A stretch of DNA of 64,000 nt, taken from positions 1 through 64,000 of the forward strand of contig NZ_SJPK01000003.1 in NCBI RefSeq assembly GCF_007859855.1. Direction: 5' to 3'. Shown here piece after piece: positions 1 to 64,000 of this stretch. The notes under the pieces were generated by a model. The model had not been told where the DNA came from. It was given only the letters and a program-made list of their open reading frames with translations, and did no database searches. Source of the stretch: Allorhodopirellula solitaria (lineage in GTDB: Bacteria; Planctomycetota; Planctomycetia; Pirellulales; Pirellulaceae). The translations under genes and the position numbers were made by a program. Position 1 is the first letter of the stretch. Every line of letters begins with the position of its first letter.

Positions 1-251
1 TTGCGAGTTGCGGGTTGCGAGGGCGGGCGAGACTGTACCGAATTAGCGGTGTAACAATCACTGCCACTTGCGACAACAATTCGGCCCAAAACCGGCGGGA
101 AGTGCGACCAAAGCGAGGCCGGTAACAATTCATCTCTGATGAATAATATCCACCAGACGCTCTGCTCGACCGCTAGACGGCGATCAGAAGCTTGTTGGCG
201 AGAGAGAATTCTCGCCCCAGACCATCGACAATGCATCAAGGTTTCGATGGC
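1..251. other. intergenic, no gene seen
   Basis: No credible coding region was found here. The stretch precedes the 3' end of a degraded IS66-type transposase on the minus strand and may include decayed transposon sequence. No inverted repeat that would mark an IS end was recognised. Confidence 0.4.
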
Positions 252-848
252 CTATTTATCCGCGTAGAGCCGCCGCATAACCGCGTCGGGAGGACGCCTC
301 AGCAACTCGAAATAAATGTCGCTTGCGCGGTGACCATGGCGACGCGCTGTCTCAGCAACGGTCATCAATCTCGCCATCGTCTGGGCGCCCGTTTCACTTC
401 GGTGGCCAAACGTGATCTTGCGGAGCACCACAAGTGGACGCAATGCGCGCTCGGCAAGATTGTTCGTCGGGGGCACCCGGTCGTCATCAACAAAGACCAG
501 CCACTCGGTGTAGTTGTTACCGGCCTTTTTGATGTCGCATTTTTGGCCGAATTGAGACTGTAGGGATTTGGCGGTGATTTTGGCGTGTTGGCCGAATTGG
601 TGCGAAATTTGGAGAAGCATTTCGCGCCGCTCTTCTTGGCCGATTTGGTGTCGGAGAGTTGGATGATCCTGGACCGACTTCGTGAAGGATGGATGGCGCC
701 GATTGATCTGCTCGGCGATTCGGACTCTTGATCGAAATCCGATTGCGATCGCTAGGGAACGATCAATGCCAACTGCGCAGCAGAAAGCTAACTGCGCAGC
801 AAAAATGCGATCGTTCTGAGCGAACGATCGCATGGACGTGGGTTCCAA
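252..848 (-). pseudogene. IS66-family transposase remnant (C-terminal part)
   Basis: The last ~85 residues of this 198-residue frame match the conserved C-terminal end of IS66 transposases. They include an acidic DDD cluster followed by PPTNNLAERALRPLVVLRK and then the ITFGHRSETGAQTMARLMTV segment ending in a short helical tail. A complete IS66 transposase is about 450-550 residues. The N-terminal DNA-binding and DDE core are absent, and the first ~110 residues (rich in Q, H and R) do not resemble the family, so this is a decayed fragment with a shifted or replaced 5' part. No accessory tnpA/tnpB frames or terminal inverted repeats were found nearby. An IS110-like fragment 300 bp away shows this end of the window is an old insertion hot spot. 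Confidence 0.7.
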
Positions 849-1149
849 TTCGATGATGCTGAACCGATGCTCGGACTCAACTCACGATGTCAGCATTCGC
901 GCACAGTGACTGCCATCACTCACGATGTCTGCAAGGAATCGGAGTTGGCCGATGGCGTCGGATCGCCGAGGTCATCTCGGTAGTCTTCCAACCAACGACG
1001 CAGGATCGTGACCGCCGGGACGAAGTCGTGACTGTTACCGACCGAATTGCGGTCGCACTTTCTGCCAAATTATGACTGTATGGATTTGAGGCCCGAATTG
1101 GTCGTTTTGCCGAATTGCTGAGTATTTTGGAGAGCCCGTTTGTGGGTTT

Positions 1150-1319
1150 TGCGATGGGAACTTGGATCTGCGTTTGGCGCAGTCGACCGAAACGACACCA
1201 AAGTGAGAGGGACCGACCGCCTCGACTCGCTGCTGAATCACCCCAGCTGGCTTGCCGATGTAACGGGCCTGATTGGATTTTGACGATTTTGACGAACGTT
1301 TCTTGGTGGCGATTGCCAT
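1150..1319 (-). pseudogene. IS110-like transposase, N-terminal fragment
   Basis: A start at 1319 gives MAIATKKRSSKSSKSNQ and then a segment containing RVEAVGPSHFGVVSVDCAK. This resembles the basic leader and the first catalytic Asp strand (VVSVDCAK) of planctomycete IS110-type (DEDD) transposases. After about 55 residues the similarity stops and the frame runs on in unrelated sequence to 1035. The RuvC-like remainder and the Transposase_20 domain, about 300 residues, are missing. This is from recall of the family, so the assignment is tentative. Confidence 0.4.
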
Positions 1320-1391
1320 ATCGGAGTTCCTTGATTGAAGGGAAAGTGAATTCCTTCAATGAAAGCACTCAGAATGCGCCCCTGGTAGTTT

Positions 1392-2002
1392 TTTAGGCTA
1401 ACTTGGGGACATACCAGGCATGGCTCTCGTATCCAATGATCGTTCAAAAATGCGTCCCTGACGAACAAACGCTCGCCAGGGACCGACAACACCATTGGCG
1501 TACCGCTTTTGCAGGGAAACGCTGGCGACCGAGATATCCCTTGCCAAGCCCGCACCTCTGCAGAGCTCGGCTCCAATGGCGTGGATTTAAGCAGGTTGAC
1601 TCGAGTTTCACGGGCATCTGCTTTCGCTTCCGTCCGGCTTGTCCGGGCGGAGTGGCAACTGCAAGCTACCTGCAAAACGTCCTCGCCACATCGATCTCCG
1701 CTCCGGGCTTGTCCCGGCGGAATCAGCGAATCAAGTCGTGTGACCGCCGGGGCAAGCCCGAAACGGAGCACCGTTTCTACTTCGCATTTGTTCGGTAGCT
1801 GCCAGTTGGTTCCTCCGCCGAGACAAGCTCGACGGAAGGATGTTTCACACGCGGCAATCGCTTAAGTCCACGCCATTCGAGCTTGGCTCTGTTTCTCCCG
1901 GCAGTGCCAGTCTAACATTGATAATCACATCCCACAAATAAATCCTTGGATACTGGAGCCATGCCTTGAAAACCTCGGACGCACGCTTCCGGCGGATGAG
2001 CC
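1392..2002 (+). mobile_element. 318-bp TIR element, copy A (interrupted)
   Basis: This is one of four copies in the window of a non-coding element (others at 22620, 41497 and 57440). The stretch from GGCATGGCTCTCGTATCCAA near 1420 to the CAGAGCTCGGCTCC at 1561-1574 closely matches copy D at 57440-57757, and similarity resumes after about 1879. The right end reaches the terminal inverted repeat (CGCACGCTTCCGGCGGATGA). The outer ~40 bp of the left end are not recognisable. About 304 bp of foreign sequence (1575-1878) split the copy. It lies directly against the stop codon of the next gene. Boundaries are good to a few bases. Confidence 0.75.
1575..1878. mobile_element. 304-bp inverted-repeat insertion nested in copy A
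   Basis: The insert begins AATGGCGTGGATTTAAGC and ends GCTTAAGTCCACGCCATT, an 18-bp terminal inverted repeat with one mismatch. On its left is GAGCTCGGCTCC (1563-1574) and on its right GAGCTTGGCTCT (1879-1890). The uninterrupted copy at 57440 has this 12-mer only once, so it looks like a slightly diverged target duplication. The insert has no credible gene. This is what a miniature transposable element leaves. No transposase with these ends is present in the window. Confidence 0.65.
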
Positions 2003-2009
2003 GAAAACC

Positions 2010-3497
2010 TTAGGGAGTGGCCTCGTTCACCGCGTCGATCTCGGCACCGGTCGGGCGGATCATTTCGAAGTACTTGCGGATGGTTTGACGATGGCCGAGT
2101 GGAATCGATTCAGAATCGAGCACGGATTCACTCAGGGCCTCATACTCGTCCGCTTTCTCGCGATAGGTGCGAACGGCTTGCTGTTGATTTGGGTCGCTCG
2201 ATTCGGTCTCGACATCCACATCACCTTGCGATGATTCCTGGCCCTTGATGTTCATCTCAGGGTTCGTCTTCAGCCGAGCGGTTTTGAGCCCCGGCTCATT
2301 GGTGCTCCGTGCGGTGCCTGCCTTCTTTCCACCTTTCTTGTTGGATTCATTTTGGCTGCGGCATTCGCTTTCGCATTCCGACTTGCATTCACTCAAGCAC
2401 TTGCATTGTTTCTTGAGCAGGTCGGAGAGCTTTTTGCGGCGTGCTTGTTTGCGAGCTTCGCTGGCGAGACCCTTCATCCCGTCACTGAATTTACCGCGTT
2501 TGCCCTGACCGAGTCCCTGGCTGATCTTGCTGGCTGCATCAGAGATTGACTTTTTCTGGCTGCCGTCGCCCGAGGCCTGTTGGAGTTTATCGAGCTTCTC
2601 TGTGATCGCCTTCTCGGTCTTGCGATCGAGCTTGGGCATTTCGAGTTTTTCGAGTTCCTCAGCTGCCTCTTCGAGTTCACCTTGGGCGAGCGACTGGCCG
2701 GCTTTGGCCATCGCATCGGACAATGCCAATGCGCTGCCGACCTCTTGCAGTTCCGCGGCCGCCTGTGGGTCGTTGAGCTGTTGCTGCATGTCTTGGAGCG
2801 AGGCCTCCATTTCGGACAGAGTCGCCAATGCTTCCTTCGGATCCGTTCCCGGTTCTTTGAGCTGTTCGATCAACGCTTCGAGATCTTGCACCAACTCATT
2901 CAGCTCCGGATCGTCGGATTCTTTTTGCATCTGCTTGAGGTCCTCGAGATTGTCCTCGACCCGCAAGGCTTGTTGACCGACAACGTCGCTGCTGACTTCG
3001 GCTGCGGTAAGCTGCGTACGCGGTCCAGAGAAGATGGCCAATCCGATGGCCGCGATACTGACGGCGACCGCCAGCGGCCAGGATGACGGACGGGCGATCG
3101 GTGCGACTTGGTCGGCACTCATTCGGGTCGCATGATCGTCGGCATCGGCGACCTGCAAACGACGCAGCGCCGACGCGGTATCACTGTCCGCTTCGTGATC
3201 GAACTGCAGCGCCGTCCTGGTCCGATCCTTCAAATTGCCCGCCTGATCAATCGCTGCAGCGGCTTGCTCGGTGGAGCGGGACGAGATCGCAGCATAAATC
3301 AATCCGATCAGTGGCCCGGCGATCACCGCTGCCACGATCCAGAGACGCGGGGCCCCTGCACCCAACAGCAGCCCGACCACGCCCATCAAACACGCGGCCG
3401 TGCCACTGACGAGTAACCCGGTGCTGGCACATCGCCACTGCCACTGACGTTGCTGGCGACGACGCACGGTTTCGATTTGTTGTTGCAATCGAGTCAT
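2010..3497 (-). CDS. membrane-anchored coiled-coil protein with Cys ladder
   Basis: Encodes 495 residues. The start at 3497 was chosen because AGGAG lies about 8 bases upstream and the longer frame (to 3656) adds only low-complexity residues. Hydrophobic segments are visible at about 22-44, 48-70 and 139-157. Residues 175-310 are dominated by acidic Leu/Glu/Gln helices typical of coiled coil, followed by a basic region. Residues 365-379 carry five Cys (365, 367, 371, 375, 379), the last four spaced exactly four apart within a Lys/Glu/Ser stretch. The family was not recognised with certainty. Similar membrane/coiled-coil proteins accompany MoxR/VWA clusters in planctomycetes, which fits the neighbourhood. 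It is downstream of the giant TPR gene on the same strand, separated by 400 bp of palindromes, so co-transcription is uncertain. Confidence 0.8.
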   Translation of the reverse strand: MTRLQQQIETVRRRQQRQWQWRCASTGLLVSGTAACLMGVVGLLLGAGAPRLWIVAAVIAGPLIGLIYAAISSRSTEQAAAAIDQAGNLKDRTRTALQFDHEADSDTASALRRLQVADADDHATRMSADQVAPIARPSSWPLAVAVSIAAIGLAIFSGPRTQLTAAEVSSDVVGQQALRVEDNLEDLKQMQKESDDPELNELVQDLEALIEQLKEPGTDPKEALATLSEMEASLQDMQQQLNDPQAAAELQEVGSALALSDAMAKAGQSLAQGELEEAAEELEKLEMPKLDRKTEKAITEKLDKLQQASGDGSQKKSISDAASKISQGLGQGKRGKFSDGMKGLASEARKQARRKKLSDLLKKQCKCLSECKSECESECRSQNESNKKGGKKAGTARSTNEPGLKTARLKTNPEMNIKGQESSQGDVDVETESSDPNQQQAVRTYREKADEYEALSESVLDSESIPLGHRQTIRKYFEMIRPTGAEIDAVNEATP

Positions 3498-3616
3498 GAG
3501 GGGGACTCCTAGAGACGATGTTAGTCCCGCCGCCAAGGTAGTATTTTGCCGCGTTCTGAGCGGATCATGTGGCGAGATGTGACGGAAAGGGATGCTTTGC
3601 GGCTGGAGAACAACAA

Positions 3617-3674
3617 GTGGCGTAAGCTTCCAGCTTGCGGTGGGCAAAAATCGCAAGCTGGAAGCTTACGCCAC
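3617..3674. repeat. perfect 23-bp-stem palindrome
   Basis: GTGGCGTAAGCTTCCAGCTT (start of the left arm, 3617-3639) is repeated in perfect inverted form at 3652-3674 around a 12-base loop. It lies between the giant TPR gene and the coiled-coil gene on the minus strand. No U-run follows on either strand, so it is better described as an extragenic palindrome than a classical terminator, although it could stall or protect the giant mRNA. Confidence 0.85.
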
Positions 3675-3705
3675 TTTTACACTCGTCAGTTGTTGTTCAC
3701 CCGAT

Positions 3706-3828
3706 GCTTAGCAACACACGATGAATAAGTGTCGGTTTTCGTAGTGGACGAGGCGACAAGTCCTGCGGCTTTGGACTCGTTGTCTCGTCCACTATGACCG
3801 AAATTGAGCGTGCGTTGCTTAGCGACGA
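3706..3828. repeat. GTAGTGGACGAGG palindrome, long form 1
   Basis: The core GTAGTGGACGAGGCGACAAG ... CTCGTTGTCTCGTCCACTAT (3741-3795) is flanked by a second inverted pair, TTAGCAACACACG and CGTGCGTTGCTTAGC. This gives a two-tier palindrome of about 120 bp. A near-identical unit sits at 31849-31968 and shorter forms occur at 22531, 33700, 57041, 57305 and 60826. All but one lie outside genes, as expected for a REP-type repeat family. Confidence 0.8.
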
Positions 3829-3855
3829 CGGGCGGAGCCGTCGGGCTACTATGAG
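3823..3855. repeat. small REP hairpin (GACGGGCGGAGCCGTC)
   Basis: GACGGGCGGAGCCGTCGGGC followed by TACTAT resembles, in inverted orientation, the hairpin sequence near 48484-48507 and a third variant near 48538-48566. It is a short palindromic repeat type distinct from the GTAGTGGACGAGG family next to it. Confidence 0.55.
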
Positions 3856-3897
3856 TATATGCGTGGGGGCCTCTCTGGAGGGAGAGAAAATTTCTAT

Positions 3898-6800
3898 TTA
3901 TTCTTGTTCGGTGAGGCTGAGTCGTTTCAGTGTGATTTCTACCGTGGCAGCTGAATCGGAGCATTTCGAGCCATATTCGATCGATTTGACGGCAGCTGTT
4001 CCGACGGGATAGGCAGCGAGCCAGCGAAAATTGTCTGAATCAGCCGCCGCGGTCAAGCAATGCATTTGCCCGCCCCGGCGAATCATCCGCAGCCGCCCAG
4101 CCGTCTCGACATCGTGGACGTGGAACCCCTCGTGAAAGGTGTCTTCTCCACTGGGTAGTTGATGCGAAACGTGCGTGCGGCATATCAACCGACCTTCCGG
4201 ATCGAGTGACATCTGTAGCTCACAAAGCGATTTTTCACGGTCGTCCATTTCGATGCGCAGCCCCGTCACCACGCCCCAGCCCTCTTGAACCGGCGTGATT
4301 TCTAAATCGGCATAATCCACGGTGACTTGAAAATCACCTTCGATGACGCGGTTGAGATCCAGTGCTGGCCAGGACTCGTATCCCTTGCTGTCGTGCAAGA
4401 ACTGCTCAATGCCAGCGGAAGTTTGCCGCGTGCGATCGGCTGGCCCTTTTACGGTGAATCCAGCTGCTTGGAATTGATCGAGTGTTTCCAACGTCGTGGT
4501 GGAGCCGCTCACTGCAAAGGCACCTCCCGGGGGTGCGGCGAGATCTTGCTCCGCGACGGTTGGCAAGCTCTTAGGCCAGTCCCCACGATATGTCAGCTTT
4601 CGCACCCGGCACTCGGTCTGAGTGATGTAGCGGAACAATCCGAACTGACGCTCGGATTTCGGCAGGGTCACGTCCCACGCCAGGACGTCGACGTCGTTGA
4701 CAGCGATGGTCAATCGATCGCCCGCCAATTGCAGCCGGACATGATTCCATGCATTTTCTTTCAGCGGTACGGTCTCTGCTGCACCGTCGATGTCATCCAC
4801 GTTGTCGGCTGGCAGTCCACTGGATTCGTACCAGGTATCTGTCAGTCGATGCCGCCGAACTCCATCGGGAGCGATCAGGAACGCGTTGAGTCCCAGGGCG
4901 GGATGAACTTCATAGGCTCCCGGCTCATACCAACATTCCATTTCGATGACGCCGTCTTCGAGCATCGGACGCTGGTACAACATCAACCCTTCAAAGTTCT
5001 CCGAACGGCTATTGGGATGCAGTGACCCCACCAATTCATCGCCGTCGCGTTTCCAGGGTGCACCGGAGGCCGAGTCCATCGAATGCCATCCGCCATACAT
5101 GTCGACACGCCAACCCGACCACTTGTTAATATCAATCAGATCGATTTCAGCTGGGATCGTCGGAGTGCCCGTGATCCGCAGATCGCTGATCGCGGAATAA
5201 TTGGTCGGCGAATCGGATTGCAACATCAACCAGGGATTGGCCGATGATTCGAGCGTTTCCTCATGGATTTTGACGCCGTTGCTATAGGTTGTGAGTTTGT
5301 CGCCGTCGACTTCTAAACGGGTGTTCGTGCGGTGATCCCAATGCGGCAACTCAACACTCCCTGCGACAGATTTCGATCCATGCATCAACGTGTGGACGCG
5401 AACGTCCTTGAGATCATAGGTCGGTTGTGCGGCATGTTCGCCATAGCCGATGCTGATCTCCTCATGTCCCATGTTCGAGTGCTGGGCTTGCACGGCAAAC
5501 TTACCTCGCAGTGGAGACTGAAAGAACAGCTGGGACCATGCTTCGGACGGCATGTGTTGCAGCGAACCTTTCGCACCGACCCACGTGGACGGACGGAAGC
5601 CTTCCCAGCGGGTCTTGGGGTTCCAATAGGCAACGGACTGCCACTGGGTGACACCGTCATCTGCCAAACTCTTGCTCTCTGGGGATGAAAATCGTTGGAG
5701 TTGTTCGATGTCCCCGAAGAGTGCGTGCACGTGTCGCGAGAACCGATTGTCGCCGGATTTACGATTCCCATCGCGTTCGGCCCAGCGGAGTTCCCGCGTC
5801 AGATCCAAGGCAGCGGTCCGGTAGCGGGCCTCGTGTGCCGCTTGCCAAGCGAGCACCCACTCCGCATGCCGCTGGCGCGCGGTCCAGTCGTCTGTGGCGT
5901 GATCGCGGAGCAATTGCCAGGCCTGCTGCAACGCCAGTCTGGCCGCCGTTTCATCACCCGTTTGCAAGGCGATCAAGCCACTCAGGGCGCTTCGGTTGTG
6001 GGCATCCCGACCCGATGCGTCTTCAGGCAACTGCTCGAGAGCAGCGGCGAGTTCATCGATCTTTTTCAGGTCAGCGGCAAGCCGGATGAGTTCCACTGCC
6101 GGGCTTAGGACGTTGGCGAGCACCTCGTCCTCTGGGGGCTGACCGAGTGAGTAGTACAGCCGCGTGTTAGCGTGATCGGGGCTCGGCAAGACCCACGCTT
6201 TCAACATCTCGTACGCGTCTTCCGGGCTCTGTTGGCGAGCCGAGCTGACTGCATCACCCGCTTGGATGGCAATCGGTACGTCGTTGACGATCGCACCCAC
6301 CTCTCGGCGCTGCTCATCGGAAAGCGGTTGCTCGAGTTCGGTGATCCGCGCGACCAGGGCGTCATTCCATTGCTCGGGCCAATCGCCACTGAGCCGGAGA
6401 TTGCGAACCTGAGCCGCTTGGTTTTGATACCGGAAAACACCGAAGCGGGTCGAAAGCTGGGGTTCAACGGGTCGCTCAAAAACGATCTCGTCATTGAGCG
6501 ACACCACCGTCACGCCTTGAGCCAATTTGACGCTCACCCGGTTCCACTCGTTGGGCTGGAGTGGTAGCGACTGAGGTCCGCGGCGACAATCTGCTTCGAT
6601 CATCGTATTGTCTGCTGGCAGTGCCCCTGCGCCATCCCAGGCGGGAACCGATATCCAGTGACTCATCACACCATCGGGCTGCAGCATCATGGCGACACCG
6701 CCGATTGCCGGATGAGCGACGGATTGGCCGGGGACATAGTAGAATTCGTAAGAGACTTGGTCGCCATCGCACAGGGGCCGTTCATATTGAATCCAGCTCT

Positions 6801-9800
6801 GCCGCGGCGATCCACTGGCGGATTGCATTGCCCGTCCCTTCAAGACGCCATCGACGACATTCCAATCAAACTCCGCCGGTTCCTGCTTCTGATAGTACGC
6901 CAACGAGGAATTCTCGTCCTCAGGCGTCTCTCCCATCAAGCGATGCCGAGGTTGCGATTCTCCGAAGGCTGAGCAATTCCATCCATCGAGTCGATCCTCG
7001 CCGATCATGGCAACTTCACGAGGAATGACCGGACTGCCTTCGATTTGAAGATTCCGCATCGCTCCAAAACGCAAATCCCACGTGGTGAGTGTTAACCAGG
7101 GGCTGGAACTGCTCGCCGGCTCGGTATAGACCGACTGCCCATTGATGGAATAGGTCAATTGAGAATCCTGGCTATCAAAACGCACAGTCCCGAATGCCGG
7201 GCGGGCCCGGTTGAACGAATCTTTGCGAGTGATCGATTCGTGATCGCTGATCGACTTGATCGTCGTGCGGCCGTTCTCCGAATTGATCTTCATGCCATTG
7301 ATCCCTACGCTCGACTCCGCCCAGCTATCGTCGAACCGCTCAATCGAAAGCGAGAAATCGCCTGTCAGCGGATACTGCAGGTACAGGTGGTCGTGTTTGG
7401 GGCCCCATAGGTGAACGAGCTGATTCTGATAGCTTGTCCACCAGGGCTGCGTGCCACTGCGGTCCTTGTCCGCCGTCGCTGGGATCCAGTGTTTGAAATC
7501 CGTATAGGCGGATGATCTCGGTGCCGGCGATGAGACCCGCGCATTCCAATCCCGCACCAAGAAATTCATCAGTTGCACCTGGCTATTCTCGATCATTCGT
7601 GATCGCAGATTCGCGTACTGGTCGTCGAACAGGGGCGACATCACTTCCGACTGAAAACACGCTTGGAGGACGAGATAGTCGCCAAAGAGCATGGGGGTGC
7701 CGCGTCGTGAATTCACGGTTTTGCTGCGTTCCTTCATCGAACTGGCGAGCGACTCATTGATTGCAATCGCCGTGGATTGGTCATCCATCGCGATCGCGAT
7801 CAAGCCCAACAGCGGCTCTGCATCCGGCATCCCCGCCTCCACAAGTGGCTCGACTTCACTGCGCAAATCCTCCAGTTGATCGGCAGCCTCGGCGGCAGCA
7901 ACCAATTCAGTGAAATTGCTTACAATCCGGATGGGATTTTGGTCGTCGCCCGCCAATTCACCCTCGAGAAAGGCAGCGGGTATGTAGCGTGAACGCGTCG
8001 GCTCGGCCAGAAAACGAATCGCGAGACGGTTCGCAGCTGGCAGGGTCCAGTCCTTCCAGGTGCGGTAACGCTGCTGCGCCGGGACCGAACGCAACGTGTT
8101 CGAAATCGCAGACAGCGGTTGGTCCAAAGCGGGGCGTGAATAGTTTGCGACGTCAAAATCGAGCGTCCGGGCGACCAGGTTCAGTGTCAGATTGGGGAGC
8201 TTGAGCTTTGCTGTTTGCGCGGCGATCTCCGCCAGGTCTCGCCATTGTTGATAGAGTCCGTAGTCGCCACTGTACCGACTGTAGTAGGTCTGGCGGCTTG
8301 CCAGCAGCGACTCGACATACTCCTGGACCGCTTCGGCATCGCCCACCGAGGCCAGATACTCGTTGACGAGACGCGGCAATGACGCGGATAAATTGAGCTC
8401 AGTACTGTTATTCGCCGATACGCTATTCATTTTATCTTCCAACGAGCGGCGGAGGATCGGGAACGCAGCCGCCTTGAGGTCGCCGTGAGCAAAGGCCCGC
8501 CGGGCGGCTAGGAATGCGATCTGCGCGTCTGCCGTTGACAAACCCGTGGCGGAAGCCGTCGCCAATTGCGTGATCTTCTCGTTGGCTGTTTCCATCTCGC
8601 CCCGTGCGATTGCGATCAATGTCTCCATCGCCGGGATCGCGACACGGTTTGTTCCACCCTCGGCGCGTTCATCGAGACGGCGAGCCAACTCGTCGAGTCG
8701 GTCCGCTGCAGCGGCGCTCTCGATCAATGGCTCGGCCAAACCCTGAGCCTCGCCAGCGAAAATATCCGCGTCGACGTACATCAGCACTTCTTGAGGTCGA
8801 TTGTCGGGCAACACCATCGCTGCCAAAACATCGAACGATTCGCTCGGCGGGTACTGCTCACCGGACCACAATTGAACGATTCCTTTAAGCGACTGGACAA
8901 CCTCGGTCTCGATGGGATCGGCCGAGGCGTCGTTGCTGCTGCTGCTGCTCGTCACAATCGCGTATGGATTCGATTGCGAGTTGCTGAGACTGTCACTGGA
9001 CACATCGGCGACGGGGAATCCGCCACGCAGTGCTTCCCGGACCGCCTTCCGCGAGAGTGCCGGCATGCCACGCTGAGCCGCTGCTTTGCCTACCAGGGCA
9101 GCGACACGAAACTGGGATACGGTGAGCGGCGGAACGAAGTCTTTCTTCGTGTCGCTACCCTCATTCGCCGTTTTTCCAGAGGTGGTTGGCCGCTGCGTCA
9201 CGGTGTCGAGGAGCTGCGACCAACGTTTCTGAGCCCCCTCGATGTCGCCCTGCTCGGCGAGACGTTGGCCCCATTCAAACAGAACCGACGTTTGATCTTT
9301 GAATGAAACTTGTCGCTCGGCGGCCGTCAATGCAACCTCGGCGAGTGATTGACCGACCTCACGCCGTTCGGGCTGGCTCAGGCACTGCCGAGCCACCAAC
9401 CAAACCGGCAGATAGCTTGCGGCGTTCTTGCGTTGACGGGAATTTGGACGTCGTCCCTGGGCGATTGCTTCGAGTGGGTTTGACTCAACGATCGAGCTGA
9501 CTCGATCGACCGCTGCACCGGCACCCTCGCGCCCCGACTGCAGCTTCCAAGCAGCATCGGCGATCGCGATCGATACGTCGTCCGGGTATTGGCGTCCTAA
9601 ATCATCGAGCCGTTTGACGATCGCCGTAGCTGACTCGGTATCCTGTGACAGACGAATGAGCAACGCCACATAGGCACTCTCCATCGGCTGGACTGATGAC
9701 GCGTCGACCCCCGGGATGCCGACCATCAGATCCACGGCAGCGCCTCTGGACGCAGCCTCTCCATCAACGCTCAGCAGCTGCGCAACCATTTCATCGGCCA

Positions 9801-12800
9801 TCTCAGGCTTCATTAACGCCAACGCCTCCTTGATGCCCGCCTCCGCCTGCGTTTTGTATCCGTTCTCACCGCGACCGCTAAACCGCACCGCAGCCTGCAT
9901 GGCCTCGGGGTCATCGAGCGTTTGGCGATACATGCGAATCGCATCGACAGGAAAGTTCAACGCCAACAATCGCTTGCCCGCCCACTGCATACTCTCCAGA
10001 CGCTGATACGATGCATAGGACTGGTCATATTGCTCCGAACCAATACCATTGAGTTGGTCCAGCAGGAGATCTCGAGCGTCCTCTTTTCGACCATCGTCTT
10101 CGTACGCCTGAATCAACTTCGCAACCGGGCTGTATTGCAGTTGGCTCGAGTGATTTCGTGATGGGTTCTTAACCGCTTTCTCGAACAGTCTCATCGCGAG
10201 TTCTTCGGTGTCGGCACTGCGATCGAGTACTTGCCCAATGATCCAACAGGCGTCGGACGGAATGGTCTGCATGACCTCTTCATCGTCCACGATTGATTCC
10301 AACCGCTTCCGTCCCGCTTCATCGCGGTCGGTCGCCAACTCTATCATCGCCAACATGGCCTGCCCGCCCAGCCAATCCGAGTTCGCCTCGGCGGCAGAGC
10401 GAATCGTGGTTTCAAAATCTTCGATGTTGTCAGTGGACTTGATACCCTGCAGGAGCTGGTCAAACTGCGTCGAAACTTCACCGTTGCCGGAATTGGAGTA
10501 GATCCGATCGACTCCCGTCCAGCGATTGGATTTGATGTCCATCGCCGACGGGACGACCATTTTCTTAGCGAACGCGTAGACACGAGGGTTTTTAAGGATT
10601 TCCGGATCGCGAAAGTTCTGGAAAAGGTCTGAGCGATACTGCGGAAACGCGTCAAAGGCTCTTTCGAGCAGAGCGATCGCGACTTCCACGTTCTCACCCT
10701 CTTGCAGTAGCGAGGAGGCCGCTTGTCCGAGGTAGTAGGGCTGGCTGATCGAACTCAAGTCGACCTCAGTAAGGCCTTTAACAAGATCAACCTGCCGTTT
10801 GGCTTGCCGAAAGACTCGTTGGATTTGGTACAGCTCCGACGTGATCCAATTGGGCTGCAGCTTGAGCACCTCCAGGTACTCGTCGCAGGCTTCTGAAATC
10901 TTGGCAGTCTGCTCGAACTGTTTAGCGAGTTGAAGATGCAGCATGGGCGAGTCGGGACGTCGCTCGACCCCTTCGGTCAGCAGCGTGAGTGCTTTCTTTT
11001 TCTCCCCGGTGACCGAATAGAACTCAATCAACTGTTCGAGCAACTTGTCCGAGTCCGGTGAGCGCGCGTACTGCGTCTCCAGTCGCTCGACGAGATCGTT
11101 GAGAGCTCCTGAACGCTGCAGAACGCTAATCGCTTGCTTCCGCACGCCACTCTCGCTGGATTGATATCGCAGCGGATTGCGAGAAGAACGGGCGTTCACC
11201 GACATCGGTGACGAGGTGCGGCGGAGCAGCATGTGGGCGACCTGGTTCGCCTTGTCGGTTTTCCCCTGGCCCTGGTAGAGCATCATCAATGACGCCATGG
11301 ACGAGGCCTGATTGCTGCTGGTCCGTTCGATGCGGGAGATCACGGCATCGGCCATTTCACTGAGGCCGAGCCGGCGCATCCGTTTCACTAAACTCAGCTG
11401 CATCTGCGAACTCAGGCGAAGACCAAACAAACGCTCTGCGGCGGTGCGAGCGCGATCGATGTCACCGATTCGTTCGGCGAGCTGCAAGACGGCAATCTCC
11501 TTTCGCTGCAAAACCTGTTGGTCGCGCGGCTCGATCGACTCGATGATCGTTAACGCGTCGTCAAAGTCACCGCGTTGTTCGTACATGCTCGCCATATCAA
11601 ACTGCATGGACAAATCATTGGGCAACTGCTCGGAAACCTTTGCCATCCACTCGATCGCATCATCTCGCTCGTCCGCCCACCAAGCGGCTCCAGCGAGGTA
11701 GAGTTGGTTGCAGAGAACGGCGACTGAATCCGCATCATCGGCTGCGGCGAGCCGTGTCTGCAAACGATCGACCAAATCACTCCCGACATCGTTCTTGGTC
11801 AAGTTCTCGTGAACCTGACGCAGCAGCGACATCGTTGCGCTGTCGAGGAACAAGCTCGAGGGAGGAAACGCGACATTGACGTTGTTTGACTCCTCGCCAT
11901 AGATGATCAGGACTCGCCGGTTCGTGGTGCTGGTGGTCGCGCGTGGACTCCGCCGAGTTTTGAGGGCGTCGACGAGGCGGCGGTGCTTCGCTTCAGCGAT
12001 GGAGACATCGAGTACGGAATCGAGAATCGTTAGCAATTGATCGTTTTCCTCTGCCGCAGCAAGTTGTCCCATCCAGCGCTGGACCGTGAGGCTTGCCGCC
12101 GCCAGCACGTTGGCATTCGCCTTCGACTGTGCATTCGCCGTGCGATTGCTCCCGCGCGCCGGCGGCTCCACAGGTGCGGCGTCGATCTGCTCAAGTGCGG
12201 CCTGATGCCAACGTTGGAAGTAGGCTTCGATTTCGTCGTCTCGATCTTCTTGCAGTAACAACGCCATCGCAGCAGCGAGTTGTCCTGCAGTCTCTGCTTC
12301 CTGGAGATGTTCGTTGAGCAGCGTTTCCGCTTCCTCTTCGTGCCCTGCCAAGCGGAGTTCTTCCACCAAGGTGTTGAGGAAGACCCCTTCGCCTTTGAAA
12401 ACGCCGGACAGCATTTGATAGCTGCCGCCAATCAGTGCGTATGCTTGCCCGTTGCTGTCATAGGCGATGTTGCCGCCATAGACCGCTGACAAATCGACAT
12501 TCTGATTCTCCTCAGCCAAGTCAGCGTAGCAGTCGCGGACCAACTGCAGATCCTCTTCGTTAAGTGGCGTCTTGGTGACTGCGGCATTCCGCTGGTTACC
12601 TGCGGGTTGGGCATCTCGGAGTGTCAACGACGACAGAAAGAAACGTTTTTCCTCGGTGCCTCCGTCCCTCGCCATCGCGCGAGCGATTTGATAGACCTGT
12701 TGGTTGGAGTCTTGCAATGCAGCGAGATAGAGGGCATCGTAGATTGCGTTTCGTGGAGCGTCGTCCTCCTCTGCCTTTTGATTGATCGCATCGGCGAATG

Positions 12801-15800
12801 ACACCGGATCGTCGTTCCCGTCAGCCGGACTCTCCGCGTCCGCCCCCGTCTCCTGCTCGGCGTCTTGTTGCAACTTGAGCAGCCATCCCATGGCGGCCAT
12901 TCGCGCGACGCCGTAGACGTCGGGTGTCCAAAGCTGCGGCGTCGTCCCCGGTTGGTAGTAACGATTATCGGCGACCAACCCTGTGGCTTGTTGGACCTGG
13001 GCAGCCATGGACCTCATCGCCAACGGCGACTGACGCTGGGGCGCCGCCGACGTGATACCGCGCAAGTTATTCGACTTGGCCTTGGCTTGATCTCGCTTCC
13101 ACTTCGCCTCAGCCGATCTGCCCATGGAATCGTAGGGCAGCGTGAGTGATAGGATTCGATCGAATCGATTTTTGGCCTCTGCGGTCTTCTCCAATTGAGT
13201 CCAGGCGATCGCTTCCCGATAGAGCAGTTCCCAATCGTCGCGTGATTGTGCCAGCAACGGTTCGATGACGTCGATGGCTGCTTCGTTATTTCCCTGCCGC
13301 AGGAGCGAGTCGATTGTCCTCATCTGGCGGATGGGGTCCTCTTCACGGCGCGTCAGCTTGACGAAGATCTCCCGCGCCTCGTCGGTCTGCCCATTGGACA
13401 TCAGCATCGTCGCCAGAGGGAACTCGGTCTCGTGACCGGGAGCGATCGCGACGAGTTGACGTTGGTAGCCGATTGCGGCATCGAGTTCGGCGCCGTCCTG
13501 ACAAAGTTTCGCTAACTGATTGAGTAGATTGGTGTCGCGGGTGTCTTCGCTCAGCAAACTTTCGAGTTCCTGTCGCGCCGCTCCGAAATCGCCCGTCGTG
13601 TGCCAAGCCTGTGCCAGACAAATTGTCAGTTCACGCCGTAGATCCTCTTCTCGTCGATCTCGTTCAAAGCGTTCGATCAGTTTGTCGAACCGATTCGTCT
13701 GCTGGTAAAGGTTGGCGAGTTTCGTCGTCAGGCTGACCTTATCTTCGACTTCGTCAGACTTCTCGAAGGCACGCCAGTACACTTCGATCGCTTCATCCGA
13801 ACGCAGCTGTTCAGCGAGGGCCGCGCCAAGGGCCATGATCAGATGCGGTTCATTGGGATTGATACGGACGGCTTTGCGGAGTGCCTCGAGTCCGTCTTCA
13901 GTTTGCCCCATGCGAAAACACATCTGGGCGTAGAACTCATAGTGATCGGTATTGCCCGGGGCAGAAACGATTAACTCCTTGGCTGCCGCGAGCGCCTCAT
14001 CGGAGCGTCCGAGTTGGGCTTCCAGACGGGACACGTTCATCAGATGATCACCGCGAGAGCGGCGATCGATCTGGGCCAGTTTCCGGCTCGTGTTCGCTGC
14101 TCGCTCGTAATTGCCTGACGTTTCGGCGATCCGCGCCGCTGCGGTCAGGGCGATGATGGACTTCGGATCGATCTCGATCGCTCGGTCGATCGCTGCCGTC
14201 GCATCGGCCCAACGCCGGGCAGCCTCATAATACCGGGCGAGCCGAAACCAATCAGTGGACGTAGCATCGGGCTTTTCACGCAGCCCTTCGGCCAATCTTT
14301 CGGACTCTTCCTCGAGCCGTTGGCTCGTCTGCAGAATTTCAATTCGCTGCGTCACGACAGATTCCCGCTCGTCTTCATTCGCGGCGAGTTCCCGGGCTCG
14401 ATCGATGTACGCGATCGCATCGTCAAACTTGTCGGCGCGGCTATGGTAGTCCGCGGCGCGGATTTGCAGGTGAAAGCTCTTGGGGTCGAGCTCAACAGCA
14501 GCAGCGATCTCCTCGACCGCTTTCTCCGGGAACCCGAAACTGTTGTAAACCTCCGCCAATCGGGTCAGGTTCACGGCGGTTTTTCGGTCGCCTTGTGCGA
14601 TCCCCGACCAGACACCAAGTGCTTCCTCGGGTCGTTTTCGGATGAAAAGGAACTCGCCTAAGTACTCCCGATACTGCGGGTCGGCGGGTGCCAATTCAAT
14701 TCCACGTCGATATAGCTCCTCGGCTTGCGGAAAGAGATTGTTCTGCCGAAACAGGTCGGCGACCTGCGAGACGACGACGGCGTCGTCTTGATGCCCCTCC
14801 AACATCCGGTTCCAGATCCGTTCGGCTTGCTGTTCTCGATCTGCTTTGGCCATCTCCTTGTTTCGCAGGACGAGCTTGCCCCAGTCGCGTAGGAAGTCAG
14901 GGTTGCCCGGTGCCGATTCCACGAGGGCTTCGTACTGTTCAATCGCTTCAGCAAAGCGTTGGTCATTGACCAACAGATCGATATAAGACTTCCGTAGATC
15001 GGTTCGCGATGGTGCCAGTTCGAGTGCTTTCTCCATCCACTGTCTCGCTTCGGGCATCCGCGCCGAGGATGCGAGGAAGCGTGCCAAACGCGACATCCCG
15101 TCGATATCATCGGGATGGGCTTCGAGCCAACGCTCGTAATACTTGACCAAATTGTCCTGGTCGCCCGAACGGAGGAACACGTCGTCGATCCGGCGGCGAA
15201 CGTCACGATACAGCCAACCGTCCGGGTTCAGGTCCGACAAGATCTTCTCGAGTGCGGCGATCCCCTCATCCCGCTCTCCAGTTTTAATCCGCAGTTCCGC
15301 TGCGGCGACTTCATACATCACGCGGCGGTAGTCATCGTTGACGAGCGTCGCCAAGGTCTCATACTTCGGCAACGCCAGAGCGGGCTGGCCCTCTTCAGCC
15401 AGGGTGACAGCGATCTGCTCGAGCACGCGGGGGTCGTCGGGGAACAGCGATTCAAGTCTTTGCCAAACTTCCATCGCATCGTCGGTGCGCTGGGCGCGTT
15501 GGTGGACACGGCCGAGCTGTTGATAGATTTCTAACAGATCGGCGCGACGTGGCTCACATGCGATCGCGCGTTCCATCGACGCGACCGCTTCCTGGGCTTG
15601 GCCAATCCGCAACTGAGATTGGGCGAGATAGTAGGGAGCCATGGCATCATCGGGACGCAGCTCTTCGGCTCGCTCGAACGCGTCAACCGCCGCCCCATCA
15701 TTGCCACGCTGAGATTCAAAGAGGCCGAGCAGCATCGAGGCGGCACCGTCATCGGCCGCCTCCTTCGCTTCTTCCTCGAGCGAATCGACCAACTCATCGA

Positions 15801-16059
15801 GTGTTCCAAATTCGATATGGTGTCCGTAGACGCGGTCCAGCGCCGTGCCACGCCTTGGGTTTCTTTTGAGGATCGATAGAAACCGCTCGGCCGTTTGGAT
15901 CTGGCGAAGTTCGTCTTCGGAAAGCTCGTCCGCAACGACGGCGTTATCATCGGCTACACTTTGAGGTGCCGCGTCCAAGGTAGGCAGTGGCGCGGCGATG
16001 CCTGCCCATCCGACGACCATACTCAAGATCAAGTATTTTGAAGCGTTCGCAAATTTCAC
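3898..16059 (-). CDS. giant exported TPR protein with C-terminal LamG/DUF1583-like domains
   Basis: Encodes 4,053 residues from a GTG at 16059, chosen because AGAGG stands just upstream and VKFANASKYLILSMVVGW... then begins an N-terminal signal peptide ending near LDAAPQS. The longer frame to 16149 adds 30 residues without a leader. Residues ~45 to ~2,800 are an almost continuous helical array with many recognisable TPR units (for example PDDAMAPYYLAQSQLRIGQA). From ~2,900 come two similar beta-rich modules (about 2,900-3,230 and 3,540-3,820), each with a 'YS(I)NG ... NPWLML/PWLTL ... I(E/T)G(S/T)P(V/T)IP' pattern. Helical repeats separate them, and a last beta domain ends the protein. This architecture fits the planctomycete DUF1583 family and resembles concanavalin/LamG folds. 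It is probably periplasmic or surface-bound and scaffolding. It faces the moxR operon divergently, which suggests a functional link. The molecular role is unknown. Confidence 0.9.
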   Translation of the reverse strand: MKFANASKYLILSMVVGWAGIAAPLPTLDAAPQSVADDNAVVADELSEDELRQIQTAERFLSILKRNPRRGTALDRVYGHHIEFGTLDELVDSLEEEAKEAADDGAASMLLGLFESQRGNDGAAVDAFERAEELRPDDAMAPYYLAQSQLRIGQAQEAVASMERAIACEPRRADLLEIYQQLGRVHQRAQRTDDAMEVWQRLESLFPDDPRVLEQIAVTLAEEGQPALALPKYETLATLVNDDYRRVMYEVAAAELRIKTGERDEGIAALEKILSDLNPDGWLYRDVRRRIDDVFLRSGDQDNLVKYYERWLEAHPDDIDGMSRLARFLASSARMPEARQWMEKALELAPSRTDLRKSYIDLLVNDQRFAEAIEQYEALVESAPGNPDFLRDWGKLVLRNKEMAKADREQQAERIWNRMLEGHQDDAVVVSQVADLFRQNNLFPQAEELYRRGIELAPADPQYREYLGEFLFIRKRPEEALGVWSGIAQGDRKTAVNLTRLAEVYNSFGFPEKAVEEIAAAVELDPKSFHLQIRAADYHSRADKFDDAIAYIDRARELAANEDERESVVTQRIEILQTSQRLEEESERLAEGLREKPDATSTDWFRLARYYEAARRWADATAAIDRAIEIDPKSIIALTAAARIAETSGNYERAANTSRKLAQIDRRSRGDHLMNVSRLEAQLGRSDEALAAAKELIVSAPGNTDHYEFYAQMCFRMGQTEDGLEALRKAVRINPNEPHLIMALGAALAEQLRSDEAIEVYWRAFEKSDEVEDKVSLTTKLANLYQQTNRFDKLIERFERDRREEDLRRELTICLAQAWHTTGDFGAARQELESLLSEDTRDTNLLNQLAKLCQDGAELDAAIGYQRQLVAIAPGHETEFPLATMLMSNGQTDEAREIFVKLTRREEDPIRQMRTIDSLLRQGNNEAAIDVIEPLLAQSRDDWELLYREAIAWTQLEKTAEAKNRFDRILSLTLPYDSMGRSAEAKWKRDQAKAKSNNLRGITSAAPQRQSPLAMRSMAAQVQQATGLVADNRYYQPGTTPQLWTPDVYGVARMAAMGWLLKLQQDAEQETGADAESPADGNDDPVSFADAINQKAEEDDAPRNAIYDALYLAALQDSNQQVYQIARAMARDGGTEEKRFFLSSLTLRDAQPAGNQRNAAVTKTPLNEEDLQLVRDCYADLAEENQNVDLSAVYGGNIAYDSNGQAYALIGGSYQMLSGVFKGEGVFLNTLVEELRLAGHEEEAETLLNEHLQEAETAGQLAAAMALLLQEDRDDEIEAYFQRWHQAALEQIDAAPVEPPARGSNRTANAQSKANANVLAAASLTVQRWMGQLAAAEENDQLLTILDSVLDVSIAEAKHRRLVDALKTRRSPRATTSTTNRRVLIIYGEESNNVNVAFPPSSLFLDSATMSLLRQVHENLTKNDVGSDLVDRLQTRLAAADDADSVAVLCNQLYLAGAAWWADERDDAIEWMAKVSEQLPNDLSMQFDMASMYEQRGDFDDALTIIESIEPRDQQVLQRKEIAVLQLAERIGDIDRARTAAERLFGLRLSSQMQLSLVKRMRRLGLSEMADAVISRIERTSSNQASSMASLMMLYQGQGKTDKANQVAHMLLRRTSSPMSVNARSSRNPLRYQSSESGVRKQAISVLQRSGALNDLVERLETQYARSPDSDKLLEQLIEFYSVTGEKKKALTLLTEGVERRPDSPMLHLQLAKQFEQTAKISEACDEYLEVLKLQPNWITSELYQIQRVFRQAKRQVDLVKGLTEVDLSSISQPYYLGQAASSLLQEGENVEVAIALLERAFDAFPQYRSDLFQNFRDPEILKNPRVYAFAKKMVVPSAMDIKSNRWTGVDRIYSNSGNGEVSTQFDQLLQGIKSTDNIEDFETTIRSAAEANSDWLGGQAMLAMIELATDRDEAGRKRLESIVDDEEVMQTIPSDACWIIGQVLDRSADTEELAMRLFEKAVKNPSRNHSSQLQYSPVAKLIQAYEDDGRKEDARDLLLDQLNGIGSEQYDQSYASYQRLESMQWAGKRLLALNFPVDAIRMYRQTLDDPEAMQAAVRFSGRGENGYKTQAEAGIKEALALMKPEMADEMVAQLLSVDGEAASRGAAVDLMVGIPGVDASSVQPMESAYVALLIRLSQDTESATAIVKRLDDLGRQYPDDVSIAIADAAWKLQSGREGAGAAVDRVSSIVESNPLEAIAQGRRPNSRQRKNAASYLPVWLVARQCLSQPERREVGQSLAEVALTAAERQVSFKDQTSVLFEWGQRLAEQGDIEGAQKRWSQLLDTVTQRPTTSGKTANEGSDTKKDFVPPLTVSQFRVAALVGKAAAQRGMPALSRKAVREALRGGFPVADVSSDSLSNSQSNPYAIVTSSSSSNDASADPIETEVVQSLKGIVQLWSGEQYPPSESFDVLAAMVLPDNRPQEVLMYVDADIFAGEAQGLAEPLIESAAAADRLDELARRLDERAEGGTNRVAIPAMETLIAIARGEMETANEKITQLATASATGLSTADAQIAFLAARRAFAHGDLKAAAFPILRRSLEDKMNSVSANNSTELNLSASLPRLVNEYLASVGDAEAVQEYVESLLASRQTYYSRYSGDYGLYQQWRDLAEIAAQTAKLKLPNLTLNLVARTLDFDVANYSRPALDQPLSAISNTLRSVPAQQRYRTWKDWTLPAANRLAIRFLAEPTRSRYIPAAFLEGELAGDDQNPIRIVSNFTELVAAAEAADQLEDLRSEVEPLVEAGMPDAEPLLGLIAIAMDDQSTAIAINESLASSMKERSKTVNSRRGTPMLFGDYLVLQACFQSEVMSPLFDDQYANLRSRMIENSQVQLMNFLVRDWNARVSSPAPRSSAYTDFKHWIPATADKDRSGTQPWWTSYQNQLVHLWGPKHDHLYLQYPLTGDFSLSIERFDDSWAESSVGINGMKINSENGRTTIKSISDHESITRKDSFNRARPAFGTVRFDSQDSQLTYSINGQSVYTEPASSSSPWLTLTTWDLRFGAMRNLQIEGSPVIPREVAMIGEDRLDGWNCSAFGESQPRHRLMGETPEDENSSLAYYQKQEPAEFDWNVVDGVLKGRAMQSASGSPRQSWIQYERPLCDGDQVSYEFYYVPGQSVAHPAIGGVAMMLQPDGVMSHWISVPAWDGAGALPADNTMIEADCRRGPQSLPLQPNEWNRVSVKLAQGVTVVSLNDEIVFERPVEPQLSTRFGVFRYQNQAAQVRNLRLSGDWPEQWNDALVARITELEQPLSDEQRREVGAIVNDVPIAIQAGDAVSSARQQSPEDAYEMLKAWVLPSPDHANTRLYYSLGQPPEDEVLANVLSPAVELIRLAADLKKIDELAAALEQLPEDASGRDAHNRSALSGLIALQTGDETAARLALQQAWQLLRDHATDDWTARQRHAEWVLAWQAAHEARYRTAALDLTRELRWAERDGNRKSGDNRFSRHVHALFGDIEQLQRFSSPESKSLADDGVTQWQSVAYWNPKTRWEGFRPSTWVGAKGSLQHMPSEAWSQLFFQSPLRGKFAVQAQHSNMGHEEISIGYGEHAAQPTYDLKDVRVHTLMHGSKSVAGSVELPHWDHRTNTRLEVDGDKLTTYSNGVKIHEETLESSANPWLMLQSDSPTNYSAISDLRITGTPTIPAEIDLIDINKWSGWRVDMYGGWHSMDSASGAPWKRDGDELVGSLHPNSRSENFEGLMLYQRPMLEDGVIEMECWYEPGAYEVHPALGLNAFLIAPDGVRRHRLTDTWYESSGLPADNVDDIDGAAETVPLKENAWNHVRLQLAGDRLTIAVNDVDVLAWDVTLPKSERQFGLFRYITQTECRVRKLTYRGDWPKSLPTVAEQDLAAPPGGAFAVSGSTTTLETLDQFQAAGFTVKGPADRTRQTSAGIEQFLHDSKGYESWPALDLNRVIEGDFQVTVDYADLEITPVQEGWGVVTGLRIEMDDREKSLCELQMSLDPEGRLICRTHVSHQLPSGEDTFHEGFHVHDVETAGRLRMIRRGGQMHCLTAAADSDNFRWLAAYPVGTAAVKSIEYGSKCSDSAATVEITLKRLSLTEQE

Positions 16060-16196
16060 CGGATAACCTCTGAAAAGAAATAGTCGCCTGTCGCTATCGT
16101 CCAAGGACATCCAACAAAATAACACAACGCAACTGCAGCGTGGCGTCATTGCGGATAGAATCGCGACAAGCTTTCCTCCTCCATGAGACTTCTTCG

Positions 16197-17207
16197 ATGA
16201 CCATCGACGACCAATTGAAACAGCAACTCGACAATTTTCGTCGTGATTTTGATCTTCTGAAATCGGAGATCGCCAAGGTGATCGTCGGCCAACATGAGAT
16301 CCTCGACGATATGCTGATCTCGTTGATCGCTGGCGGTCACGTGTTGCTCGAAGGGGTTCCAGGACTGGGCAAAACGCTGACGGTTCGTACTCTCGCCGAA
16401 GCGTTGCATTTGGATTTCCATCGGATCCAGTTCACCCCCGACCTGATGCCGGCAGACCTCATCGGCACCCAGGTGATCGTGGAATCGCCCGACGGTCGCA
16501 AGGGATTCGAGTTTCAACGCGGGCCCTTGTTCGCCAACGTGCTGTTGGCTGATGAGATCAACCGGGCGACGCCCAAAACTCAATCAGCGTTGCTCGAGGC
16601 GATGCAGGAACACAGCGTCACGGTGGCGGGGACAACCCACCAACTCGCGGAGCCTTTCTTTGTGATGGCGACCCAGAACCCGCTCGAGATGGAAGGCACC
16701 TATCCGCTGCCCGAAGCCCAATTGGATCGGTTCTTCTGCAAGCTTTTGGTCAAGTATCCGACGGTGAGTGATCTCGAGACGATTCTCGACCGCACCACCG
16801 AATCGATTCATCCTCGCGCCGAAGCCGTGATGACGGGCGAACGCATCCTGGAGATGTCCGCGCTCGCTCGCCTGATCCCCATCGCCTCGGACGTGCGACG
16901 CTATGGCATCGCTATGGTCGTCGCCACGCACCCTGAGCATGAACTCGCCGCCGAGGCGACCAAGAAGTATGTCCGTTATGGAGCGTCACCGCGAGGTTTG
17001 CAGTCACTCATCTTGGGTGCCAAGATTCGCGCGATTCTCGACAACCGATACCATGTCGCTCGTGAAGACCTGCGTTGCATGGCGACGCCTGTGCTGCGAC
17101 ATCGGTTGATCCTGAATTTCGAAGGTCAGGCCGAGGGCATCAGTGCGGATGACGTGATCGCTAAGATCATCGCTGACGTTGCCGAAGATTCGTTGGCGGC
17201 AGCGTGA
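16197..17207 (+). CDS. MoxR-family AAA+ ATPase
   Basis: Encodes 336 residues from ATG 16197 (MTIDDQLKQ). The frame extends to 16140, but the extra residues overlap the divergent promoter region. Walker A is GVPGLGKT at 53-60, Walker B is VLLADE at 115-120 followed by INRATPKTQ, and sensor 1 is in FVMATQNP with Asn161. The helix-2 insert typical of MoxR (PADLIGTQ) is present, as is the C-terminal lid domain. MoxR proteins act as chaperone-like ATPases that work with VWA partners encoded beside them to mature or insert protein complexes. Here the partners follow at once: the next start codon overlaps this stop by four bases. Cytoplasmic. Specific client unknown; the divergent giant TPR protein is a candidate by position only. 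Confidence 0.95.
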   Translation: MTIDDQLKQQLDNFRRDFDLLKSEIAKVIVGQHEILDDMLISLIAGGHVLLEGVPGLGKTLTVRTLAEALHLDFHRIQFTPDLMPADLIGTQVIVESPDGRKGFEFQRGPLFANVLLADEINRATPKTQSALLEAMQEHSVTVAGTTHQLAEPFFVMATQNPLEMEGTYPLPEAQLDRFFCKLLVKYPTVSDLETILDRTTESIHPRAEAVMTGERILEMSALARLIPIASDVRRYGIAMVVATHPEHELAAEATKKYVRYGASPRGLQSLILGAKIRAILDNRYHVAREDLRCMATPVLRHRLILNFEGQAEGISADDVIAKIIADVAEDSLAAA

Positions 17208-18085
17208 GCGAGCTCTTTCCACCCGATTTTCTGACAAGATTGGAATACCTTTCCATCATGTCCAAACGTGTCTTCCGCGGCACGTTGCTGGCCCAGCGCC
17301 GGACGACGCAGATGGGATCGGGGATTGAGTTTTCCGACCACCGCGAATACACGCCCGGTGATGACCTCCGTTACTTGGACTGGAATATCTACGCTCGTCA
17401 CGGAGACCTGCTGCTCAAACGATTCCAAGAAGAACAGGATCTGCACGTTTACCTTTTGCTCGATTGTTCGCCGAGCATGGTGATGGGCGATCCTGCTAAG
17501 TTTGACTTAGCACGCCATCTCACCGCCGCACTCGCCTACATTGCTCTGGCGGACTTGGACCGCATCGCAGTGCTTGCCTACGCCGACGGAATTGTCGAAG
17601 AATTTCCTGTCACGCGCGGCAAGGCTCGGATCTTGGCGTTGATGCGGTTTTTAGAGTCACTCTCACCATCGGGTGAGGACACGCATCTGTCTCGGGCGGT
17701 CCAGGGATTGGTGCATCGTGGGGCGAGATCGGGGTTGGCGGTCGTGATCAGCGATCTGTTTGATCCCAATGGCTTTCAACCAGGACTCGATCTGCTGCGT
17801 TCACGTCGCTTCGATGCTCACGTGCTGCAGCTACACGCCCCCCAGGAAGCCGATCCCAAACTGCTCGGCGACGCCGAGCTGATCGACGTGGAAACCGATT
17901 CGGTGCGAATGGTGACGGTTACTGAAAAACATTTGCGTTCGTACAAGAAACTGTTTCAGGCTCACCAACAGTCCGTCCGTGATTACTGTGCCAACTACGG
18001 CCTCGGCTGCACGCAGTCGCCGTCGACGGTGCCATTTGACCAGCTGGTGATGAGCATGATGCGAACTTCGGCAACGGGAGAGTAA
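17204..18085 (+). CDS. DUF58 domain protein (VWA-like, MoxR partner)
   Basis: Encodes 293 residues from a GTG that overlaps the moxR stop (GTGA), implying translational coupling. The DUF58 hallmark lies at about 40-63, with GIEFSDHREYTPGDDLRYLDW and the following NIYARHGDLLLK. A metal-site-like DCSPS (D87, S89, S91) in LLLDCSPSM agrees with a VWA/integrin fold. There is no signal peptide or membrane segment, so the protein is cytosolic. In MoxR-Bat clusters DUF58 proteins are constant partners of the ATPase. Length is normal for the family. Five bases separate it from the next gene. Confidence 0.93.
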   Translation: MSELFPPDFLTRLEYLSIMSKRVFRGTLLAQRRTTQMGSGIEFSDHREYTPGDDLRYLDWNIYARHGDLLLKRFQEEQDLHVYLLLDCSPSMVMGDPAKFDLARHLTAALAYIALADLDRIAVLAYADGIVEEFPVTRGKARILALMRFLESLSPSGEDTHLSRAVQGLVHRGARSGLAVVISDLFDPNGFQPGLDLLRSRRFDAHVLQLHAPQEADPKLLGDAELIDVETDSVRMVTVTEKHLRSYKKLFQAHQQSVRDYCANYGLGCTQSPSTVPFDQLVMSMMRTSATGE

Positions 18086-18090
18086 CTGCG

Positions 18091-19890
18091 ATGTCTTTTG
18101 CTGCTCCGATCGCATTGACGTTGGCCGCTTTGGCGGTTCCGATCATCGGTCTGTATATTTTGAAGGTCCGCTTGAGACGGGTGCCTGTCTCGACGAATCT
18201 GTTCTGGAAACAGGTTTACGATGAGAAGCCACCTCGGTCGCTCTGGCAGAACCTGAGACACTGGTTGTCGTTGCTCGCGCAGTTGTTGCTGCTCGGATTG
18301 CTCGTGCTCGCGATTGCGGATCCATTCTTTGCCTGGCAAGCGGCCCGGGCGCGGCGGATGGTTCTGATCGTGGACGCTTCGGCGAGCATGCAGGCGAGCG
18401 ACGTTGAGCCGACGCGTTTTGCCGAGGCCATCGCCGAAGCCCACCGAATCATCGATGGGGTGCGTGACCACGACCAGGTCGCGATTCTCACCGCCGGCGT
18501 GGTTCCCAAGGTAATCACAGGGATGGCCAACCACGCCCCCACGCTGCGACGCGCGATCGATTCGATTTCCGCGACGGACGCTCCCTCCTCGATCGATGCT
18601 GCTGTGACTTTGGGGAAACAGCTTGTTGGGGACCATCCCAACGCGCATGTGATCGTGATCAGCGACGGGGCCGAAGCGGCTCCTCCCGACGTCGATTGGC
18701 GGGTGGTGGGTACCGCCGCCGCCAATCTCGGCATCACCGAGCTGCAGGCACGCCGGAGCTTTGTCGACCCGGTTGGTTACGAAGTGCTCGTCGAGGTTCT
18801 CAATGCATCCGAGGAACCAGCTCGCGGCCGGCTCGAGTTGGAACTCGATGGCATCATCATCGACGTGCTGCCGCTCAAGCTCGATGCTGGCGAAACCTGG
18901 TCACGAACGATCGAGAAAACATCGCTCGAAGGTGGTCAGTTGACAGCGAAACTCACCGAACTGGAACAGACCGATTCCCTTGCGATCGACAATAAGGCCG
19001 CGGCGATCGTGCCGACTCGCGAGCTGCAGCAAGTACTGATCGTTTCGCCGGGCAACCTATTTTTGCAGAAGGTATTTGAAGCCAATCCGCTGGTGCGTGT
19101 GACGCTCACCAACACCATCCCCGAGGTCTGGCCCGCCGACACGATCGTGGTGTTTCACCAGTCGGTTCCGGAGACCATGCCCGAGCGTGATTTTTTGGTG
19201 ATCGACCCTGACGCGGATTGCGATCTGTGGACGATCGGCGACATGATCGAAAATCCGATTGTCACCGAGCAAGACGAAGAATCGCCGTTGATGACTTACA
19301 TTCGGCTCGATAACGTGCTCGTGCCCCAAGCCCGCGAGATCGCCTTTGAAGGCGACGCTCATCCGCTCGCCGCCACCGTCAGTGGCGAACCGATCTATGC
19401 GTCGCTTGATCGGCCCGCTGGCAAGGGCTTGGTACTGAGTGTGAACTTGGAACAGAGCGACCTCGCTTTCCGGACCGCGTTTCCCATCATGATCACCAAT
19501 GCCTTGGCCTGGTTCGCCGACCAATCTGGGGAATGGGAGCCCGCGATCGCTAGCGGCGGCATCGCTTCGATCACCGCCGCCGGCGGCGAAAAACGCACAC
19601 TCGTTTCGCCTTCGGGCGAGCGAACGCCGATTACCGGAGACCGCGCAGGACCGCTCGCCGAGGTCGGTGTTTGGACGATCGAGGGCGAAGATTCCCAGTC
19701 CACGATTGCTGTGAATTTGGCGAGTCCCACCGAATCGGATTTGCGGCCAATTGCGCCCTCGGATCTAGAGCAGTCGACTTCCATTGCCGGTTTGTGGTTC
19801 ACCCGCCCGGTGTGGTTCTACTGCGCCGCACTCGCCGCCTTGCTGTTCGCGGTGGAATGGTTCTTGTATCAACGCAGGCTGATCGGATAG
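18091..19890 (+). CDS. BatA-like VWA membrane protein
   Basis: Encodes 599 residues. The N-terminus has a hydrophobic segment (3-25) followed by KVRLRRVPVSTNLFW, typical of the aerotolerance-regulator N-terminal (BatA) domain. A second membrane helix lies at about 58-78. A VWA domain follows with the MIDAS motif DASAS (D95, S97, S99) in VLIVDASASMQ. The middle is beta-rich and a C-terminal membrane helix is at about 577-593. The VWA domain probably faces the periplasm, held by helices at both sides. Third gene of the moxR operon, five bases after the DUF58 gene and three before the next. The Bat name comes from Bacteroides, where the role in stress tolerance is still debated; here only the architecture is supported. 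Confidence 0.9.
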   Translation: MSFAAPIALTLAALAVPIIGLYILKVRLRRVPVSTNLFWKQVYDEKPPRSLWQNLRHWLSLLAQLLLLGLLVLAIADPFFAWQAARARRMVLIVDASASMQASDVEPTRFAEAIAEAHRIIDGVRDHDQVAILTAGVVPKVITGMANHAPTLRRAIDSISATDAPSSIDAAVTLGKQLVGDHPNAHVIVISDGAEAAPPDVDWRVVGTAAANLGITELQARRSFVDPVGYEVLVEVLNASEEPARGRLELELDGIIIDVLPLKLDAGETWSRTIEKTSLEGGQLTAKLTELEQTDSLAIDNKAAAIVPTRELQQVLIVSPGNLFLQKVFEANPLVRVTLTNTIPEVWPADTIVVFHQSVPETMPERDFLVIDPDADCDLWTIGDMIENPIVTEQDEESPLMTYIRLDNVLVPQAREIAFEGDAHPLAATVSGEPIYASLDRPAGKGLVLSVNLEQSDLAFRTAFPIMITNALAWFADQSGEWEPAIASGGIASITAAGGEKRTLVSPSGERTPITGDRAGPLAEVGVWTIEGEDSQSTIAVNLASPTESDLRPIAPSDLEQSTSIAGLWFTRPVWFYCAALAALLFAVEWFLYQRRLIG

Positions 19891-19893
19891 CCC

Positions 19894-22518
19894 ATGATCC
19901 CATTGGAATGGACACGACCGTGGTACCTGCTCGGCTTGATTCCGATCTTGGCCGTCGTACTCGTCTATTATCGCCGTTCGCTCTCGGATTTCCCACCGCG
20001 GCAACGCTTGGCGTCCCTCTTCGTGCGTGTGCTGATCGCCGGTCTGTTGATCGCGTCACTCTCCGGGCTCACGCTGTTGCGGCAGACCCGCCAGCAATTC
20101 GTGGTGCTGTTGACCGACGATAGTCTGAGTATCGATGAGGATGCCAGGCAACGAATCGACGAGTTTGTCAGTCAGGCCATCGATGAGAAAGGTGGCGATG
20201 AGCTCGCGTCGCTCGCCTTTGCTGCCTCGACCGGTCCGATCCGGCCGCTGAGCGACGCATCATCCAGTGCCGCCGATTCGGTGGATGCGCCGCCGAGCGT
20301 GGAGGCATCGGCGGCGGACCGTGAGGCGGAGGCGAAGAAGAAAGAGCAGCGAGACGGCACGAATCTCGCCGCGGCCATCGAGGCTGCCGCTGGCTACATC
20401 CCGCCCGGCTACGTCCCCCAGATCGTGCTCGTTACCGACGGCAATCAAACCGAGGGTGATGCGGTCGCGGCGGCGGCGCAGAGCCGCATTCCGATCACGA
20501 CCGTGGCACTTCCCTCGATGAGTGATCCCGAGATCCAGGTCGCTGCCGTCGATGTGCCTGCTGAAGTGCGAGAGGGCGAACCTTTCAACGTCGGGGTCAT
20601 CGTCCAGTCCAACCATGAGGACGAGGGACTCGTCGAAGTCTATCGCGGTGATCATAAAGTCATCAGCGAAACCAAGAAATTCACCGTCGGCGAGAACCGA
20701 TTTCAATTCCAGCAATCCATCGAACGCGACCGTTTGGCCGCCTTCACCGTCCGCGTCTCCGGCGTGGAGGCCGACACGCTCCTGGACAACAACTCAGACA
20801 TCGGGTTGGTTTATTCCGCGGGCAAACCCCGTGTGCTGATCGTTGAGAGCGACCCGAACCTGATCCGTGAGCTCGCCTATGCACTCGAAGATGAAGGCAT
20901 TTTGGTCGATATTCGGCCGCCTCAGGGGATGCCCGAATCGTTGGCCGATTTGCAGAACTACGAGTGCCTGATGCTCTCCAACGTGCCCGCGACCGACCTG
21001 ACTCAAAATCAAATGCAGGTTGCCCGAACATGGGTCCAGGAACTCGGTGGCGGTTTGATCATGCTCGGTGGCGAGCAATCCTTTGGACTAGGCGGCTACT
21101 ACAAAAGCGCCCTCGAAGACGTTTTGCCCGTCCGGAGCGACTTTGAAAAGGAGAAGGAAAAACCGTCGCTGGCAATGGTCTTGGTGATCGACAAATCTGG
21201 ATCGATGCAAGGCGACCCGATCGAGATGGCCAAGTCCGCTGCCCGGGGCGCGGTCGAACTTCTCGGCCGCCGTGACCAGGTCGCCGTGCTCGCCTTCGAT
21301 GGCGACACCTTCGTGATCAGCGACATGCAACCCGCCAGCAGCGCTCTGAAGATCAGCGATGAAATCGCACGCATCGAAGCAGGCGGAGGGACGAATATGT
21401 ATCCCGCGATGGAGATGTCCTTCGACATGCTGCAGTCCACCTCGGCCAAGTTGAAACACGTGATCCTGTTGACCGATGGCGTTTCCACGCCGGGGGATTT
21501 CGAAGGCATGGCGCAGCAGATGGCCTCGATGAAGATGACCGTGTCCACCGTCGCGGCCGGTGGCGGCGCCGACACCGACCTGCTCGAACAGATCGCACGC
21601 ACGGGTAAAGGCCGCTACTACTTCACCGACGATCCCGCCCAGGTGCCCCAGATTTTTGCCAAGGAGACCGTCACGGCGAGCAAGTCGGCGATCGACGAGC
21701 AACCCTTTCTGCCGATCGTCGTGCGTGCCACCCACGCGATGGCGGATTTGGACATGGAGTCAGCTCCCTTCCTGCTCGGCTACGTGATGACCCGTCCCAA
21801 ACCGACCAGCGAAGTGATCCTGGCGACCGAGAAAGGAGACCCGCTGCTGGCGTGGTGGCGGTATGGTCTCGGGATGACAGCCGCATTCACATCCGATGCG
21901 AAATCACGCTGGGCCGCCGAGTGGATGACATGGCCCGGCTATGGCAAATTTTGGACTCAAGTGATTCGTCAGGTGATGCGTAAAAGCGACTCGCGTGGCA
22001 TCGAAGTCCACACGGCACGTGACGCTGACCGCATCGACGTCGACATCGATGCCGCTGATCAAGTGGGACAGTTTCTCAACGATGCGGAAGTCGAACTGAC
22101 CGTGATCGATCCGCAACTCAAACGCGAAACCATCTCTGTCGCTCAATCGGCCCCGGGCCGCTACAGCGGCGAGTTTCGGCTCCCGGTGTCGGGTTCCTAT
22201 CATATGGAGATCAACGTCAAGCAGGACGGCCAGACTGTTTATCGCCAATCGCGCGGCGTGATGCGAGGCTACAGCGATGAGCTGCGCATTCGACCAACCG
22301 ATGAGAAGCTCTTGGAACAAGTTGCCGATGTCTCTGGAGGCCGTTTCAACCCCACGGCGGCCGAGCTCTTCCAGCCGACCGATGCTACCGCCAATCGACC
22401 GACGCCCCTGTGGCCGTGGCTCTTAACCGCCGCCGCCTTCCTGCTGATCCTCGACGTCGCGCTCCGCCGCATCGATTTCGCCCTGCACTGGAACCGCTGG
22501 TTCACGGCTGCTCCGTAA
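19894..22518 (+). CDS. large VWA / class-I-amidotransferase-fold membrane protein
   Basis: Encodes 874 residues. N-terminal helices lie at about 10-27 and 46-66. A first VWA-like region has VLLTDDSLSID, where the degenerate site keeps D-x-S-x-S. A central Rossmann-like segment follows (RVLIVESDPNLIRELAYAL ... LGGGLIMLGGEQSFG), matching the glutamine-amidotransferase-like fold found in planctomycete VWA proteins but without an evident Cys nucleophile. A second, canonical VWA with VIDKSGSMQG comes at about 431-440, then a beta-rich domain and a last membrane helix near the C-terminus (LWPWLLTAAAFLLILDVAL). It closes the moxR operon. Two VWA sites in one chain suggest a structural partner of the MoxR/DUF58/BatA assembly. 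No terminator was seen; repeats begin 12 bases after the stop. Confidence 0.88.
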   Translation: MIPLEWTRPWYLLGLIPILAVVLVYYRRSLSDFPPRQRLASLFVRVLIAGLLIASLSGLTLLRQTRQQFVVLLTDDSLSIDEDARQRIDEFVSQAIDEKGGDELASLAFAASTGPIRPLSDASSSAADSVDAPPSVEASAADREAEAKKKEQRDGTNLAAAIEAAAGYIPPGYVPQIVLVTDGNQTEGDAVAAAAQSRIPITTVALPSMSDPEIQVAAVDVPAEVREGEPFNVGVIVQSNHEDEGLVEVYRGDHKVISETKKFTVGENRFQFQQSIERDRLAAFTVRVSGVEADTLLDNNSDIGLVYSAGKPRVLIVESDPNLIRELAYALEDEGILVDIRPPQGMPESLADLQNYECLMLSNVPATDLTQNQMQVARTWVQELGGGLIMLGGEQSFGLGGYYKSALEDVLPVRSDFEKEKEKPSLAMVLVIDKSGSMQGDPIEMAKSAARGAVELLGRRDQVAVLAFDGDTFVISDMQPASSALKISDEIARIEAGGGTNMYPAMEMSFDMLQSTSAKLKHVILLTDGVSTPGDFEGMAQQMASMKMTVSTVAAGGGADTDLLEQIARTGKGRYYFTDDPAQVPQIFAKETVTASKSAIDEQPFLPIVVRATHAMADLDMESAPFLLGYVMTRPKPTSEVILATEKGDPLLAWWRYGLGMTAAFTSDAKSRWAAEWMTWPGYGKFWTQVIRQVMRKSDSRGIEVHTARDADRIDVDIDAADQVGQFLNDAEVELTVIDPQLKRETISVAQSAPGRYSGEFRLPVSGSYHMEINVKQDGQTVYRQSRGVMRGYSDELRIRPTDEKLLEQVADVSGGRFNPTAAELFQPTDATANRPTPLWPWLLTAAAFLLILDVALRRIDFALHWNRWFTAAP

Positions 22519-22530
22519 TCATCGATCCGT

Positions 22531-22593
22531 AGTGGACGAGGCAACGAGTCCTCCCGCATCGTAGTGGACGAGGCGACGAGTCCTCCAAGCTTC
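22531..22593. repeat. two direct half-copies of the GTAGTGGACGAGG repeat
   Basis: GTAGTGGACGAGGCAACGAG and GTAGTGGACGAGGCGACGAG occur 30 bases apart in the same orientation, each followed by TCCTCC. Only one arm of the palindrome is present each time, so this copy cannot form the usual hairpin. Confidence 0.75.
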
Positions 22594-22619
22594 CCTACGC
22601 CGAAGGCGTTAAAGAAAAT

Positions 22620-22948
22620 GGTTCTTCTCGGAATTGAGTGGCAGGCATCCAGGATGTTGGATTTTCCAGGCATGGCTCCCGTATCGAAGGATTTATTTGT
22701 GGGATGTGATTATCAATGTTAGACTGGCACTGCCGGGAGAAACGGAGCCGAGCTCTGCAGAGGTGCTGGCTTGGCAAGGGATATCTCGGTCGCCAGCGTT
22801 TCCCTGCAAAAGCGGTACGCCAATGGTGTTGTCGGTCCCTGGCGAGCGTTTGTTCGTCAGGGACGCATTTTTGAACGATCATTGGATACGAGAGCCATGC
22901 CTTAAAAAACCTTCCGCTGTGCTCTGCGCACGCTTCCGTCGGATGAAC
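22620..22948 (-). mobile_element. 318-bp TIR element, copy B
   Basis: Inverted relative to copies A and D and uninterrupted. The interior, from the CATGGCTCCCGTATCGAAGG near 22670 to GGATACGAGAGCCATGCC near 22900, matches copy D with few changes. The right end keeps the terminal repeat GCGCACGCTTCCGTCGGATG. The left ~40 bp are poorly conserved. A similar GAAAAT lies outside each end but is not aligned as an exact duplication. It encodes nothing convincing. Confidence 0.75.
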
Positions 22949-22954
22949 CGAAAA

Positions 22955-23160
22955 TAGCTGGTGGTCGAACGCAGTGAACACCACCGGATACGCCGAAAGA
23001 CACGCGTCCCAACCCCGAGTGGGGTGGAAGACCATCCACGACGAGGTCTGCGACCGACTTCGGGGTCGACGCTCCATCGTCCACGATCAACCGTGGGTGG
23101 CGCTGCGCGAACTTACGGCTATTTTCTAGAATCCCTTCCGGGTACTGTGCTACCGTCTTA
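22955..23160 (-). repeat. about 250-bp TGTCAGTTACCC element, degraded copy
   Basis: On the minus strand this resembles the elements at 57061, 60571 and 63849. Shared blocks are GAATAGCCGTAGG-like, GGTCGCAGACCTCGTCGTGG, the CCCCA..CGGGGTTGG pair, and the GTGGTGTTC..CGACCACC pair. Both terminal repeats are eroded. No gene lies here. Confidence 0.6.
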
Positions 23161-23199
23161 GAATCGCTGGTGTTCGCGTGCCGCTCGGTTGGTTGGTGG

Positions 23200-24159
23200 T
23201 TACTCTCCCTCGGTATCGAAACGCCGAATGAACGGTAGGTGCTTTCTTGCACTTCCGATCTCAACACCCCATTTCGGAAGCCCTCCGCTACCGCTATCGG
23301 TAAATGCTTCAGGGCGATAGGCGCCGCCGGCCCACGGACCGTTCTTGACGTGATGGGTTTTGGAAAAGTGGATCCCGTCTTCGGCGTAGAGGATCGAGTT
23401 GGTGATCGATTTGGGCCCGGTGGTCCCGATCATCGCAGCGACGCCCTGGCCTTGCGGCCAAACGAGTACCTCGTGATTGCCAGGGATGACTGGATTCTCT
23501 TCGTGCCTGACGTAGGGCCCTTGCGGCTGATCAGCGATCGCTAGCCCCATTTGCGTTTGCCCCGGTCCTTTGCCCATCTGGCGGCCTTTGTAGTAGAACC
23601 AGTATTTGCCGTCCCGGACGATCAGGCAGGCGTCATCAACCAGATGACTGTCGAAGTCGCTCGCGTTGTCGCTGTTTTTCAAAGCCGGGTTGGTATCGAG
23701 TCGCTGCCACGGACCGTCGGGTGAATCCGATACGGCAATGCCGATTTTAGAGTCTGGATTGAACGGCTTGCGATACTCATTCGATGTTCCTGTAAAGAAC
23801 AACCAATACTTCCCCTCGGCCACGAGGATATTGGGTGTGAAGACGCTGGCGCCGTCCCAGTTTCCCTCCGGGCCTTTGGCGAGAGCCTCGCCTTTCTCTG
23901 TCCAGTGAAGGCCGTCTGCAGAAGTCGCATACCAGATGGTCGCATCGTATCCTGGCGAGATTTCTCCCTTGGAGTACCACACGTAGAACAAGTCATCGAC
24001 CTGGATCACATCGCTCGGGTCTCGACGCATCACACCTGATTCTGCGCCAATTCCCTCAACGGACCGGTGTGTAACCGCCACGGTCGGCATGGCAGGTTCC
24101 TCGGCGTGGATGGCGGTCGCGGCCATGGCAACTGCTGCAAGGAAGAAAAGTTTCTTCAT
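23200..24159 (-). CDS. secreted GH117-like five-bladed-propeller glycosidase
   Basis: Encodes 319 residues. MKKLFFLAAVAMAATAIHAEE is a clear signal peptide. The repeated motifs WYATSADGLHWTEKG, GKYWLFFTG, IAVSDSPDGPW and GKYWFYYKG are those of a GH43/GH117-type beta propeller. Candidate acidic and His positions match the GH117 layout: D47 in RRDPSDVI, D175/D176 in FDSHLVDDACL, and H229 in GNHEVLVWP. GH117 enzymes release terminal 3,6-anhydro-galactose from agar-type oligosaccharides, and some relatives act on other sugars. The last gene of the sulfatase-esterase-GH2 operon, 161 bp after GH2, which fits a galactan-degrading role. Family assignment was by recall. GH43 or another GH117-related propeller family is the alternative, so the substrate is inferred. 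Confidence 0.75.
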   Translation of the reverse strand: MKKLFFLAAVAMAATAIHAEEPAMPTVAVTHRSVEGIGAESGVMRRDPSDVIQVDDLFYVWYSKGEISPGYDATIWYATSADGLHWTEKGEALAKGPEGNWDGASVFTPNILVAEGKYWLFFTGTSNEYRKPFNPDSKIGIAVSDSPDGPWQRLDTNPALKNSDNASDFDSHLVDDACLIVRDGKYWFYYKGRQMGKGPGQTQMGLAIADQPQGPYVRHEENPVIPGNHEVLVWPQGQGVAAMIGTTGPKSITNSILYAEDGIHFSKTHHVKNGPWAGGAYRPEAFTDSGSGGLPKWGVEIGSARKHLPFIRRFDTEGE

Positions 24160-24320
24160 CGTGTGGTCCGATGTGTGTTTTGAATTGGATGTCGGTCGTT
24201 CGAACGAAAGCAGTCTCAGCTCTCGCTGTTGGGCTGCGATACAGGCCGGGCACGAAGTTGCTCAACGCATTCTACTTGGCCGCTCGAAAACACGGCGTGT
24301 GGGTGATCAACAAGCAGCTT

Positions 24321-27300
24321 TTATTGAAGTGCGATTTCATCGATGTACATGCCTCCGGCCTCGACAGTCGAAAGACGGATGACGTTTGCACCACGTTGCA
24401 GCTGCACGGGCACGCTCACTGTCTTCCAGTGAGTCCCCCAGCCGTCAGTGTTTGGCAGGAACAGTCTGTCATCAATGACTTTCCCGTTGACAACCACCTG
24501 GATGGGTCTTCCCGGGCGATTCTTTGCTTTGCCGCTATACCGGATCTTCAGTGTCGCGTCGTACGCGTCGCCATCGTTTTCCTGGTACCACTCGGCGTAT
24601 GCGTCCCGGTCACTGCCAAAATCAATGTAGCCTTTGCCATGAAACCCACTGCCGTGGGACTTCACCGTCGCGCCGCTCAATTTCGCATCTTCGGCTTGCT
24701 CACTGCCAGGAGTCTCCGCAGCGATCGGCGATGCATCGTTGTTCCAGACAAACCCTTCGTCCATCGCAAAGCGTTCTTCCAATACCTGGAACGGTTTCCC
24801 ATCGACGGTGACGAGCGCCTTGACGGTGCTGCCTAGCGGAACTGAGAAAGGGCCGGTGTAGGGCGTGGACTGCACCGTCGGATCTGACTGATCCGTCGTG
24901 TAGAAGATTTCCGTATTCAGTTGAGGCTTCTCTCCCCGCAGCGCCAGCACCTGCGTGTCGATATGAACCTCGTTCGAGGTGATCTGTTTCTTTTCGCCTA
25001 AGATGCAACTCGCCAGCAATGCGATGTCGCCAGTCTCGCCGGTCGACTCGATGTAACCGCGCGTGAGGCCATAGAACGCGATGCGGCTTTCCGCTTCGTA
25101 GTGCTTCTCCACATCGACCGGACTTCCATTATCCAAGGCGCGGACCTTTCCCGGTCCGATTACTTGAAAGTACGTGCGGTTTTCGCCGTACGGGTACATT
25201 TCACCTTTGGCATCGGTTGTGGTGACTCGAACTTGAACGATATCCTTACCGCTAGTGGCGAGTGGTTCACCGTCGACGGACAGTGCGATGCGAGCGGGCG
25301 GACCAGCGGAACGGACTGTTTCTTCCGCGACGATTTTGTCGCCCTGATACCCGACCGCTTTCAGTTCGCCCGCCGCCCAAGGCACCATCCACTGGCACTG
25401 CATCTCATCCCACTGGGTTCCCGGCATTTGACGACCGAGAGATTTGCCGTTGAAGAACAGTTCTACGTCGGGACAGGTCGAGTAAACCCATACCGGAATT
25501 TCCGTTCCTTCTTCGACCTTGGGGTGTGTCCAGTGCGGCAGGATGTGCACCATCGGATCATCCGTCCATTGACTCTGGTAGAGGTAGTACAGGTCCTTTT
25601 CAAAATTGGCGAGGTCGATGGCACCTCCCATGAATGCCCGAAACGGCCAGCCGCCGTGCACGTAACCTGCTTCACCGATATAGTCATAGCCGGTCCAACG
25701 GAACGAACCGGCGTGGTTTGGAATGTCTCGGATTTGCTGGATGTTGCGGCGTGAATTCAGACGCACCATCGCATTGTCGTAACTGGAATTGAAAATCTGT
25801 TTCCGGTTTCGTCGCTTGTCAGACTCGATCCAGTCGTGAGTGAAGACTTCCTCTGCGGTGAGGTCGGGCGTTTCGTACGGTCTCTGCTTGCTCGGGTACC
25901 CGTCGCGATACCACGTCTTGGTTCGATAGTAGCCCCGGACCTGCCAAGTATGCGTATTCTCGGTGCCGATGAAGACTCGATCGTTGTCCAGTGAATCAAA
26001 GAAACCCTTCTTTTCGCTCGAACCGTTCACGCCGAACACATCCATGTGCTGTGACGCCGAGTGCCCGGAGGTAACCGGCCGCGTCGGATCGAGTTGATGG
26101 CAAAGGGCAACGAGATCTTCGGCGACAGGGCCACGCGTTTCATTCCCCACGCTATAGATCACCACCGAGGGATGATTGCGGTCGCGTTTCACCCAGTCCG
26201 TCAGATCGCGACGCCACCATTGGTCAAAATGATAACGCCCATAGTCGTGGTCAGCCTTCTTCCGCCAACCATCGAAAATCTCATCCATGACCAGCATGCC
26301 GACCTCGTCGCAGATCTCATAAAAAATCGGCGTTTGCGGGTTATGAGCTGTGCGGATGGCGTTGCAGCCCATCGCTTTCAACTGCTCGATGCGGAACCGG
26401 AGCACTTTATCTGGCACGGCCGCCCCCAACGCCCCGGCATCCTGGTGGTTGCAGACACCTCGCAGTTTCACGTTCCTGCCGTTGAGCCACATGCCGGTAC
26501 CGGGTTTCCACTGGACGTCTCTGAATCCAAAGCGACTCGTGGCAATATCTGTCGATGTGCCGTCAACGCGTATCTCAACCTCACAGCGGTACAAGTTGGG
26601 TGATTCGAGGTCCCAGCGTTTCGGGCTGGGGACCTGCATTTGTGCCGTCGAAACTTGACGTGTGTTGGGTTTCAGGCTTAGCGTGCTGGTGTTCTCCGCC
26701 ACGACATTGCCATCGGGATCCATGATTGAGACTCGAACACTGACCGGCTGATTCTCGCCCGATGTATTGCGGATCTCGGTATCGAGCTTTGCCGTGTTGC
26801 CCTCCGTGCGGATAAAGATACCGTCGTTAGGTACGTGCACCTTCTCTTTCACATCCATCCAGGTGTGCGCATAGATTCCGCTACCGGTGTACCAGCGTGC
26901 AGACGGCTGCTTGCTATTGTCGACCCGCACCGCGAACGTGATCGCATCTGAGGAGTCAGCGATCTCGCTGATGTCGTATGAAAAGGAACTCCAGCCATAG
27001 GGACGGGTTCCTAGCTTCTCGCCGTTCGCCCAAACAGTGCTGTTCATGAAGACGCCGTCGAAAGCAACCTCAACATGCTTCCCCTGCCACGCTTCGGGAA
27101 CAGGAACGGTCTTCCGATACCATCCGATGCCGGCCGGCAGGTAACCGCCCCGATCACCCATCGGATGGCTTTTTTCATATTCACCTTCAATGCTCCAGTC
27201 GTGCGGCACGTCGAGTGAACGCCAGGTGGAGTCATCAAACTCAGTGGCTTCTGCCCCACTGGGATCTCCAAGTTGAAATTTCCATGCCTCATCGAAACTC

Positions 27301-27368
27301 GTACGATCTGCCCGTGTGGTCTGAGCTGATAGAAGTAAAAGCACAAGGACGACGTGTAAGTATCTCAT
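24321..27368 (-). CDS. secreted GH2 beta-galactosidase-type enzyme with C-terminal CBM-like domain
   Basis: Encodes 1,015 residues from ATG 27368. The longer frame to 27539 lacks a leader, whereas MRYLHVVLVLLLLSAQTTRA is a signal peptide. Order of domains: GH2 sugar-binding domain (GIGWYRKTVPVPEAW, FDGVFMNSTVWANG), immunoglobulin-like domain, and a TIM barrel with the acid/base Glu in VIYSVGNE (~406) and a likely nucleophile in VFIGTENTH (~468). Next comes a DUF4982-like segment, further beta domains including a chitobiase-C-like EIFYTTDQSDPTVQSTPYTG, and a CBM6/35-like jelly roll at the end (HGKGYIDFGSD ... GMYIDEIALQ). Activity on beta-galactosides is expected but GH2 also includes other specificities. 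Second enzyme from the end of the operon, 82 bp after the esterase gene. Confidence 0.9.
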   Translation of the reverse strand: MRYLHVVLVLLLLSAQTTRADRTSFDEAWKFQLGDPSGAEATEFDDSTWRSLDVPHDWSIEGEYEKSHPMGDRGGYLPAGIGWYRKTVPVPEAWQGKHVEVAFDGVFMNSTVWANGEKLGTRPYGWSSFSYDISEIADSSDAITFAVRVDNSKQPSARWYTGSGIYAHTWMDVKEKVHVPNDGIFIRTEGNTAKLDTEIRNTSGENQPVSVRVSIMDPDGNVVAENTSTLSLKPNTRQVSTAQMQVPSPKRWDLESPNLYRCEVEIRVDGTSTDIATSRFGFRDVQWKPGTGMWLNGRNVKLRGVCNHQDAGALGAAVPDKVLRFRIEQLKAMGCNAIRTAHNPQTPIFYEICDEVGMLVMDEIFDGWRKKADHDYGRYHFDQWWRRDLTDWVKRDRNHPSVVIYSVGNETRGPVAEDLVALCHQLDPTRPVTSGHSASQHMDVFGVNGSSEKKGFFDSLDNDRVFIGTENTHTWQVRGYYRTKTWYRDGYPSKQRPYETPDLTAEEVFTHDWIESDKRRNRKQIFNSSYDNAMVRLNSRRNIQQIRDIPNHAGSFRWTGYDYIGEAGYVHGGWPFRAFMGGAIDLANFEKDLYYLYQSQWTDDPMVHILPHWTHPKVEEGTEIPVWVYSTCPDVELFFNGKSLGRQMPGTQWDEMQCQWMVPWAAGELKAVGYQGDKIVAEETVRSAGPPARIALSVDGEPLATSGKDIVQVRVTTTDAKGEMYPYGENRTYFQVIGPGKVRALDNGSPVDVEKHYEAESRIAFYGLTRGYIESTGETGDIALLASCILGEKKQITSNEVHIDTQVLALRGEKPQLNTEIFYTTDQSDPTVQSTPYTGPFSVPLGSTVKALVTVDGKPFQVLEERFAMDEGFVWNNDASPIAAETPGSEQAEDAKLSGATVKSHGSGFHGKGYIDFGSDRDAYAEWYQENDGDAYDATLKIRYSGKAKNRPGRPIQVVVNGKVIDDRLFLPNTDGWGTHWKTVSVPVQLQRGANVIRLSTVEAGGMYIDEIALQ

Positions 27369-27450
27369 GTTTTTCGTTCGGCTTCGTGAGTCAAGTTGGT
27401 GGAACGGGTGATGGTGCGCGTAAACAATAGGTGGGTGTCTCGGCGGATCA

Positions 27451-29658
27451 CTATGGCTCGAATTGATCGGTACGGAACGGAACGGCAGGGAGACCGGCCG
27501 CATTGACCAGATTGACGTTCGGTTTTCCGGTAAAGGCATAGCGGACGTAGAGCGGCATTGCCAGTTTCGGCGATCTCAGTACGACGGTTTGCCCGTCGAG
27601 TTCGGCGGTGGCTTTCCGCCACTCCTTGGACTCATCCGCCAGCCAGAAGCCTGTCGGGGCCTGGCCATTGGTGGTTTTAAGACTGTCGGCATGATCGAAT
27701 TCGATGACCAGCTTGTCGCCCTGAACCTCGACCCGCTTCATCTCAGGCCCTCGTGCCTGCACTTCGCGGCCCAGCGTGTCTCGCTCTGCCAGCAGCGCTA
27801 ACCGCTGGCCGACGGGCAACTTGTCCTTCGGATGAACATTCGTCGCATCGCCCAAGTCAATGGTATTGGCGACGGAGGTATGTGGTAGTTCGAGTGCTTT
27901 GAGCTGCGATTCACGCATCCACGCCCAGGAATGCGCCGCTGGCGTTTCGGCTTCGCCCTTCGGGCCCCCCGGCAATACCTTTCCGTAGCCGGGCAGCATC
28001 ACGACGAGAAAGTGAAGATCATCGCGTCCCCACTCCTGACGATAACGCTGCATCCACAACTTGAGCGTGTCGCCGTATTTCAACATCCCCGAATTGCGAG
28101 CAAACCAGGGTTCCTCCAACATGCCGAACATCGACTGGGTGTTGCGTTCACCCTGATACCAGACCAGCCCACGGCAGGCGTACGGAACCAATGGATGCAT
28201 CATCGCGTTGTAGAGGATGCTGGATTGACGGCGCAGAAAGATATCGTCTCGATTGCTCCAAGGTTTGGGGCCGTTGAGAATTTTGGCGATGCGGCTCCGT
28301 GTCTCGATATCAGCATCGAACTCGTCCATGAGAACATCGAAGTGCGGCACGGACTCCGCCATCTCCCGCGGCATCCACGCTTCCAGTGACGAACTGCCCC
28401 AGCACGTCAGCAGAATGCCCACGGGAACGTCGGCACTTGCTTGGAGAAAGTAAGCGAATGAAAACGCGACTGCACTATCCGGGGGTGTTGTTACCCATTC
28501 GCCCTCACAACGATCCTGTTGCGTGAAAGCAACCGTTCTCTTCACCTCGAAGCTGCGGATGTTCTTGGCACGTTCAATCAAGCCTTTGATTTCGGGAACC
28601 GCGCGTGCCGAAAACTGCATGTTCGACTGACCCGAACAGATCCAGACTTCACCGACGACGACGTCGGAGAAGGAAATCTGAGAGTGGGGACCGGACACTT
28701 GAAGCACTTGTGGGTCGGCGTTTGCCGGCATGGGATCCAGCAGGACCTTCCATCTACCGTTCGGACCGGCCAGGGAAGTCTTTGTTTGTCCGGCGAAATT
28801 TACCGTGACAGTGCTCCCCGCAGCGGCTGTTCCCCACACCGGTACCTCGCTATCACGTTGCAGCACGGCGTGATCGGTGAAGGGCGATGCCACCGTCAGC
28901 GCGGTTGTGCCGGCGTCGTGTTGCTGGAGCTGGGCGGCAATCTTCTTGCCAACCTTCGAGGCGAGGTACTTGTATCCATCTGTCGTGTAGTGAACATCGC
29001 CCTCGCGGATTTGAATTTCGGGGAGCTTCGCGAGTGCATGGGTGTGGAGGTCGTTGATCAGCACTCCATTGACTTCCATGATCTCTTCGGCGATCCGGTT
29101 GTACTTCACGTCATCGCCCAGTTTTCGCCCCGCCTCGCCTTCCGGAACGGGCGTGGTCGCGCACCAAATTAGTGTCGCTCCCGTCTCCTGGAGGCGGGCC
29201 ACGATCGTTTTTAGGTTGGCACGGTATCGCTCTGGAGTCGCGGTCAGGGTCCCGTTCACCTTGTCCCGGTTCCCCTGCATCTTCGACTTGGGATTCCGAT
29301 AACAGAGGTCCCAGAGCCCCCAGTTGAAATGGATCACATCCCATTTACGTTCTCCGATCCACTGATCGAGATGCTTCGCTCCGAAAGCAGAGTTTTTTCC
29401 ATTGCTGGGGATCCGGAATACATCGGCCTGGCCTTGCAGTTGCCGTCGCACCTCGACGGTATAGCCAATTGAGATGGAATCGCCGATCAACAGAACATTG
29501 GGAAGTGCTGGGCTGTCCTTGGGATTGGCAAACGGAGATGAGTATTCTTTCGGGGTGTCGGTCTCCGTTTGGCCTGATCGCTCTGGCGCCGCACCCAAGC
29601 TCAGGCCAGTCCACGCGCAGAAGAAGATCAGGCTAAGTACAGATCGGTTGAATAACAT
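27451..29658 (-). CDS. secreted double esterase: SGNH hydrolase fused to sialate O-acetylesterase (SASA) domain
   Basis: Encodes 735 residues with signal peptide MLFNRSVLSLIFFCAWTGLSLG. The N-terminal half (about 50-240) is an SGNH/GDSL hydrolase: block I is LLIGDSISIGY with Ser61, block III has NWGLWDLC, and the Asp/His pair is in EGDVHYTTDGY (~217-227). The C-terminal half (about 250-720) is a SASA esterase, with ICSGQSNMQF (~344) as the nucleophile motif and GLVWYQGERNT downstream. Two independent carbohydrate-esterase centres in one chain imply removal of two kinds or positions of O-acyl groups. Position between the sulfatase and GH2 suggests deacylation before backbone cleavage. No strong ribosome binding site was seen. 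The substrate is inferred from context only. Confidence 0.88.
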   Translation of the reverse strand: MLFNRSVLSLIFFCAWTGLSLGAAPERSGQTETDTPKEYSSPFANPKDSPALPNVLLIGDSISIGYTVEVRRQLQGQADVFRIPSNGKNSAFGAKHLDQWIGERKWDVIHFNWGLWDLCYRNPKSKMQGNRDKVNGTLTATPERYRANLKTIVARLQETGATLIWCATTPVPEGEAGRKLGDDVKYNRIAEEIMEVNGVLINDLHTHALAKLPEIQIREGDVHYTTDGYKYLASKVGKKIAAQLQQHDAGTTALTVASPFTDHAVLQRDSEVPVWGTAAAGSTVTVNFAGQTKTSLAGPNGRWKVLLDPMPANADPQVLQVSGPHSQISFSDVVVGEVWICSGQSNMQFSARAVPEIKGLIERAKNIRSFEVKRTVAFTQQDRCEGEWVTTPPDSAVAFSFAYFLQASADVPVGILLTCWGSSSLEAWMPREMAESVPHFDVLMDEFDADIETRSRIAKILNGPKPWSNRDDIFLRRQSSILYNAMMHPLVPYACRGLVWYQGERNTQSMFGMLEEPWFARNSGMLKYGDTLKLWMQRYRQEWGRDDLHFLVVMLPGYGKVLPGGPKGEAETPAAHSWAWMRESQLKALELPHTSVANTIDLGDATNVHPKDKLPVGQRLALLAERDTLGREVQARGPEMKRVEVQGDKLVIEFDHADSLKTTNGQAPTGFWLADESKEWRKATAELDGQTVVLRSPKLAMPLYVRYAFTGKPNVNLVNAAGLPAVPFRTDQFEP

Positions 29659-29742
29659 CAGGTCGTCTTTGTCGCGAAGGATCGTTCGTGGAGTGGTAGC
29701 GGTAGCGAAATTCGACAGGCTTTGCTCGAGCCACGCGGGGCC

Positions 29743-31608
29743 CTACTGTGGCGGTTCGACTTTGATAGCGGTGCTCGTGTATCCGGTTCGGGATCGTTTT
29801 ACCGGTGGGTAGCTGACGAGAAAATTGTTCTCATCGATCACGTTGAGCACGTAGTGCGTTGCTCCGTCTGGAATCGCCGCTTCGACGCGAGAGTTTGGCA
29901 GCAATCGGGCGGGCTCGCGAAACCATTCTTCATATCGCTCACCACCGTTGCGTGTGAATATCAAATCAGCAGCAACAACTTTCGCGCCGTTCTCGCGATA
30001 GCGAAAAACCGCTGAGTCATCTCGCACGGTGTGTTTAATTACGCGGCAAACTTGATCTTTGCCGGGCAAATCGGCAGCAGTGGTTGGGTTGTAATACGGT
30101 GCAGCCGCATCCATTTCTGTCAGGATCTCGGTCAAGCGATCGTTCAATGCCTCAGTCTTCTCGGGCATCGAATCGGTAAGATTGTTCGCTTCTTCAATGT
30201 CTACTCGCGTCTGCTTCCCATCAACCGTCTCGTACAGCCGATAGAGTTCGAGCGGTTGGGTGTGTGGGTGCCCGACATGGTCGTAGTTGCGAATCAGTTT
30301 GTAGTCGCCGACGCGGATCGTGCTCTCCATGGCTGCACCGTGTGGATAGTGCCACATCATCGTATCTCGGACGCTGCCGTCGATTTGTTTGACCTCGCTC
30401 GGATCTGTGGGGTCGCCCAAGAGCAATGGTGTCAAGTCGCATCCGTCGAACTGCTTGCCCTCGGGAACCTGGGTGCCTGTCATCGCAAGAATGGTGGGAT
30501 AGAAATCCAAACCGTTGGCCATCACATCGGTTTGGACGCCCGCAGGGATGCCGGGGCCGGTCACGATCAGCGGCACCCGTGTGCCGCCTTCCATCGCTGA
30601 GATCTTGCCACGGTCAAGCGGGAAATTTTCGGTGTAACGTTCCTTGGGACTGCCTTCCATGCCACCATTATCAGAAGAAAAAATGATGAACGTGTTCTCA
30701 CTGAGCATATGCCCTGGCCAGCGAGGATCCTCGGTCGTGTCGAGGTAGTCAAATACTTGGCCAACGTAGTAATCGAGTTCTTGGACCATCGCACAGTAGA
30801 ACGGATTGACGTAACCCGGCGTCTCCCGGCCAGGCACCTTGGCTGGGGCGATGCCGATCCGCTCTGCATACTTGTCCAGATGTGCTTCGCTACGAGTGTG
30901 AATTGGCGCATGAACCAACCAGGTCGCGTAGTAGAGGAAAAATGGTTTGTCTTTGTTCTCGCGGAGGAAGTCAAACGCGTCTTCATTGGTTTGGTGAAAT
31001 GGATATCCATTCTCGTCCAAGCGAAATGGGTCGTTGGGTGCTGTGGTGGCGAAACCGGTCAGGCGATCTTCCATCGACGATCGTGAACCTCGATTTGCAC
31101 GAGAAAAATCAAACCCTTGGTCGATGGGTTGCGGGAAGGCATGGTGCTGGATCGCCATGTGCCATTTTCCCGAGTGACCGGTGACGTAACCGTTCTCACG
31201 CAAAACCTTAGGAAGAGTGATCTCCTCTGCGGGCATCCGGCCGCTTTGCCATGGATCCATCATGGTCGAATCAGTGCGCAGCGGATGGGGCGGGGCGCCA
31301 CCGACCACGCTTGTTTTCCGAGAACGGGCTGCGTGATTACCGCTCATGATCGCGCACCGTGAAGATGCACAGACAGGCGTCGGAGAGTACCCCTGCCAAA
31401 ACATCACGCCACGCTGAGCAAGCGAATCGATGTTGGGGGTCTCGGTGGGCGATGGCTCATCAATGTCGTAGCACTTGACGTCTTGCCATCCCAAGTCGTC
31501 GGTCAGTAACAGCAAAACGTTCGGTTTCGCTGGACGCTGGTCACCGTAGAGCGTCGATGCGAATAGAACCGCCAACGCGAACGAGAAAACTGAGAGCGTA
31601 GACGTCAT
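29743..31608 (-). CDS. secreted S1-family sulfatase with CASSR active-site motif
   Basis: Encodes 621 residues with signal peptide MTSTLSVFSFALAVLFASTLYG. Metal-binding aspartates are in LLLLTDDLGW (D37, D38). The formylglycine position is Cys80 in PVCASSRCAIMSGNHAAR. The expected core is C-x-P-S-R, but Pro is replaced by Ser here. Other S1 landmarks are GKWHMAIQHH, FSSDNGG and the Lys in KISAMEGGTRVPLIVTGPG. Length is at the long end of the family, owing to a ~70-residue C-terminal extension (YEEWFREPARLLPNSRVEAA ...). First gene of the four-gene operon, 84 bp ahead of the esterase. It would remove sulfate esters from a marine polysaccharide. The altered motif leaves open whether it is matured normally by the formylglycine-generating enzyme. 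Confidence 0.9.
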   Translation of the reverse strand: MTSTLSVFSFALAVLFASTLYGDQRPAKPNVLLLLTDDLGWQDVKCYDIDEPSPTETPNIDSLAQRGVMFWQGYSPTPVCASSRCAIMSGNHAARSRKTSVVGGAPPHPLRTDSTMMDPWQSGRMPAEEITLPKVLRENGYVTGHSGKWHMAIQHHAFPQPIDQGFDFSRANRGSRSSMEDRLTGFATTAPNDPFRLDENGYPFHQTNEDAFDFLRENKDKPFFLYYATWLVHAPIHTRSEAHLDKYAERIGIAPAKVPGRETPGYVNPFYCAMVQELDYYVGQVFDYLDTTEDPRWPGHMLSENTFIIFSSDNGGMEGSPKERYTENFPLDRGKISAMEGGTRVPLIVTGPGIPAGVQTDVMANGLDFYPTILAMTGTQVPEGKQFDGCDLTPLLLGDPTDPSEVKQIDGSVRDTMMWHYPHGAAMESTIRVGDYKLIRNYDHVGHPHTQPLELYRLYETVDGKQTRVDIEEANNLTDSMPEKTEALNDRLTEILTEMDAAAPYYNPTTAADLPGKDQVCRVIKHTVRDDSAVFRYRENGAKVVAADLIFTRNGGERYEEWFREPARLLPNSRVEAAIPDGATHYVLNVIDENNFLVSYPPVKRSRTGYTSTAIKVEPPQ

Positions 31609-32121
31609 GGGAGGCCGTTTCGATAGAAAGTGAAACTAAAACTGTTTTGAACACGATCGGCGGATGACCAACGATGCTGTCTAGCCACCGCTTCGCCGAT
31701 ATCCGCCGCATGAGTCTCCCTTCCTCGTTCTGAGCGACTCCATTCGACTTTCGCGGTTCGTTATCAACTATAGTCGATTCCCAGTCTGCCTGCGGGTTGG
31801 CGATTGAATCGATGCTGGCGCCGCAACGGTGGGCAGGGTGCCGTAACGCACTAAGCAACACACGATGAATAAGTGTCGGTTTTCGTAGTGGACGAGGCGA
31901 CGAGTCCTGCGGCTTTGGACTCGTCGCCTCGTCCACCACGACAGAAATTGATCGTGCCGTGCTAAGTGACGCCGTCCACCCGCCCGCTTGCGCGCCTGGC
32001 TCGCTCGACCGACACGCCGATTGACCGGCAGGTGTCGATGTTTTCACCGCTCAGCCGGGCGGGAACGTGAATCAGCGAAATGGACGAGCGTTCATTGGTT
32101 TAGGGCAAAACTAAGATTCTG
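31609..32121. other. intergenic between divergent sulfatase and DUF1552 genes
   Basis: No convincing gene was found. The stretch holds the long palindrome at 31849-31968 and should carry the promoter of the polysaccharide operon on its left side, although no clear -35/-10 pair was recognised there. Confidence 0.5.
31849..31968. repeat. GTAGTGGACGAGG palindrome, long form 2
   Basis: Near-identical to the unit at 3706-3828: CTAAGCAACACACGATGAAT on the left, the core palindrome with the TGCGGCTTT loop at 31881-31935, and CGTGCCGTGCTAAG on the right. The outer and inner inverted pairs are both kept, so the whole ~120 bp behaves as one repeated unit. Confidence 0.8.
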
Positions 32122-32149
32122 TTGCAGGGCGAGCCTGATTCGCTAGAAT
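32122..32149 (+). promoter_or_regulatory. candidate sigma-70-type promoter of the DUF1552 gene
   Basis: TTGCAG at 32122-32127 and TAGAAT at 32144-32149 are 16 bases apart. They are about 190 bases before the DUF1552 start, leaving a long leader. Chosen by eye only. Confidence 0.3.
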
Positions 32150-32338
32150 GGTAGCCAAAGCCTCTGGTCATGCAGTGGCGAATCCCACCTCCCTATCGAC
32201 TTCGAACCCCGTGGGTCTGCCGCCGTTCGTTCGCCAGAGTCGCGTGCGTTTGCGACGGGTTGTCTTTCCAACTTCTCTGCTCGCCCAGACAGATACATCG
32301 TCGACAGTCGATCTTTCATCTTAACTGAGAGAACGATC

Positions 32339-33688
32339 ATGCTCAGCCGTCGTAGAATGCTGCAAGGGATCGCCGCCAGCACCGGTGCTGCCTTAGGTGC
32401 CTCGGTCGTTTCGGAACGCCTCCTAGCTGGACCCGCTGGCATCGGAACCTCCGCTGCGGGCACTTTTGGAAACGCGACTCCCAAGCGGATCGTTTTCTTC
32501 ATGCAGAATCAAGGGTTCGATCCCAAGACCTGCGTCCCGCGCGGCATGACGAGCAGCGGTTCGCTGGCCAAAGCGAAACTTCCCGAGCCCATCGCTGCGT
32601 TGGAACCTTACAAGGAACGACTGCACATTATCAACGGCTTGCATGGCCGCCACACCAGCCCTTCGCACAGTGCTTTCTTTGGCGCATTGGGAGGGTATCG
32701 CGGTAGTGACGGGGTACCGCCGAGTGCTCCGACTATCGATTACGAGCTGAGCAAGGCACTGCCAGAAACGCTACTGCCTCATCTGTGCATCGGCATGGAC
32801 TCGATTGAGAACATGAAGGCTAAGCCCACGATCGCGACGCTGTCGGCCAGCGGTGCTGGCCAGCCGATCTTCATGCATTCGAACCCCAATCATCTCTATC
32901 AAATGCTCTATGGTGGCATCTCGTCGGGCGACATACGCCGCCAGCACGAAGCGCGGTCGAGTGTGATGAGCCAGGTCGAGGTACTCGCGGCAATGAAAGG
33001 TCAATCGCTTCCCAATTCGGATCAACAGCGTTATGGCCAATTTGTGCAAGGCTTCCAGGACGTCAATGACCTCCGGGGCAGACTCGATACCGTTGCCGAT
33101 CACTTGCGGAATTTTGCCCCTACGGTGGATGAGCGATACACCGATCCTGAGTTCGAAACGGATTGGCACGATCGATTGCTGGACCTGGGGATCTCGGCAC
33201 TCACCTCAGGGATCACCAATACGCTGACGATCGGTTCCGGTCGCGGCGAAATCTTTGGTGCTTGGAAGGGACTCGGCGTGGAGAAACAGGGCCATAACCT
33301 GGGGCACATGGAACAGCCGGACAATCCGATCTGGATCAAGATCCGCCAATACAACAGCCGCATGCTCGCGCGGATCATGGAGTCGCTCGAGAGCGTTCCC
33401 GAAGGTAGCGGCACGATGATGGACAATACATTGATCGTCTACACGAGCAACAACGCGGACAAACAGCACACCAACGGTGCCAACTGGCCAGTCATGCTGC
33501 TGGGGAACCTCGATGGGGCGTTCAAATCCGGCTGTTTCACACAGCTCGATGGCAAGCGGCCGATCAACGCACTGTACACCTCGCTCCTGCGTGCAGCTGG
33601 CCAGAACCTCGATCGTTTCAACATGGACGACAAAATGGCCAAGAAGTTTGACGTTGCCAACGGTCCCCTCCGAGAAGTGTTGGCATGA
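32339..33688 (+). CDS. DUF1552 family secreted protein
   Basis: Encodes 449 residues. [31 protein letters not shown] resembles a twin-arginine type leader (SRRRMLQG, then a hydrophobic stretch). The body shows the DUF1552 pattern: [17 protein letters not shown] near the start, [36 protein letters not shown], and near the end [32 protein letters not shown]1552 proteins are abundant in planctomycetes and almost always paired with a DUF1592/DUF1588 cytochrome-like protein, as here. The function is unknown; some features recall the DUF1501/sulfatase-like alkaline-phosphatase fold. The stop TGA overlaps an ATG of the next gene (ATGA), so the pair is probably translated from one mRNA. Confidence 0.92.
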
Positions 33689-36267
33689 ATGGACGCACCG
33701 TAGTGGACGAGGCGACGAGTCCTCCCGCTCTGCATCTGCGTAAATCATTCGCGTTCAAGGACTCGTCGCCTCGTCCACTACAAACCGTGGCACTCCTCGC
33801 GACCGCATTCCTAACGCTCACGTTCGTAGGTCTGATCTCGCCTGTCAGTGCCCAGACCTACACACCCGGCGAAGCGATCGACGAAGACTTCGACCGCTTT
33901 GCGAAGCCGTTTCTCGAAACCCACTGCGTCGACTGCCACGGCGCGTCCTACCCCGAAGGCGAGCTGTCGCTGGAGGATCTCGGACCGGTCGACGAGATCA
34001 ATGCCAGCACCTGGAAAAGCGTGTGGGCACAGGTGTCTTTGCAAGAGATGCCGCCCGCGGACGCAGATCAGCCTAAGGTGATCGAGCGGCTGCGATTCTC
34101 CGACTGGATCGTCGGCGAACTGACGCGCGTGATGCGTGGCCGTGGCGGCTTCCAGGCTCACCTGGATCCCAACAAGGGTAATTTCGTCGATCACGAGTTG
34201 CTTTTCGGACCGCTTCCCGATGGCGTCCGACTCCAGCCCACCTCATCGGCCGCTCGCATTTGGCGCGTCACCCCCCAAGAACACATCACTCGTCTGAATG
34301 AATTGATCAACACCGAAGCTGAGTTCGACCCAGCCAAACCAGGGCTTCGCACCCATGGCGATGTTGTCCCCACCAATCACGGTGGTGAATTGAAACTCTA
34401 CTTCGGTACCGATCGCATTATTAAATGGCAGGGTGGAACGGTCGCCTATGCGACCTCGGTTAAAAGCGTACCGGCGGTGCTGTCGTCCGCACGCGATCAT
34501 GGCCTGGAGAACTACCCGATCTTCTCCACCGTCAACGGGGCCGAAGCGACGCAGATCATGGGGATTGCGGGCGACATCATCCGATACATGGCCGACGGCC
34601 CGCTGAGCATTGCCCGGCCCTATCAGATCACGGACGACCCGCAATCGATCGCGGACAAGATGAAAGGTGATCTTCGTGGGCTGCCCACCAGTCTGGTCTA
34701 TAGCACCGAGGTGGTTCGTCCGCTGACGCCAGTCAATGAATTCATGAACGACGACAGTGCGACTGACGATGGTTTGCGGGCTGCGGTGGACTATCTCTTC
34801 GAAGCGTTAACGTTCCGGCCGCCGAACCGGAGTGAGTCCGACGCTTACATGGCGATCGTCCGACACTCCATTGAAAAGATTGGTAAACAGGACGGCGCGG
34901 TCCTCGGCCTGACATCCATTTTTCTCGATCGAGATGCACTCTTCCGGCCGGAGTTAGCGGAGGACGGCAAGCCGGATGAGTTTGGCCGCGTCATGTTGCA
35001 GGACTGGGAACTCGGTCTCGCCGTCAACCATGCGCTGCGCTACCTCCGCCCCGATGAAAAGCTGCGTGACGCCATCACGGACGGGCGAATGCGGACCCGA
35101 GAGGATGTCAAACGGGAAGTCGAGCGGATGCTCGGTGACGACAGCATCCGCAAACCACGCATCCTGCGTTTCTTCCGTGAATACTTCGACTACGACCTCG
35201 GCGGCTACATTTGCAAAGACTCTCGAGCACTCGCTGACACCGGGGCGAGCAACCGAGGCCAGGCTCACTACCAATCCATGTTTGACGCCACCGCGAGTAC
35301 CGATCGACTGATCGAACTCATTCTGCGAGAAGACAAGGATGTGCTCAACGAGCTGTTGACAACCAACAAGGTCGTTGCGACGAAGGCAGACAACATTTAC
35401 TTCGGCACAGAACGCTCCCGCGAAGAAATCGCGGCATCCATCGCCGCTGTGAAAAAAGCGCAAGCGGAAGCAGCCCAGAAGAAGGCGGCGGAGCTTGCGG
35501 CCTGGAAGAAAGCGAATCCGGGAAAGGAACCGCCCAAACCCAAGGCGGGCAAGAAGCCAGCGAGCGTCAATCACCGGGTCACGGAAGCGGATCTATCAGG
35601 GCCGACGATCTTTGCACGCGTCAGTCGACGCAGTTTCGGTCGAGGATCGATGAAGCGGGAACGCATCCTCGCCGACGCCCCCAAAGGTGAACGAATGGGC
35701 ATCCTGACCCATCCAAGTTGGCTCGTTTCCCATTCGGATGCGATGGACAACCATGCGATTCGCCGAGGGCGATGGATTCAAGAAAGGTTGATCGGTGGCG
35801 GTGTTCCCGACGTCCCGATCACCGTCGACGCGATGCTTCCCGATGAGCCAAATCGCACGCTGCGCGACCGGATGCGGGTCACCCGCGAAGACTATTGCTG
35901 GACTTGCCATCAGAAGATGGATCCGCTCGGCCTGCCCTTTGAGATGTATAACCACGCGGGCCTCTACCGACGAACTGAACAGGACCAACCCATTGACACG
36001 TCCGGCGAGATCATCGATTCAGGCGACCCCGCCCTCGACGGCAAGGTGGCTGATGCGATCGAACTGATCGAGAGACTAGCTCAGAGCGAACGAGCCGAGC
36101 AGGTCTTCGTCCGTCACGCGTTCCGATTTTGGATGGGCCGCAATGAAACTCTCAACGACGGTCCCCTGCTCCAAGACGCGCACCGCGTCTATCAAGAGAG
36201 CGGTGGAAGCATGAACGCGCTGCTCGTATCCCTGCTCACCTCCGACGCATTCCTCTACCGCAAGTAG
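33685..36267 (+). CDS. DUF1592/DUF1588/DUF1585 cytochrome-c-like protein
   Basis: Encodes 860 residues from the ATG that overlaps the DUF1552 stop, or 826 from GTG 33787, where [23 protein letters not shown] gives a clean signal peptide. Between the two possible starts lies an 82-bp palindromic repeat that happens to stay open. A CxxCH haem motif is in [12 protein letters not shown]1592 follows the middle ([13 protein letters not shown]). DUF1588 has [14 protein letters not shown] and a second CxxCH in [14 protein letters not shown], and DUF1585 closes with [14 protein letters not shown]. An Ala/Lys-rich insert ([20 protein letters not shown]) lies at about 590-630. Exported, possibly haem-bearing electron-transfer partner of DUF1552. 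The stop codon TAG is the first three bases of the hairpin array. The GTG start seems more likely to me. Confidence 0.88.
33700..33781. repeat. GTAGTGGACGAGG palindrome inside the 5' end of a gene
   Basis: Perfect 24-bp inverted arms at 33700-33723 and 33758-33781 enclose 34 bases. The repeat lies 15 bases after the ATG that overlaps the DUF1552 stop and 5 bases before the alternative GTG start. Read through, it encodes VVDEATSPP ... KDSSPRPLQ. It is the only copy of this family in the window that falls within a possible coding frame. Confidence 0.85.
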
Positions 36268-37064
36268 GGCCGGTTCCCACCGGCCACACGCGTCGGTTAT
36301 CCGCACCTCCAGGGCCCGCATCGTATATGGCCGGTAGGAACCGGCCCTACGAACATTGCTCCCAAGTAGGGCCGGTTCCCACCGGCCGCACGCGTCGGTT
36401 GTCCCCACGTCCAGGGTCCGCATAGAATTTGGCCGGTAGGAACCGGCCCCACGAACGTTGCTACCAAGTAGGGCCGGTTCCCACCGGCCGCACGCGTCGG
36501 TTGTCCCCACGTCCAGGGTCCGCATAGAATATGGCCGGTAGGAACCGGCCCAACGGACGTTGCTCGCAAGTAGGGCCGGTTCCCACCGGCCTCACGCGTC
36601 GGTTATCCCCACGTCCAGGGTCCGCACAACACACGGCCGGTAGGAACCGGCCCTACGGACGTTGCTCACAAGTAGGGCCGGTTCCCACCGGCCGCACGCG
36701 TCGGTTATCCCCACATCCAGGGCCCGCACAGAATATGGCCGGTAGGAACCGGCCCTACGAACGTTGCTCACAAGTAGGGCCGGTTCCCACCGGCCACACG
36801 CGTCGGTTGCCCCCACGTCCAGGGTCCGCATAGAATATGGCCGGTAGGAACCGGCCCTACGGACGTTGTTCAAGAGTAGGGCCGGTTCCCACCGGCCGCA
36901 CGCGTCGGTTGTCCCCACGTCCAGGGTCCGCACAACACACGGCCGGTAGAAACCGGCCCCATGAACGTTGTTCACAAGTAGGGCCGGTTCCCACCGGCCG
37001 CACGCGTCGGTTATCCGCACGTCCAGGGTCCGCATAGAATATGGCCGGTAGGAACCGGCCCTAC
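36265..37064. repeat. array of eight hairpins, exact 102-bp period
   Basis: Units begin at 36265, 36367, 36469, 36571, 36673, 36775, 36877 and 36979, always 102 bp apart; the last is cut to 86 bp. Each unit starts TAGGGCCGGTTCCCACCGGC and ends with its imperfect inverse GGCCGGTAGGAACCGGCCCT AC. The ~42-base loop includes CGCGTCGGTT..CCAGG(G)TCCGCA and a ~16-base linker of GAACGTTGCTCACAAG type joins units. Arms are nearly invariant; loops and linkers vary at a few positions. Because 102 is a multiple of three, several frames stay open across it, but these have no coding character. The array separates two convergent genes and its first bases supply the stop codon of the DUF1592 gene. Confidence 0.95.
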
Positions 37065-37153
37065 GATGAATCTGTCTGCCGGGGCATTCGTCGGGACGGC
37101 CTCCGGCAGACACTACGTTCACTCGACTGACACTTTCGGTCAATCACTGACGA

Positions 37154-37891
37154 TTAGCTTCGCGACCGGCGGTCATCTTCGAGCTTCTTGGCCAGCTTCT
37201 TCGCTTCTTCGAGGTGTTTTTCAACCTTGTTGGCGGCCTCAGCAGCGACGGGCTGCAACTCCTCGGGGCCGCTGCTCTCGATGGCTCGAAGTTCAGCCAG
37301 CATCATGGTGTGGGCAACGCACTGTTGGCCGAGGAACGCCATGCTAAAGTCCTGCCCTTCGTAGTTGCCAAGCATCTCTTTGGTCATTTTCAACGCGTTG
37401 TCGCAGGCCTTCTCGCCAATCTCGCAGAGTTGCTTCGGCACAGTCGCCGTTTGACTAGCGGCGGCATTGCGTCGGTCACCTTGACGCTTCTCAGCGTGCT
37501 GTTGAAGCACCTGGTTGAACTGTTGATGATCTTTCACGATCGTCACAGCGAGTTGCTTCAGGTCCTCATTGTCCGACTTCTCGTGAGCGAGCTTCGCCAA
37601 TTCGATCTCGGCTTCGTTCGCCTTGATCAGCTTTTGCGTCAAGGCTTCTTTTACAGTTGGCCCTTGCTGTTGGACAGAGTTCTGTGCAGCCCGCCGAGCT
37701 TCGTAGCGACCGTCCTGTTCGGTTTGCGATCGGACTGGCCGGTCGGTTGGTTGCCCAGGGAGCGTCGCCGACTGGTCGCTTGGTACCTCTTGTGGGATCG
37801 GTTGGGGAAGTGTCGTTTGTGCGTTCACGGTCGAAAGACCCGCGATAGCGGCTGTGGAAAGCAAAGTTGTGGTGAATCGTAACTTCAACAT
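37154..37891 (-). CDS. secreted DUF4142 (ferritin-like fold) protein
   Basis: Encodes 245 residues with signal peptide MLKLRFTTTLLSTAAIAGLSTVNA. After a Pro/Gln-rich linker (to ~70) comes a four-helix domain: KLIKANEAEIELAKLAHEKS, LKQLAVTIVKDHQQFNQVLQQHAEKR, then an insert, then MAFLGQQCVAHTMMLAELRAIES and a long charged C-terminal helix. This is the DUF4142 pattern, a predicted ferritin-like helical bundle found in exported proteins of many bacteria; no metal-binding set is clear. It faces the DUF1592 gene across the hairpin array and stands alone. The biochemical role is unknown. Confidence 0.88.
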   Translation of the reverse strand: MLKLRFTTTLLSTAAIAGLSTVNAQTTLPQPIPQEVPSDQSATLPGQPTDRPVRSQTEQDGRYEARRAAQNSVQQQGPTVKEALTQKLIKANEAEIELAKLAHEKSDNEDLKQLAVTIVKDHQQFNQVLQQHAEKRQGDRRNAAASQTATVPKQLCEIGEKACDNALKMTKEMLGNYEGQDFSMAFLGQQCVAHTMMLAELRAIESSGPEELQPVAAEAANKVEKHLEEAKKLAKKLEDDRRSRS

Positions 37892-38301
37892 CGGAAGATC
37901 CTAACTGTCGGAGTAAGAATAGAAGTTCACGGCAACCTGGCCGCGAACTGACACTCACCAAGTCATGCACACGACATACCAATCCGGTCGAGCAAAATGA
38001 TTGCTCCATTCGACTTCCGCGCGAAAGTGAGCATCGCTGACACTTGCTGTCAAACGGGTACCGCTGTTGGTAAATGGACCGAAGGAGCTGATCCTGTTTC
38101 GCGACTTTGATGGTGGCACCACCAAGTTGTTTCTTCAGCTCGAAGCGTCGCGGAACCGCAGTTCGAATTGCAACTCGTATTCAATGCAGTTGACTGGGAC
38201 GATACAATCGTCAGCCGAGTTTCGTTACGGGCGATTGAGTTGCGAGATCCCAAGCAGCCTCTGTTCGTTCACCAATGTTTTCGTCGGAGAGGTGTGATGA
38301 G
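37892..38301. other. divergent intergenic region, nothing recognised
   Basis: About 400 bp between the divergent DUF4142 gene and the next plus-strand gene. Promoters for both must lie here, but I could not recognise a clear pair. No repeat of the families described elsewhere in the window was found. Confidence 0.4.
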
Positions 38302-38922
38302 ATGGGCGGTTTTTCAGCAAGCTATTTGGTTCACGCCACAGACGCCGAAACGGTCGCGCAGGAGCTACAGCGACTGTTGTCCGAAGAGGGCTGGCAGCCC
38401 TGCAGTGGACCTCTCTGCGACGAAGACATGTGGGGTGTGGGTGGCGCGCGTCGCGGATTGATCCTGTGCCAGCCCATCGGCGGATGGGTCGCCGTGATCG
38501 ATTCGGCCGCCATGGTCAGCGAAACGCCCACAGATCTCTCGCGTGCACTTTCGACGAGCATCTTCAACTTCCACGTTCACGACAGTGATTTCTGGACCTA
38601 TACGTTGGTGCAAGAAGGTCAGACCGTCGATCGCTTCACCAGCATGGATGAACACGCGTATTTTGGCGACGCACTCGGGGATACCGACCCGCTTGCGGAT
38701 GACGGCGGTGGTGCTCCAACCCCCTCTCTCGAAGAACGTTGGGACATCCTTTCAGACTGTTTGGGAAAGGGAGTCACGCGAGCGGATTTGGACGATGCGC
38801 TGTCACCTATTGATCTGTCGTCGCTCGATCACCTTCCAATCCGCAGCGGCGAAGAAGGGCTGGCTAACTTTTTAAAGCTCTTGGGTGCTGATCCTTCCTT
38901 GGCCGATTTGAGCTACCGCTAA
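38302..38922 (+). CDS. unknown 206-residue protein upstream of ankyrin gene
   Basis: The start at 38302 (MGGFSASYLVHATDAETVAQ) was chosen because GGAGAGG stands nine bases before it; the frame itself opens at 38275. No signal peptide or membrane segment. The chain is acidic, with a Trp/Cys-rich N-terminal half (EEGWQPCSGPLCDEDMWGVGG, IGGWVAVIDSAAM) and an acidic C-terminal half (GDTDPLADDGGG ...). The family was not recognised; the fold hints (VHATDAETVAQEL, WVAVID, FHVHDSDFWTYTL) suggest a small alpha/beta cytosolic domain. The next gene begins four bases after the stop, so the two are probably co-expressed and may function together. Confidence 0.75.
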   Translation: MGGFSASYLVHATDAETVAQELQRLLSEEGWQPCSGPLCDEDMWGVGGARRGLILCQPIGGWVAVIDSAAMVSETPTDLSRALSTSIFNFHVHDSDFWTYTLVQEGQTVDRFTSMDEHAYFGDALGDTDPLADDGGGAPTPSLEERWDILSDCLGKGVTRADLDDALSPIDLSSLDHLPIRSGEEGLANFLKLLGADPSLADLSYR

Positions 38923-38925
38923 TGG

Positions 38926-39597
38926 ATGGAGTCCCCCAACACGCAATCTTACGTCGAGCACAGTCACCTGATCTACGCGAGCGATGAGGTGTCGGGTGAA
39001 GACGTCGGTGCCGAGAACCAGGCGGCAGCGGTCGATGTGCCAGGAGCCGCCCTGCACTCCGCCGCGGCAAGCGACGATATAGAAACGATCGAGCGATTGG
39101 TCGCGGAGGGAACTGATGTCAACGCGATCCCCCGGGGATTTACTGTCACGGCTCTGGCGATGGCAGCGAGCTATGGCACCCCTGAAACAATTCACACGCT
39201 AGTTCGTTTAGGAGCGGATCTGCAGGCTCAGGGCAGCGAAGGCGTTTCACCACTGTTGTTTGCGGTGCAGTCGGGCAACGCCTCGAACCTGTCGACGCTT
39301 TTGGAACTCGGTGCGGATCCGCATCAGGTAGACGCTATCACCGGATCGCTTTTGCATCATGCTGCTATCGTTCAATCCAGCGAAGCCCTCTCCGTGTTAC
39401 TCACGCACGGCGTCGACCCGGCTATTGAGAACGAGGAGGGGAACACGCCGCTGGAATACATCACAACCCGACGATCAGCGATCGAGCAAGCACTCGCCGG
39501 AATGAACTCGCAGGATGCCGCGTTGCTATCTGAGTGCCTGCAGTCGTTTTTGAAAATGGAGCAAGTGCTGCAATCCCGTGAGGTCAGCGACGATTAG
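38926..39597 (+). CDS. ankyrin-repeat protein
   Basis: Encodes 223 residues, no signal peptide. After a ~45-residue acidic lead-in come about four ankyrin repeats: ALHSAAASDDIETIERLVAE, ALAMAASYGTPETIHTLVRL, PLLFAVQSGNASNLSTLLEL and LLHHAAIVQSSEALSVLLTH, each with the usual G(A/V)D turn. A helical tail follows. It is a protein-binding module, probably for the small protein encoded immediately upstream. The 3' end overlaps the convergent cobalamin-binding-type gene by 14 bases. Confidence 0.88.
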   Translation: MESPNTQSYVEHSHLIYASDEVSGEDVGAENQAAAVDVPGAALHSAAASDDIETIERLVAEGTDVNAIPRGFTVTALAMAASYGTPETIHTLVRLGADLQAQGSEGVSPLLFAVQSGNASNLSTLLELGADPHQVDAITGSLLHHAAIVQSSEALSVLLTHGVDPAIENEEGNTPLEYITTRRSAIEQALAGMNSQDAALLSECLQSFLKMEQVLQSREVSDD

Positions 39598-40522
39598 GCG
39601 CCGAGACTTGTACTGCCGCCTCGATGCCTTCGGGTAGCGGGTGGATGTTCGGATGCAGTGCGTTGGCGAGGATTTCCAAACTATCGACCAGTCGCGGCCC
39701 CGGGCGGCTGAAGTATGCGTTTCCATCGACGACGAAGACACGATCGTTCTGGACACAGCGAAGCTGGTTCCAGCTCGGGTAGGACTGCAGCAGTGGGAGA
39801 TCCTCGAGCGTGCGGGCGACGTCGAATCCGCAACAGGCGATGATCATGACCTCGGGATCAGCGGCAACAATTTTTTCCCAGGGCGTGGTAACGCTCCTTT
39901 GGCCAGCGACACCGATCGCCTCGCGTCCGCCGGCGATATCGACGAGTTCGGGACTCCAGTGCCCTGCCGAAAAAGGCGGGTCGATCCATTCGAGCAGCAT
40001 CACCGATGGACGCTCGGACTTTGGGATCGATGCCGTGCGGGACGCGACGGCGTCGACTCGACCCTGCAAAGTGCCAATGTAGGACGCGGCTCGATCGGCC
40101 TGGCCCGCGGCATCGCCGACGTGGCCGATGCACTCAAACACATCGGCCAAGCACATTGGTTCAAGGTTGATGACTCGCGGGTTGCCCGGCAGGGAACAAG
40201 CAGCCGCTTGGACCTCGCTCTCTGCGACGGCGCAGACATCACAGAGGGCTTGCGTGATGATCAAATCAGGTTGTTGATCCTTCAGAACGGACATGTCGAG
40301 CGAATACAACGCAGCTTGCGTTTGCAGCCGCTCGCGGACGAGACGATCAATCTCACCGCTCGATGCAGCGGGCGGGATCAGCGTCCGCGTGACCTTGGGC
40401 AACCCCGCCACATCGGCCGGGAAATCGCACTCGTGCGTCACCCCGACGAGATCATCACGCAGCCCCAGCGCACAGATGATTTCTGTTGCACTGGGCAAGA
40501 GGGATACGATCCGCATGGTCAT
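39584..40522 (-). CDS. cobalamin-binding-type (BtuF/TroA-fold) protein
   Basis: Encodes 312 residues. MRIVSLLPSATEIICALGL and VGVTHECDFP at the start, and LIITQALCDVCAV near 90, are the signature of BtuF-like periplasmic-binding-protein folds. The DPPFSAGHWSPELVDIAGG segment and the C-terminal VFVVDGNAYFSRPGPRLVD are typical as well. There is no signal peptide, unlike classical BtuF; this cytosolic variant is frequent in environmental bacteria. A ligand such as cobalamin or a corrinoid is likely, but no ABC permease or ATPase is encoded nearby. Preceded on the same strand by a small basic protein gene with 16 bases between. Confidence 0.85.
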   Translation of the reverse strand: MTMRIVSLLPSATEIICALGLRDDLVGVTHECDFPADVAGLPKVTRTLIPPAASSGEIDRLVRERLQTQAALYSLDMSVLKDQQPDLIITQALCDVCAVAESEVQAAACSLPGNPRVINLEPMCLADVFECIGHVGDAAGQADRAASYIGTLQGRVDAVASRTASIPKSERPSVMLLEWIDPPFSAGHWSPELVDIAGGREAIGVAGQRSVTTPWEKIVAADPEVMIIACCGFDVARTLEDLPLLQSYPSWNQLRCVQNDRVFVVDGNAYFSRPGPRLVDSLEILANALHPNIHPLPEGIEAAVQVSAPNRR

Positions 40523-40538
40523 TCCTTGTCTGTCGTGT

Positions 40539-40958
40539 TCAACTACCTTTTCCTTTGCTCTTGCCGTTGCATTTCCCTTTACTCTTACGCTTCTTCCTCG
40601 GTTTCCATTGCTTCTGAAGCGATTTCCAGATCAATCGCCCTTGGGTTCGATCGAGCCGGACGAGTTCTTGTCGACGCGTGTCGAATGCAGACAACGTGCC
40701 TGCTGGAGATTTGACGTAGACAAAGGGTAAGCAAACAGCAACCACTTTGTTGGGGTTCCCAGAGGCCCGCGATAAAAAACGACTTCGAACGGGCTCGTCC
40801 GGTGGCAATGAGAACTCCGAGCAGTTCCATAAAAAGGAGGGGATCTCGAGGGTCTCACTCAGGATGGTAACATAGTCACCGGCGGCGATGTCTTCGCCAG
40901 CGATCCGCGCCGCGACGGTCGTCACGGACTTGGATCCTTGATCGGTTGTGGTCTTCAT
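40539..40958 (-). CDS. small unknown protein with Lys-rich tail
   Basis: Encodes 139 residues. The body has beta-like segments (EDIAAGDYVTILSETLEIPS, VVAVCLPFVYVKSPAGTLSAFDTRRQELVRLD), and an SH3-like fold is possible. The last 25 residues are almost only Lys, Gly, Ser, Arg and Asn (KKRKSKGKCNGKSKGKGS), suggesting nucleic-acid or membrane-surface binding. Not recognised. It lies 16 bases ahead of the BtuF-like gene on the same strand, and is probably in one transcript. Confidence 0.65.
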   Translation of the reverse strand: MKTTTDQGSKSVTTVAARIAGEDIAAGDYVTILSETLEIPSFLWNCSEFSLPPDEPVRSRFLSRASGNPNKVVAVCLPFVYVKSPAGTLSAFDTRRQELVRLDRTQGRLIWKSLQKQWKPRKKRKSKGKCNGKSKGKGS

Positions 40959-42019
40959 AGTTCCGCAATCGTGGAAAGGTTGAGTCTTGTGTGTTCATGT
41001 TGTTCTGGCGCCGCGAGCAGGAACTACTCACGGCCGGTTGGATTTTCAAAACGGGGACATGAAACACGCATGGCTCGATCTCTCGAAACGAGTGGGACTA
41101 AAAAAAACGGTGCGAGACCGATCATTCGGTGCTCTGGCCAATGGAGCGAATTGGCGACCGACAGGTTCGCTGCGATGGGTTATTTCTGTTGACGTCTGCG
41201 CAGCCTGGCAGAGTTCGTTCGGTAAAACCGAGTGAGCTCATGGGCATCGGGCTGTCGGTCACCCACAGGTTCTCCGGCGCCGAGTCCGTTGCCGAAACGA
41301 GCTGTCGTTTTATTGAGCCGAGACGCGTAAGCGGCCGGGTGGGCGGCGTTACCCGGGGCCTTGCCGCTCACTAAATCAACACGCCGGTCAGCGAGGATCA
41401 CTTGTTCGCCACGCAAAACACTGCATCGTCCTCGCTGACGCGTCGGGTTACCATCGTGATGACGCCCCGAACGGCAACGCTGTGAAGCAATTTTTTGGCT
41501 CATCCGCCGGAAGCGTGCGTCCGAGGTTTTCAAGGCATGGCTCCCGTATCCAAGGATTTATTTGTGGGATGTGATTATCAATGTTAGCCTGGAGCTGCCG
41601 GGAGGAACGGAGCCGAGCTCTGCAGAGGTGCTGGCTTGGCAAGAGATATCCCGGTCGATGGTGCGCCAATGGTGTTGCCGGTCCCGGGCGAACATTCGTT
41701 CCTCAGGGACGCATTTTTGTAAGGTTATTGGATACGAGAGCCATACCTAGAAAAACCTTCCCCGGTGCTCTGCGCACGCTTCCGTCGGATGAGCTGTTTT
41801 TTCTTGCGAGAACGAGCTTTTGACCTATGCGGGCGGGACGCCCGCATACATCTGAAAATCACTGAAAGATGCTTCACAGCGTTACCCGAACGGGGGCAAA
41901 GTAGATGGCATTGGCCTTACAGCCCCCGGCTCACCATTGCAGGGCCAACATCGATTGAATCGACAAACCGTTATAAGCCCGGAAACCACCGGCGCTCGAA
42001 CGTCACGAATGCTTTATTC
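40959..42019. other. 1-kb gene-free stretch with nested repeats
   Basis: No convincing gene. From about 41330 to 41455 there is an inverted repeat with arms GGTCAGCGAGGATCA and TCCTCGCTGACGCGTCGGG. From 41462 to 41900 a second inverted pair (GCCCCGAACGGCAACGCTGT and ACAGCGTTACCCGAACGGGG) encloses copy C of the 318-bp element and a perfect palindrome, TATGCGGGCGGGACGCCCGC ATA at 41826-41848. The remaining sequence shows nothing I can name. Confidence 0.6.
41497..41795 (-). mobile_element. 318-bp TIR element, copy C
   Basis: Both ends are recognisable: GGCTCATCCGCCGGAAGCGT at the left and CGCACGCTTCCGTCGGATGA at the right. The interior matches copies B and D but carries small deletions, for example around GATATCCCGGTCGATGGTG, so it is about 20 bp shorter. 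Six Ts flank each end, a possible remnant of target duplication. It sits inside another inverted repeat (41462-41900). Confidence 0.75.
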
Positions 42020-43717
42020 TTACTTGGCCGGTTCGGTCGCCGCGACGGGGCGGCCGAAGGTGTGGACCGCGGCGAGCAAACAGATCAATCCCACGCCGAG
42101 ACAAATCCACACCGGCACCCCACAGGCTACTGGCAGGGTACCGGTGAGCACACAAACAGCGCCTCCGAGCAGCGCGTAGGGGATCTGGGTCCGGACGTGC
42201 AGGACATGGTCACAGCCGCAGGCACGGCTCGAGAGCACCGTTGTATCGGAAAGTGGAGAACAGTGGTCACCGAAAATGGCCCCCGCCAGAACGCTGCTGA
42301 ACGTGGCCAGAGCCAGCGGTGAGTTCACTGCCATCTCGCCAGCAACTGCGGCGGACCCAGCTTGCATGTCCAGCACGAGACTGACGGCGATCGGCGTCAC
42401 GATCGCCATCGTGCCCCAACTCGTCCCGGTGGCGAAGGCGATCCCTCCGGACAAGATGAAGACACAGGTAGGCAGCAGCCGAATGTCAATTTGATCGCTC
42501 AGTACACTCGCGAGATACCCTCCGGTGTCCAGTGCTTCTTTGCCCGTCATCGCCGACAATGCCCAGGCCAGCCAGAGCACCGCCATCGCGGGCATCATTT
42601 GCAGAGCGCCGACGAACACGCCGCGCCCTAACCCTCGTAGAGAAAGACGACTGAGCGAAAGGGCGAGCAGTACCGCAAACGCTAACCCACAACCGCCGCC
42701 GATGACGAGGGCGAGGTAAGAATCCCCCGAGCCGATCACGTCGCCGGCCCAGCGAACTTGATGCAACCAAACCGAATCATCAGCCGCCCTCGCCGAGCTG
42801 GCTTCGTTCTGGCCCGTCACGACCAACGTGGTGAGAACCGCGATCAAACAAACCGCGATTGGACCGAGAGCGGCCGCTGCGTCCTGCCAAGTCGAAGGGG
42901 CTGCCGCGTCGGCTTCCTGGGGGGAAGATGCATCGTCTGGCTGCTCCGACGACCCAGGCACCCGGGCGGTAGAAGTGTCGCGATGGTGTTGATCGACAGC
43001 CTCCTGCTCGGCACGTCGCATGGGGCCGAAGTCACGGCCGGTCCGGGCGATGATGAACACCAGCACCAGAGCAAACCAGGGATAGAAGCGATAAGGAATG
43101 CTCTGCAGGAAAAAATCGAAAACGCGGATGGACGAGGATTGAGAATATGCGGAGGCGTCAATGCCAGCCTGCAGATAACTCAACTCCGTGGCCACCCACG
43201 TACTGACCAGTGCCAGTCCGGCGACCGGCGCGGCTGTGGAATCGACCAGATACGCCAGCTTGGCTCGCGAGATCCCGAACCTGTCCGACGTCGACTGCAT
43301 CGTGCCGCCCACGAGCAGGGTGTTGGCATAGTCGTCAAAGAATACAGCCAGCCCCGAGGCGGCGATCAAGGTTTGCACACCTCGGCGGTCTTTCACACGC
43401 CGCGCCAAACGTTGGATCGCGCGCCGCATCGACCCGGCGATTTCGATCACACCAACCATCATGCCCAAGAGCAACGTGAACGAGAGCACCATCATGTGAT
43501 CGTGATCGGTGATCGAATTCTCGATGCTCTGCGTGAAATATCGGAGCGTCGCCCATCCCCAATCGGCTTCCGAGTCCGCTCGTCCCAACAGTGCCGCTCC
43601 CACGAGAATCCCCGTCGCTAGCGGCAGTAGGACACGCCGCGTCAGCAATGCTAAGGCGATCGCGATCAGCGGCGGCAGCAGACTGGTAAATCCGAAATCC
43701 GGTAGTGCGGCTTCCAA
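42020..43717 (-). CDS. NhaC-family Na+/H+ antiporter
   Basis: Encodes 565 residues starting at TTG 43717, supported by AAGGA nine bases upstream. About 11-12 hydrophobic helices are visible. Motifs of the NhaC (ion transporter superfamily) group are HMMVLSFTLLLGMMVGVIEIAG, the discontinuous-helix segment FDDYANTLLVGGTMQSTSDRF, and, in the C-terminal half, FATGTSWGTMAIVTPIAV and FGDHCSPLSDTTVLSS. A ~50-residue soluble loop (acidic, about 235-285) interrupts the middle. Exchange of sodium for protons, or of an organic ion, across the cytoplasmic membrane is expected; a sodium-coupled role would suit a marine bacterium. Precedes no partner gene; 37 bases separate it from the gene upstream on the same strand. 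Confidence 0.9.
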   Translation of the reverse strand: MEAALPDFGFTSLLPPLIAIALALLTRRVLLPLATGILVGAALLGRADSEADWGWATLRYFTQSIENSITDHDHMMVLSFTLLLGMMVGVIEIAGSMRRAIQRLARRVKDRRGVQTLIAASGLAVFFDDYANTLLVGGTMQSTSDRFGISRAKLAYLVDSTAAPVAGLALVSTWVATELSYLQAGIDASAYSQSSSIRVFDFFLQSIPYRFYPWFALVLVFIIARTGRDFGPMRRAEQEAVDQHHRDTSTARVPGSSEQPDDASSPQEADAAAPSTWQDAAAALGPIAVCLIAVLTTLVVTGQNEASSARAADDSVWLHQVRWAGDVIGSGDSYLALVIGGGCGLAFAVLLALSLSRLSLRGLGRGVFVGALQMMPAMAVLWLAWALSAMTGKEALDTGGYLASVLSDQIDIRLLPTCVFILSGGIAFATGTSWGTMAIVTPIAVSLVLDMQAGSAAVAGEMAVNSPLALATFSSVLAGAIFGDHCSPLSDTTVLSSRACGCDHVLHVRTQIPYALLGGAVCVLTGTLPVACGVPVWICLGVGLICLLAAVHTFGRPVAATEPAK

Positions 43718-43754
43718 AGGTACATCCTTGCAGGCGTTGTCGACCGGGGGGAAC

Positions 43755-44693
43755 TTAGCGGAGTGATTCCAGTTCCATGCCCATACTCATGTCCGTGGTC
43801 ATCTGCTGTTTCTGGCCAGCGGTCTCCACGTCCATGGTGGTCTTGGAGCGGATCGTCAACGACGATTGCTCAGGGATCAAGGACCCAACCTGAATCTGCG
43901 AAGTGCCTTCTCCAGACGTGTCGAGCGATACCAGCGACAGCTTGGTTCCGGGCGGCAATCCAGGATTCTTGATCTCTTGAGCATCGGCGGCCTGCGTTAC
44001 CTCGATCGACATCGTGAACCCACCGGGTTCGAACTTGGTGATCTCATGGATCGACGTTTGCACCACCCGCATCCCGTTAGCGACCAGGTTTTGCGTGACC
44101 TTCCACTTGGCACCCTGGCCAATCTCCTCACTCGGCACTGGCGAACTGATCCGGTTCATGGATTCTTTCATGCCATCAAGGATCTGTTTGAGCTGCGGCG
44201 CCATCTCATCAGGAATGTTGAATTCAGCCGATTGGGTGATGCCTCGGTTGGTCACCGTCGCCTTCCCCGTCGCTCCAATGAGAGGTTTGAGCATCTCCTC
44301 CAACATCGGCGCCATGGGCGACGGGTTTTGCGCGTCGTCGACAATTTCGGCCCCGGTGTAGATAAAGCTAAATTCAATCACACCATCGTCACTGACTTTT
44401 TCGATTGTGGTGTCGAACGTTACTTTCTGTGCGGGAATGGATTGGGCCGGCATAGCATTGCCAGCGACTGACATGGCCATATCCATTGAGATGGTCATCA
44501 CCGCAGTTTGCGTCTCACCAACGCGAGGCGCGTAACGGATGGTTTGAAGAGGCGCGGTGCCTGTTTCCATCAGCTCCACCTTGACGGCATCGTCGGCCTC
44601 GTCTGCCCTGGCACTCGTCCCGACGGAGGTGCAGAGGAGTAACACGGGCAATGCCCAAATCAAATTTCGGCAAAACATAATCAACGTTCCCAT
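43755..44693 (-). CDS. secreted beta-rich protein (DUF6263-like)
   Basis: Encodes 312 residues. MFCRNLIWALPVLLLCTSVGTSARA (from the internal Met at 44678, or with five more residues from 44693) is a signal peptide. The mature part alternates short beta strands: TIRYAPRVGETQTAVMTISM, IEFSFIYTGAEIVDDA, GQGAKWKVTQNLVANGMRVVQ and KTTMDVETAGQKQQMTTDMSM. This pattern, with the conserved 'G..W' segment, resembles DUF6263 proteins of planctomycetes. No catalytic site is seen. Probably periplasmic. The function is unknown. Confidence 0.75.
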   Translation of the reverse strand: MGTLIMFCRNLIWALPVLLLCTSVGTSARADEADDAVKVELMETGTAPLQTIRYAPRVGETQTAVMTISMDMAMSVAGNAMPAQSIPAQKVTFDTTIEKVSDDGVIEFSFIYTGAEIVDDAQNPSPMAPMLEEMLKPLIGATGKATVTNRGITQSAEFNIPDEMAPQLKQILDGMKESMNRISSPVPSEEIGQGAKWKVTQNLVANGMRVVQTSIHEITKFEPGGFTMSIEVTQAADAQEIKNPGLPPGTKLSLVSLDTSGEGTSQIQVGSLIPEQSSLTIRSKTTMDVETAGQKQQMTTDMSMGMELESLR

Positions 44694-44799
44694 AGGTCAA
44701 CGGGTGGAGCGGGAGCCCAAGGCTTGAGCGTATGCAGCACAGTCTACCACAGCCCGGGCACCCAGAGCGACCTGTCATGGGAATGTCATTAGGGGGTCC

Positions 44800-47691
44800 C
44801 TATTTCACGACTAGGTTCACCATTCTGCCAGGGACCGCGATCTTCTTGACGACTTTTTTGTCACCGATGGAACCGGCCACCGACTTGCTCGCCAGGGCGG
44901 CTTCGATCATCTGGTCCTGGGTAGCATCCGGCGACACGTTGATCTTTGCTTTGACTTTCCCGTTGACTTGAACAGGGATCTCGATGCTCGATTGCACCAG
45001 TGCGGCTTCATCCCATTGCGGCCAAGGCTGCAGGGCAATTGATTCGTCATGACCCAGCAGTCGCCATAGTTCCTCGCTCAGGTGAGGTGCGTAGGGATTC
45101 AGCAGTACCAAGAAGGTCTCGAGCGCGTGACGAGGGCGTTGTTCACAACGGGTAAAGTGGTTCGAAAACTCCATCATCTTGGCGATCGCTGTATTGAAAC
45201 TCATCGCTTCGGTGTCTTCGGTGACCTTGCGGATCGTTTGATGCAGCACCCGCAGTTGTTCTTCATCGCAGTCCGTGTCGACTACCGCATCGCAGAGACG
45301 TAGTTCGTCTGATTTCTCATCGACGACCAAACGCCACACACGATCGAGAAAACCACGTACCCCACCAACGCCATTCATGACCCACGGTTTGGTCGCTTCC
45401 AATGGGCCCATGAACATCTCGTAGAGACGCAGTGAGTCGGCCCCGTAGTCGCGAACGACCCCGTCGGGATTGACCACATTGCCGCGGGTCTTGCTCATTT
45501 TGAACGCGCGACTGTCGACTTTGATGCTCGGATCCGACTTTAGCACAAACCCTTCACCCTTCTTCTGCACGTCCTCTTCGGCGAGCCGCACCGTTTCGAG
45601 CTGGCGACCATCTTTGCTGATCCGGTTGCCCTCAGCGTCGCGGCGGACTTGCTGCGTAGAAACCGGCTGCTTGTCGCTGTCGACGTATCCCGTGAACTCG
45701 ACTTCACCGAGAATCATGCCTTGATTGACGAGTCGTTGGAACGGCTCGGGACAGGTGACGAACCCGCGGTCATAGAGCACCTTGTGCCAGAACCGCGAAT
45801 AGAGCAGGTGGAGCACAGCGTGTTCCGCACCACCGACATACAGATCGACTGGCATCCACGTTTTTTCCAGCTCAGGGTCGATCAACGACTGCGTGTTGTG
45901 AGGATCGATATAGCGCAGGTAGTACCAACACGACCCAGCCCACTGGGGCATCGTGTTGGTTTCACGCCGGTAGCGTTTTCCATCGAGTTCCACGATCAGC
46001 CAATCGTCGTCGGCTTTGGCAAGTGGCGGCTCGGGGCGACCGTGCGGTTTGAAATCCTCGAGTTCCGGCAGGGTGACGGGTAGCTGGTCCTCCGGGACAC
46101 CGCGCTTGATTCCGGTCGGGTTCCCATCGGCATCGAGTTCGTGCAGGATCGGAAACGGCTCCCCCCAAAAACGCTGGCGACTGAACAGCCAATCCCGTAG
46201 TTTGTAGTTGACCGCGGGACAGGCGAGCCCCTGCTCGGCCAACGAGGCAGTTAGTTTCGCTTTGACTTCGTCGGTCGTTTGGCCATCGTAGTCACCACTA
46301 TGGATCGCGATACCTTCGGCGACATAACAGGCTTGGCCTGCCAAGATTTCGTCGTGCTGCGGATGATCGTTCGGTGGGTCGACAACCGGGATGACCGGCA
46401 GATCGAATGCGACAGCGAACTCGAAATCACGTGCGTCGTGAGCCGGCACCGCCATGATCGCGCCTGTGCCGTAACCCGCCAGAACGTAGTCGGCGACCCA
46501 CACGGGAATCGACCGTCCGTCGGCTGGGTTGATCGCGTGTGAACCCGTGAACACACCGGTCTTCTCGAGGTCGCCCTCGGTGCGCTCCCGATCGCTCTTG
46601 AAGGAAGCCTGTTCCCGGTACGTGTCGACTTCCGCTTTACGATCTGGGGTGACCAAGCGATCGATCAACGGATGCTCCGGTGACACCACCATGTAGGTCG
46701 CCCCGAACAGGGTATCCGGTCGGGTTGTGTAAACCCGCAGTGCGTCGCTGCCTGCCTCGCTCGGAAAACCGCTGGCCGCTCGCTCGCGCTTCCAGGCCAC
46801 GAACGGACCGCGGGCCGCACCCTCGTCCGATTCGCTCGAGGCTGCGTCGGAGGGGACCCCCGGCTGCAGATAGAAATCGACCTCCGCTCCCGAGCTCCGG
46901 CCGATCCAGTCGTACTGCAGCTTCTTGATGCCGGCCGGCCACTGCAATTCCTCGAGCCCGTCGAGCAACCGCTCCGAGTAGTCGGTGATCCGCAACATCC
47001 ACTGCCGCAGCGGAATGCGCTTGACCGGATGCCCACCCACTTCGCTCTTGCCATCGACGACCTCTTCGTTGGCCAACACCGTGCCCAGCTTCGCGCACCA
47101 ATTCACCAACGCGTCGTCCTGGTAGGCCAGTCTGCGAGAATCACGATACAACTCGATCGCCCGCTCGCCTTGAGCTTGGACCTCCGCTGGGATCGGCAGC
47201 TCCGCGATCGGACGCCCTACCTGAGCCTCGGAATCGAACCAGGTATCGAAGAGCACCAGGAAAATCCACTGCGTCCAGCGAAAGTAGCCCTCATCCGTCG
47301 TCGCCAGAACTCGGTTCCAATCGTAACTGAACCCCAGCATCTTCAGCTGGCGGGTGAAATTATCGATATTTCGCTGGGTCTGCACGCGCGGATGCTCCCC
47401 CGTCCGAATCGCGTGCTCCTCCGCAGGCAACCCGAAAGCATCGAAACCCATCGGGTGCAGCACGCACTCGCCGCGAGAGCGGGCGAAACGAGATACGATG
47501 TCCGTCGCGGTGTAGCCCTCCGGATGACCCACGTGCAACCCATCGCCGCTGGGATAGGGAAACATATCGAGTACGTACCGCTTGGCCACGTCATCGCCAG
47601 CCTTGCTCAAGTCGGGGGTGGCAAAGGTTTGATTGGCTTCCCAATACGATTGCCAGCGGGGTTCGATCTCATTGGGGTTGTAGCGGACCAT
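44800..47691 (-). CDS. leuS: leucyl-tRNA synthetase
   Basis: Encodes 963 residues. Class I signature HVGH at 53-56 within [20 protein letters not shown] and KMSKT near 730 ([18 protein letters not shown]) define the catalytic core. The editing domain with [15 protein letters not shown] is present, as are the leucine-specific segment and anticodon-binding region. Charges tRNA-Leu in the cytosol. An additional stretch of about 35 residues rich in Ser, Ala, Glu and Asp (residues ~278-313) precedes the editing-domain TTRPDT motif, making the protein longer than most bacterial LeuRS (~860), together with other insertions near KMSKS. No T-box leader is evident upstream. It stands between a secreted protein and a Cys/Pro peptide gene, separated from the latter by a terminator. 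Confidence 0.97.
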
Positions 47692-47797
47692 AGCGTATTC
47701 AAGTTGCGGTGTCAGAAAAAGAATCGGTGAATGATTTTCCAGGGCGGATTAGAATCGCCTCACCGAGAAACGACAACGCGAAAGAGCCGAGGGCGCA

Positions 47798-47836
47798 ATA
47801 AAAAAGCGGCCGACATCCGAAAATGTCACCCGCTTT
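47798..47836 (-). terminator. rho-independent terminator after the Cys/Pro peptide gene
   Basis: On the minus strand CCGC pairs with GCGG and, inside, GACAT pairs with ATGTC, giving a bulged hairpin followed by GCTTTTTTATT. It lies about 40 bases past the stop at 47875 and 107 bases before leuS. The A/T symmetry of its outer stem might let it act weakly in the other direction as well. Confidence 0.7.
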
Positions 47837-47874
47837 CTTTCGATTGCTCTGAATTCGCGTCTGAATCCTGCAGC

Positions 47875-48261
47875 TTAGTTGCAGCAAGGATCGCAGTAGG
47901 AGCGAGCGGAACGACGTGCTTCGCACTTGGCACGCAAGCGTGCGAACAGGCCGCAGTGCTTACGAGGCTTGGCACATGGGTCGGGGCAGCACACTGGCTC
48001 AGGAGCTGGGCAGCAAACTGGTGCTGGTGCAGGCTCAGGGCAGCAAACTGGTGCTGGGGCGGGCTCGGGGCAGCAAACAGGAGCTGGCTCGGGGCAGCAC
48101 ACTGGCTCGGGAGTTGGGCAGCACTGAGGTGCTGGAGCAGGAGTGCAAACGGGTTGGCAGCAAGCCGAACGCTTTTTGTGAAAGAAGCCAGCTTCGGCTT
48201 GAGGTGCAACAACGCTGCCGGCAACGGCGAGCAGGGCAACTGCCAGGATCGTACGAATCAT
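47875..48261 (-). CDS. secreted Cys/Pro-repeat peptide
   Basis: Encodes 128 residues. MIRTILAVALLAVAGSVVAPQAEA is a signal peptide; GGTGAG stands about 11 bases before the ATG. The mature chain is a repeat of CCPEPAPAPV/CCPEPAPVCC units (residues ~46-94), framed by further Cys pairs (SACCQPVC, CDPCCN). Roughly 20 Cys in about 105 residues imply either heavy disulphide linking or metal binding. The repeats are near-identical in DNA, so the number of units may change by slippage. Planctomycetes are known for Cys-rich cell-surface proteins; a role in wall or stalk structure is inference. It has its own terminator. Confidence 0.82.
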   Translation of the reverse strand: MIRTILAVALLAVAGSVVAPQAEAGFFHKKRSACCQPVCTPAPAPQCCPTPEPVCCPEPAPVCCPEPAPAPVCCPEPAPAPVCCPAPEPVCCPDPCAKPRKHCGLFARLRAKCEARRSARSYCDPCCN

Positions 48262-48483
48262 CTAATTCTCACCAAAATGGGGGGATGGGGTAAAGCTCGT
48301 CGCTCGACGAGGCAATTTAGCGAGAGTTTAAGGCTTGAAACCATTGCGTCAACTAGGAGGAATATCGGGATGATCTCTGGGGATCCGTAATCCCCCTCTC
48401 AAGGGAAAGTAATCCCTCCTACCCGAAATTTCACTAAAATTGCTATTGAACTGGGTTCCTGCTTTTGCCGGTCGGATTGGATT

Positions 48484-48566
48484 TTCGTAGCCAGACGGCT
48501 CCGCCCGTCTGAGCTAGAACCCCACGCATCCTCACTCGCGACGGTCGGAGCCGTCGGTCGACTATG
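48484..48566. repeat. pair of small REP hairpins (CAGACGG/CCGTCTG type)
   Basis: CAGACGGCTCCGCCCGTCTG at about 48489-48508 and GACGGTCGGAGCCGTCGGTC near 48539-48558 are two short palindromes 30 bases apart. The first corresponds to the hairpin at 3823-3855 in inverted orientation. They lie at the 3' side of the LRR gene, and the second abuts its stop. Confidence 0.6.
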
Positions 48567-49391
48567 TCAATGCGTATGACGATGGGGATCGCGGTCGTGG
48601 TGCTGCTGGTCGACGTGCACATGGAGCTGAGGGTGGTGCTCGAAGAGCCACTCCCAACCAGCTTGCGTGACCTTGGAATCGTCGAGATAGAGCGACTGCA
48701 AATGAGGCAGTGTCGCGATCTGCTGCAAGCCTGCATCGGTCACTGGCACTCCGATGAGATGCAATCCCCGCAGCGTTTCCAGTTCCGCGATCGACGCACA
48801 GCAGTCGTCGTCGAGTTGGGGTGACCCCAGTCGCAGTTGCTTCAATTCAGGCAACTTCTGTAACGCCTCGATCCCCGCCGCACTCAGCTGGGATTGCGGG
48901 AGATTGACCAGCCAGAGCTTGTCGCAACCGGCCAGAGCAACGATGCCTGCATCCGTGATCGGTGAAAGTCGCAGTCGAAGTTGCTCGAGATTGGGCAATT
49001 GCGCCAGGACAGCGAGCCCCTCGTCGGTCACCACGCCCTGATCCACGTTCACGACGTCGAGGGCCGTGAGTGATTCGATCGGCAGATCGACAAGCCTCTG
49101 ATCCGAGACGACCACCTGCTCGAAATGCAGACTGGTGGATTCGCCCGCCTCAACGCTGGCGACCTGAGCGACGATCACTTGTTCGGCGCTCTGCCGCGGT
49201 TGCTGTTGCGGGGCGGTTCCCACGGCAGCGCCGGTCTTCTCGGTGGAATCGGGCAAGGATGGCCAGCTGAAATAGAGTCCCAGTCCGGCAACGGCGACAA
49301 CGATTGCGATCAGACACTTGGGATCACAGCAGGTGACCCCGCAGCACGATCGTCGCACTCTCGTCTCGCTGTCGATGTTTTCGTGAGACAT
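48567..49391 (-). CDS. membrane-anchored leucine-rich-repeat protein with His tail
   Basis: Encodes 274 residues. The N-terminus has a Cys cluster (RRSCCGVTCCDPKC, 14-27) directly before a single membrane helix (28-47: LIAIVVAVAGLGLYF). A Gln-rich linker leads into five or six LRR units of the planctomycete type (GVVTDEGLAVLAQLPNLEQL, PITDAGIVALAG, SQLSAAGIEALQKLPELKQL, PVTDAGLQQIATLPHLQSLYL). The last ~20 residues are His/Asp-rich (HHPQLHVHVDQQHHDRDPHRHTH), suitable for metal binding. Orientation is probably N-in with the LRR domain outside. The ligand is unknown. A stable hairpin stands 20 bases before the ATG. Confidence 0.85.
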   Translation of the reverse strand: MSHENIDSETRVRRSCCGVTCCDPKCLIAIVVAVAGLGLYFSWPSLPDSTEKTGAAVGTAPQQQPRQSAEQVIVAQVASVEAGESTSLHFEQVVVSDQRLVDLPIESLTALDVVNVDQGVVTDEGLAVLAQLPNLEQLRLRLSPITDAGIVALAGCDKLWLVNLPQSQLSAAGIEALQKLPELKQLRLGSPQLDDDCCASIAELETLRGLHLIGVPVTDAGLQQIATLPHLQSLYLDDSKVTQAGWEWLFEHHPQLHVHVDQQHHDRDPHRHTH

Positions 49392-49410
49392 TTCAGATCA
49401 TTGAACGATG

Positions 49411-49442
49411 CACCGGGGCGTTCAATATCGAACGCCCCGGTG
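49411..49442 (-). promoter_or_regulatory. perfect 13-bp hairpin in the leader of the LRR gene
   Basis: CACCGGGGCGTTC and GAACGCCCCGGTG form a perfect stem around AATATC. It begins 20 bases upstream of the ATG at 49391 and ends about 190 bases after the stop of the upstream gene. No U-run follows on the minus strand, so it may be an RNA control element or a processing/terminator structure of the upstream transcript. Confidence 0.55.
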
Positions 49443-49630
49443 CCGCTAAGGATTTCGTTGGGAAACTGGCCTGCCGAGACGATTGACCCAGTAATCTTCG
49501 CGACAGGATACTCATTTCCGTCAGCAGAGCTGATCGAGAAGCAATTCCCGCAAATCGACGACTCAACAACGAAAACCCAATGTGTGTGGTTTGGAAGTGC
49601 AAGTGAGGTATCAATTGCGAGGACGGGCTG

Positions 49631-52600
49631 TCAACGCGACTTTGAAAGTTTCTGTTGGAATCTTTTGACCTGCTCGTGCAGATGCCACTGGCCGGGGTCG
49701 TCGATCACGCAGCCGCGTTCGATCCGCAGAGCTTGTTCGTACTGCTCCTGGCGGGCGAGAATTTCGGCGAGTGTATCGCGGTAGATTGCGCTGTCGGGCT
49801 CAAATCGCACGGCATGGCGAGATAACCGCAGGGCGTCGTCGAGTTCGACGTGATTGACCGCGGCTCCCCAGGCAACATTATTCGCGGTCACGGCATCGGC
49901 GGGAAAGATGTCGAGATGGAGGTCGGCCGCTTCGATCATTCGTTGCAACTCCTCGACGACGAGATCCTGCATCCCGATTTCTTCGAGTCTCGGCAGAATC
50001 GATTCCGCCATCGTGATGTCCATCGAATCGAGCTGTTGCAAGCGTTCGATGAACCGCACGATTGCCTCTCTCGTGGCCGTCGGCCCAGCCTGCTCGACGA
50101 CCAGTTCGAATTGTTCCCTCGCGATTAAACGCGAAAAGACAAGGTAGAGCTGCGGTTGAAAGCCGGCTTGGTCGAGCGAGCTGGCAAAGGCGATGTCGAG
50201 CCAACCAATGGCCTGCTCTCGCAGCTGCAATTCCTCGGCACGGATGCTGCGGGCTTGGGCGGTTTCGAACGCCGATTCGGTCGTTTCCACGCTCGACGCA
50301 GTCGCCTCGGCTACGAACCCCTGGTACTTGCGCGCGATCTCGAACATTGACAGGGTCTCTTCCGAACCCAGGGCGGTGATCAAGAAGAGCGAGCGGTAGA
50401 TTTCATCAGCAATCTGCCACTGGCCAAGCTCGGCAAAGATCTCCGCGATCTGTTGGCGCATGTCCGTTGACGGTGTGCAGGCCATCGCCCGTAGCTCGAC
50501 CAGTAGCCTGTCGGCGGTCCGTTGGTCTCCGGCGTCGCGAGCCGCTCGGAGTTGCTCACCGACGGCGCTCACCGCAGTCATCACGTCGTCGCGAAAACGC
50601 GGATTTCCGTCACTCGATGATTGGGCCACCGCATCCCAAATCTCGTCGTCGAATTGGCGGCCGATCGCCGCCGGCGCACTCATGCGATATTCCTTGGCGA
50701 GCGTCAGTGCCGCGTTGATGTCCCCGTCCCCCGATCGGCTGCGGAGCAGCGGTTCGGCTAGATCCGGACGTCCGTGGGCAGCGAACAGATCACTCCAAGC
50801 TTTCGCCGTTGGGCGAAAGAGTCGTGCCAGTTCAGGTTCCGCCGCCACGCGTCTGCGGAGCGAACCGTCGCGCAAACTCTGGGCCAACTCGGCAACGAGA
50901 CCCGCGTGTTGGCGGCGGTCCTCCTCGCCAGCCCGAGCGATCTCGCACGCGATTTGGAACGCCGTCGCTGTGCCGACTTGAGGACGCCGCAACTCGACGA
51001 ACTGTTGCAGAATCCACAGGATCTGGTAACTCTCGGGCACCGTGATCTGACTGATCGTGTTCCGGCTGATCAAAGTCGGTTCGGACTCCCAGTCTCGCAT
51101 CCCCAGTCGAATCATCCAATCGGAATGCGTTGTCCACAACAGGGACAACATCACATAGTCGCGCATCAGGTAGTGGGAGGAGGATTGAGGTCGCTGGACA
51201 TGCAGATCCTCGAGTGATAAACGATCGGCAATCCGCCACGCCGCGCCATCGAGATTGACTCGGTCGAGCAAGCGAATCAAGGTGAATAGCTTTTCGATTT
51301 CCGGTGCGACTCCGGTCTCGGATCCCTCCGGTTGGTTCGCCCCAGAAGTAAAAAGATCCATCGACTCGAATAGTTCACGCTGGGCCGCGATCGCTTCGTC
51401 GATCCAGCTCTCCAGGTGAGTATCGATCTGGTCGGCGGGGAACCCAAGTCGCTCGAATGCTTCGGCGCTGCGAGAGGCACTCGCAGCGATCATGGCGGCA
51501 GCCGACGGTTCGTCTTGCCCCACGACGTCCAAGGCCGCATCAATCTCTCCGTGGATCAACAAAACCCGCCACCCCAACGCTCGCACCTCCTTCGTCGTTG
51601 CTGAGCCATCATCGATTCGGCTGAGCGCATCCAGGTGCGTGATCAACCCAGCAATCGCCTCAGCACGAATATCTGAGGCCCCACTGCGCTCAGCCGCGAT
51701 TAGGGCATCCGCCCAGAACCGAATCGCATTTTCACGACCTGAGACGACTTCCGTCGCTGCTTGACCGTTCGATGCATCCTCCGAAACCGGCAGCGATCGA
51801 TCCCATTGGCGAGCCAGGCGGGCGGCGTGGGCTGCCATCTCCGGCCACTGTGACGTGAGCAAACGCACGGTGCGGACCAGCGGTTGATCGGGGTGGTTGC
51901 TCGGCTTCTCGAGTTCCGCTGTGTCGTTGATATCGCTGGGGTTGGAATCCTCCGATCGGCTGCGATCGGCCGCGGCCGCCGACTCCATCGCCGCGGCGAG
52001 ATCACCCGCGATGAGGTCAAGAAGCACCTCCGTCCGGGCCACTAAGTCGCCGTCCCACGTCTCGGCCGCTGACGGCAGCCCGTCCGCATCAGTCAGCGGT
52101 GGTTGGCGGGGAACCAACGGCTGGCCCGGAAACAGCATTGCCCAGTCACGGCGGCAGACTGCCATCGCGGACGTGCTGCTGGCGACATCGAGAAACGCAA
52201 ATAGCTCGTCGGTTCGGCGTGATTGGACCGCGGCCCGCGCGTACACGGGGAAACGCTGGTCGAGCGTGATGGCCACGCGTTGCGAGACGGCTTCGAAATC
52301 GAGCGTTCCATAGGCCTCACGCATAGCGATCGTCGCAGCGTCAAACTGCGCGGCCTCGAGCAACGCCTCGATCGCCTCGACGGGCGAGAGCGCCGCGAGT
52401 CGCCGGGCAAGCTCTGAAGGTGTGTCGGCCAAAATCCCTCGCCGCCACCGCTCCAGGATCCACTGGGCCCGCTCCGCCTCTTCGGCATCGTCACTGCGAG
52501 CCGCTGTCAAGATCGCGCTGCGGTACTGGTCCCGATCTCGCCACAGCTCCCAGGTCGAGCGTCGACGCAGCGAGAACGCGTCCCCGCTGAGTTGCCGGGG

Positions 52601-52738
52601 ACCCTGCCAATCGCCATCACGCTGGATAGGCCCCGTTTTTGACGCCTGAGTGGGCGCCGGACCATCCGCCGCCGAGGTTGTAATCGCGAGCGCCACCATC
52701 AACAGGAACACGACGGATACTTGGGCGAAACGATTCAT
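49631..52738 (-). CDS. large exported alpha-helical repeat (TPR-like) protein
   Basis: Encodes 1,035 residues from ATG 52738; the frame runs on to 52774 but MNRFAQVSVVFLLMVALAITTSAADG gives a signal peptide. The rest is almost all amphipathic helices with many Ala, Leu, Arg and Glu, matching degenerate TPR. The last ~90 residues are clear TPR units (LSRHAVRFEPDSAIYRDTLAEILARQEQYEQALRIE). No enzymatic motif. It recalls a small version of the 4,053-residue TPR protein at the start of the window but lacks the beta-rich end. Periplasmic scaffold is the best guess. The neighbouring LRR gene follows 240 bases downstream on the same strand. Confidence 0.85.
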   Translation of the reverse strand: MNRFAQVSVVFLLMVALAITTSAADGPAPTQASKTGPIQRDGDWQGPRQLSGDAFSLRRRSTWELWRDRDQYRSAILTAARSDDAEEAERAQWILERWRRGILADTPSELARRLAALSPVEAIEALLEAAQFDAATIAMREAYGTLDFEAVSQRVAITLDQRFPVYARAAVQSRRTDELFAFLDVASSTSAMAVCRRDWAMLFPGQPLVPRQPPLTDADGLPSAAETWDGDLVARTEVLLDLIAGDLAAAMESAAAADRSRSEDSNPSDINDTAELEKPSNHPDQPLVRTVRLLTSQWPEMAAHAARLARQWDRSLPVSEDASNGQAATEVVSGRENAIRFWADALIAAERSGASDIRAEAIAGLITHLDALSRIDDGSATTKEVRALGWRVLLIHGEIDAALDVVGQDEPSAAAMIAASASRSAEAFERLGFPADQIDTHLESWIDEAIAAQRELFESMDLFTSGANQPEGSETGVAPEIEKLFTLIRLLDRVNLDGAAWRIADRLSLEDLHVQRPQSSSHYLMRDYVMLSLLWTTHSDWMIRLGMRDWESEPTLISRNTISQITVPESYQILWILQQFVELRRPQVGTATAFQIACEIARAGEEDRRQHAGLVAELAQSLRDGSLRRRVAAEPELARLFRPTAKAWSDLFAAHGRPDLAEPLLRSRSGDGDINAALTLAKEYRMSAPAAIGRQFDDEIWDAVAQSSSDGNPRFRDDVMTAVSAVGEQLRAARDAGDQRTADRLLVELRAMACTPSTDMRQQIAEIFAELGQWQIADEIYRSLFLITALGSEETLSMFEIARKYQGFVAEATASSVETTESAFETAQARSIRAEELQLREQAIGWLDIAFASSLDQAGFQPQLYLVFSRLIAREQFELVVEQAGPTATREAIVRFIERLQQLDSMDITMAESILPRLEEIGMQDLVVEELQRMIEAADLHLDIFPADAVTANNVAWGAAVNHVELDDALRLSRHAVRFEPDSAIYRDTLAEILARQEQYEQALRIERGCVIDDPGQWHLHEQVKRFQQKLSKSR

Positions 52739-53241
52739 ATTCAAAGAGCGGCCTGGGAAAGAAAAGGCATGCACCGAGCGGCGGTGTGAAAGAGCAGTCT
52801 TCGCGAGCCATCCACCTTAACGATTCTAACACATGTCCGCTCCCGGCAGATCGGGCCGCCGTGCTGCAGCGTCTTTTTTGCTTGCCCGCCGGCGCGACAA
52901 TGCCTATTAATTGCTCGACGCCAAAGAGAACTCACGGGCCCGTCGACCGGGTCCCCTGCGTGTTTCACATCACTTACCTGTGAAACATCGCCATGACGAA
53001 TTCTCTTTCACGCGCAGCGGAAGCGCAAACCGCCGGGAAAAGGGAGATCGATGCGAAGCCCGCATGCATCTCCACTTCCCTCTAATCGACTCGACCGCAC
53101 CTGTTCAGGTCGGCTGATTCGGATTGGAGGGGATGCAGCGAATTTTTTCGGCAAGGTTTTTTGACCAGGCACCAATTGTGACCTAAGTTTGCTCAGCCGC
53201 GTCTTCTCGAGTGTCGATCACGCGGCGTCCCCCTCCTCCGC
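52739..53241. other. 500-bp divergent intergenic region
   Basis: No gene seen. An 8-bp inverted repeat (GTTTCACA ... TGTGAAAC, 52962-52986) lies in the middle and could be an operator-like site; a promoter candidate for the protease is at 53161-53189. Confidence 0.5.
53161..53189 (+). promoter_or_regulatory. candidate promoter of the S41 protease gene
   Basis: TTGACC (53161-53166) and TAAGTT (53184-53189) are 17 bases apart. The -35 matches five of six consensus positions, the -10 only three. The start codon lies 53 or 77 bases further on. Confidence 0.35.
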
Positions 53242-53265
53242 ATGACACTCCAATGGAACTTTCGT

Positions 53266-55002
53266 ATGGAATTGTCGTCAAGCGTATCGAGTCGTCACCC
53301 ACGCCGGTGTAGTCGCCGGCGGATCGTGCTGGGCTCCTGGTTACTGCTCACCGCAGCGACGGTTTGCTCACCATCCTCAACGTTCGCTCAAGGGCAACCG
53401 GTGGCACCTGCCCTCCCGGCTCCGACGAGCGTTCGGGCGCCCACCGTTCCAGCGGCGACCGGTGAATCGATCGACAAGGAATCGGCCCGCGAGCGATCCC
53501 TCCAAGCGGGGCTGGAGCTCGAGCAAGCCCAACAGTGGGGCGACGCGATCGATCACTATGATTCGGCAACGCGGGCCTTTCCCGAGGACCGGATCCTCTA
53601 CCAACGGTTGCTGATCAGCCGATTGCACTTCGATGTGATCCGCCGCTACGACGATCGCACCTACCTGGCGAGTGTGCGTGAGATGTCGAGCTCGCAAACC
53701 CTCGATCTCTACAGTGAGATCCTGGCCAACCTGCAGACACACTACGTCGATACGATCGAATGGTCACGGATTCTCCTCCACGGGACCGCGGCCCTCGAAG
53801 TCGCACTGACGGAACCGGCGTTCGTTAACCGAGTGGTCGATGCCGATCGGCGGGATCGCATTGAGTCGTTCCGGCAAGCGATTCATCACCGGATCGCTGA
53901 ACGGTCGACCCAGAGCCGGTTTGATCTGCGGTCGACCGTGAAGCTCGTCGCAACGATGGCACACGAAGAACTCGGCATCTCCGGGACAGCCACGGTGCTC
54001 GAATATGTCAGTGGTGCCGTCTCGACGCTCGATACTTACACACGTTTACTCTCTCCCGGTCAGCTCGATGAGATGTTCTCGACGATCGAAGGCAACTTCG
54101 TCGGTCTCGGTGTCGAACTCAAAGCGGCGGAAGATTCGCTGCTGATCCTCTCGGTGATCCCGGGCGGCCCGGCGGCCGAAGCGGGGATTGTTCCTGGCGA
54201 CCGGATTCTCGCGGTCGGGGGAAGTCGCGCCGACGAACAGGAACCCAACTACGTCGCCGATCTGCTGCGTGGCCCGGAAGGCACCGCGGCGACCTTGACG
54301 ATCGCTTCGGCCGATCAAGTCGAGCGACAACTCTCGGTGACCCGCCGCCGCGTCGATGTCCCCTGCGTGGAAAACGTTCACATCGTGGACTCGGCCCGGC
54401 ATATCGGCTACTTCCGCTTGACGAACTTTCAGAAATCCACGCCTCGCGAGGTTGAACAAGCCCTCTGGAAACTGCATCGAGCGGGCATGCGGTCGCTGAT
54501 CATGGACCTCCGCGACAACCCCGGTGGATTGCTGTCCGCGGCCGTCGAAGTCGCCGATCGATTTCTCAGCGATGGGCGGATCGTGACGACGCGAGGCCGC
54601 AACGCCCGCGAAAACTTTGACTACACCGCCCGCCAATCCAATACCTGGGACGTGCCCATGGTGGTCCTGATCGACCGCAATAGTGCTAGTGCCAGCGAAA
54701 TCTTTTCGGGTGCGATTCACGACAGTGAACGGGGAGCGATCATCGGTGAAACCAGCTACGGCAAGGGCAGTGTGCAAGGTATTTTTCGAATGCAATCGGG
54801 CAAATTTGGCCTCTGCCTGACCACTGCGAAATTTTATTCGCCCAGTGGCAAGGCGATCAGCCGCAACGGGGTCGAGCCGAACGTCGTCGTCCCCCCAACC
54901 TACATCGCCGCTCGGCCCGATAAGAACGGGCGGGTCACGACGGAACTCGATGATGCCGTGTTGCAGAAGGCTATCGAACACCTCGGCGGCGGCAGTCGCT
55001 GA
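53266..55002 (+). CDS. S41-family C-terminal processing protease
   Basis: Encodes 578 residues from ATG 53266 (586 from 53242). An Arg-rich n-region (RHPRRCSRRR) and IVLGSWLLLTAATVCSP form the export signal. A helical N-terminal domain spans about 70-250, followed by a PDZ domain with GNFVGLGVELKAAEDSLLILSVIPGGPAAEAGIVPGDRIL. The peptidase domain has GYFRLTNFQ, MDLRDNPGGLL, the catalytic Ser in NSASASEIFSGAI (~475) and the Lys in TSYGKGSVQ (~499). Members cut exposed C-termini of exported proteins. Secreted or periplasmic. It is followed by its own terminator. The larger start has little support beyond the open frame. Confidence 0.93.
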   Translation: MELSSSVSSRHPRRCSRRRIVLGSWLLLTAATVCSPSSTFAQGQPVAPALPAPTSVRAPTVPAATGESIDKESARERSLQAGLELEQAQQWGDAIDHYDSATRAFPEDRILYQRLLISRLHFDVIRRYDDRTYLASVREMSSSQTLDLYSEILANLQTHYVDTIEWSRILLHGTAALEVALTEPAFVNRVVDADRRDRIESFRQAIHHRIAERSTQSRFDLRSTVKLVATMAHEELGISGTATVLEYVSGAVSTLDTYTRLLSPGQLDEMFSTIEGNFVGLGVELKAAEDSLLILSVIPGGPAAEAGIVPGDRILAVGGSRADEQEPNYVADLLRGPEGTAATLTIASADQVERQLSVTRRRVDVPCVENVHIVDSARHIGYFRLTNFQKSTPREVEQALWKLHRAGMRSLIMDLRDNPGGLLSAAVEVADRFLSDGRIVTTRGRNARENFDYTARQSNTWDVPMVVLIDRNSASASEIFSGAIHDSERGAIIGETSYGKGSVQGIFRMQSGKFGLCLTTAKFYSPSGKAISRNGVEPNVVVPPTYIAARPDKNGRVTTELDDAVLQKAIEHLGGGSR

Positions 55003-55063
55003 GCCGTTGAGATCGGCCTAATCGGCAAATCCTGCCAAATTGATTCAATCCTCCCAACCCGCA

Positions 55064-55093
55064 CGCCCGATATCACTGTCGGGCGTTCGTTTT
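55064..55093 (+). terminator. rho-independent terminator of the S41 protease gene
   Basis: CGCCCGA (55064-55070) pairs with TCGGGCG (55079-55085) around an eight-base loop and is followed by TTCGTTTT. It lies 62 bases after the stop codon. Confidence 0.7.
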
Positions 55094-55141
55094 GCGCGGT
55101 CGCCTCACTCGGAACGTCCCGGTTGAACCGACCTCGGTTGA

Positions 55142-56995
55142 ATGAATTTTGCAATGAACCCACAAGCCCGCCAAATGAACGCTGTTCCCATGGCCGGGAA
55201 ACTGCTTGCGATCACGCTCGTCAGCACTCTCAGCCTGTCGACATCCGTGACGGCCCAGGTACGAACCAAGTTGCCCGATCGAGCCACCTACAATCCCGCC
55301 GGCCCGGCAATTCCGCCCGCCCCAGCGATCGATACGCAGCCTGATCCCCATGGCCCGGGGGTCACCGAGGAACCGTTCGATCCCCCGTCCCAGCAAGCGC
55401 CTCTGCGAGACGCCAGTGGCGAGATTGAACCGGTCAACCTGAAACCGCTGCCCTCGATGGTGCCACGTAGCAAAGCACGCGTGCTGCCGCTGGCGAACCA
55501 AGCGGCCGCGATCGAACAGGCTGCTTTTGAACAGCCCCAACGTGTCCATGCCAATTCGTCCCAAGTGCAGTCGCCGGCGCAGCGGCAACAAATCGTTCCG
55601 GGGCACGCCACCAATCCACCTCGCCGCCAATCACACGCCCGAGAAACTCTCATCCAGCACACCGCGGGAGAGGAGATCTGGGTCGATGGCGGTTCGGTGA
55701 GCCAACATTCGGTGGGTCAAGGTACGGCGAGTCAAGGTTTGGGCGGATACAACTCGGTGGGCTCTGGAAACGTCCACTGGAACAACAACACTTCCATGGC
55801 CGGCAGCTGGTCAGGCGACTCTGGCTGCGACCAATGCAGTGACGGCGGATGCAATAGCTGCGACGGATACTATGGTGATTGCAATAGCTGCGATGGCCTG
55901 GGATGCGGCTCCTGCGACCACTGTGGACTGAGCAATGCCTCGCTGAGTTTGGACCCCGGCCAATGGTTCGGTTCGCTTGAATTGCTGCTGCTCTTTCGAG
56001 AGGGAGATTCCATTCCCGCACTGGTCACGACGAGTCCTCCGGGTACCGAGGGCGACGTCGCCGGACAGCTTCCTGGGGCCACGATCCTCGCTGGTGGCGA
56101 ACAGGCATTCAAAGACCTCACCGCTGGCGGGCGGTTGACCCTCGGCACGTGGCTGGACGATTGCCGCGATCGCAGCCTCGTCTTTCGCGGTTGGACGGCG
56201 ACCGAAGCGGACTATTCCTACTCGGCTCGCCAAGGCATCAATTCAGGATCCATTCTCGCGGTACCCACGACGAATGCCGGTTCACCGGACTCGCTGCTGG
56301 TCGCGTTCCCCGATTCCGCTGAGAATTTCGGTCGCTTCGGGAGCGTGAATCTGCAAGCGAGCAGCAACGTGTACGGCGGCGATATCTCGGTGCGTCAATT
56401 TTTGACCGGTGGATTGGGCACGACGTTCGATGTGCTATACGGCTATCAATACATGCACCTCGACGAAGACCTGCAGTTCTCCACGACGAGCACCAAGACG
56501 CAGGATCCCTTCCCCGCTCAAATCGGCAACACACTGTCCACTTCCGACCGATTCGAAGCCACCAACAACTTCCACGGCGGCCAGTTCGGTTTCGCAGGCA
56601 ACTACCGCGAAGGCTGCTGGAGCTTCGATTGGCTCGGCAAAATCGGCTTTGGACAGATCAAACGGCAAGCCGAACGGCGGGGGAGTTCCGTGATCACCAC
56701 CGACACACCGCCCCCGGCGGTCAACGATACAGGCCTGTTGGTCGGCGATGCCAACAGCGGCTCGTACTCATCGAGCACCTTCGGATGGGTACCTGAATTC
56801 GACGTCTCGGTGGGTTGGCACAAATACCCTCGCTTCGACGTCACCTTCGGTTACAACATCATCGCCATGACCGACGCTGTGCGGTTGTCAGGCATCATGG
56901 ACCCGAACAACACCTTGGACACGCCACGCACTGGCGCAAAGTCAGGCACCTTCATGATGCAAGGAATGCACTTCGGTATCCGCCACGTGTGGTAA
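55142..56995 (+). CDS. BBP7-family outer-membrane beta-barrel protein
   Basis: Encodes 617 residues. An N-terminal leader is visible (MAGKLLAITLVSTLSLSTSVTAQ; the true start may be one of several early Met codons). Residues ~40-200 are Pro/Gln-rich and disordered. A Cys/Gly/Asp repeat region follows (SGCDQCSDGGCNSCDGYYGD ...). From ~275 the protein resembles the planctomycete BBP7 barrel: LTAGGRLTLGTWLDDCRDRSLVFRGW, VYGGDISVRQFL, TFDVLYGYQYMHLDEDL, GQFGFAGNYREGCWSFDWLGKIGFG, and the C-terminal strand MHFGIRHVW ending in Trp, as outer-membrane proteins often end in an aromatic residue. A surface role in the outer membrane is likely; function unknown. Confidence 0.88.
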   Translation: MNFAMNPQARQMNAVPMAGKLLAITLVSTLSLSTSVTAQVRTKLPDRATYNPAGPAIPPAPAIDTQPDPHGPGVTEEPFDPPSQQAPLRDASGEIEPVNLKPLPSMVPRSKARVLPLANQAAAIEQAAFEQPQRVHANSSQVQSPAQRQQIVPGHATNPPRRQSHARETLIQHTAGEEIWVDGGSVSQHSVGQGTASQGLGGYNSVGSGNVHWNNNTSMAGSWSGDSGCDQCSDGGCNSCDGYYGDCNSCDGLGCGSCDHCGLSNASLSLDPGQWFGSLELLLLFREGDSIPALVTTSPPGTEGDVAGQLPGATILAGGEQAFKDLTAGGRLTLGTWLDDCRDRSLVFRGWTATEADYSYSARQGINSGSILAVPTTNAGSPDSLLVAFPDSAENFGRFGSVNLQASSNVYGGDISVRQFLTGGLGTTFDVLYGYQYMHLDEDLQFSTTSTKTQDPFPAQIGNTLSTSDRFEATNNFHGGQFGFAGNYREGCWSFDWLGKIGFGQIKRQAERRGSSVITTDTPPPAVNDTGLLVGDANSGSYSSSTFGWVPEFDVSVGWHKYPRFDVTFGYNIIAMTDAVRLSGIMDPNNTLDTPRTGAKSGTFMMQGMHFGIRHVW

Positions 56996-57040
56996 GCAAC
57001 GCGGGATCAGTAAGCGGCGAATTTTCCCAGATCTTCTCGG

Positions 57041-57060
57041 TAGTGGACGAGGCGACGAGC
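57041..57060. repeat. half-copy of the GTAGTGGACGAGG repeat
   Basis: TAGTGGACGAGGCGACGAGC abuts the left end of the 250-bp element at 57061. A second half (GTAGTGGACGAGGAGACGAG) follows the element from 57305, so the element is framed by the two. Confidence 0.7.
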
Positions 57061-57306
57061 TGTCGATTCCCCACAAGTATCCCGAAAGGGATTGAAGAGA
57101 ATAGCCGTAGGTAAGCGCAGCTCCACCCGCGGTGGTTCGTTGGCCGTGGAGCGTCGACCCCGAAGCGGGTCGCAGACCTCGTCGTGGATGATCTTCAACC
57201 CCATTCGGGGTTGGCACGCGTGTTTCTTAGCGTTTCCGGTGGTGTTCGCTACGCTCGACCACCGGCTATTGTCTTCAACGCCGTCGGCGTAGGAAAACTT
57301 GTGGGT
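57061..57306 (+). mobile_element. about 250-bp TGTCAGTTACCC element, copy 2
   Basis: Starts TGTCGATTCCCCACAAGT (a variant of the terminal repeat seen at 60571) and ends AAACTTGTGGGTA, where the palindromic half-repeat takes over. The interior shows GAATAGCCGTAGG, the CGACCCCGAAGCGGGTCGCA hairpin, CCCCATTCGGGGTT, and GGTGGTGTTC...CGACCACC. About 85% by eye to the copy at 60571. Non-coding in my reading, although some frames cross it. Confidence 0.65.
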
Positions 57307-57439
57307 AGTGGACGAGGAGACGAGTCCCTCATCCAACACAGGTTCCCCTGTCAGCTTGTCTGACAGGAAACCAAGCCGACAAACTTTGCTCTCATACGCG
57401 GCAAGCCCGCATGGGAGCGGGGTGAACGCTAGATATTTA

Positions 57440-57757
57440 GGTTCATCCGACGGAAGCGTGCGCAGAGCACAGCAGAAGGTTTTTCTAGGCATGGCTCTAA
57501 TATCCAATGATCGTTCAAAAATGCGTCCCTGACGAACAATCGCTCGCCAGGGACCGACAACACCATTGGCGTACCGCTTTTGCAGGGAAACGCTGGCGAC
57601 CGAGATATCCCTCGCCAAGCCCGCACCTCTGCAGAGCTCGGCTCCGTTTCTCCCGGCAGTGCCAGTCTAGCATTGATAATCACATCCCACAAATAAATCC
57701 TTGGATACGGGAGCCATGCCTTGAAAACCTCCAGCGCACGCTTCCGTCGGATGAGCC
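57440..57757 (+). mobile_element. 318-bp TIR element, copy D (intact, 8-bp target duplication)
   Basis: Left end GGTTCATCCGACGGAAGCGT and right end ACGCTTCCGTCGGATGAGCC form an inverted pair that extends to 24 bp with one mismatch. A second, inner inverted pair (CATGGCTCTAATATCCAA and TTGGATACGGGAGCCATG) lengthens it. GATATTTA stands immediately outside on both sides (57432-57439 and 57758-57765), the expected 8-bp target duplication. Without a gene of its own this is a miniature non-autonomous element. It is the reference against which copies A, B and C were compared. Confidence 0.85.
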
Positions 57758-57887
57758 GATATTTATCGAATCACAAAACGGCGATTCCCGTCAGACAATT
57801 TGCCAGGGGATCTGATCTTGCGGGGAATCAAGATCTCGTCCCTCGCACCGGTTGACGCCACCGCCGGAGCTCCTGTCGACCTCCGAT

Positions 57888-58769
57888 TCAAAACGCCCGT
57901 GGGACCTGGAATCCGTCGGCGTCAATTTCAATCAACGATTCGATATCGAGCGTTCCGTACCGTGAATATCCTGTGTGGACGAACAGGTTGGGCAGAATCA
58001 CCGCATCGCCATCGTGATGGGTATGTCCGCAGAGAACGGTGAACTGCCGGTCGGGGTTCGCCTTAGCGGCGTCCTGCAGAACTCGCCCCATTTGGCCGCA
58101 GACGAAGAACGGTGCCCAGTTATCATCGGTCACATGGCCTTCGTACCAGCAGGCTTGGCGGAACGGCGGTACGTGCGTCGCAATCAGTACATGCCGCGCC
58201 TGCTCAGGCAAACCCGCCATCTTGACTGCCAAGCGTTCGCTACTGGCGAGCCCCTCGCGCTGGAGGATCGCCTGCCACGTCTCGGGCGCATCCGGGCGGA
58301 AATCGGCAATCCTATCGAAATCGCTCAACCGGACCGTGGAACCGGCGTAGTCACCCTCGCTCGCGTCGCCCCAGCCATCATCGCCGATCAATACCGCCTC
58401 TGGGCTGAGAAAGACCGGGCCCTCGTCGGTCAGGTAGTGCAGCTGCTCGCTATCGCGAGCGACCGCAATGATCCCTTGCCGTGTGCTTCCAATCGACTTG
58501 CCGTAGAAGTCGTGATTGCCCAGCACAAAGTAGATCGGCCGCTCAAACGTTTCAGCCAGATATTCCAATTGATACGCCACATCTTCGTCTTCGGAAATAT
58601 CGCCCGTGACGATCAACGCATCGGGGGCCAACGCGATCAGCTCTTCCGCCCAACACCGCCACGTCTCGAGCGTGGCGTGGTCGAAATGGGGATCCGTGAT
58701 CCAAGCCAGCCGCGGCGACGATTTCGAACCGACACCGTCGGCGGCAGCGGGATGGATGCGACGTAGCAA
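57888..58769 (-). CDS. calcineurin-like metallophosphoesterase
   Basis: Encodes 293 residues. The full metal-site set is present: DPHFD (D-x-H), VTGDISED (GD), LGNHDFYG (GNHD), ATHVPPF (His) and CGHTHHDGD (GHxH). No signal peptide, so cytosolic. It would hydrolyse phosphomono- or diesters with a two-metal centre; the true substrate cannot be told from sequence. A 125-bp gap separates it from metK upstream on the same strand. The C-terminus ends in a short beta segment. Confidence 0.92.
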   Translation of the reverse strand: MLRRIHPAAADGVGSKSSPRLAWITDPHFDHATLETWRCWAEELIALAPDALIVTGDISEDEDVAYQLEYLAETFERPIYFVLGNHDFYGKSIGSTRQGIIAVARDSEQLHYLTDEGPVFLSPEAVLIGDDGWGDASEGDYAGSTVRLSDFDRIADFRPDAPETWQAILQREGLASSERLAVKMAGLPEQARHVLIATHVPPFRQACWYEGHVTDDNWAPFFVCGQMGRVLQDAAKANPDRQFTVLCGHTHHDGDAVILPNLFVHTGYSRYGTLDIESLIEIDADGFQVPRAF

Positions 58770-58894
58770 AGAAGCGGGTCTGGATAGGAGGGCTTAAGGA
58801 TCAGGTCCAACGTGGGTTCCGGTCAAGGATCACTTTTTGGCCCCGGTTATCGCACGGAACCTTGTCCACTACGCCACTTATTACTCCCGCGTAC

Positions 58895-60079
58895 TTACGC
58901 GACAGCGACCATGCCGGCGGCTTCGGCGAGCTCATCGGCTTTGTCGGTCTTCTCCCAGGTGAACGCATCGCCATCGCGGCCGAAGTGGCCGCCGGAGGTA
59001 GTGGCAGCGAAAACGGGGCGGCGGAGCTGCAGGTGCTCGATGATCTGGCCGGGCTTCAAGTCGAAATGCTTGCGGATCAGTTCGCAAAGTTTCGCATCTT
59101 CGATCTTGCCAGTGCCCTCGGTGTCCACGTTCACGCTAACCGGATCAGTCACGCCAATCGCGTACGCCAGTTGAACTTCGCAGCGTTCAGCCAATCCAGC
59201 GGCGACGATGTTCTTGGCAACATAACGGGCCATGTAGGCGGCGCTGCGATCGACCTTCGTCGAATCCTTGCCGCTGAAGGCACCGCCACCGTGACGTCCC
59301 CAACCACCGTAGGTATCGACAATGATCTTGCGACCGGTCAGGCCACAATCGCCGTGCGGGCCGCCGATCTCGAACTTGCCCGTCGGGTTGATGTGATACT
59401 TGATGTCGCCCTTGTCCAGCTCAGCTGGGAGCGAAGGCTTGACCACTTTCTCGATGATGAACTCGCGGATTTCCTCGTTGCTGACACCCGGGGCGTGCTG
59501 GGCGCTGACGACCACCGTGTCGATTCGCACAGGCGTGTTGCCGTCGTACTCCACCGTGACTTGGCTCTTGTTATCCGGTCGCAACCAGTCGACTTCCTTG
59601 TTGAAGCGAGCTTCGGTGATGCGGTTGATAATGCGGTGCGACAGTGCGATCGGCAGCGGCATCAGCTCCGGGGTGTCGCCACAGGCATACCCGAACATCA
59701 ACCCTTGGTCACCGGCGCCGATTTCCTTGCCGGTCTCGTTCGAGTTCACGCCCTGGGCGATATCGGGGCTCTGTGCGTCCAATCGGACCTGAACTTCGCA
59801 ATTGGCGCCATCGATGCCCGTGTCGGCATTGTCGTAACCGACGGCAAGGATCGTGTCGCGAACGATCTTTTCGTAGTCCACATCCGCTGTGCTGCTGATC
59901 TCACCAGCGACCACAGCCAGGTTCGTATTGACGAGCGTTTCGCAAGCAACGCGGCTGTTGGGATCTTGGGCGAGCAACGCGTCCAAAATGCTGTCCGAAA
60001 TGCGGTCGGCCAGTTTGTCCGGGTGCCCCATGCTGACCGATTCGCTGGTGAAAAGATAACGACCTGACTGATTACTCAC
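58895..60079 (-). CDS. metK: S-adenosylmethionine synthetase
   Basis: Encodes 394 residues. The three-domain MetK pattern is plain: [20 protein letters not shown] near the N-terminus (His of the GHPDK motif), then [20 protein letters not shown], and [21 protein letters not shown] (the phosphate-binding GGGAFSGKD loop). Makes S-adenosylmethionine from ATP and methionine in the cytosol. Normal length. A ~250-bp leader holds two 27-bp direct repeats (see separate entry); no SAM-I/II riboswitch consensus was found. Confidence 0.97.
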
Positions 60080-60134
60080 TACTGATTAACTCCGCGGTGT
60101 CGGTCCTCGAGCGATTTCGTGCGTACCACGATCG

Positions 60135-60191
60135 TCAACCACGGAGGACCAGAGGGGTCTGGTCTCAACCACTGAGGACCAGAAGGGTCTA
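60135..60191. repeat. two 27-bp direct repeats upstream of metK
   Basis: TCAACCACGGAGGACCAGAG and TCAACCACTGAGGACCAGAA start 30 bases apart, each followed by GGGTCT. Seven changes or fewer separate them. They are 56-112 bases upstream of the metK ATG on the leader strand. A third related GGTCT block lies around 60260. Confidence 0.6.
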
Positions 60192-60199
60192 AAAAGGGG

Positions 60200-60570
60200 C
60201 CCGCTGCGATCGCGCGATTCTCGAACCAATCGAGAAAAATCGTCGCCTCGCCAGACCCCTGGCTGCCCCTACCATAATCTTCCCGAGCAATCCTGAAAAC
60301 CGACGAATCGGGGCCTTTGCATGATAAATGCCACCCGAGTGGCCACCCTACGAAGAGGTCGTGCCGTTTTTAAGTGATTCTGACTCAACGATTGACTTCA
60401 CCTTCCCGGCAGAGCTGGGAGGGGCGGAGGACGAGCCTTTCGCGAGTCTCCCGGGGAGGGCGTCCATGCATCAGATCGGTGCGGCGGATGGGCTGCTAGC
60501 AGAATTGGGGCTGTGGCAGTCGCTATCGTGCCGCGTTTTCAGGCCGGAGGCCGACACATCTCCTGCCTCT
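60200..60570. other. intergenic repeat debris between metK and GH32
   Basis: An open frame at 60328-60762 crosses this region and the following 250-bp element but shows no coding character. CTTCCCGGCAGAGCTGGGAG near 60400 and TTTCAGGCCGGAGGCCGACA near 60535 recur (in part inverted) in the last 500 bp of the window, so this is dispersed-repeat sequence. Confidence 0.5.
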
Positions 60571-60825
60571 TGTCAGTTACCCACAAGTATCCCGTTAGGG
60601 ATTAGAGAGAATAGCCGTAGGTCAGCGCAGCGCCACCTAAGGTGGTTCGTTGGTCACCGACCGTCGACCCCGAAGTGGGTCGCAGACCTCGTCGTGGATG
60701 TTCTTCAACCCGCTTCGGGGTTGGCACGCGTGCTTCGCGGCGTTTCCGGTGGTATTCGCTAGCGCTCGACCACCGGCTATTTTCTTAAACGCCTTCGGCG
60801 TGGGCAAACTTTTGGGTAACTGACA
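60571..60825 (+). mobile_element. about 250-bp TGTCAGTTACCC element, copy 3 (both ends kept)
   Basis: Starts TGTCAGTTACCCACAAGT and ends ACTTTTGGGTAACTGACA, an 18-bp inverted pair with one mismatch, 255 bp in total. The right end abuts GCTCGTCGCCTCGTCCAC, a half-copy of the palindromic repeat. The interior hairpin CGACCCCGAAGTGGGTCGCA and the CGCTTCGGGGTTGG block are as in the copy at 57061. Confidence 0.7.
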
Positions 60826-60947
60826 GCTCGTCGCCTCGTCCACCAAAGAATCGCTTTCGCTAAATTCGCCACTTATTGATTACGCGTTGCTAAGCGGTAT
60901 TCGGCTATCACCCACCGGCTCATGCACCGAACACTTCGTTCACACCT

Positions 60948-60955
60948 GCTATACT
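60948..60955 (+). promoter_or_regulatory. candidate extended -10 of the GH32 gene
   Basis: TGCTATACT gives an extended -10 with TATACT at 60950-60955, 57 bases before the ATG at 61012. It lies downstream of the more upstream ATG (60922), which argues for the later start. No good -35 was seen. Confidence 0.3.
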
Positions 60956-61011
60956 CGCACGCTCCCCCCGAATCCCCACCCACCGTCCCACCTTCGCCCG
61001 AGAACGCCTCG

Positions 61012-63036
61012 ATGCTCTCATTCTTCGCCCACCGCCTGGTCTACCCAGCCTGTCTATCTCTGATCCTGGTCGCCGGTAACGCTGCCGCCGATGAATTGCT
61101 GTTCCCGAACTCCGATTTCGAGTCAGGCACCCTGCAGGGCTGGACCGCCGAGGGGGATGCGTTCACCAACCAACCCACGCGGGGTGACAACCCAGCGGCC
61201 CGGAACCGCGAACCGAGCTTCCACCAAGGCGATTATTGGATCGGTACCTATGAACGGTTCGACGGAGAAACGGGAGCCGCAGGCGACATCCGGGGCGATG
61301 CCGCCACCGGTACGCTGACGTCCCAAGAATTCACGATCACGCGTCCCTACCTCACCTTCCGAATTGGCGCGGGGTACCTGCCGGGCGAGACCGGTGTGAA
61401 GCTGCTCGTTGCGGACCAGGAAATGGAACTCGCTACCGGCGTCGATTCCGAGTCCATGATCACGATCAGCAAAGATGTCTCGGAGTTCGTCGGCAAGACC
61501 GCCCAACTCGTTATCTTCGACCACGCCACCGGCGGCTGGGGGCATATCAACGCCGACGACTTCACCGCCACGGATCAACCCGTCGTCGACGAGCGGATGG
61601 AGTTCGCTTTCACCCGTGATATCTCGCCGAAAGCCTATCCCGACACCGGCTACGACCAAGCCCGGCGTCCGCAGTTTCACTTTAGCTCGCGTCGCAATTG
61701 GCTCAACGATCCCAACGGCATGGTCTACGACGGCGAGAAATACCACCTGTTCTTTCAGCACAACCCGCACGCGACGACGTGGGGCAACATGACCTGGGGG
61801 CACGCGACGGCGCCCGACATGATGCACTGGACCCAGCACGACCACTCGCTCTTGCCGTACTCGGTCGACGCTCGCGAGGGGACCATCTTCTCCGGCACGA
61901 TGGTGACCGACCACAACAACTCGCTGGGCAAACAAGTCGGTGAGACGGAAACCTTGGCCGCGTTCTTCACGTTCGCCACCAAACCCAAGTTCTACCAAGC
62001 GATGGCCTACAGCACCGACCGGGGTGAGACCTGGACCTACTGGAACGAGGGCCGCGCCGTGGTCCCCAATCAAGGTTTCGACCGAGGCGAACGGGACCCG
62101 AAAGTGTTCTGGCACGAGGCGAGCAAACAATGGGTGATGGCCCTGTGGGTCGAACGCGATCCCGGCCGCATCCGATTCTTCACCTCCGATAACCTGACCG
62201 ATTGGACGTTCGCCTCCGATCTGATGCGGGATTGGGCGTTCGAATGCGTCGACGTCGTCTTCCTGCCCGTCGATGGGGACGAGAGCAATACGAAGTGTGT
62301 GCTCTACGACGCCAGCTTCGATTATGAAATCGGCAGCTTCGATGGCGAGAAATTTACGAGCGAATCGGGGCCACTGAAAGCCGGTGGCGGCAATTTCTAT
62401 GCGGCCCAAACGTTTTACGACCAACCGCAAGGCCGGGCGGTTCAAATCGGCTGGATGCGAGGCGGACCCAACGCTGCCGAGATCTACGATGTCCCCTTCA
62501 ACCAACAGATGTCCTTTCCCTGCGAAATGACACTCCATGGAACCGCCGAGGGAACCCGGCTGGCCTACCAACCGATCGATGAGATCAAGTCACTCGTCCG
62601 CCAAACGCACCGGAAATCCGACACGGAGCTGGCCCCGGGCGACAACCTAATCGCCGACCTCGAACCGCTCGACCTCGTCGACATGACGATCGAATTCGAC
62701 CCCGCCACCGCCAAGTCCATCGTCTTTGACTTGCCCGGCGTCCAAGTCGTCTACGATGCCGAGCGGGCAACCACGACCTACACGGGCGCGACCGGAAAGG
62801 GCGAAAGCGAGGTCCGCACGCTGCTTCCGAACCTGCAACCACGCAGCGGCCGGGTGCGTTTGCGGTTCTTGATCGACCGCATCTCGCTCGAGGCCTACGC
62901 CTTCAATGGCGACGATTTCCGCGCCGTCTACACCTCGCCCCAAACCGCGGCGAAAACCCATTCGATTCAGGCCATCGGCGGGACGGCGAGAATTCACGAG
63001 CTGACCATCAACCGGCTCGAATCGATTTGGAAATGA
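61012..63036 (+). CDS. secreted GH32 fructan hydrolase
   Basis: Encodes 674 residues from ATG 61012 (MLSFFAHRLVYPACLSLILVAGNAAADE, a signal peptide); the open frame begins at 60922 but adds only a Pro/Ser-rich lead. Residues ~29-190 form a jelly-roll-like N-terminal domain (FPNSDFESGTLQGWTAEGDAF), which is unusual. The five-bladed propeller follows with the GH32 motifs WLNDPNGMVYDG (Asp nucleophile), GERDPKVFW (transition-state Asp) and FECVDVVFL (acid/base Glu). A C-terminal beta-sandwich ends the chain. Cleaves beta-fructosides (levan, inulin or sucrose-type). Stands alone, without a transporter or fructokinase gene in view. Confidence 0.93.
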   Translation: MLSFFAHRLVYPACLSLILVAGNAAADELLFPNSDFESGTLQGWTAEGDAFTNQPTRGDNPAARNREPSFHQGDYWIGTYERFDGETGAAGDIRGDAATGTLTSQEFTITRPYLTFRIGAGYLPGETGVKLLVADQEMELATGVDSESMITISKDVSEFVGKTAQLVIFDHATGGWGHINADDFTATDQPVVDERMEFAFTRDISPKAYPDTGYDQARRPQFHFSSRRNWLNDPNGMVYDGEKYHLFFQHNPHATTWGNMTWGHATAPDMMHWTQHDHSLLPYSVDAREGTIFSGTMVTDHNNSLGKQVGETETLAAFFTFATKPKFYQAMAYSTDRGETWTYWNEGRAVVPNQGFDRGERDPKVFWHEASKQWVMALWVERDPGRIRFFTSDNLTDWTFASDLMRDWAFECVDVVFLPVDGDESNTKCVLYDASFDYEIGSFDGEKFTSESGPLKAGGGNFYAAQTFYDQPQGRAVQIGWMRGGPNAAEIYDVPFNQQMSFPCEMTLHGTAEGTRLAYQPIDEIKSLVRQTHRKSDTELAPGDNLIADLEPLDLVDMTIEFDPATAKSIVFDLPGVQVVYDAERATTTYTGATGKGESEVRTLLPNLQPRSGRVRLRFLIDRISLEAYAFNGDDFRAVYTSPQTAAKTHSIQAIGGTARIHELTINRLESIWK

Positions 63037-63125
63037 CGCCGTCTACGCGGGTTGCACTGCATCCGCTATGCTGGCCGGTCATCTATCCCGAGACAGGCCG
63101 AACGTAACAGGATTTCTGACGAACG

Positions 63126-63473
63126 ATGAAACTCATCATTGCCATTATCCAACCCTCTCGACTCGACGCGGTCAAGGAAGCCCTGACCCGAGTCGAAGTC
63201 CATCGTTTGACCGTCGTGGATTGCCAGGGATTTGGTCGCCAACGGGGCCAAACCGGGGGCATGCGTGGCCGCGATTATGGAGTGAATTTGCTGCGGAAGG
63301 TTCAGCTGCAGATTGGGGTCAACGAAGAATTCGTGCAGCCCACCATCGACGCCATCCTCGCCGGCGGCCGCAGCAGTGAGCAAGGCGAACTCGGCGACGG
63401 CAAAATCTTCGTCCTCCCCATGGACGACTGCATCCGCATCCGCACCGGCGAACGCGGCAACGACGCCATCTAA
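63126..63473 (+). CDS. glnB: PII nitrogen regulatory protein
   Basis: Encodes 115 residues. MKLIIAIIQPSRLDAVKEAL, the T-loop with GFGRQRGQTGGMRGRDYGVN (Tyr51 kept, where uridylylation occurs in many bacteria) and the B-loop GDGKIFVLPMDD define a GlnB/GlnK protein. T-loop residues 43-50 (TGGMRGRD) are unlike the usual TEIYRGAE, so target choice may differ. Senses ATP/ADP and 2-oxoglutarate and controls nitrogen uptake or assimilation. No amtB, glnA or glnD gene is adjacent. GlnB and GlnK cannot be told apart here. Confidence 0.92.
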   Translation: MKLIIAIIQPSRLDAVKEALTRVEVHRLTVVDCQGFGRQRGQTGGMRGRDYGVNLLRKVQLQIGVNEEFVQPTIDAILAGGRSSEQGELGDGKIFVLPMDDCIRIRTGERGNDAI

Positions 63474-64000
63474 CCGCCTCGCCACCGCCAGCAACGAGTT
63501 GCCTTCACCCTCCCACGCGGAGAGGTCGTGCGGCTTTTAAGTGCCACGATTGCAACGCCTTTACCTCTCCCGGCGCAGCTGGGGGAGGTCGAACGACGCC
63601 GTTCAGACGTGCGTGAGGGAGGGGGCCCTTTTGTTCTCGCAATGAGTGATCGCACGATAGCCCGGAGGGCGGAACATCCTTTGCCGGTGGCGTCACGGCA
63701 GGGGATGTATCGGCCTCCGGCCTGAAAACGCGGAACAATCCCGACTGCCACAGAATGCGTGTCGACCCCAACGTGTTAACAGCCCAGGGCAAGCCCACAT
63801 GGGCGCGGGGTGAACGCTCCATTTTTTTAATCGTAAAACGGCGATTCCTGTCAGTTACCCAGAAGTATCCCGTCAGGGATCATAGAGAATAGCCGTCGGT
63901 CAGCACAGCGCCACCTACGGTGGTGCGTTGGCCGTGGAACGTCGACCCCGAAGTGGGTCGCAGATCCGGACATGAACGTTCTTCAACCCCATTCGGGGTT
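63474..64000. repeat. dispersed-repeat region at the window end
   Basis: No gene. CCTCTCCCGGCGCAGCTGGG near 63565 and GGCCTCCGGCCTGAAAACGC near 63712 recur near 60400 and 60535. From 63849 (TGTCAGTTACCCAGAAGT) a fourth copy of the 250-bp element begins and is cut by the end of the window. Confidence 0.6.

Follow-up and report, generated by a model that had tools for sequence, protein, structure and literature searches.

An array of eight head-to-tail REP doublets at a stop codon in Allorhodopirellula solitaria and the search for its transposase

Two convergent genes of Allorhodopirellula solitaria, a member of the Pirellulaceae, are separated by eight hairpin units that follow each other at a step of exactly 102 bp. 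We asked what kind of element this is, how it came to lie between these genes and what keeps its sequence intact. The window, i.e. the whole stretch of DNA analysed, comprises positions 1 to 64,000 of contig NZ_SJPK01000003.1; the genome is referred to as G000, its contigs are given C numbers and further genomes other G numbers. The array is very probably a tandemly amplified BIME or REPIN of a GTAG-type REP family of the Pirellulaceae, which would have been placed by a RAYT (REP-associated) transposase, then copied locally and would now be orphaned.

Structure of the array and its position between the flanking genes

TRF delimited a single array at 36261-37066 (period 102, 7.9 copies, 90% match, 0% indels). 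The array and its neighbours comprise the following features.

33685..36267, + strand: upstream gene, 860 aa, with PSCyt1, PSD4, PSCyt3 and PSD2 domains (ORF and domain matches)
36265..36267, + strand: TAG stop codon of the upstream gene, within the GTAG tag of the first REP (ORF and ortholog comparison)
36264..37064, no strand: tandem array of eight BIME units with a step of 102 bp (TRF and REP positions)
36264..36285, + strand: REP of unit 1, GTAG tag plus 7-bp stem with TCCC loop; starts at 36264 + 102n, identical in 8/8 units
36329..36350, - strand: inverted REP of unit 1 with TCCT loop; copies at 36329 + 102n, 3/22 columns variable
37154..37891, - strand: downstream gene, 245 aa, DUF4142 (ORF and domain match)

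Each unit starts with GTAGGGCCGGTTCCCACCGGCC, which is unchanged in all eight, and consists of an 87-bp doublet of REP and inverted REP followed by a 15-bp spacer that is absent after the last unit. The inverted partner closing the 87-bp core carries the loop TCCT (TTCT in unit 7), compared with TCCC in the first REP. Across all 16 REPs the gaps between neighbours alternate 65, 37, 65, 37 and so on, and the seven steps between units show no length change. This bears out the original prediction, made from the sequence of the window, of eight units at a fixed 102-bp step without a base gained or lost. From the base composition, 4e-8 exact matches to the 22-mer would be expected by chance in 64 kb.

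The repeated element had been described as a 22-bp inverted arm. The arms do pair as inverted partners, but an arm is not merely half of a hairpin: each one forms a complete small hairpin by itself and is laid out like a REP, with a GTAG tag, a stem of 7 bp and a loop of 4 nt. REP and inverted REP can in addition form a longer hairpin, as in BIMEs and REPINs, and the doublets are arranged head to tail with flanking sequence included, as in tandem BIME arrays. Regular palindromic repeats are also found in CRISPR and integron attC arrays; either identity is practically excluded here, since the segments between the repeats are near-identical rather than unique and a unit step of 102 bp leaves no space for cassette genes. 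A coding repeat was considered, as 102 is a multiple of three, and rejected, as the periods of most other arrays in the genome are not. Reading frames are open through parts of the array because 102 is divisible by three. Rfam gave 24 matches, every one under its gathering score. A second tandem repeat in the window, at 48008-48087, consists of 2.7 copies of 30 bp.

Variation is distributed unevenly within the unit. Variable columns amounted to 0/22 in the first arm, 3/22 in the second arm, 13/43 in the loop (over eight units) and 7/15 in the spacer (over seven units). The arms are thus better kept than the remainder, as had been claimed (3/44 vs 20/58 variable columns; Fisher p=8e-4, which is nominal because columns are not independent). 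Pairwise identity among the units ranges from 84 to 98% over 87 nt, so the array has existed for some time. In a four-gamete test 16/36 informative column pairs failed, several of the nine columns belonging to one linked block; these failures point to exchange among units, the alternative being recurrent mutation.

Assembly can collapse or expand tandem repeats of such size, and a single genome of the species was examined. An assembly artefact or a wrong copy number is nevertheless very improbable, because all eight units differ in sequence and because clusters of the same REP type occur in assemblies from other genera as well.

Folding of single units gave a strong predicted hairpin in each of the eight, as anticipated (-43.6 to -54.8 kcal/mol, z -4.1 to -7.2), and for every unit 0/200 shuffles were as good. 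With regard to the flanking genes, the expected arrangement was found: the TAG at 36265-36267 ends the 860-aa ORF on the + strand, in which PSD4, PSCyt3 and PSD2 correspond to DUF1592, DUF1588 and DUF1585, and the 245-aa ORF runs towards it on the - strand. The upstream gene ends here with CGC AAG TAG, within the REP tag, compared with CGC AAG TAA in its nearest ortholog (G006, 79%), which makes insertion of a REP at this stop codon likely. In RNA each unit would form a long hairpin, the first of which would enclose the stop codon. For this reason the most likely effect on the host would be that translation terminates more slowly or that the upstream mRNA is protected at its 3' end.

An alternative is that selection maintains the array, including its spacing, because it serves both convergent genes as an insulator or a 3'-end element. 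Its location exactly at a stop codon and between convergent genes, the strength of the hairpins and the better conservation of the arms, here and over 11 arrays of the genome (see below), would fit this explanation, as would 3 promoter-like matches on the + strand and 8 terminator-like matches, all on the - strand, within the array. For the whole scanned stretch, 4 promoter-like and 10 terminator-like matches were counted vs 0.2 and 0.9 in shuffles. However, a repeated unit multiplies any chance match of such a scan by its copy number, and the terminator-like matches are weak (rule of 5 T in 8), their tails containing scattered T with a longest run of two. The terminator scan had no matches on the + strand inside the array. 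Comparison with other loci and genomes, described in the following section, makes this alternative unlikely.

The REP family in the genome and in related genomes

The genome assembly is a draft of 6.80 Mb in 62 contigs, 99.92% complete by the tool's figure. A search of it for the REP core, allowing up to two mismatches, yielded 140 sites vs 3 for a reversed control. Exact cores had the TCCC loop in 75 cases and the TCCT loop in 49. As the pattern for these 124 exact cores did not contain the tag, they were used for counting tags: GTAG preceded 112/124 and GTGG 5/124, i.e. 117/124 had GT[AG]G. A looser REP census, which required the tag and is therefore biased for tags, was carried out on 26 regions plus the window, 27 stretches that cover all exact cores. 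It returned 134 REPs in 29 clusters from 26/27 stretches and may miss more diverged copies, the basis being at least 140 core sites. The remaining stretch (C11:170973-172321) holds a 405-bp tandem repeat with a diverged form of the arm and contributed zero REPs. At C9:87956-89105, two REPs of the same orientation, 1128 bp apart and with 36 bp of shared sequence, flank a 234-aa ORF.

The clusters are extragenic: 0/29 lie wholly inside a called ORF of at least 90 aa, and 4/29 overlap an ORF end by 4-116 bp. By automatic ORF calls, with ORFs inside arrays excluded, 11 clusters are located between convergent genes, 15 between codirectional and 2 between divergent genes, while 1 was undetermined. 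This spread of contexts agrees with that of the REPs described in PMC3733652.

Clusters with at least three REPs make up 12/29 and contain 113/134 REPs. The TRF periods of these twelve arrays are 102, 140, 156, 101, 101, 179, 203, 104, 204, 140, 97 and 87. In 6/12 the step is strictly constant, in a seventh (C3:111k) it is constant except for the last REP, and the other five show length changes. The suggestion that the 102-bp spacing is itself under selection did not survive this comparison: the same REP builds arrays with periods of 87-204 bp, constant steps are common and the step value is particular to each locus.

A linker common to three arrays (C2:726k, C6:287k and C7:283k) shows 86-98% identity over 36-41 nt. 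The window linker, on the other hand, had no match among the other 11 units compared, and the full window unit aligned to other loci of the genome with 71-78% matches resting largely on the arms. The shared linker and the unmatched one support a scenario in which REP doublets were scattered in the genome and later amplified in place.

The arms are conserved beyond the window. Over 11 of the 12 arrays, 25/503 REP-type columns were variable vs 153/1014 other columns (nominal p=1.1e-9), a count based on a REP mask a few columns wider than 22 that leaves out gapped columns and the last unit in arrays of more than three. Here units were located via the REP, so that degraded first arms are under-counted in favour of conserved arms; this bias is absent in the window array, where all eight units stand at fixed positions. 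In single-array tests 6/11 reached p<0.05, and C6:287 showed no difference. A pooled exact-arm count (9/308 vs 168/814) was set aside because the last unit of C14:44 runs into flanking DNA.

In related genomes, the orthologs of the upstream gene in 11/11 congeners had zero REPs within a flank of about 1.5 kb; a twelfth congener, G011, gave only weak matches to the upstream gene and was left out of the count. The same-locus comparison proposed in the original prediction, carried out for the upstream gene, thus found the gene recognisable in these 11 and the REP lacking beside it throughout, and, together with the failures of the four-gamete test, it agrees with the predicted local expansion and homogenisation. 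The functional element considered above would be at odds with these REP-free orthologs and also with the different periods and gene contexts of the other arrays.

The proposed search for the arm itself showed that the 22-mer, with no more than one mismatch, is present in 19/149 genomes of the family. Sites numbered 758 in G039, which belongs to another genus, 130 in A. solitaria, 122 in G142, 34 in G122, 33 in G088, 20 in G006 and 14 in G116, and the remaining carriers have seven sites or fewer each.

RAYT transposases and their association with this REP

Homologs of the canonical RAYT family (NF047646) were detected in 45/149 family genomes. The protein of G006 scores 177.9 bits against NF047646 (cutoff 80) and matches TnpA_REP of E. 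coli (4ER8) with E 1.1e-36. We inspected the neighbourhood of 30 RAYT loci, the best match from each of 30 of the 45 genomes. This REP flanks 4/30, namely the locus of the G006 query and its three nearest matches (G057 with 73%, G098 with 66% and G142 with 64%), and is absent at the 26 more distant loci (p=3.6e-5 if loci are independent); 6 of these 26 have another GTAG hairpin on both sides. The flanked genes are intact in G006 and G142, the two genomes in which an intact close RAYT was found, and broken in G057 and G098. A second RAYT homolog of G142 (C2, 47%) is not flanked by this REP. Among 42 Y1_Tnp-type loci, nearly all from REP-bearing relatives and a few of them duplicated, the REP accompanies 2, which are the G006 and G142 loci with intact RAYTs. 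The pairing of this REP with a RAYT, suggested as a check in the original prediction, is thus supported by neighbourhood.

These four RAYTs all lie in other genomes. In the 62-contig draft of A. solitaria, no match to NF047646 exceeded the cutoff (best 71.4 bits; 13 matches at E<=1e-5 lie below it) and none to the G006 RAYT reached E<=1e-8 (best 26% identity, E 2.1e-5). Because the genome is a draft, a REP-bounded RAYT could sit in an assembly gap. The REP-rich G039 likewise had no RAYT over the NF047646 cutoff, its best match of 78.0 bits being just under 80. Altogether 5/7 family genomes with at least 10 REP sites (G000, G039, G088, G116 and G122, all drafts) had no RAYT homolog with more than 48% to that of G006. 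At the aspS locus, where the RAYT of G006 resides, A. solitaria has no REP; as aspS alone aligns, this comparison is uninformative on RAYT loss. The lack of a RAYT in A. solitaria may be due to loss.

A RAYT-like Y1 gene of A. solitaria on contig C4, encoding 230 aa and scoring 54.6 bits against NF047646, has a REP on either side. At C4:119184-120348 it lies between near-identical direct repeats of at least about 210 bp, 1143 bp apart, each with one REP. Relatives occur in 94/149 family genomes at E<=1e-5, the nearest named ones in Neorhodopirellula pilleata (87%) and Rhodopirellula rubra (84%). Among 57 loci of this family sampled, 52 of which match the gene and some of which are duplicates, a REP within 400 bp was found at the C4 gene and at C1:489132 of A. 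solitaria, the latter with one REP about 330 bp downstream.

Both loci could be taken to mean that this generic 230-aa Y1 family (C4, C1, C5, C20 and others), rather than canonical RAYTs, mobilises the REPs. We regard this as quite improbable: the other sampled loci of so widespread a family have no REP within 400 bp, the REPs flanking the C4 gene belong to the long direct repeat, and canonical RAYTs accompany this REP in four genomes. The C4 gene was accordingly dropped as a likely partner because its relatives lack a REP nearby. As a caveat to the view that the REPs are orphaned, RAYT relatives below the cutoff exist in A. solitaria, and the C4 gene may act on the REP.

Known systems, origin and persistence of the array

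The tandem BIMEs of E. coli are known as BIME-2. According to PMC3116915, PMC3686654 and PMC8266576, tandem BIMEs consist of doublets of REP and inverted REP reiterated head to tail with flanking sequence, as in the window, and Pseudomonas fluorescens SBW25 has REPINs in tandem clusters of this doublet-plus-flank layout. The eight doublets described here compare with four REPINs in the largest ordered cluster of SBW25, other SBW25 arrays having 12 REPs, and with a tandem cluster of six REPINs in E. coli, as far as these sources and PMC8049555 describe them. The window array differs from the E. coli and SBW25 arrays in its REP sequence, its phylum and the cognate RAYT not found in the draft genome.

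GTAG REPs, including families of R. baltica, have been described by Di Nocera et al. 2013 (PMC3733652). They have, as here, a GTAG tag, a stem of mostly 6-9 bp and a short loop, and form dimers with GTAG outside (HH) and clusters in which dimers are reiterated with flanking DNA. The likeness of the window REP to these R. baltica families is one of layout. For REP- or RAYT-type elements in planctomycetes, PMC3733652 and PMC6006769 were the only reports among the matches listed, in a search that covered few subscription journals. Since tandem BIMEs, REPIN clusters and planctomycete GTAG REPs are already in print, the family in the window adds to a known kind.

For the origin of the array we propose three steps. 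In the first, a REP doublet would have been inserted beside or within the stop codon that ends the upstream gene, by a RAYT (TnpA_REP) that works on single-stranded DNA. The 102-bp segment, i.e. the doublet plus 15 bp of flank, would then have been copied in place, possibly by slippage or unequal recombination, to eight units that exchanged sequence; this second step is supported by the REP-free orthologs and the variation among units. In the third step, which is supported though not proven, the cognate RAYT would be missing by now and the orphan REPs maintained through local copying.

The REPs of A. solitaria look orphaned and yet their arms are conserved. In the model of Nunvar et al. 2013 (PMC3686654), REPs decay after loss of the RAYT, and for E. 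coli PMC8049555 reports fewer REPINs in RAYT-less genomes. Without a RAYT, the conservation of the arms would have to come from gene conversion, from selection acting on the hairpin or from a very recent RAYT loss. Tentatively, the family may persist after RAYT loss by local tandem amplification, with its arms preserved either through gene conversion among arrays or through selection on the hairpin, an explanation we consider possible rather than probable. If true, this would amount to transposase-free persistence of REPs, contrary to the model of simple orphan decay. With 130 sites in A. solitaria and 758 in G039, and no RAYT over the NF047646 cutoff in either, such persistence would be testable across the family.
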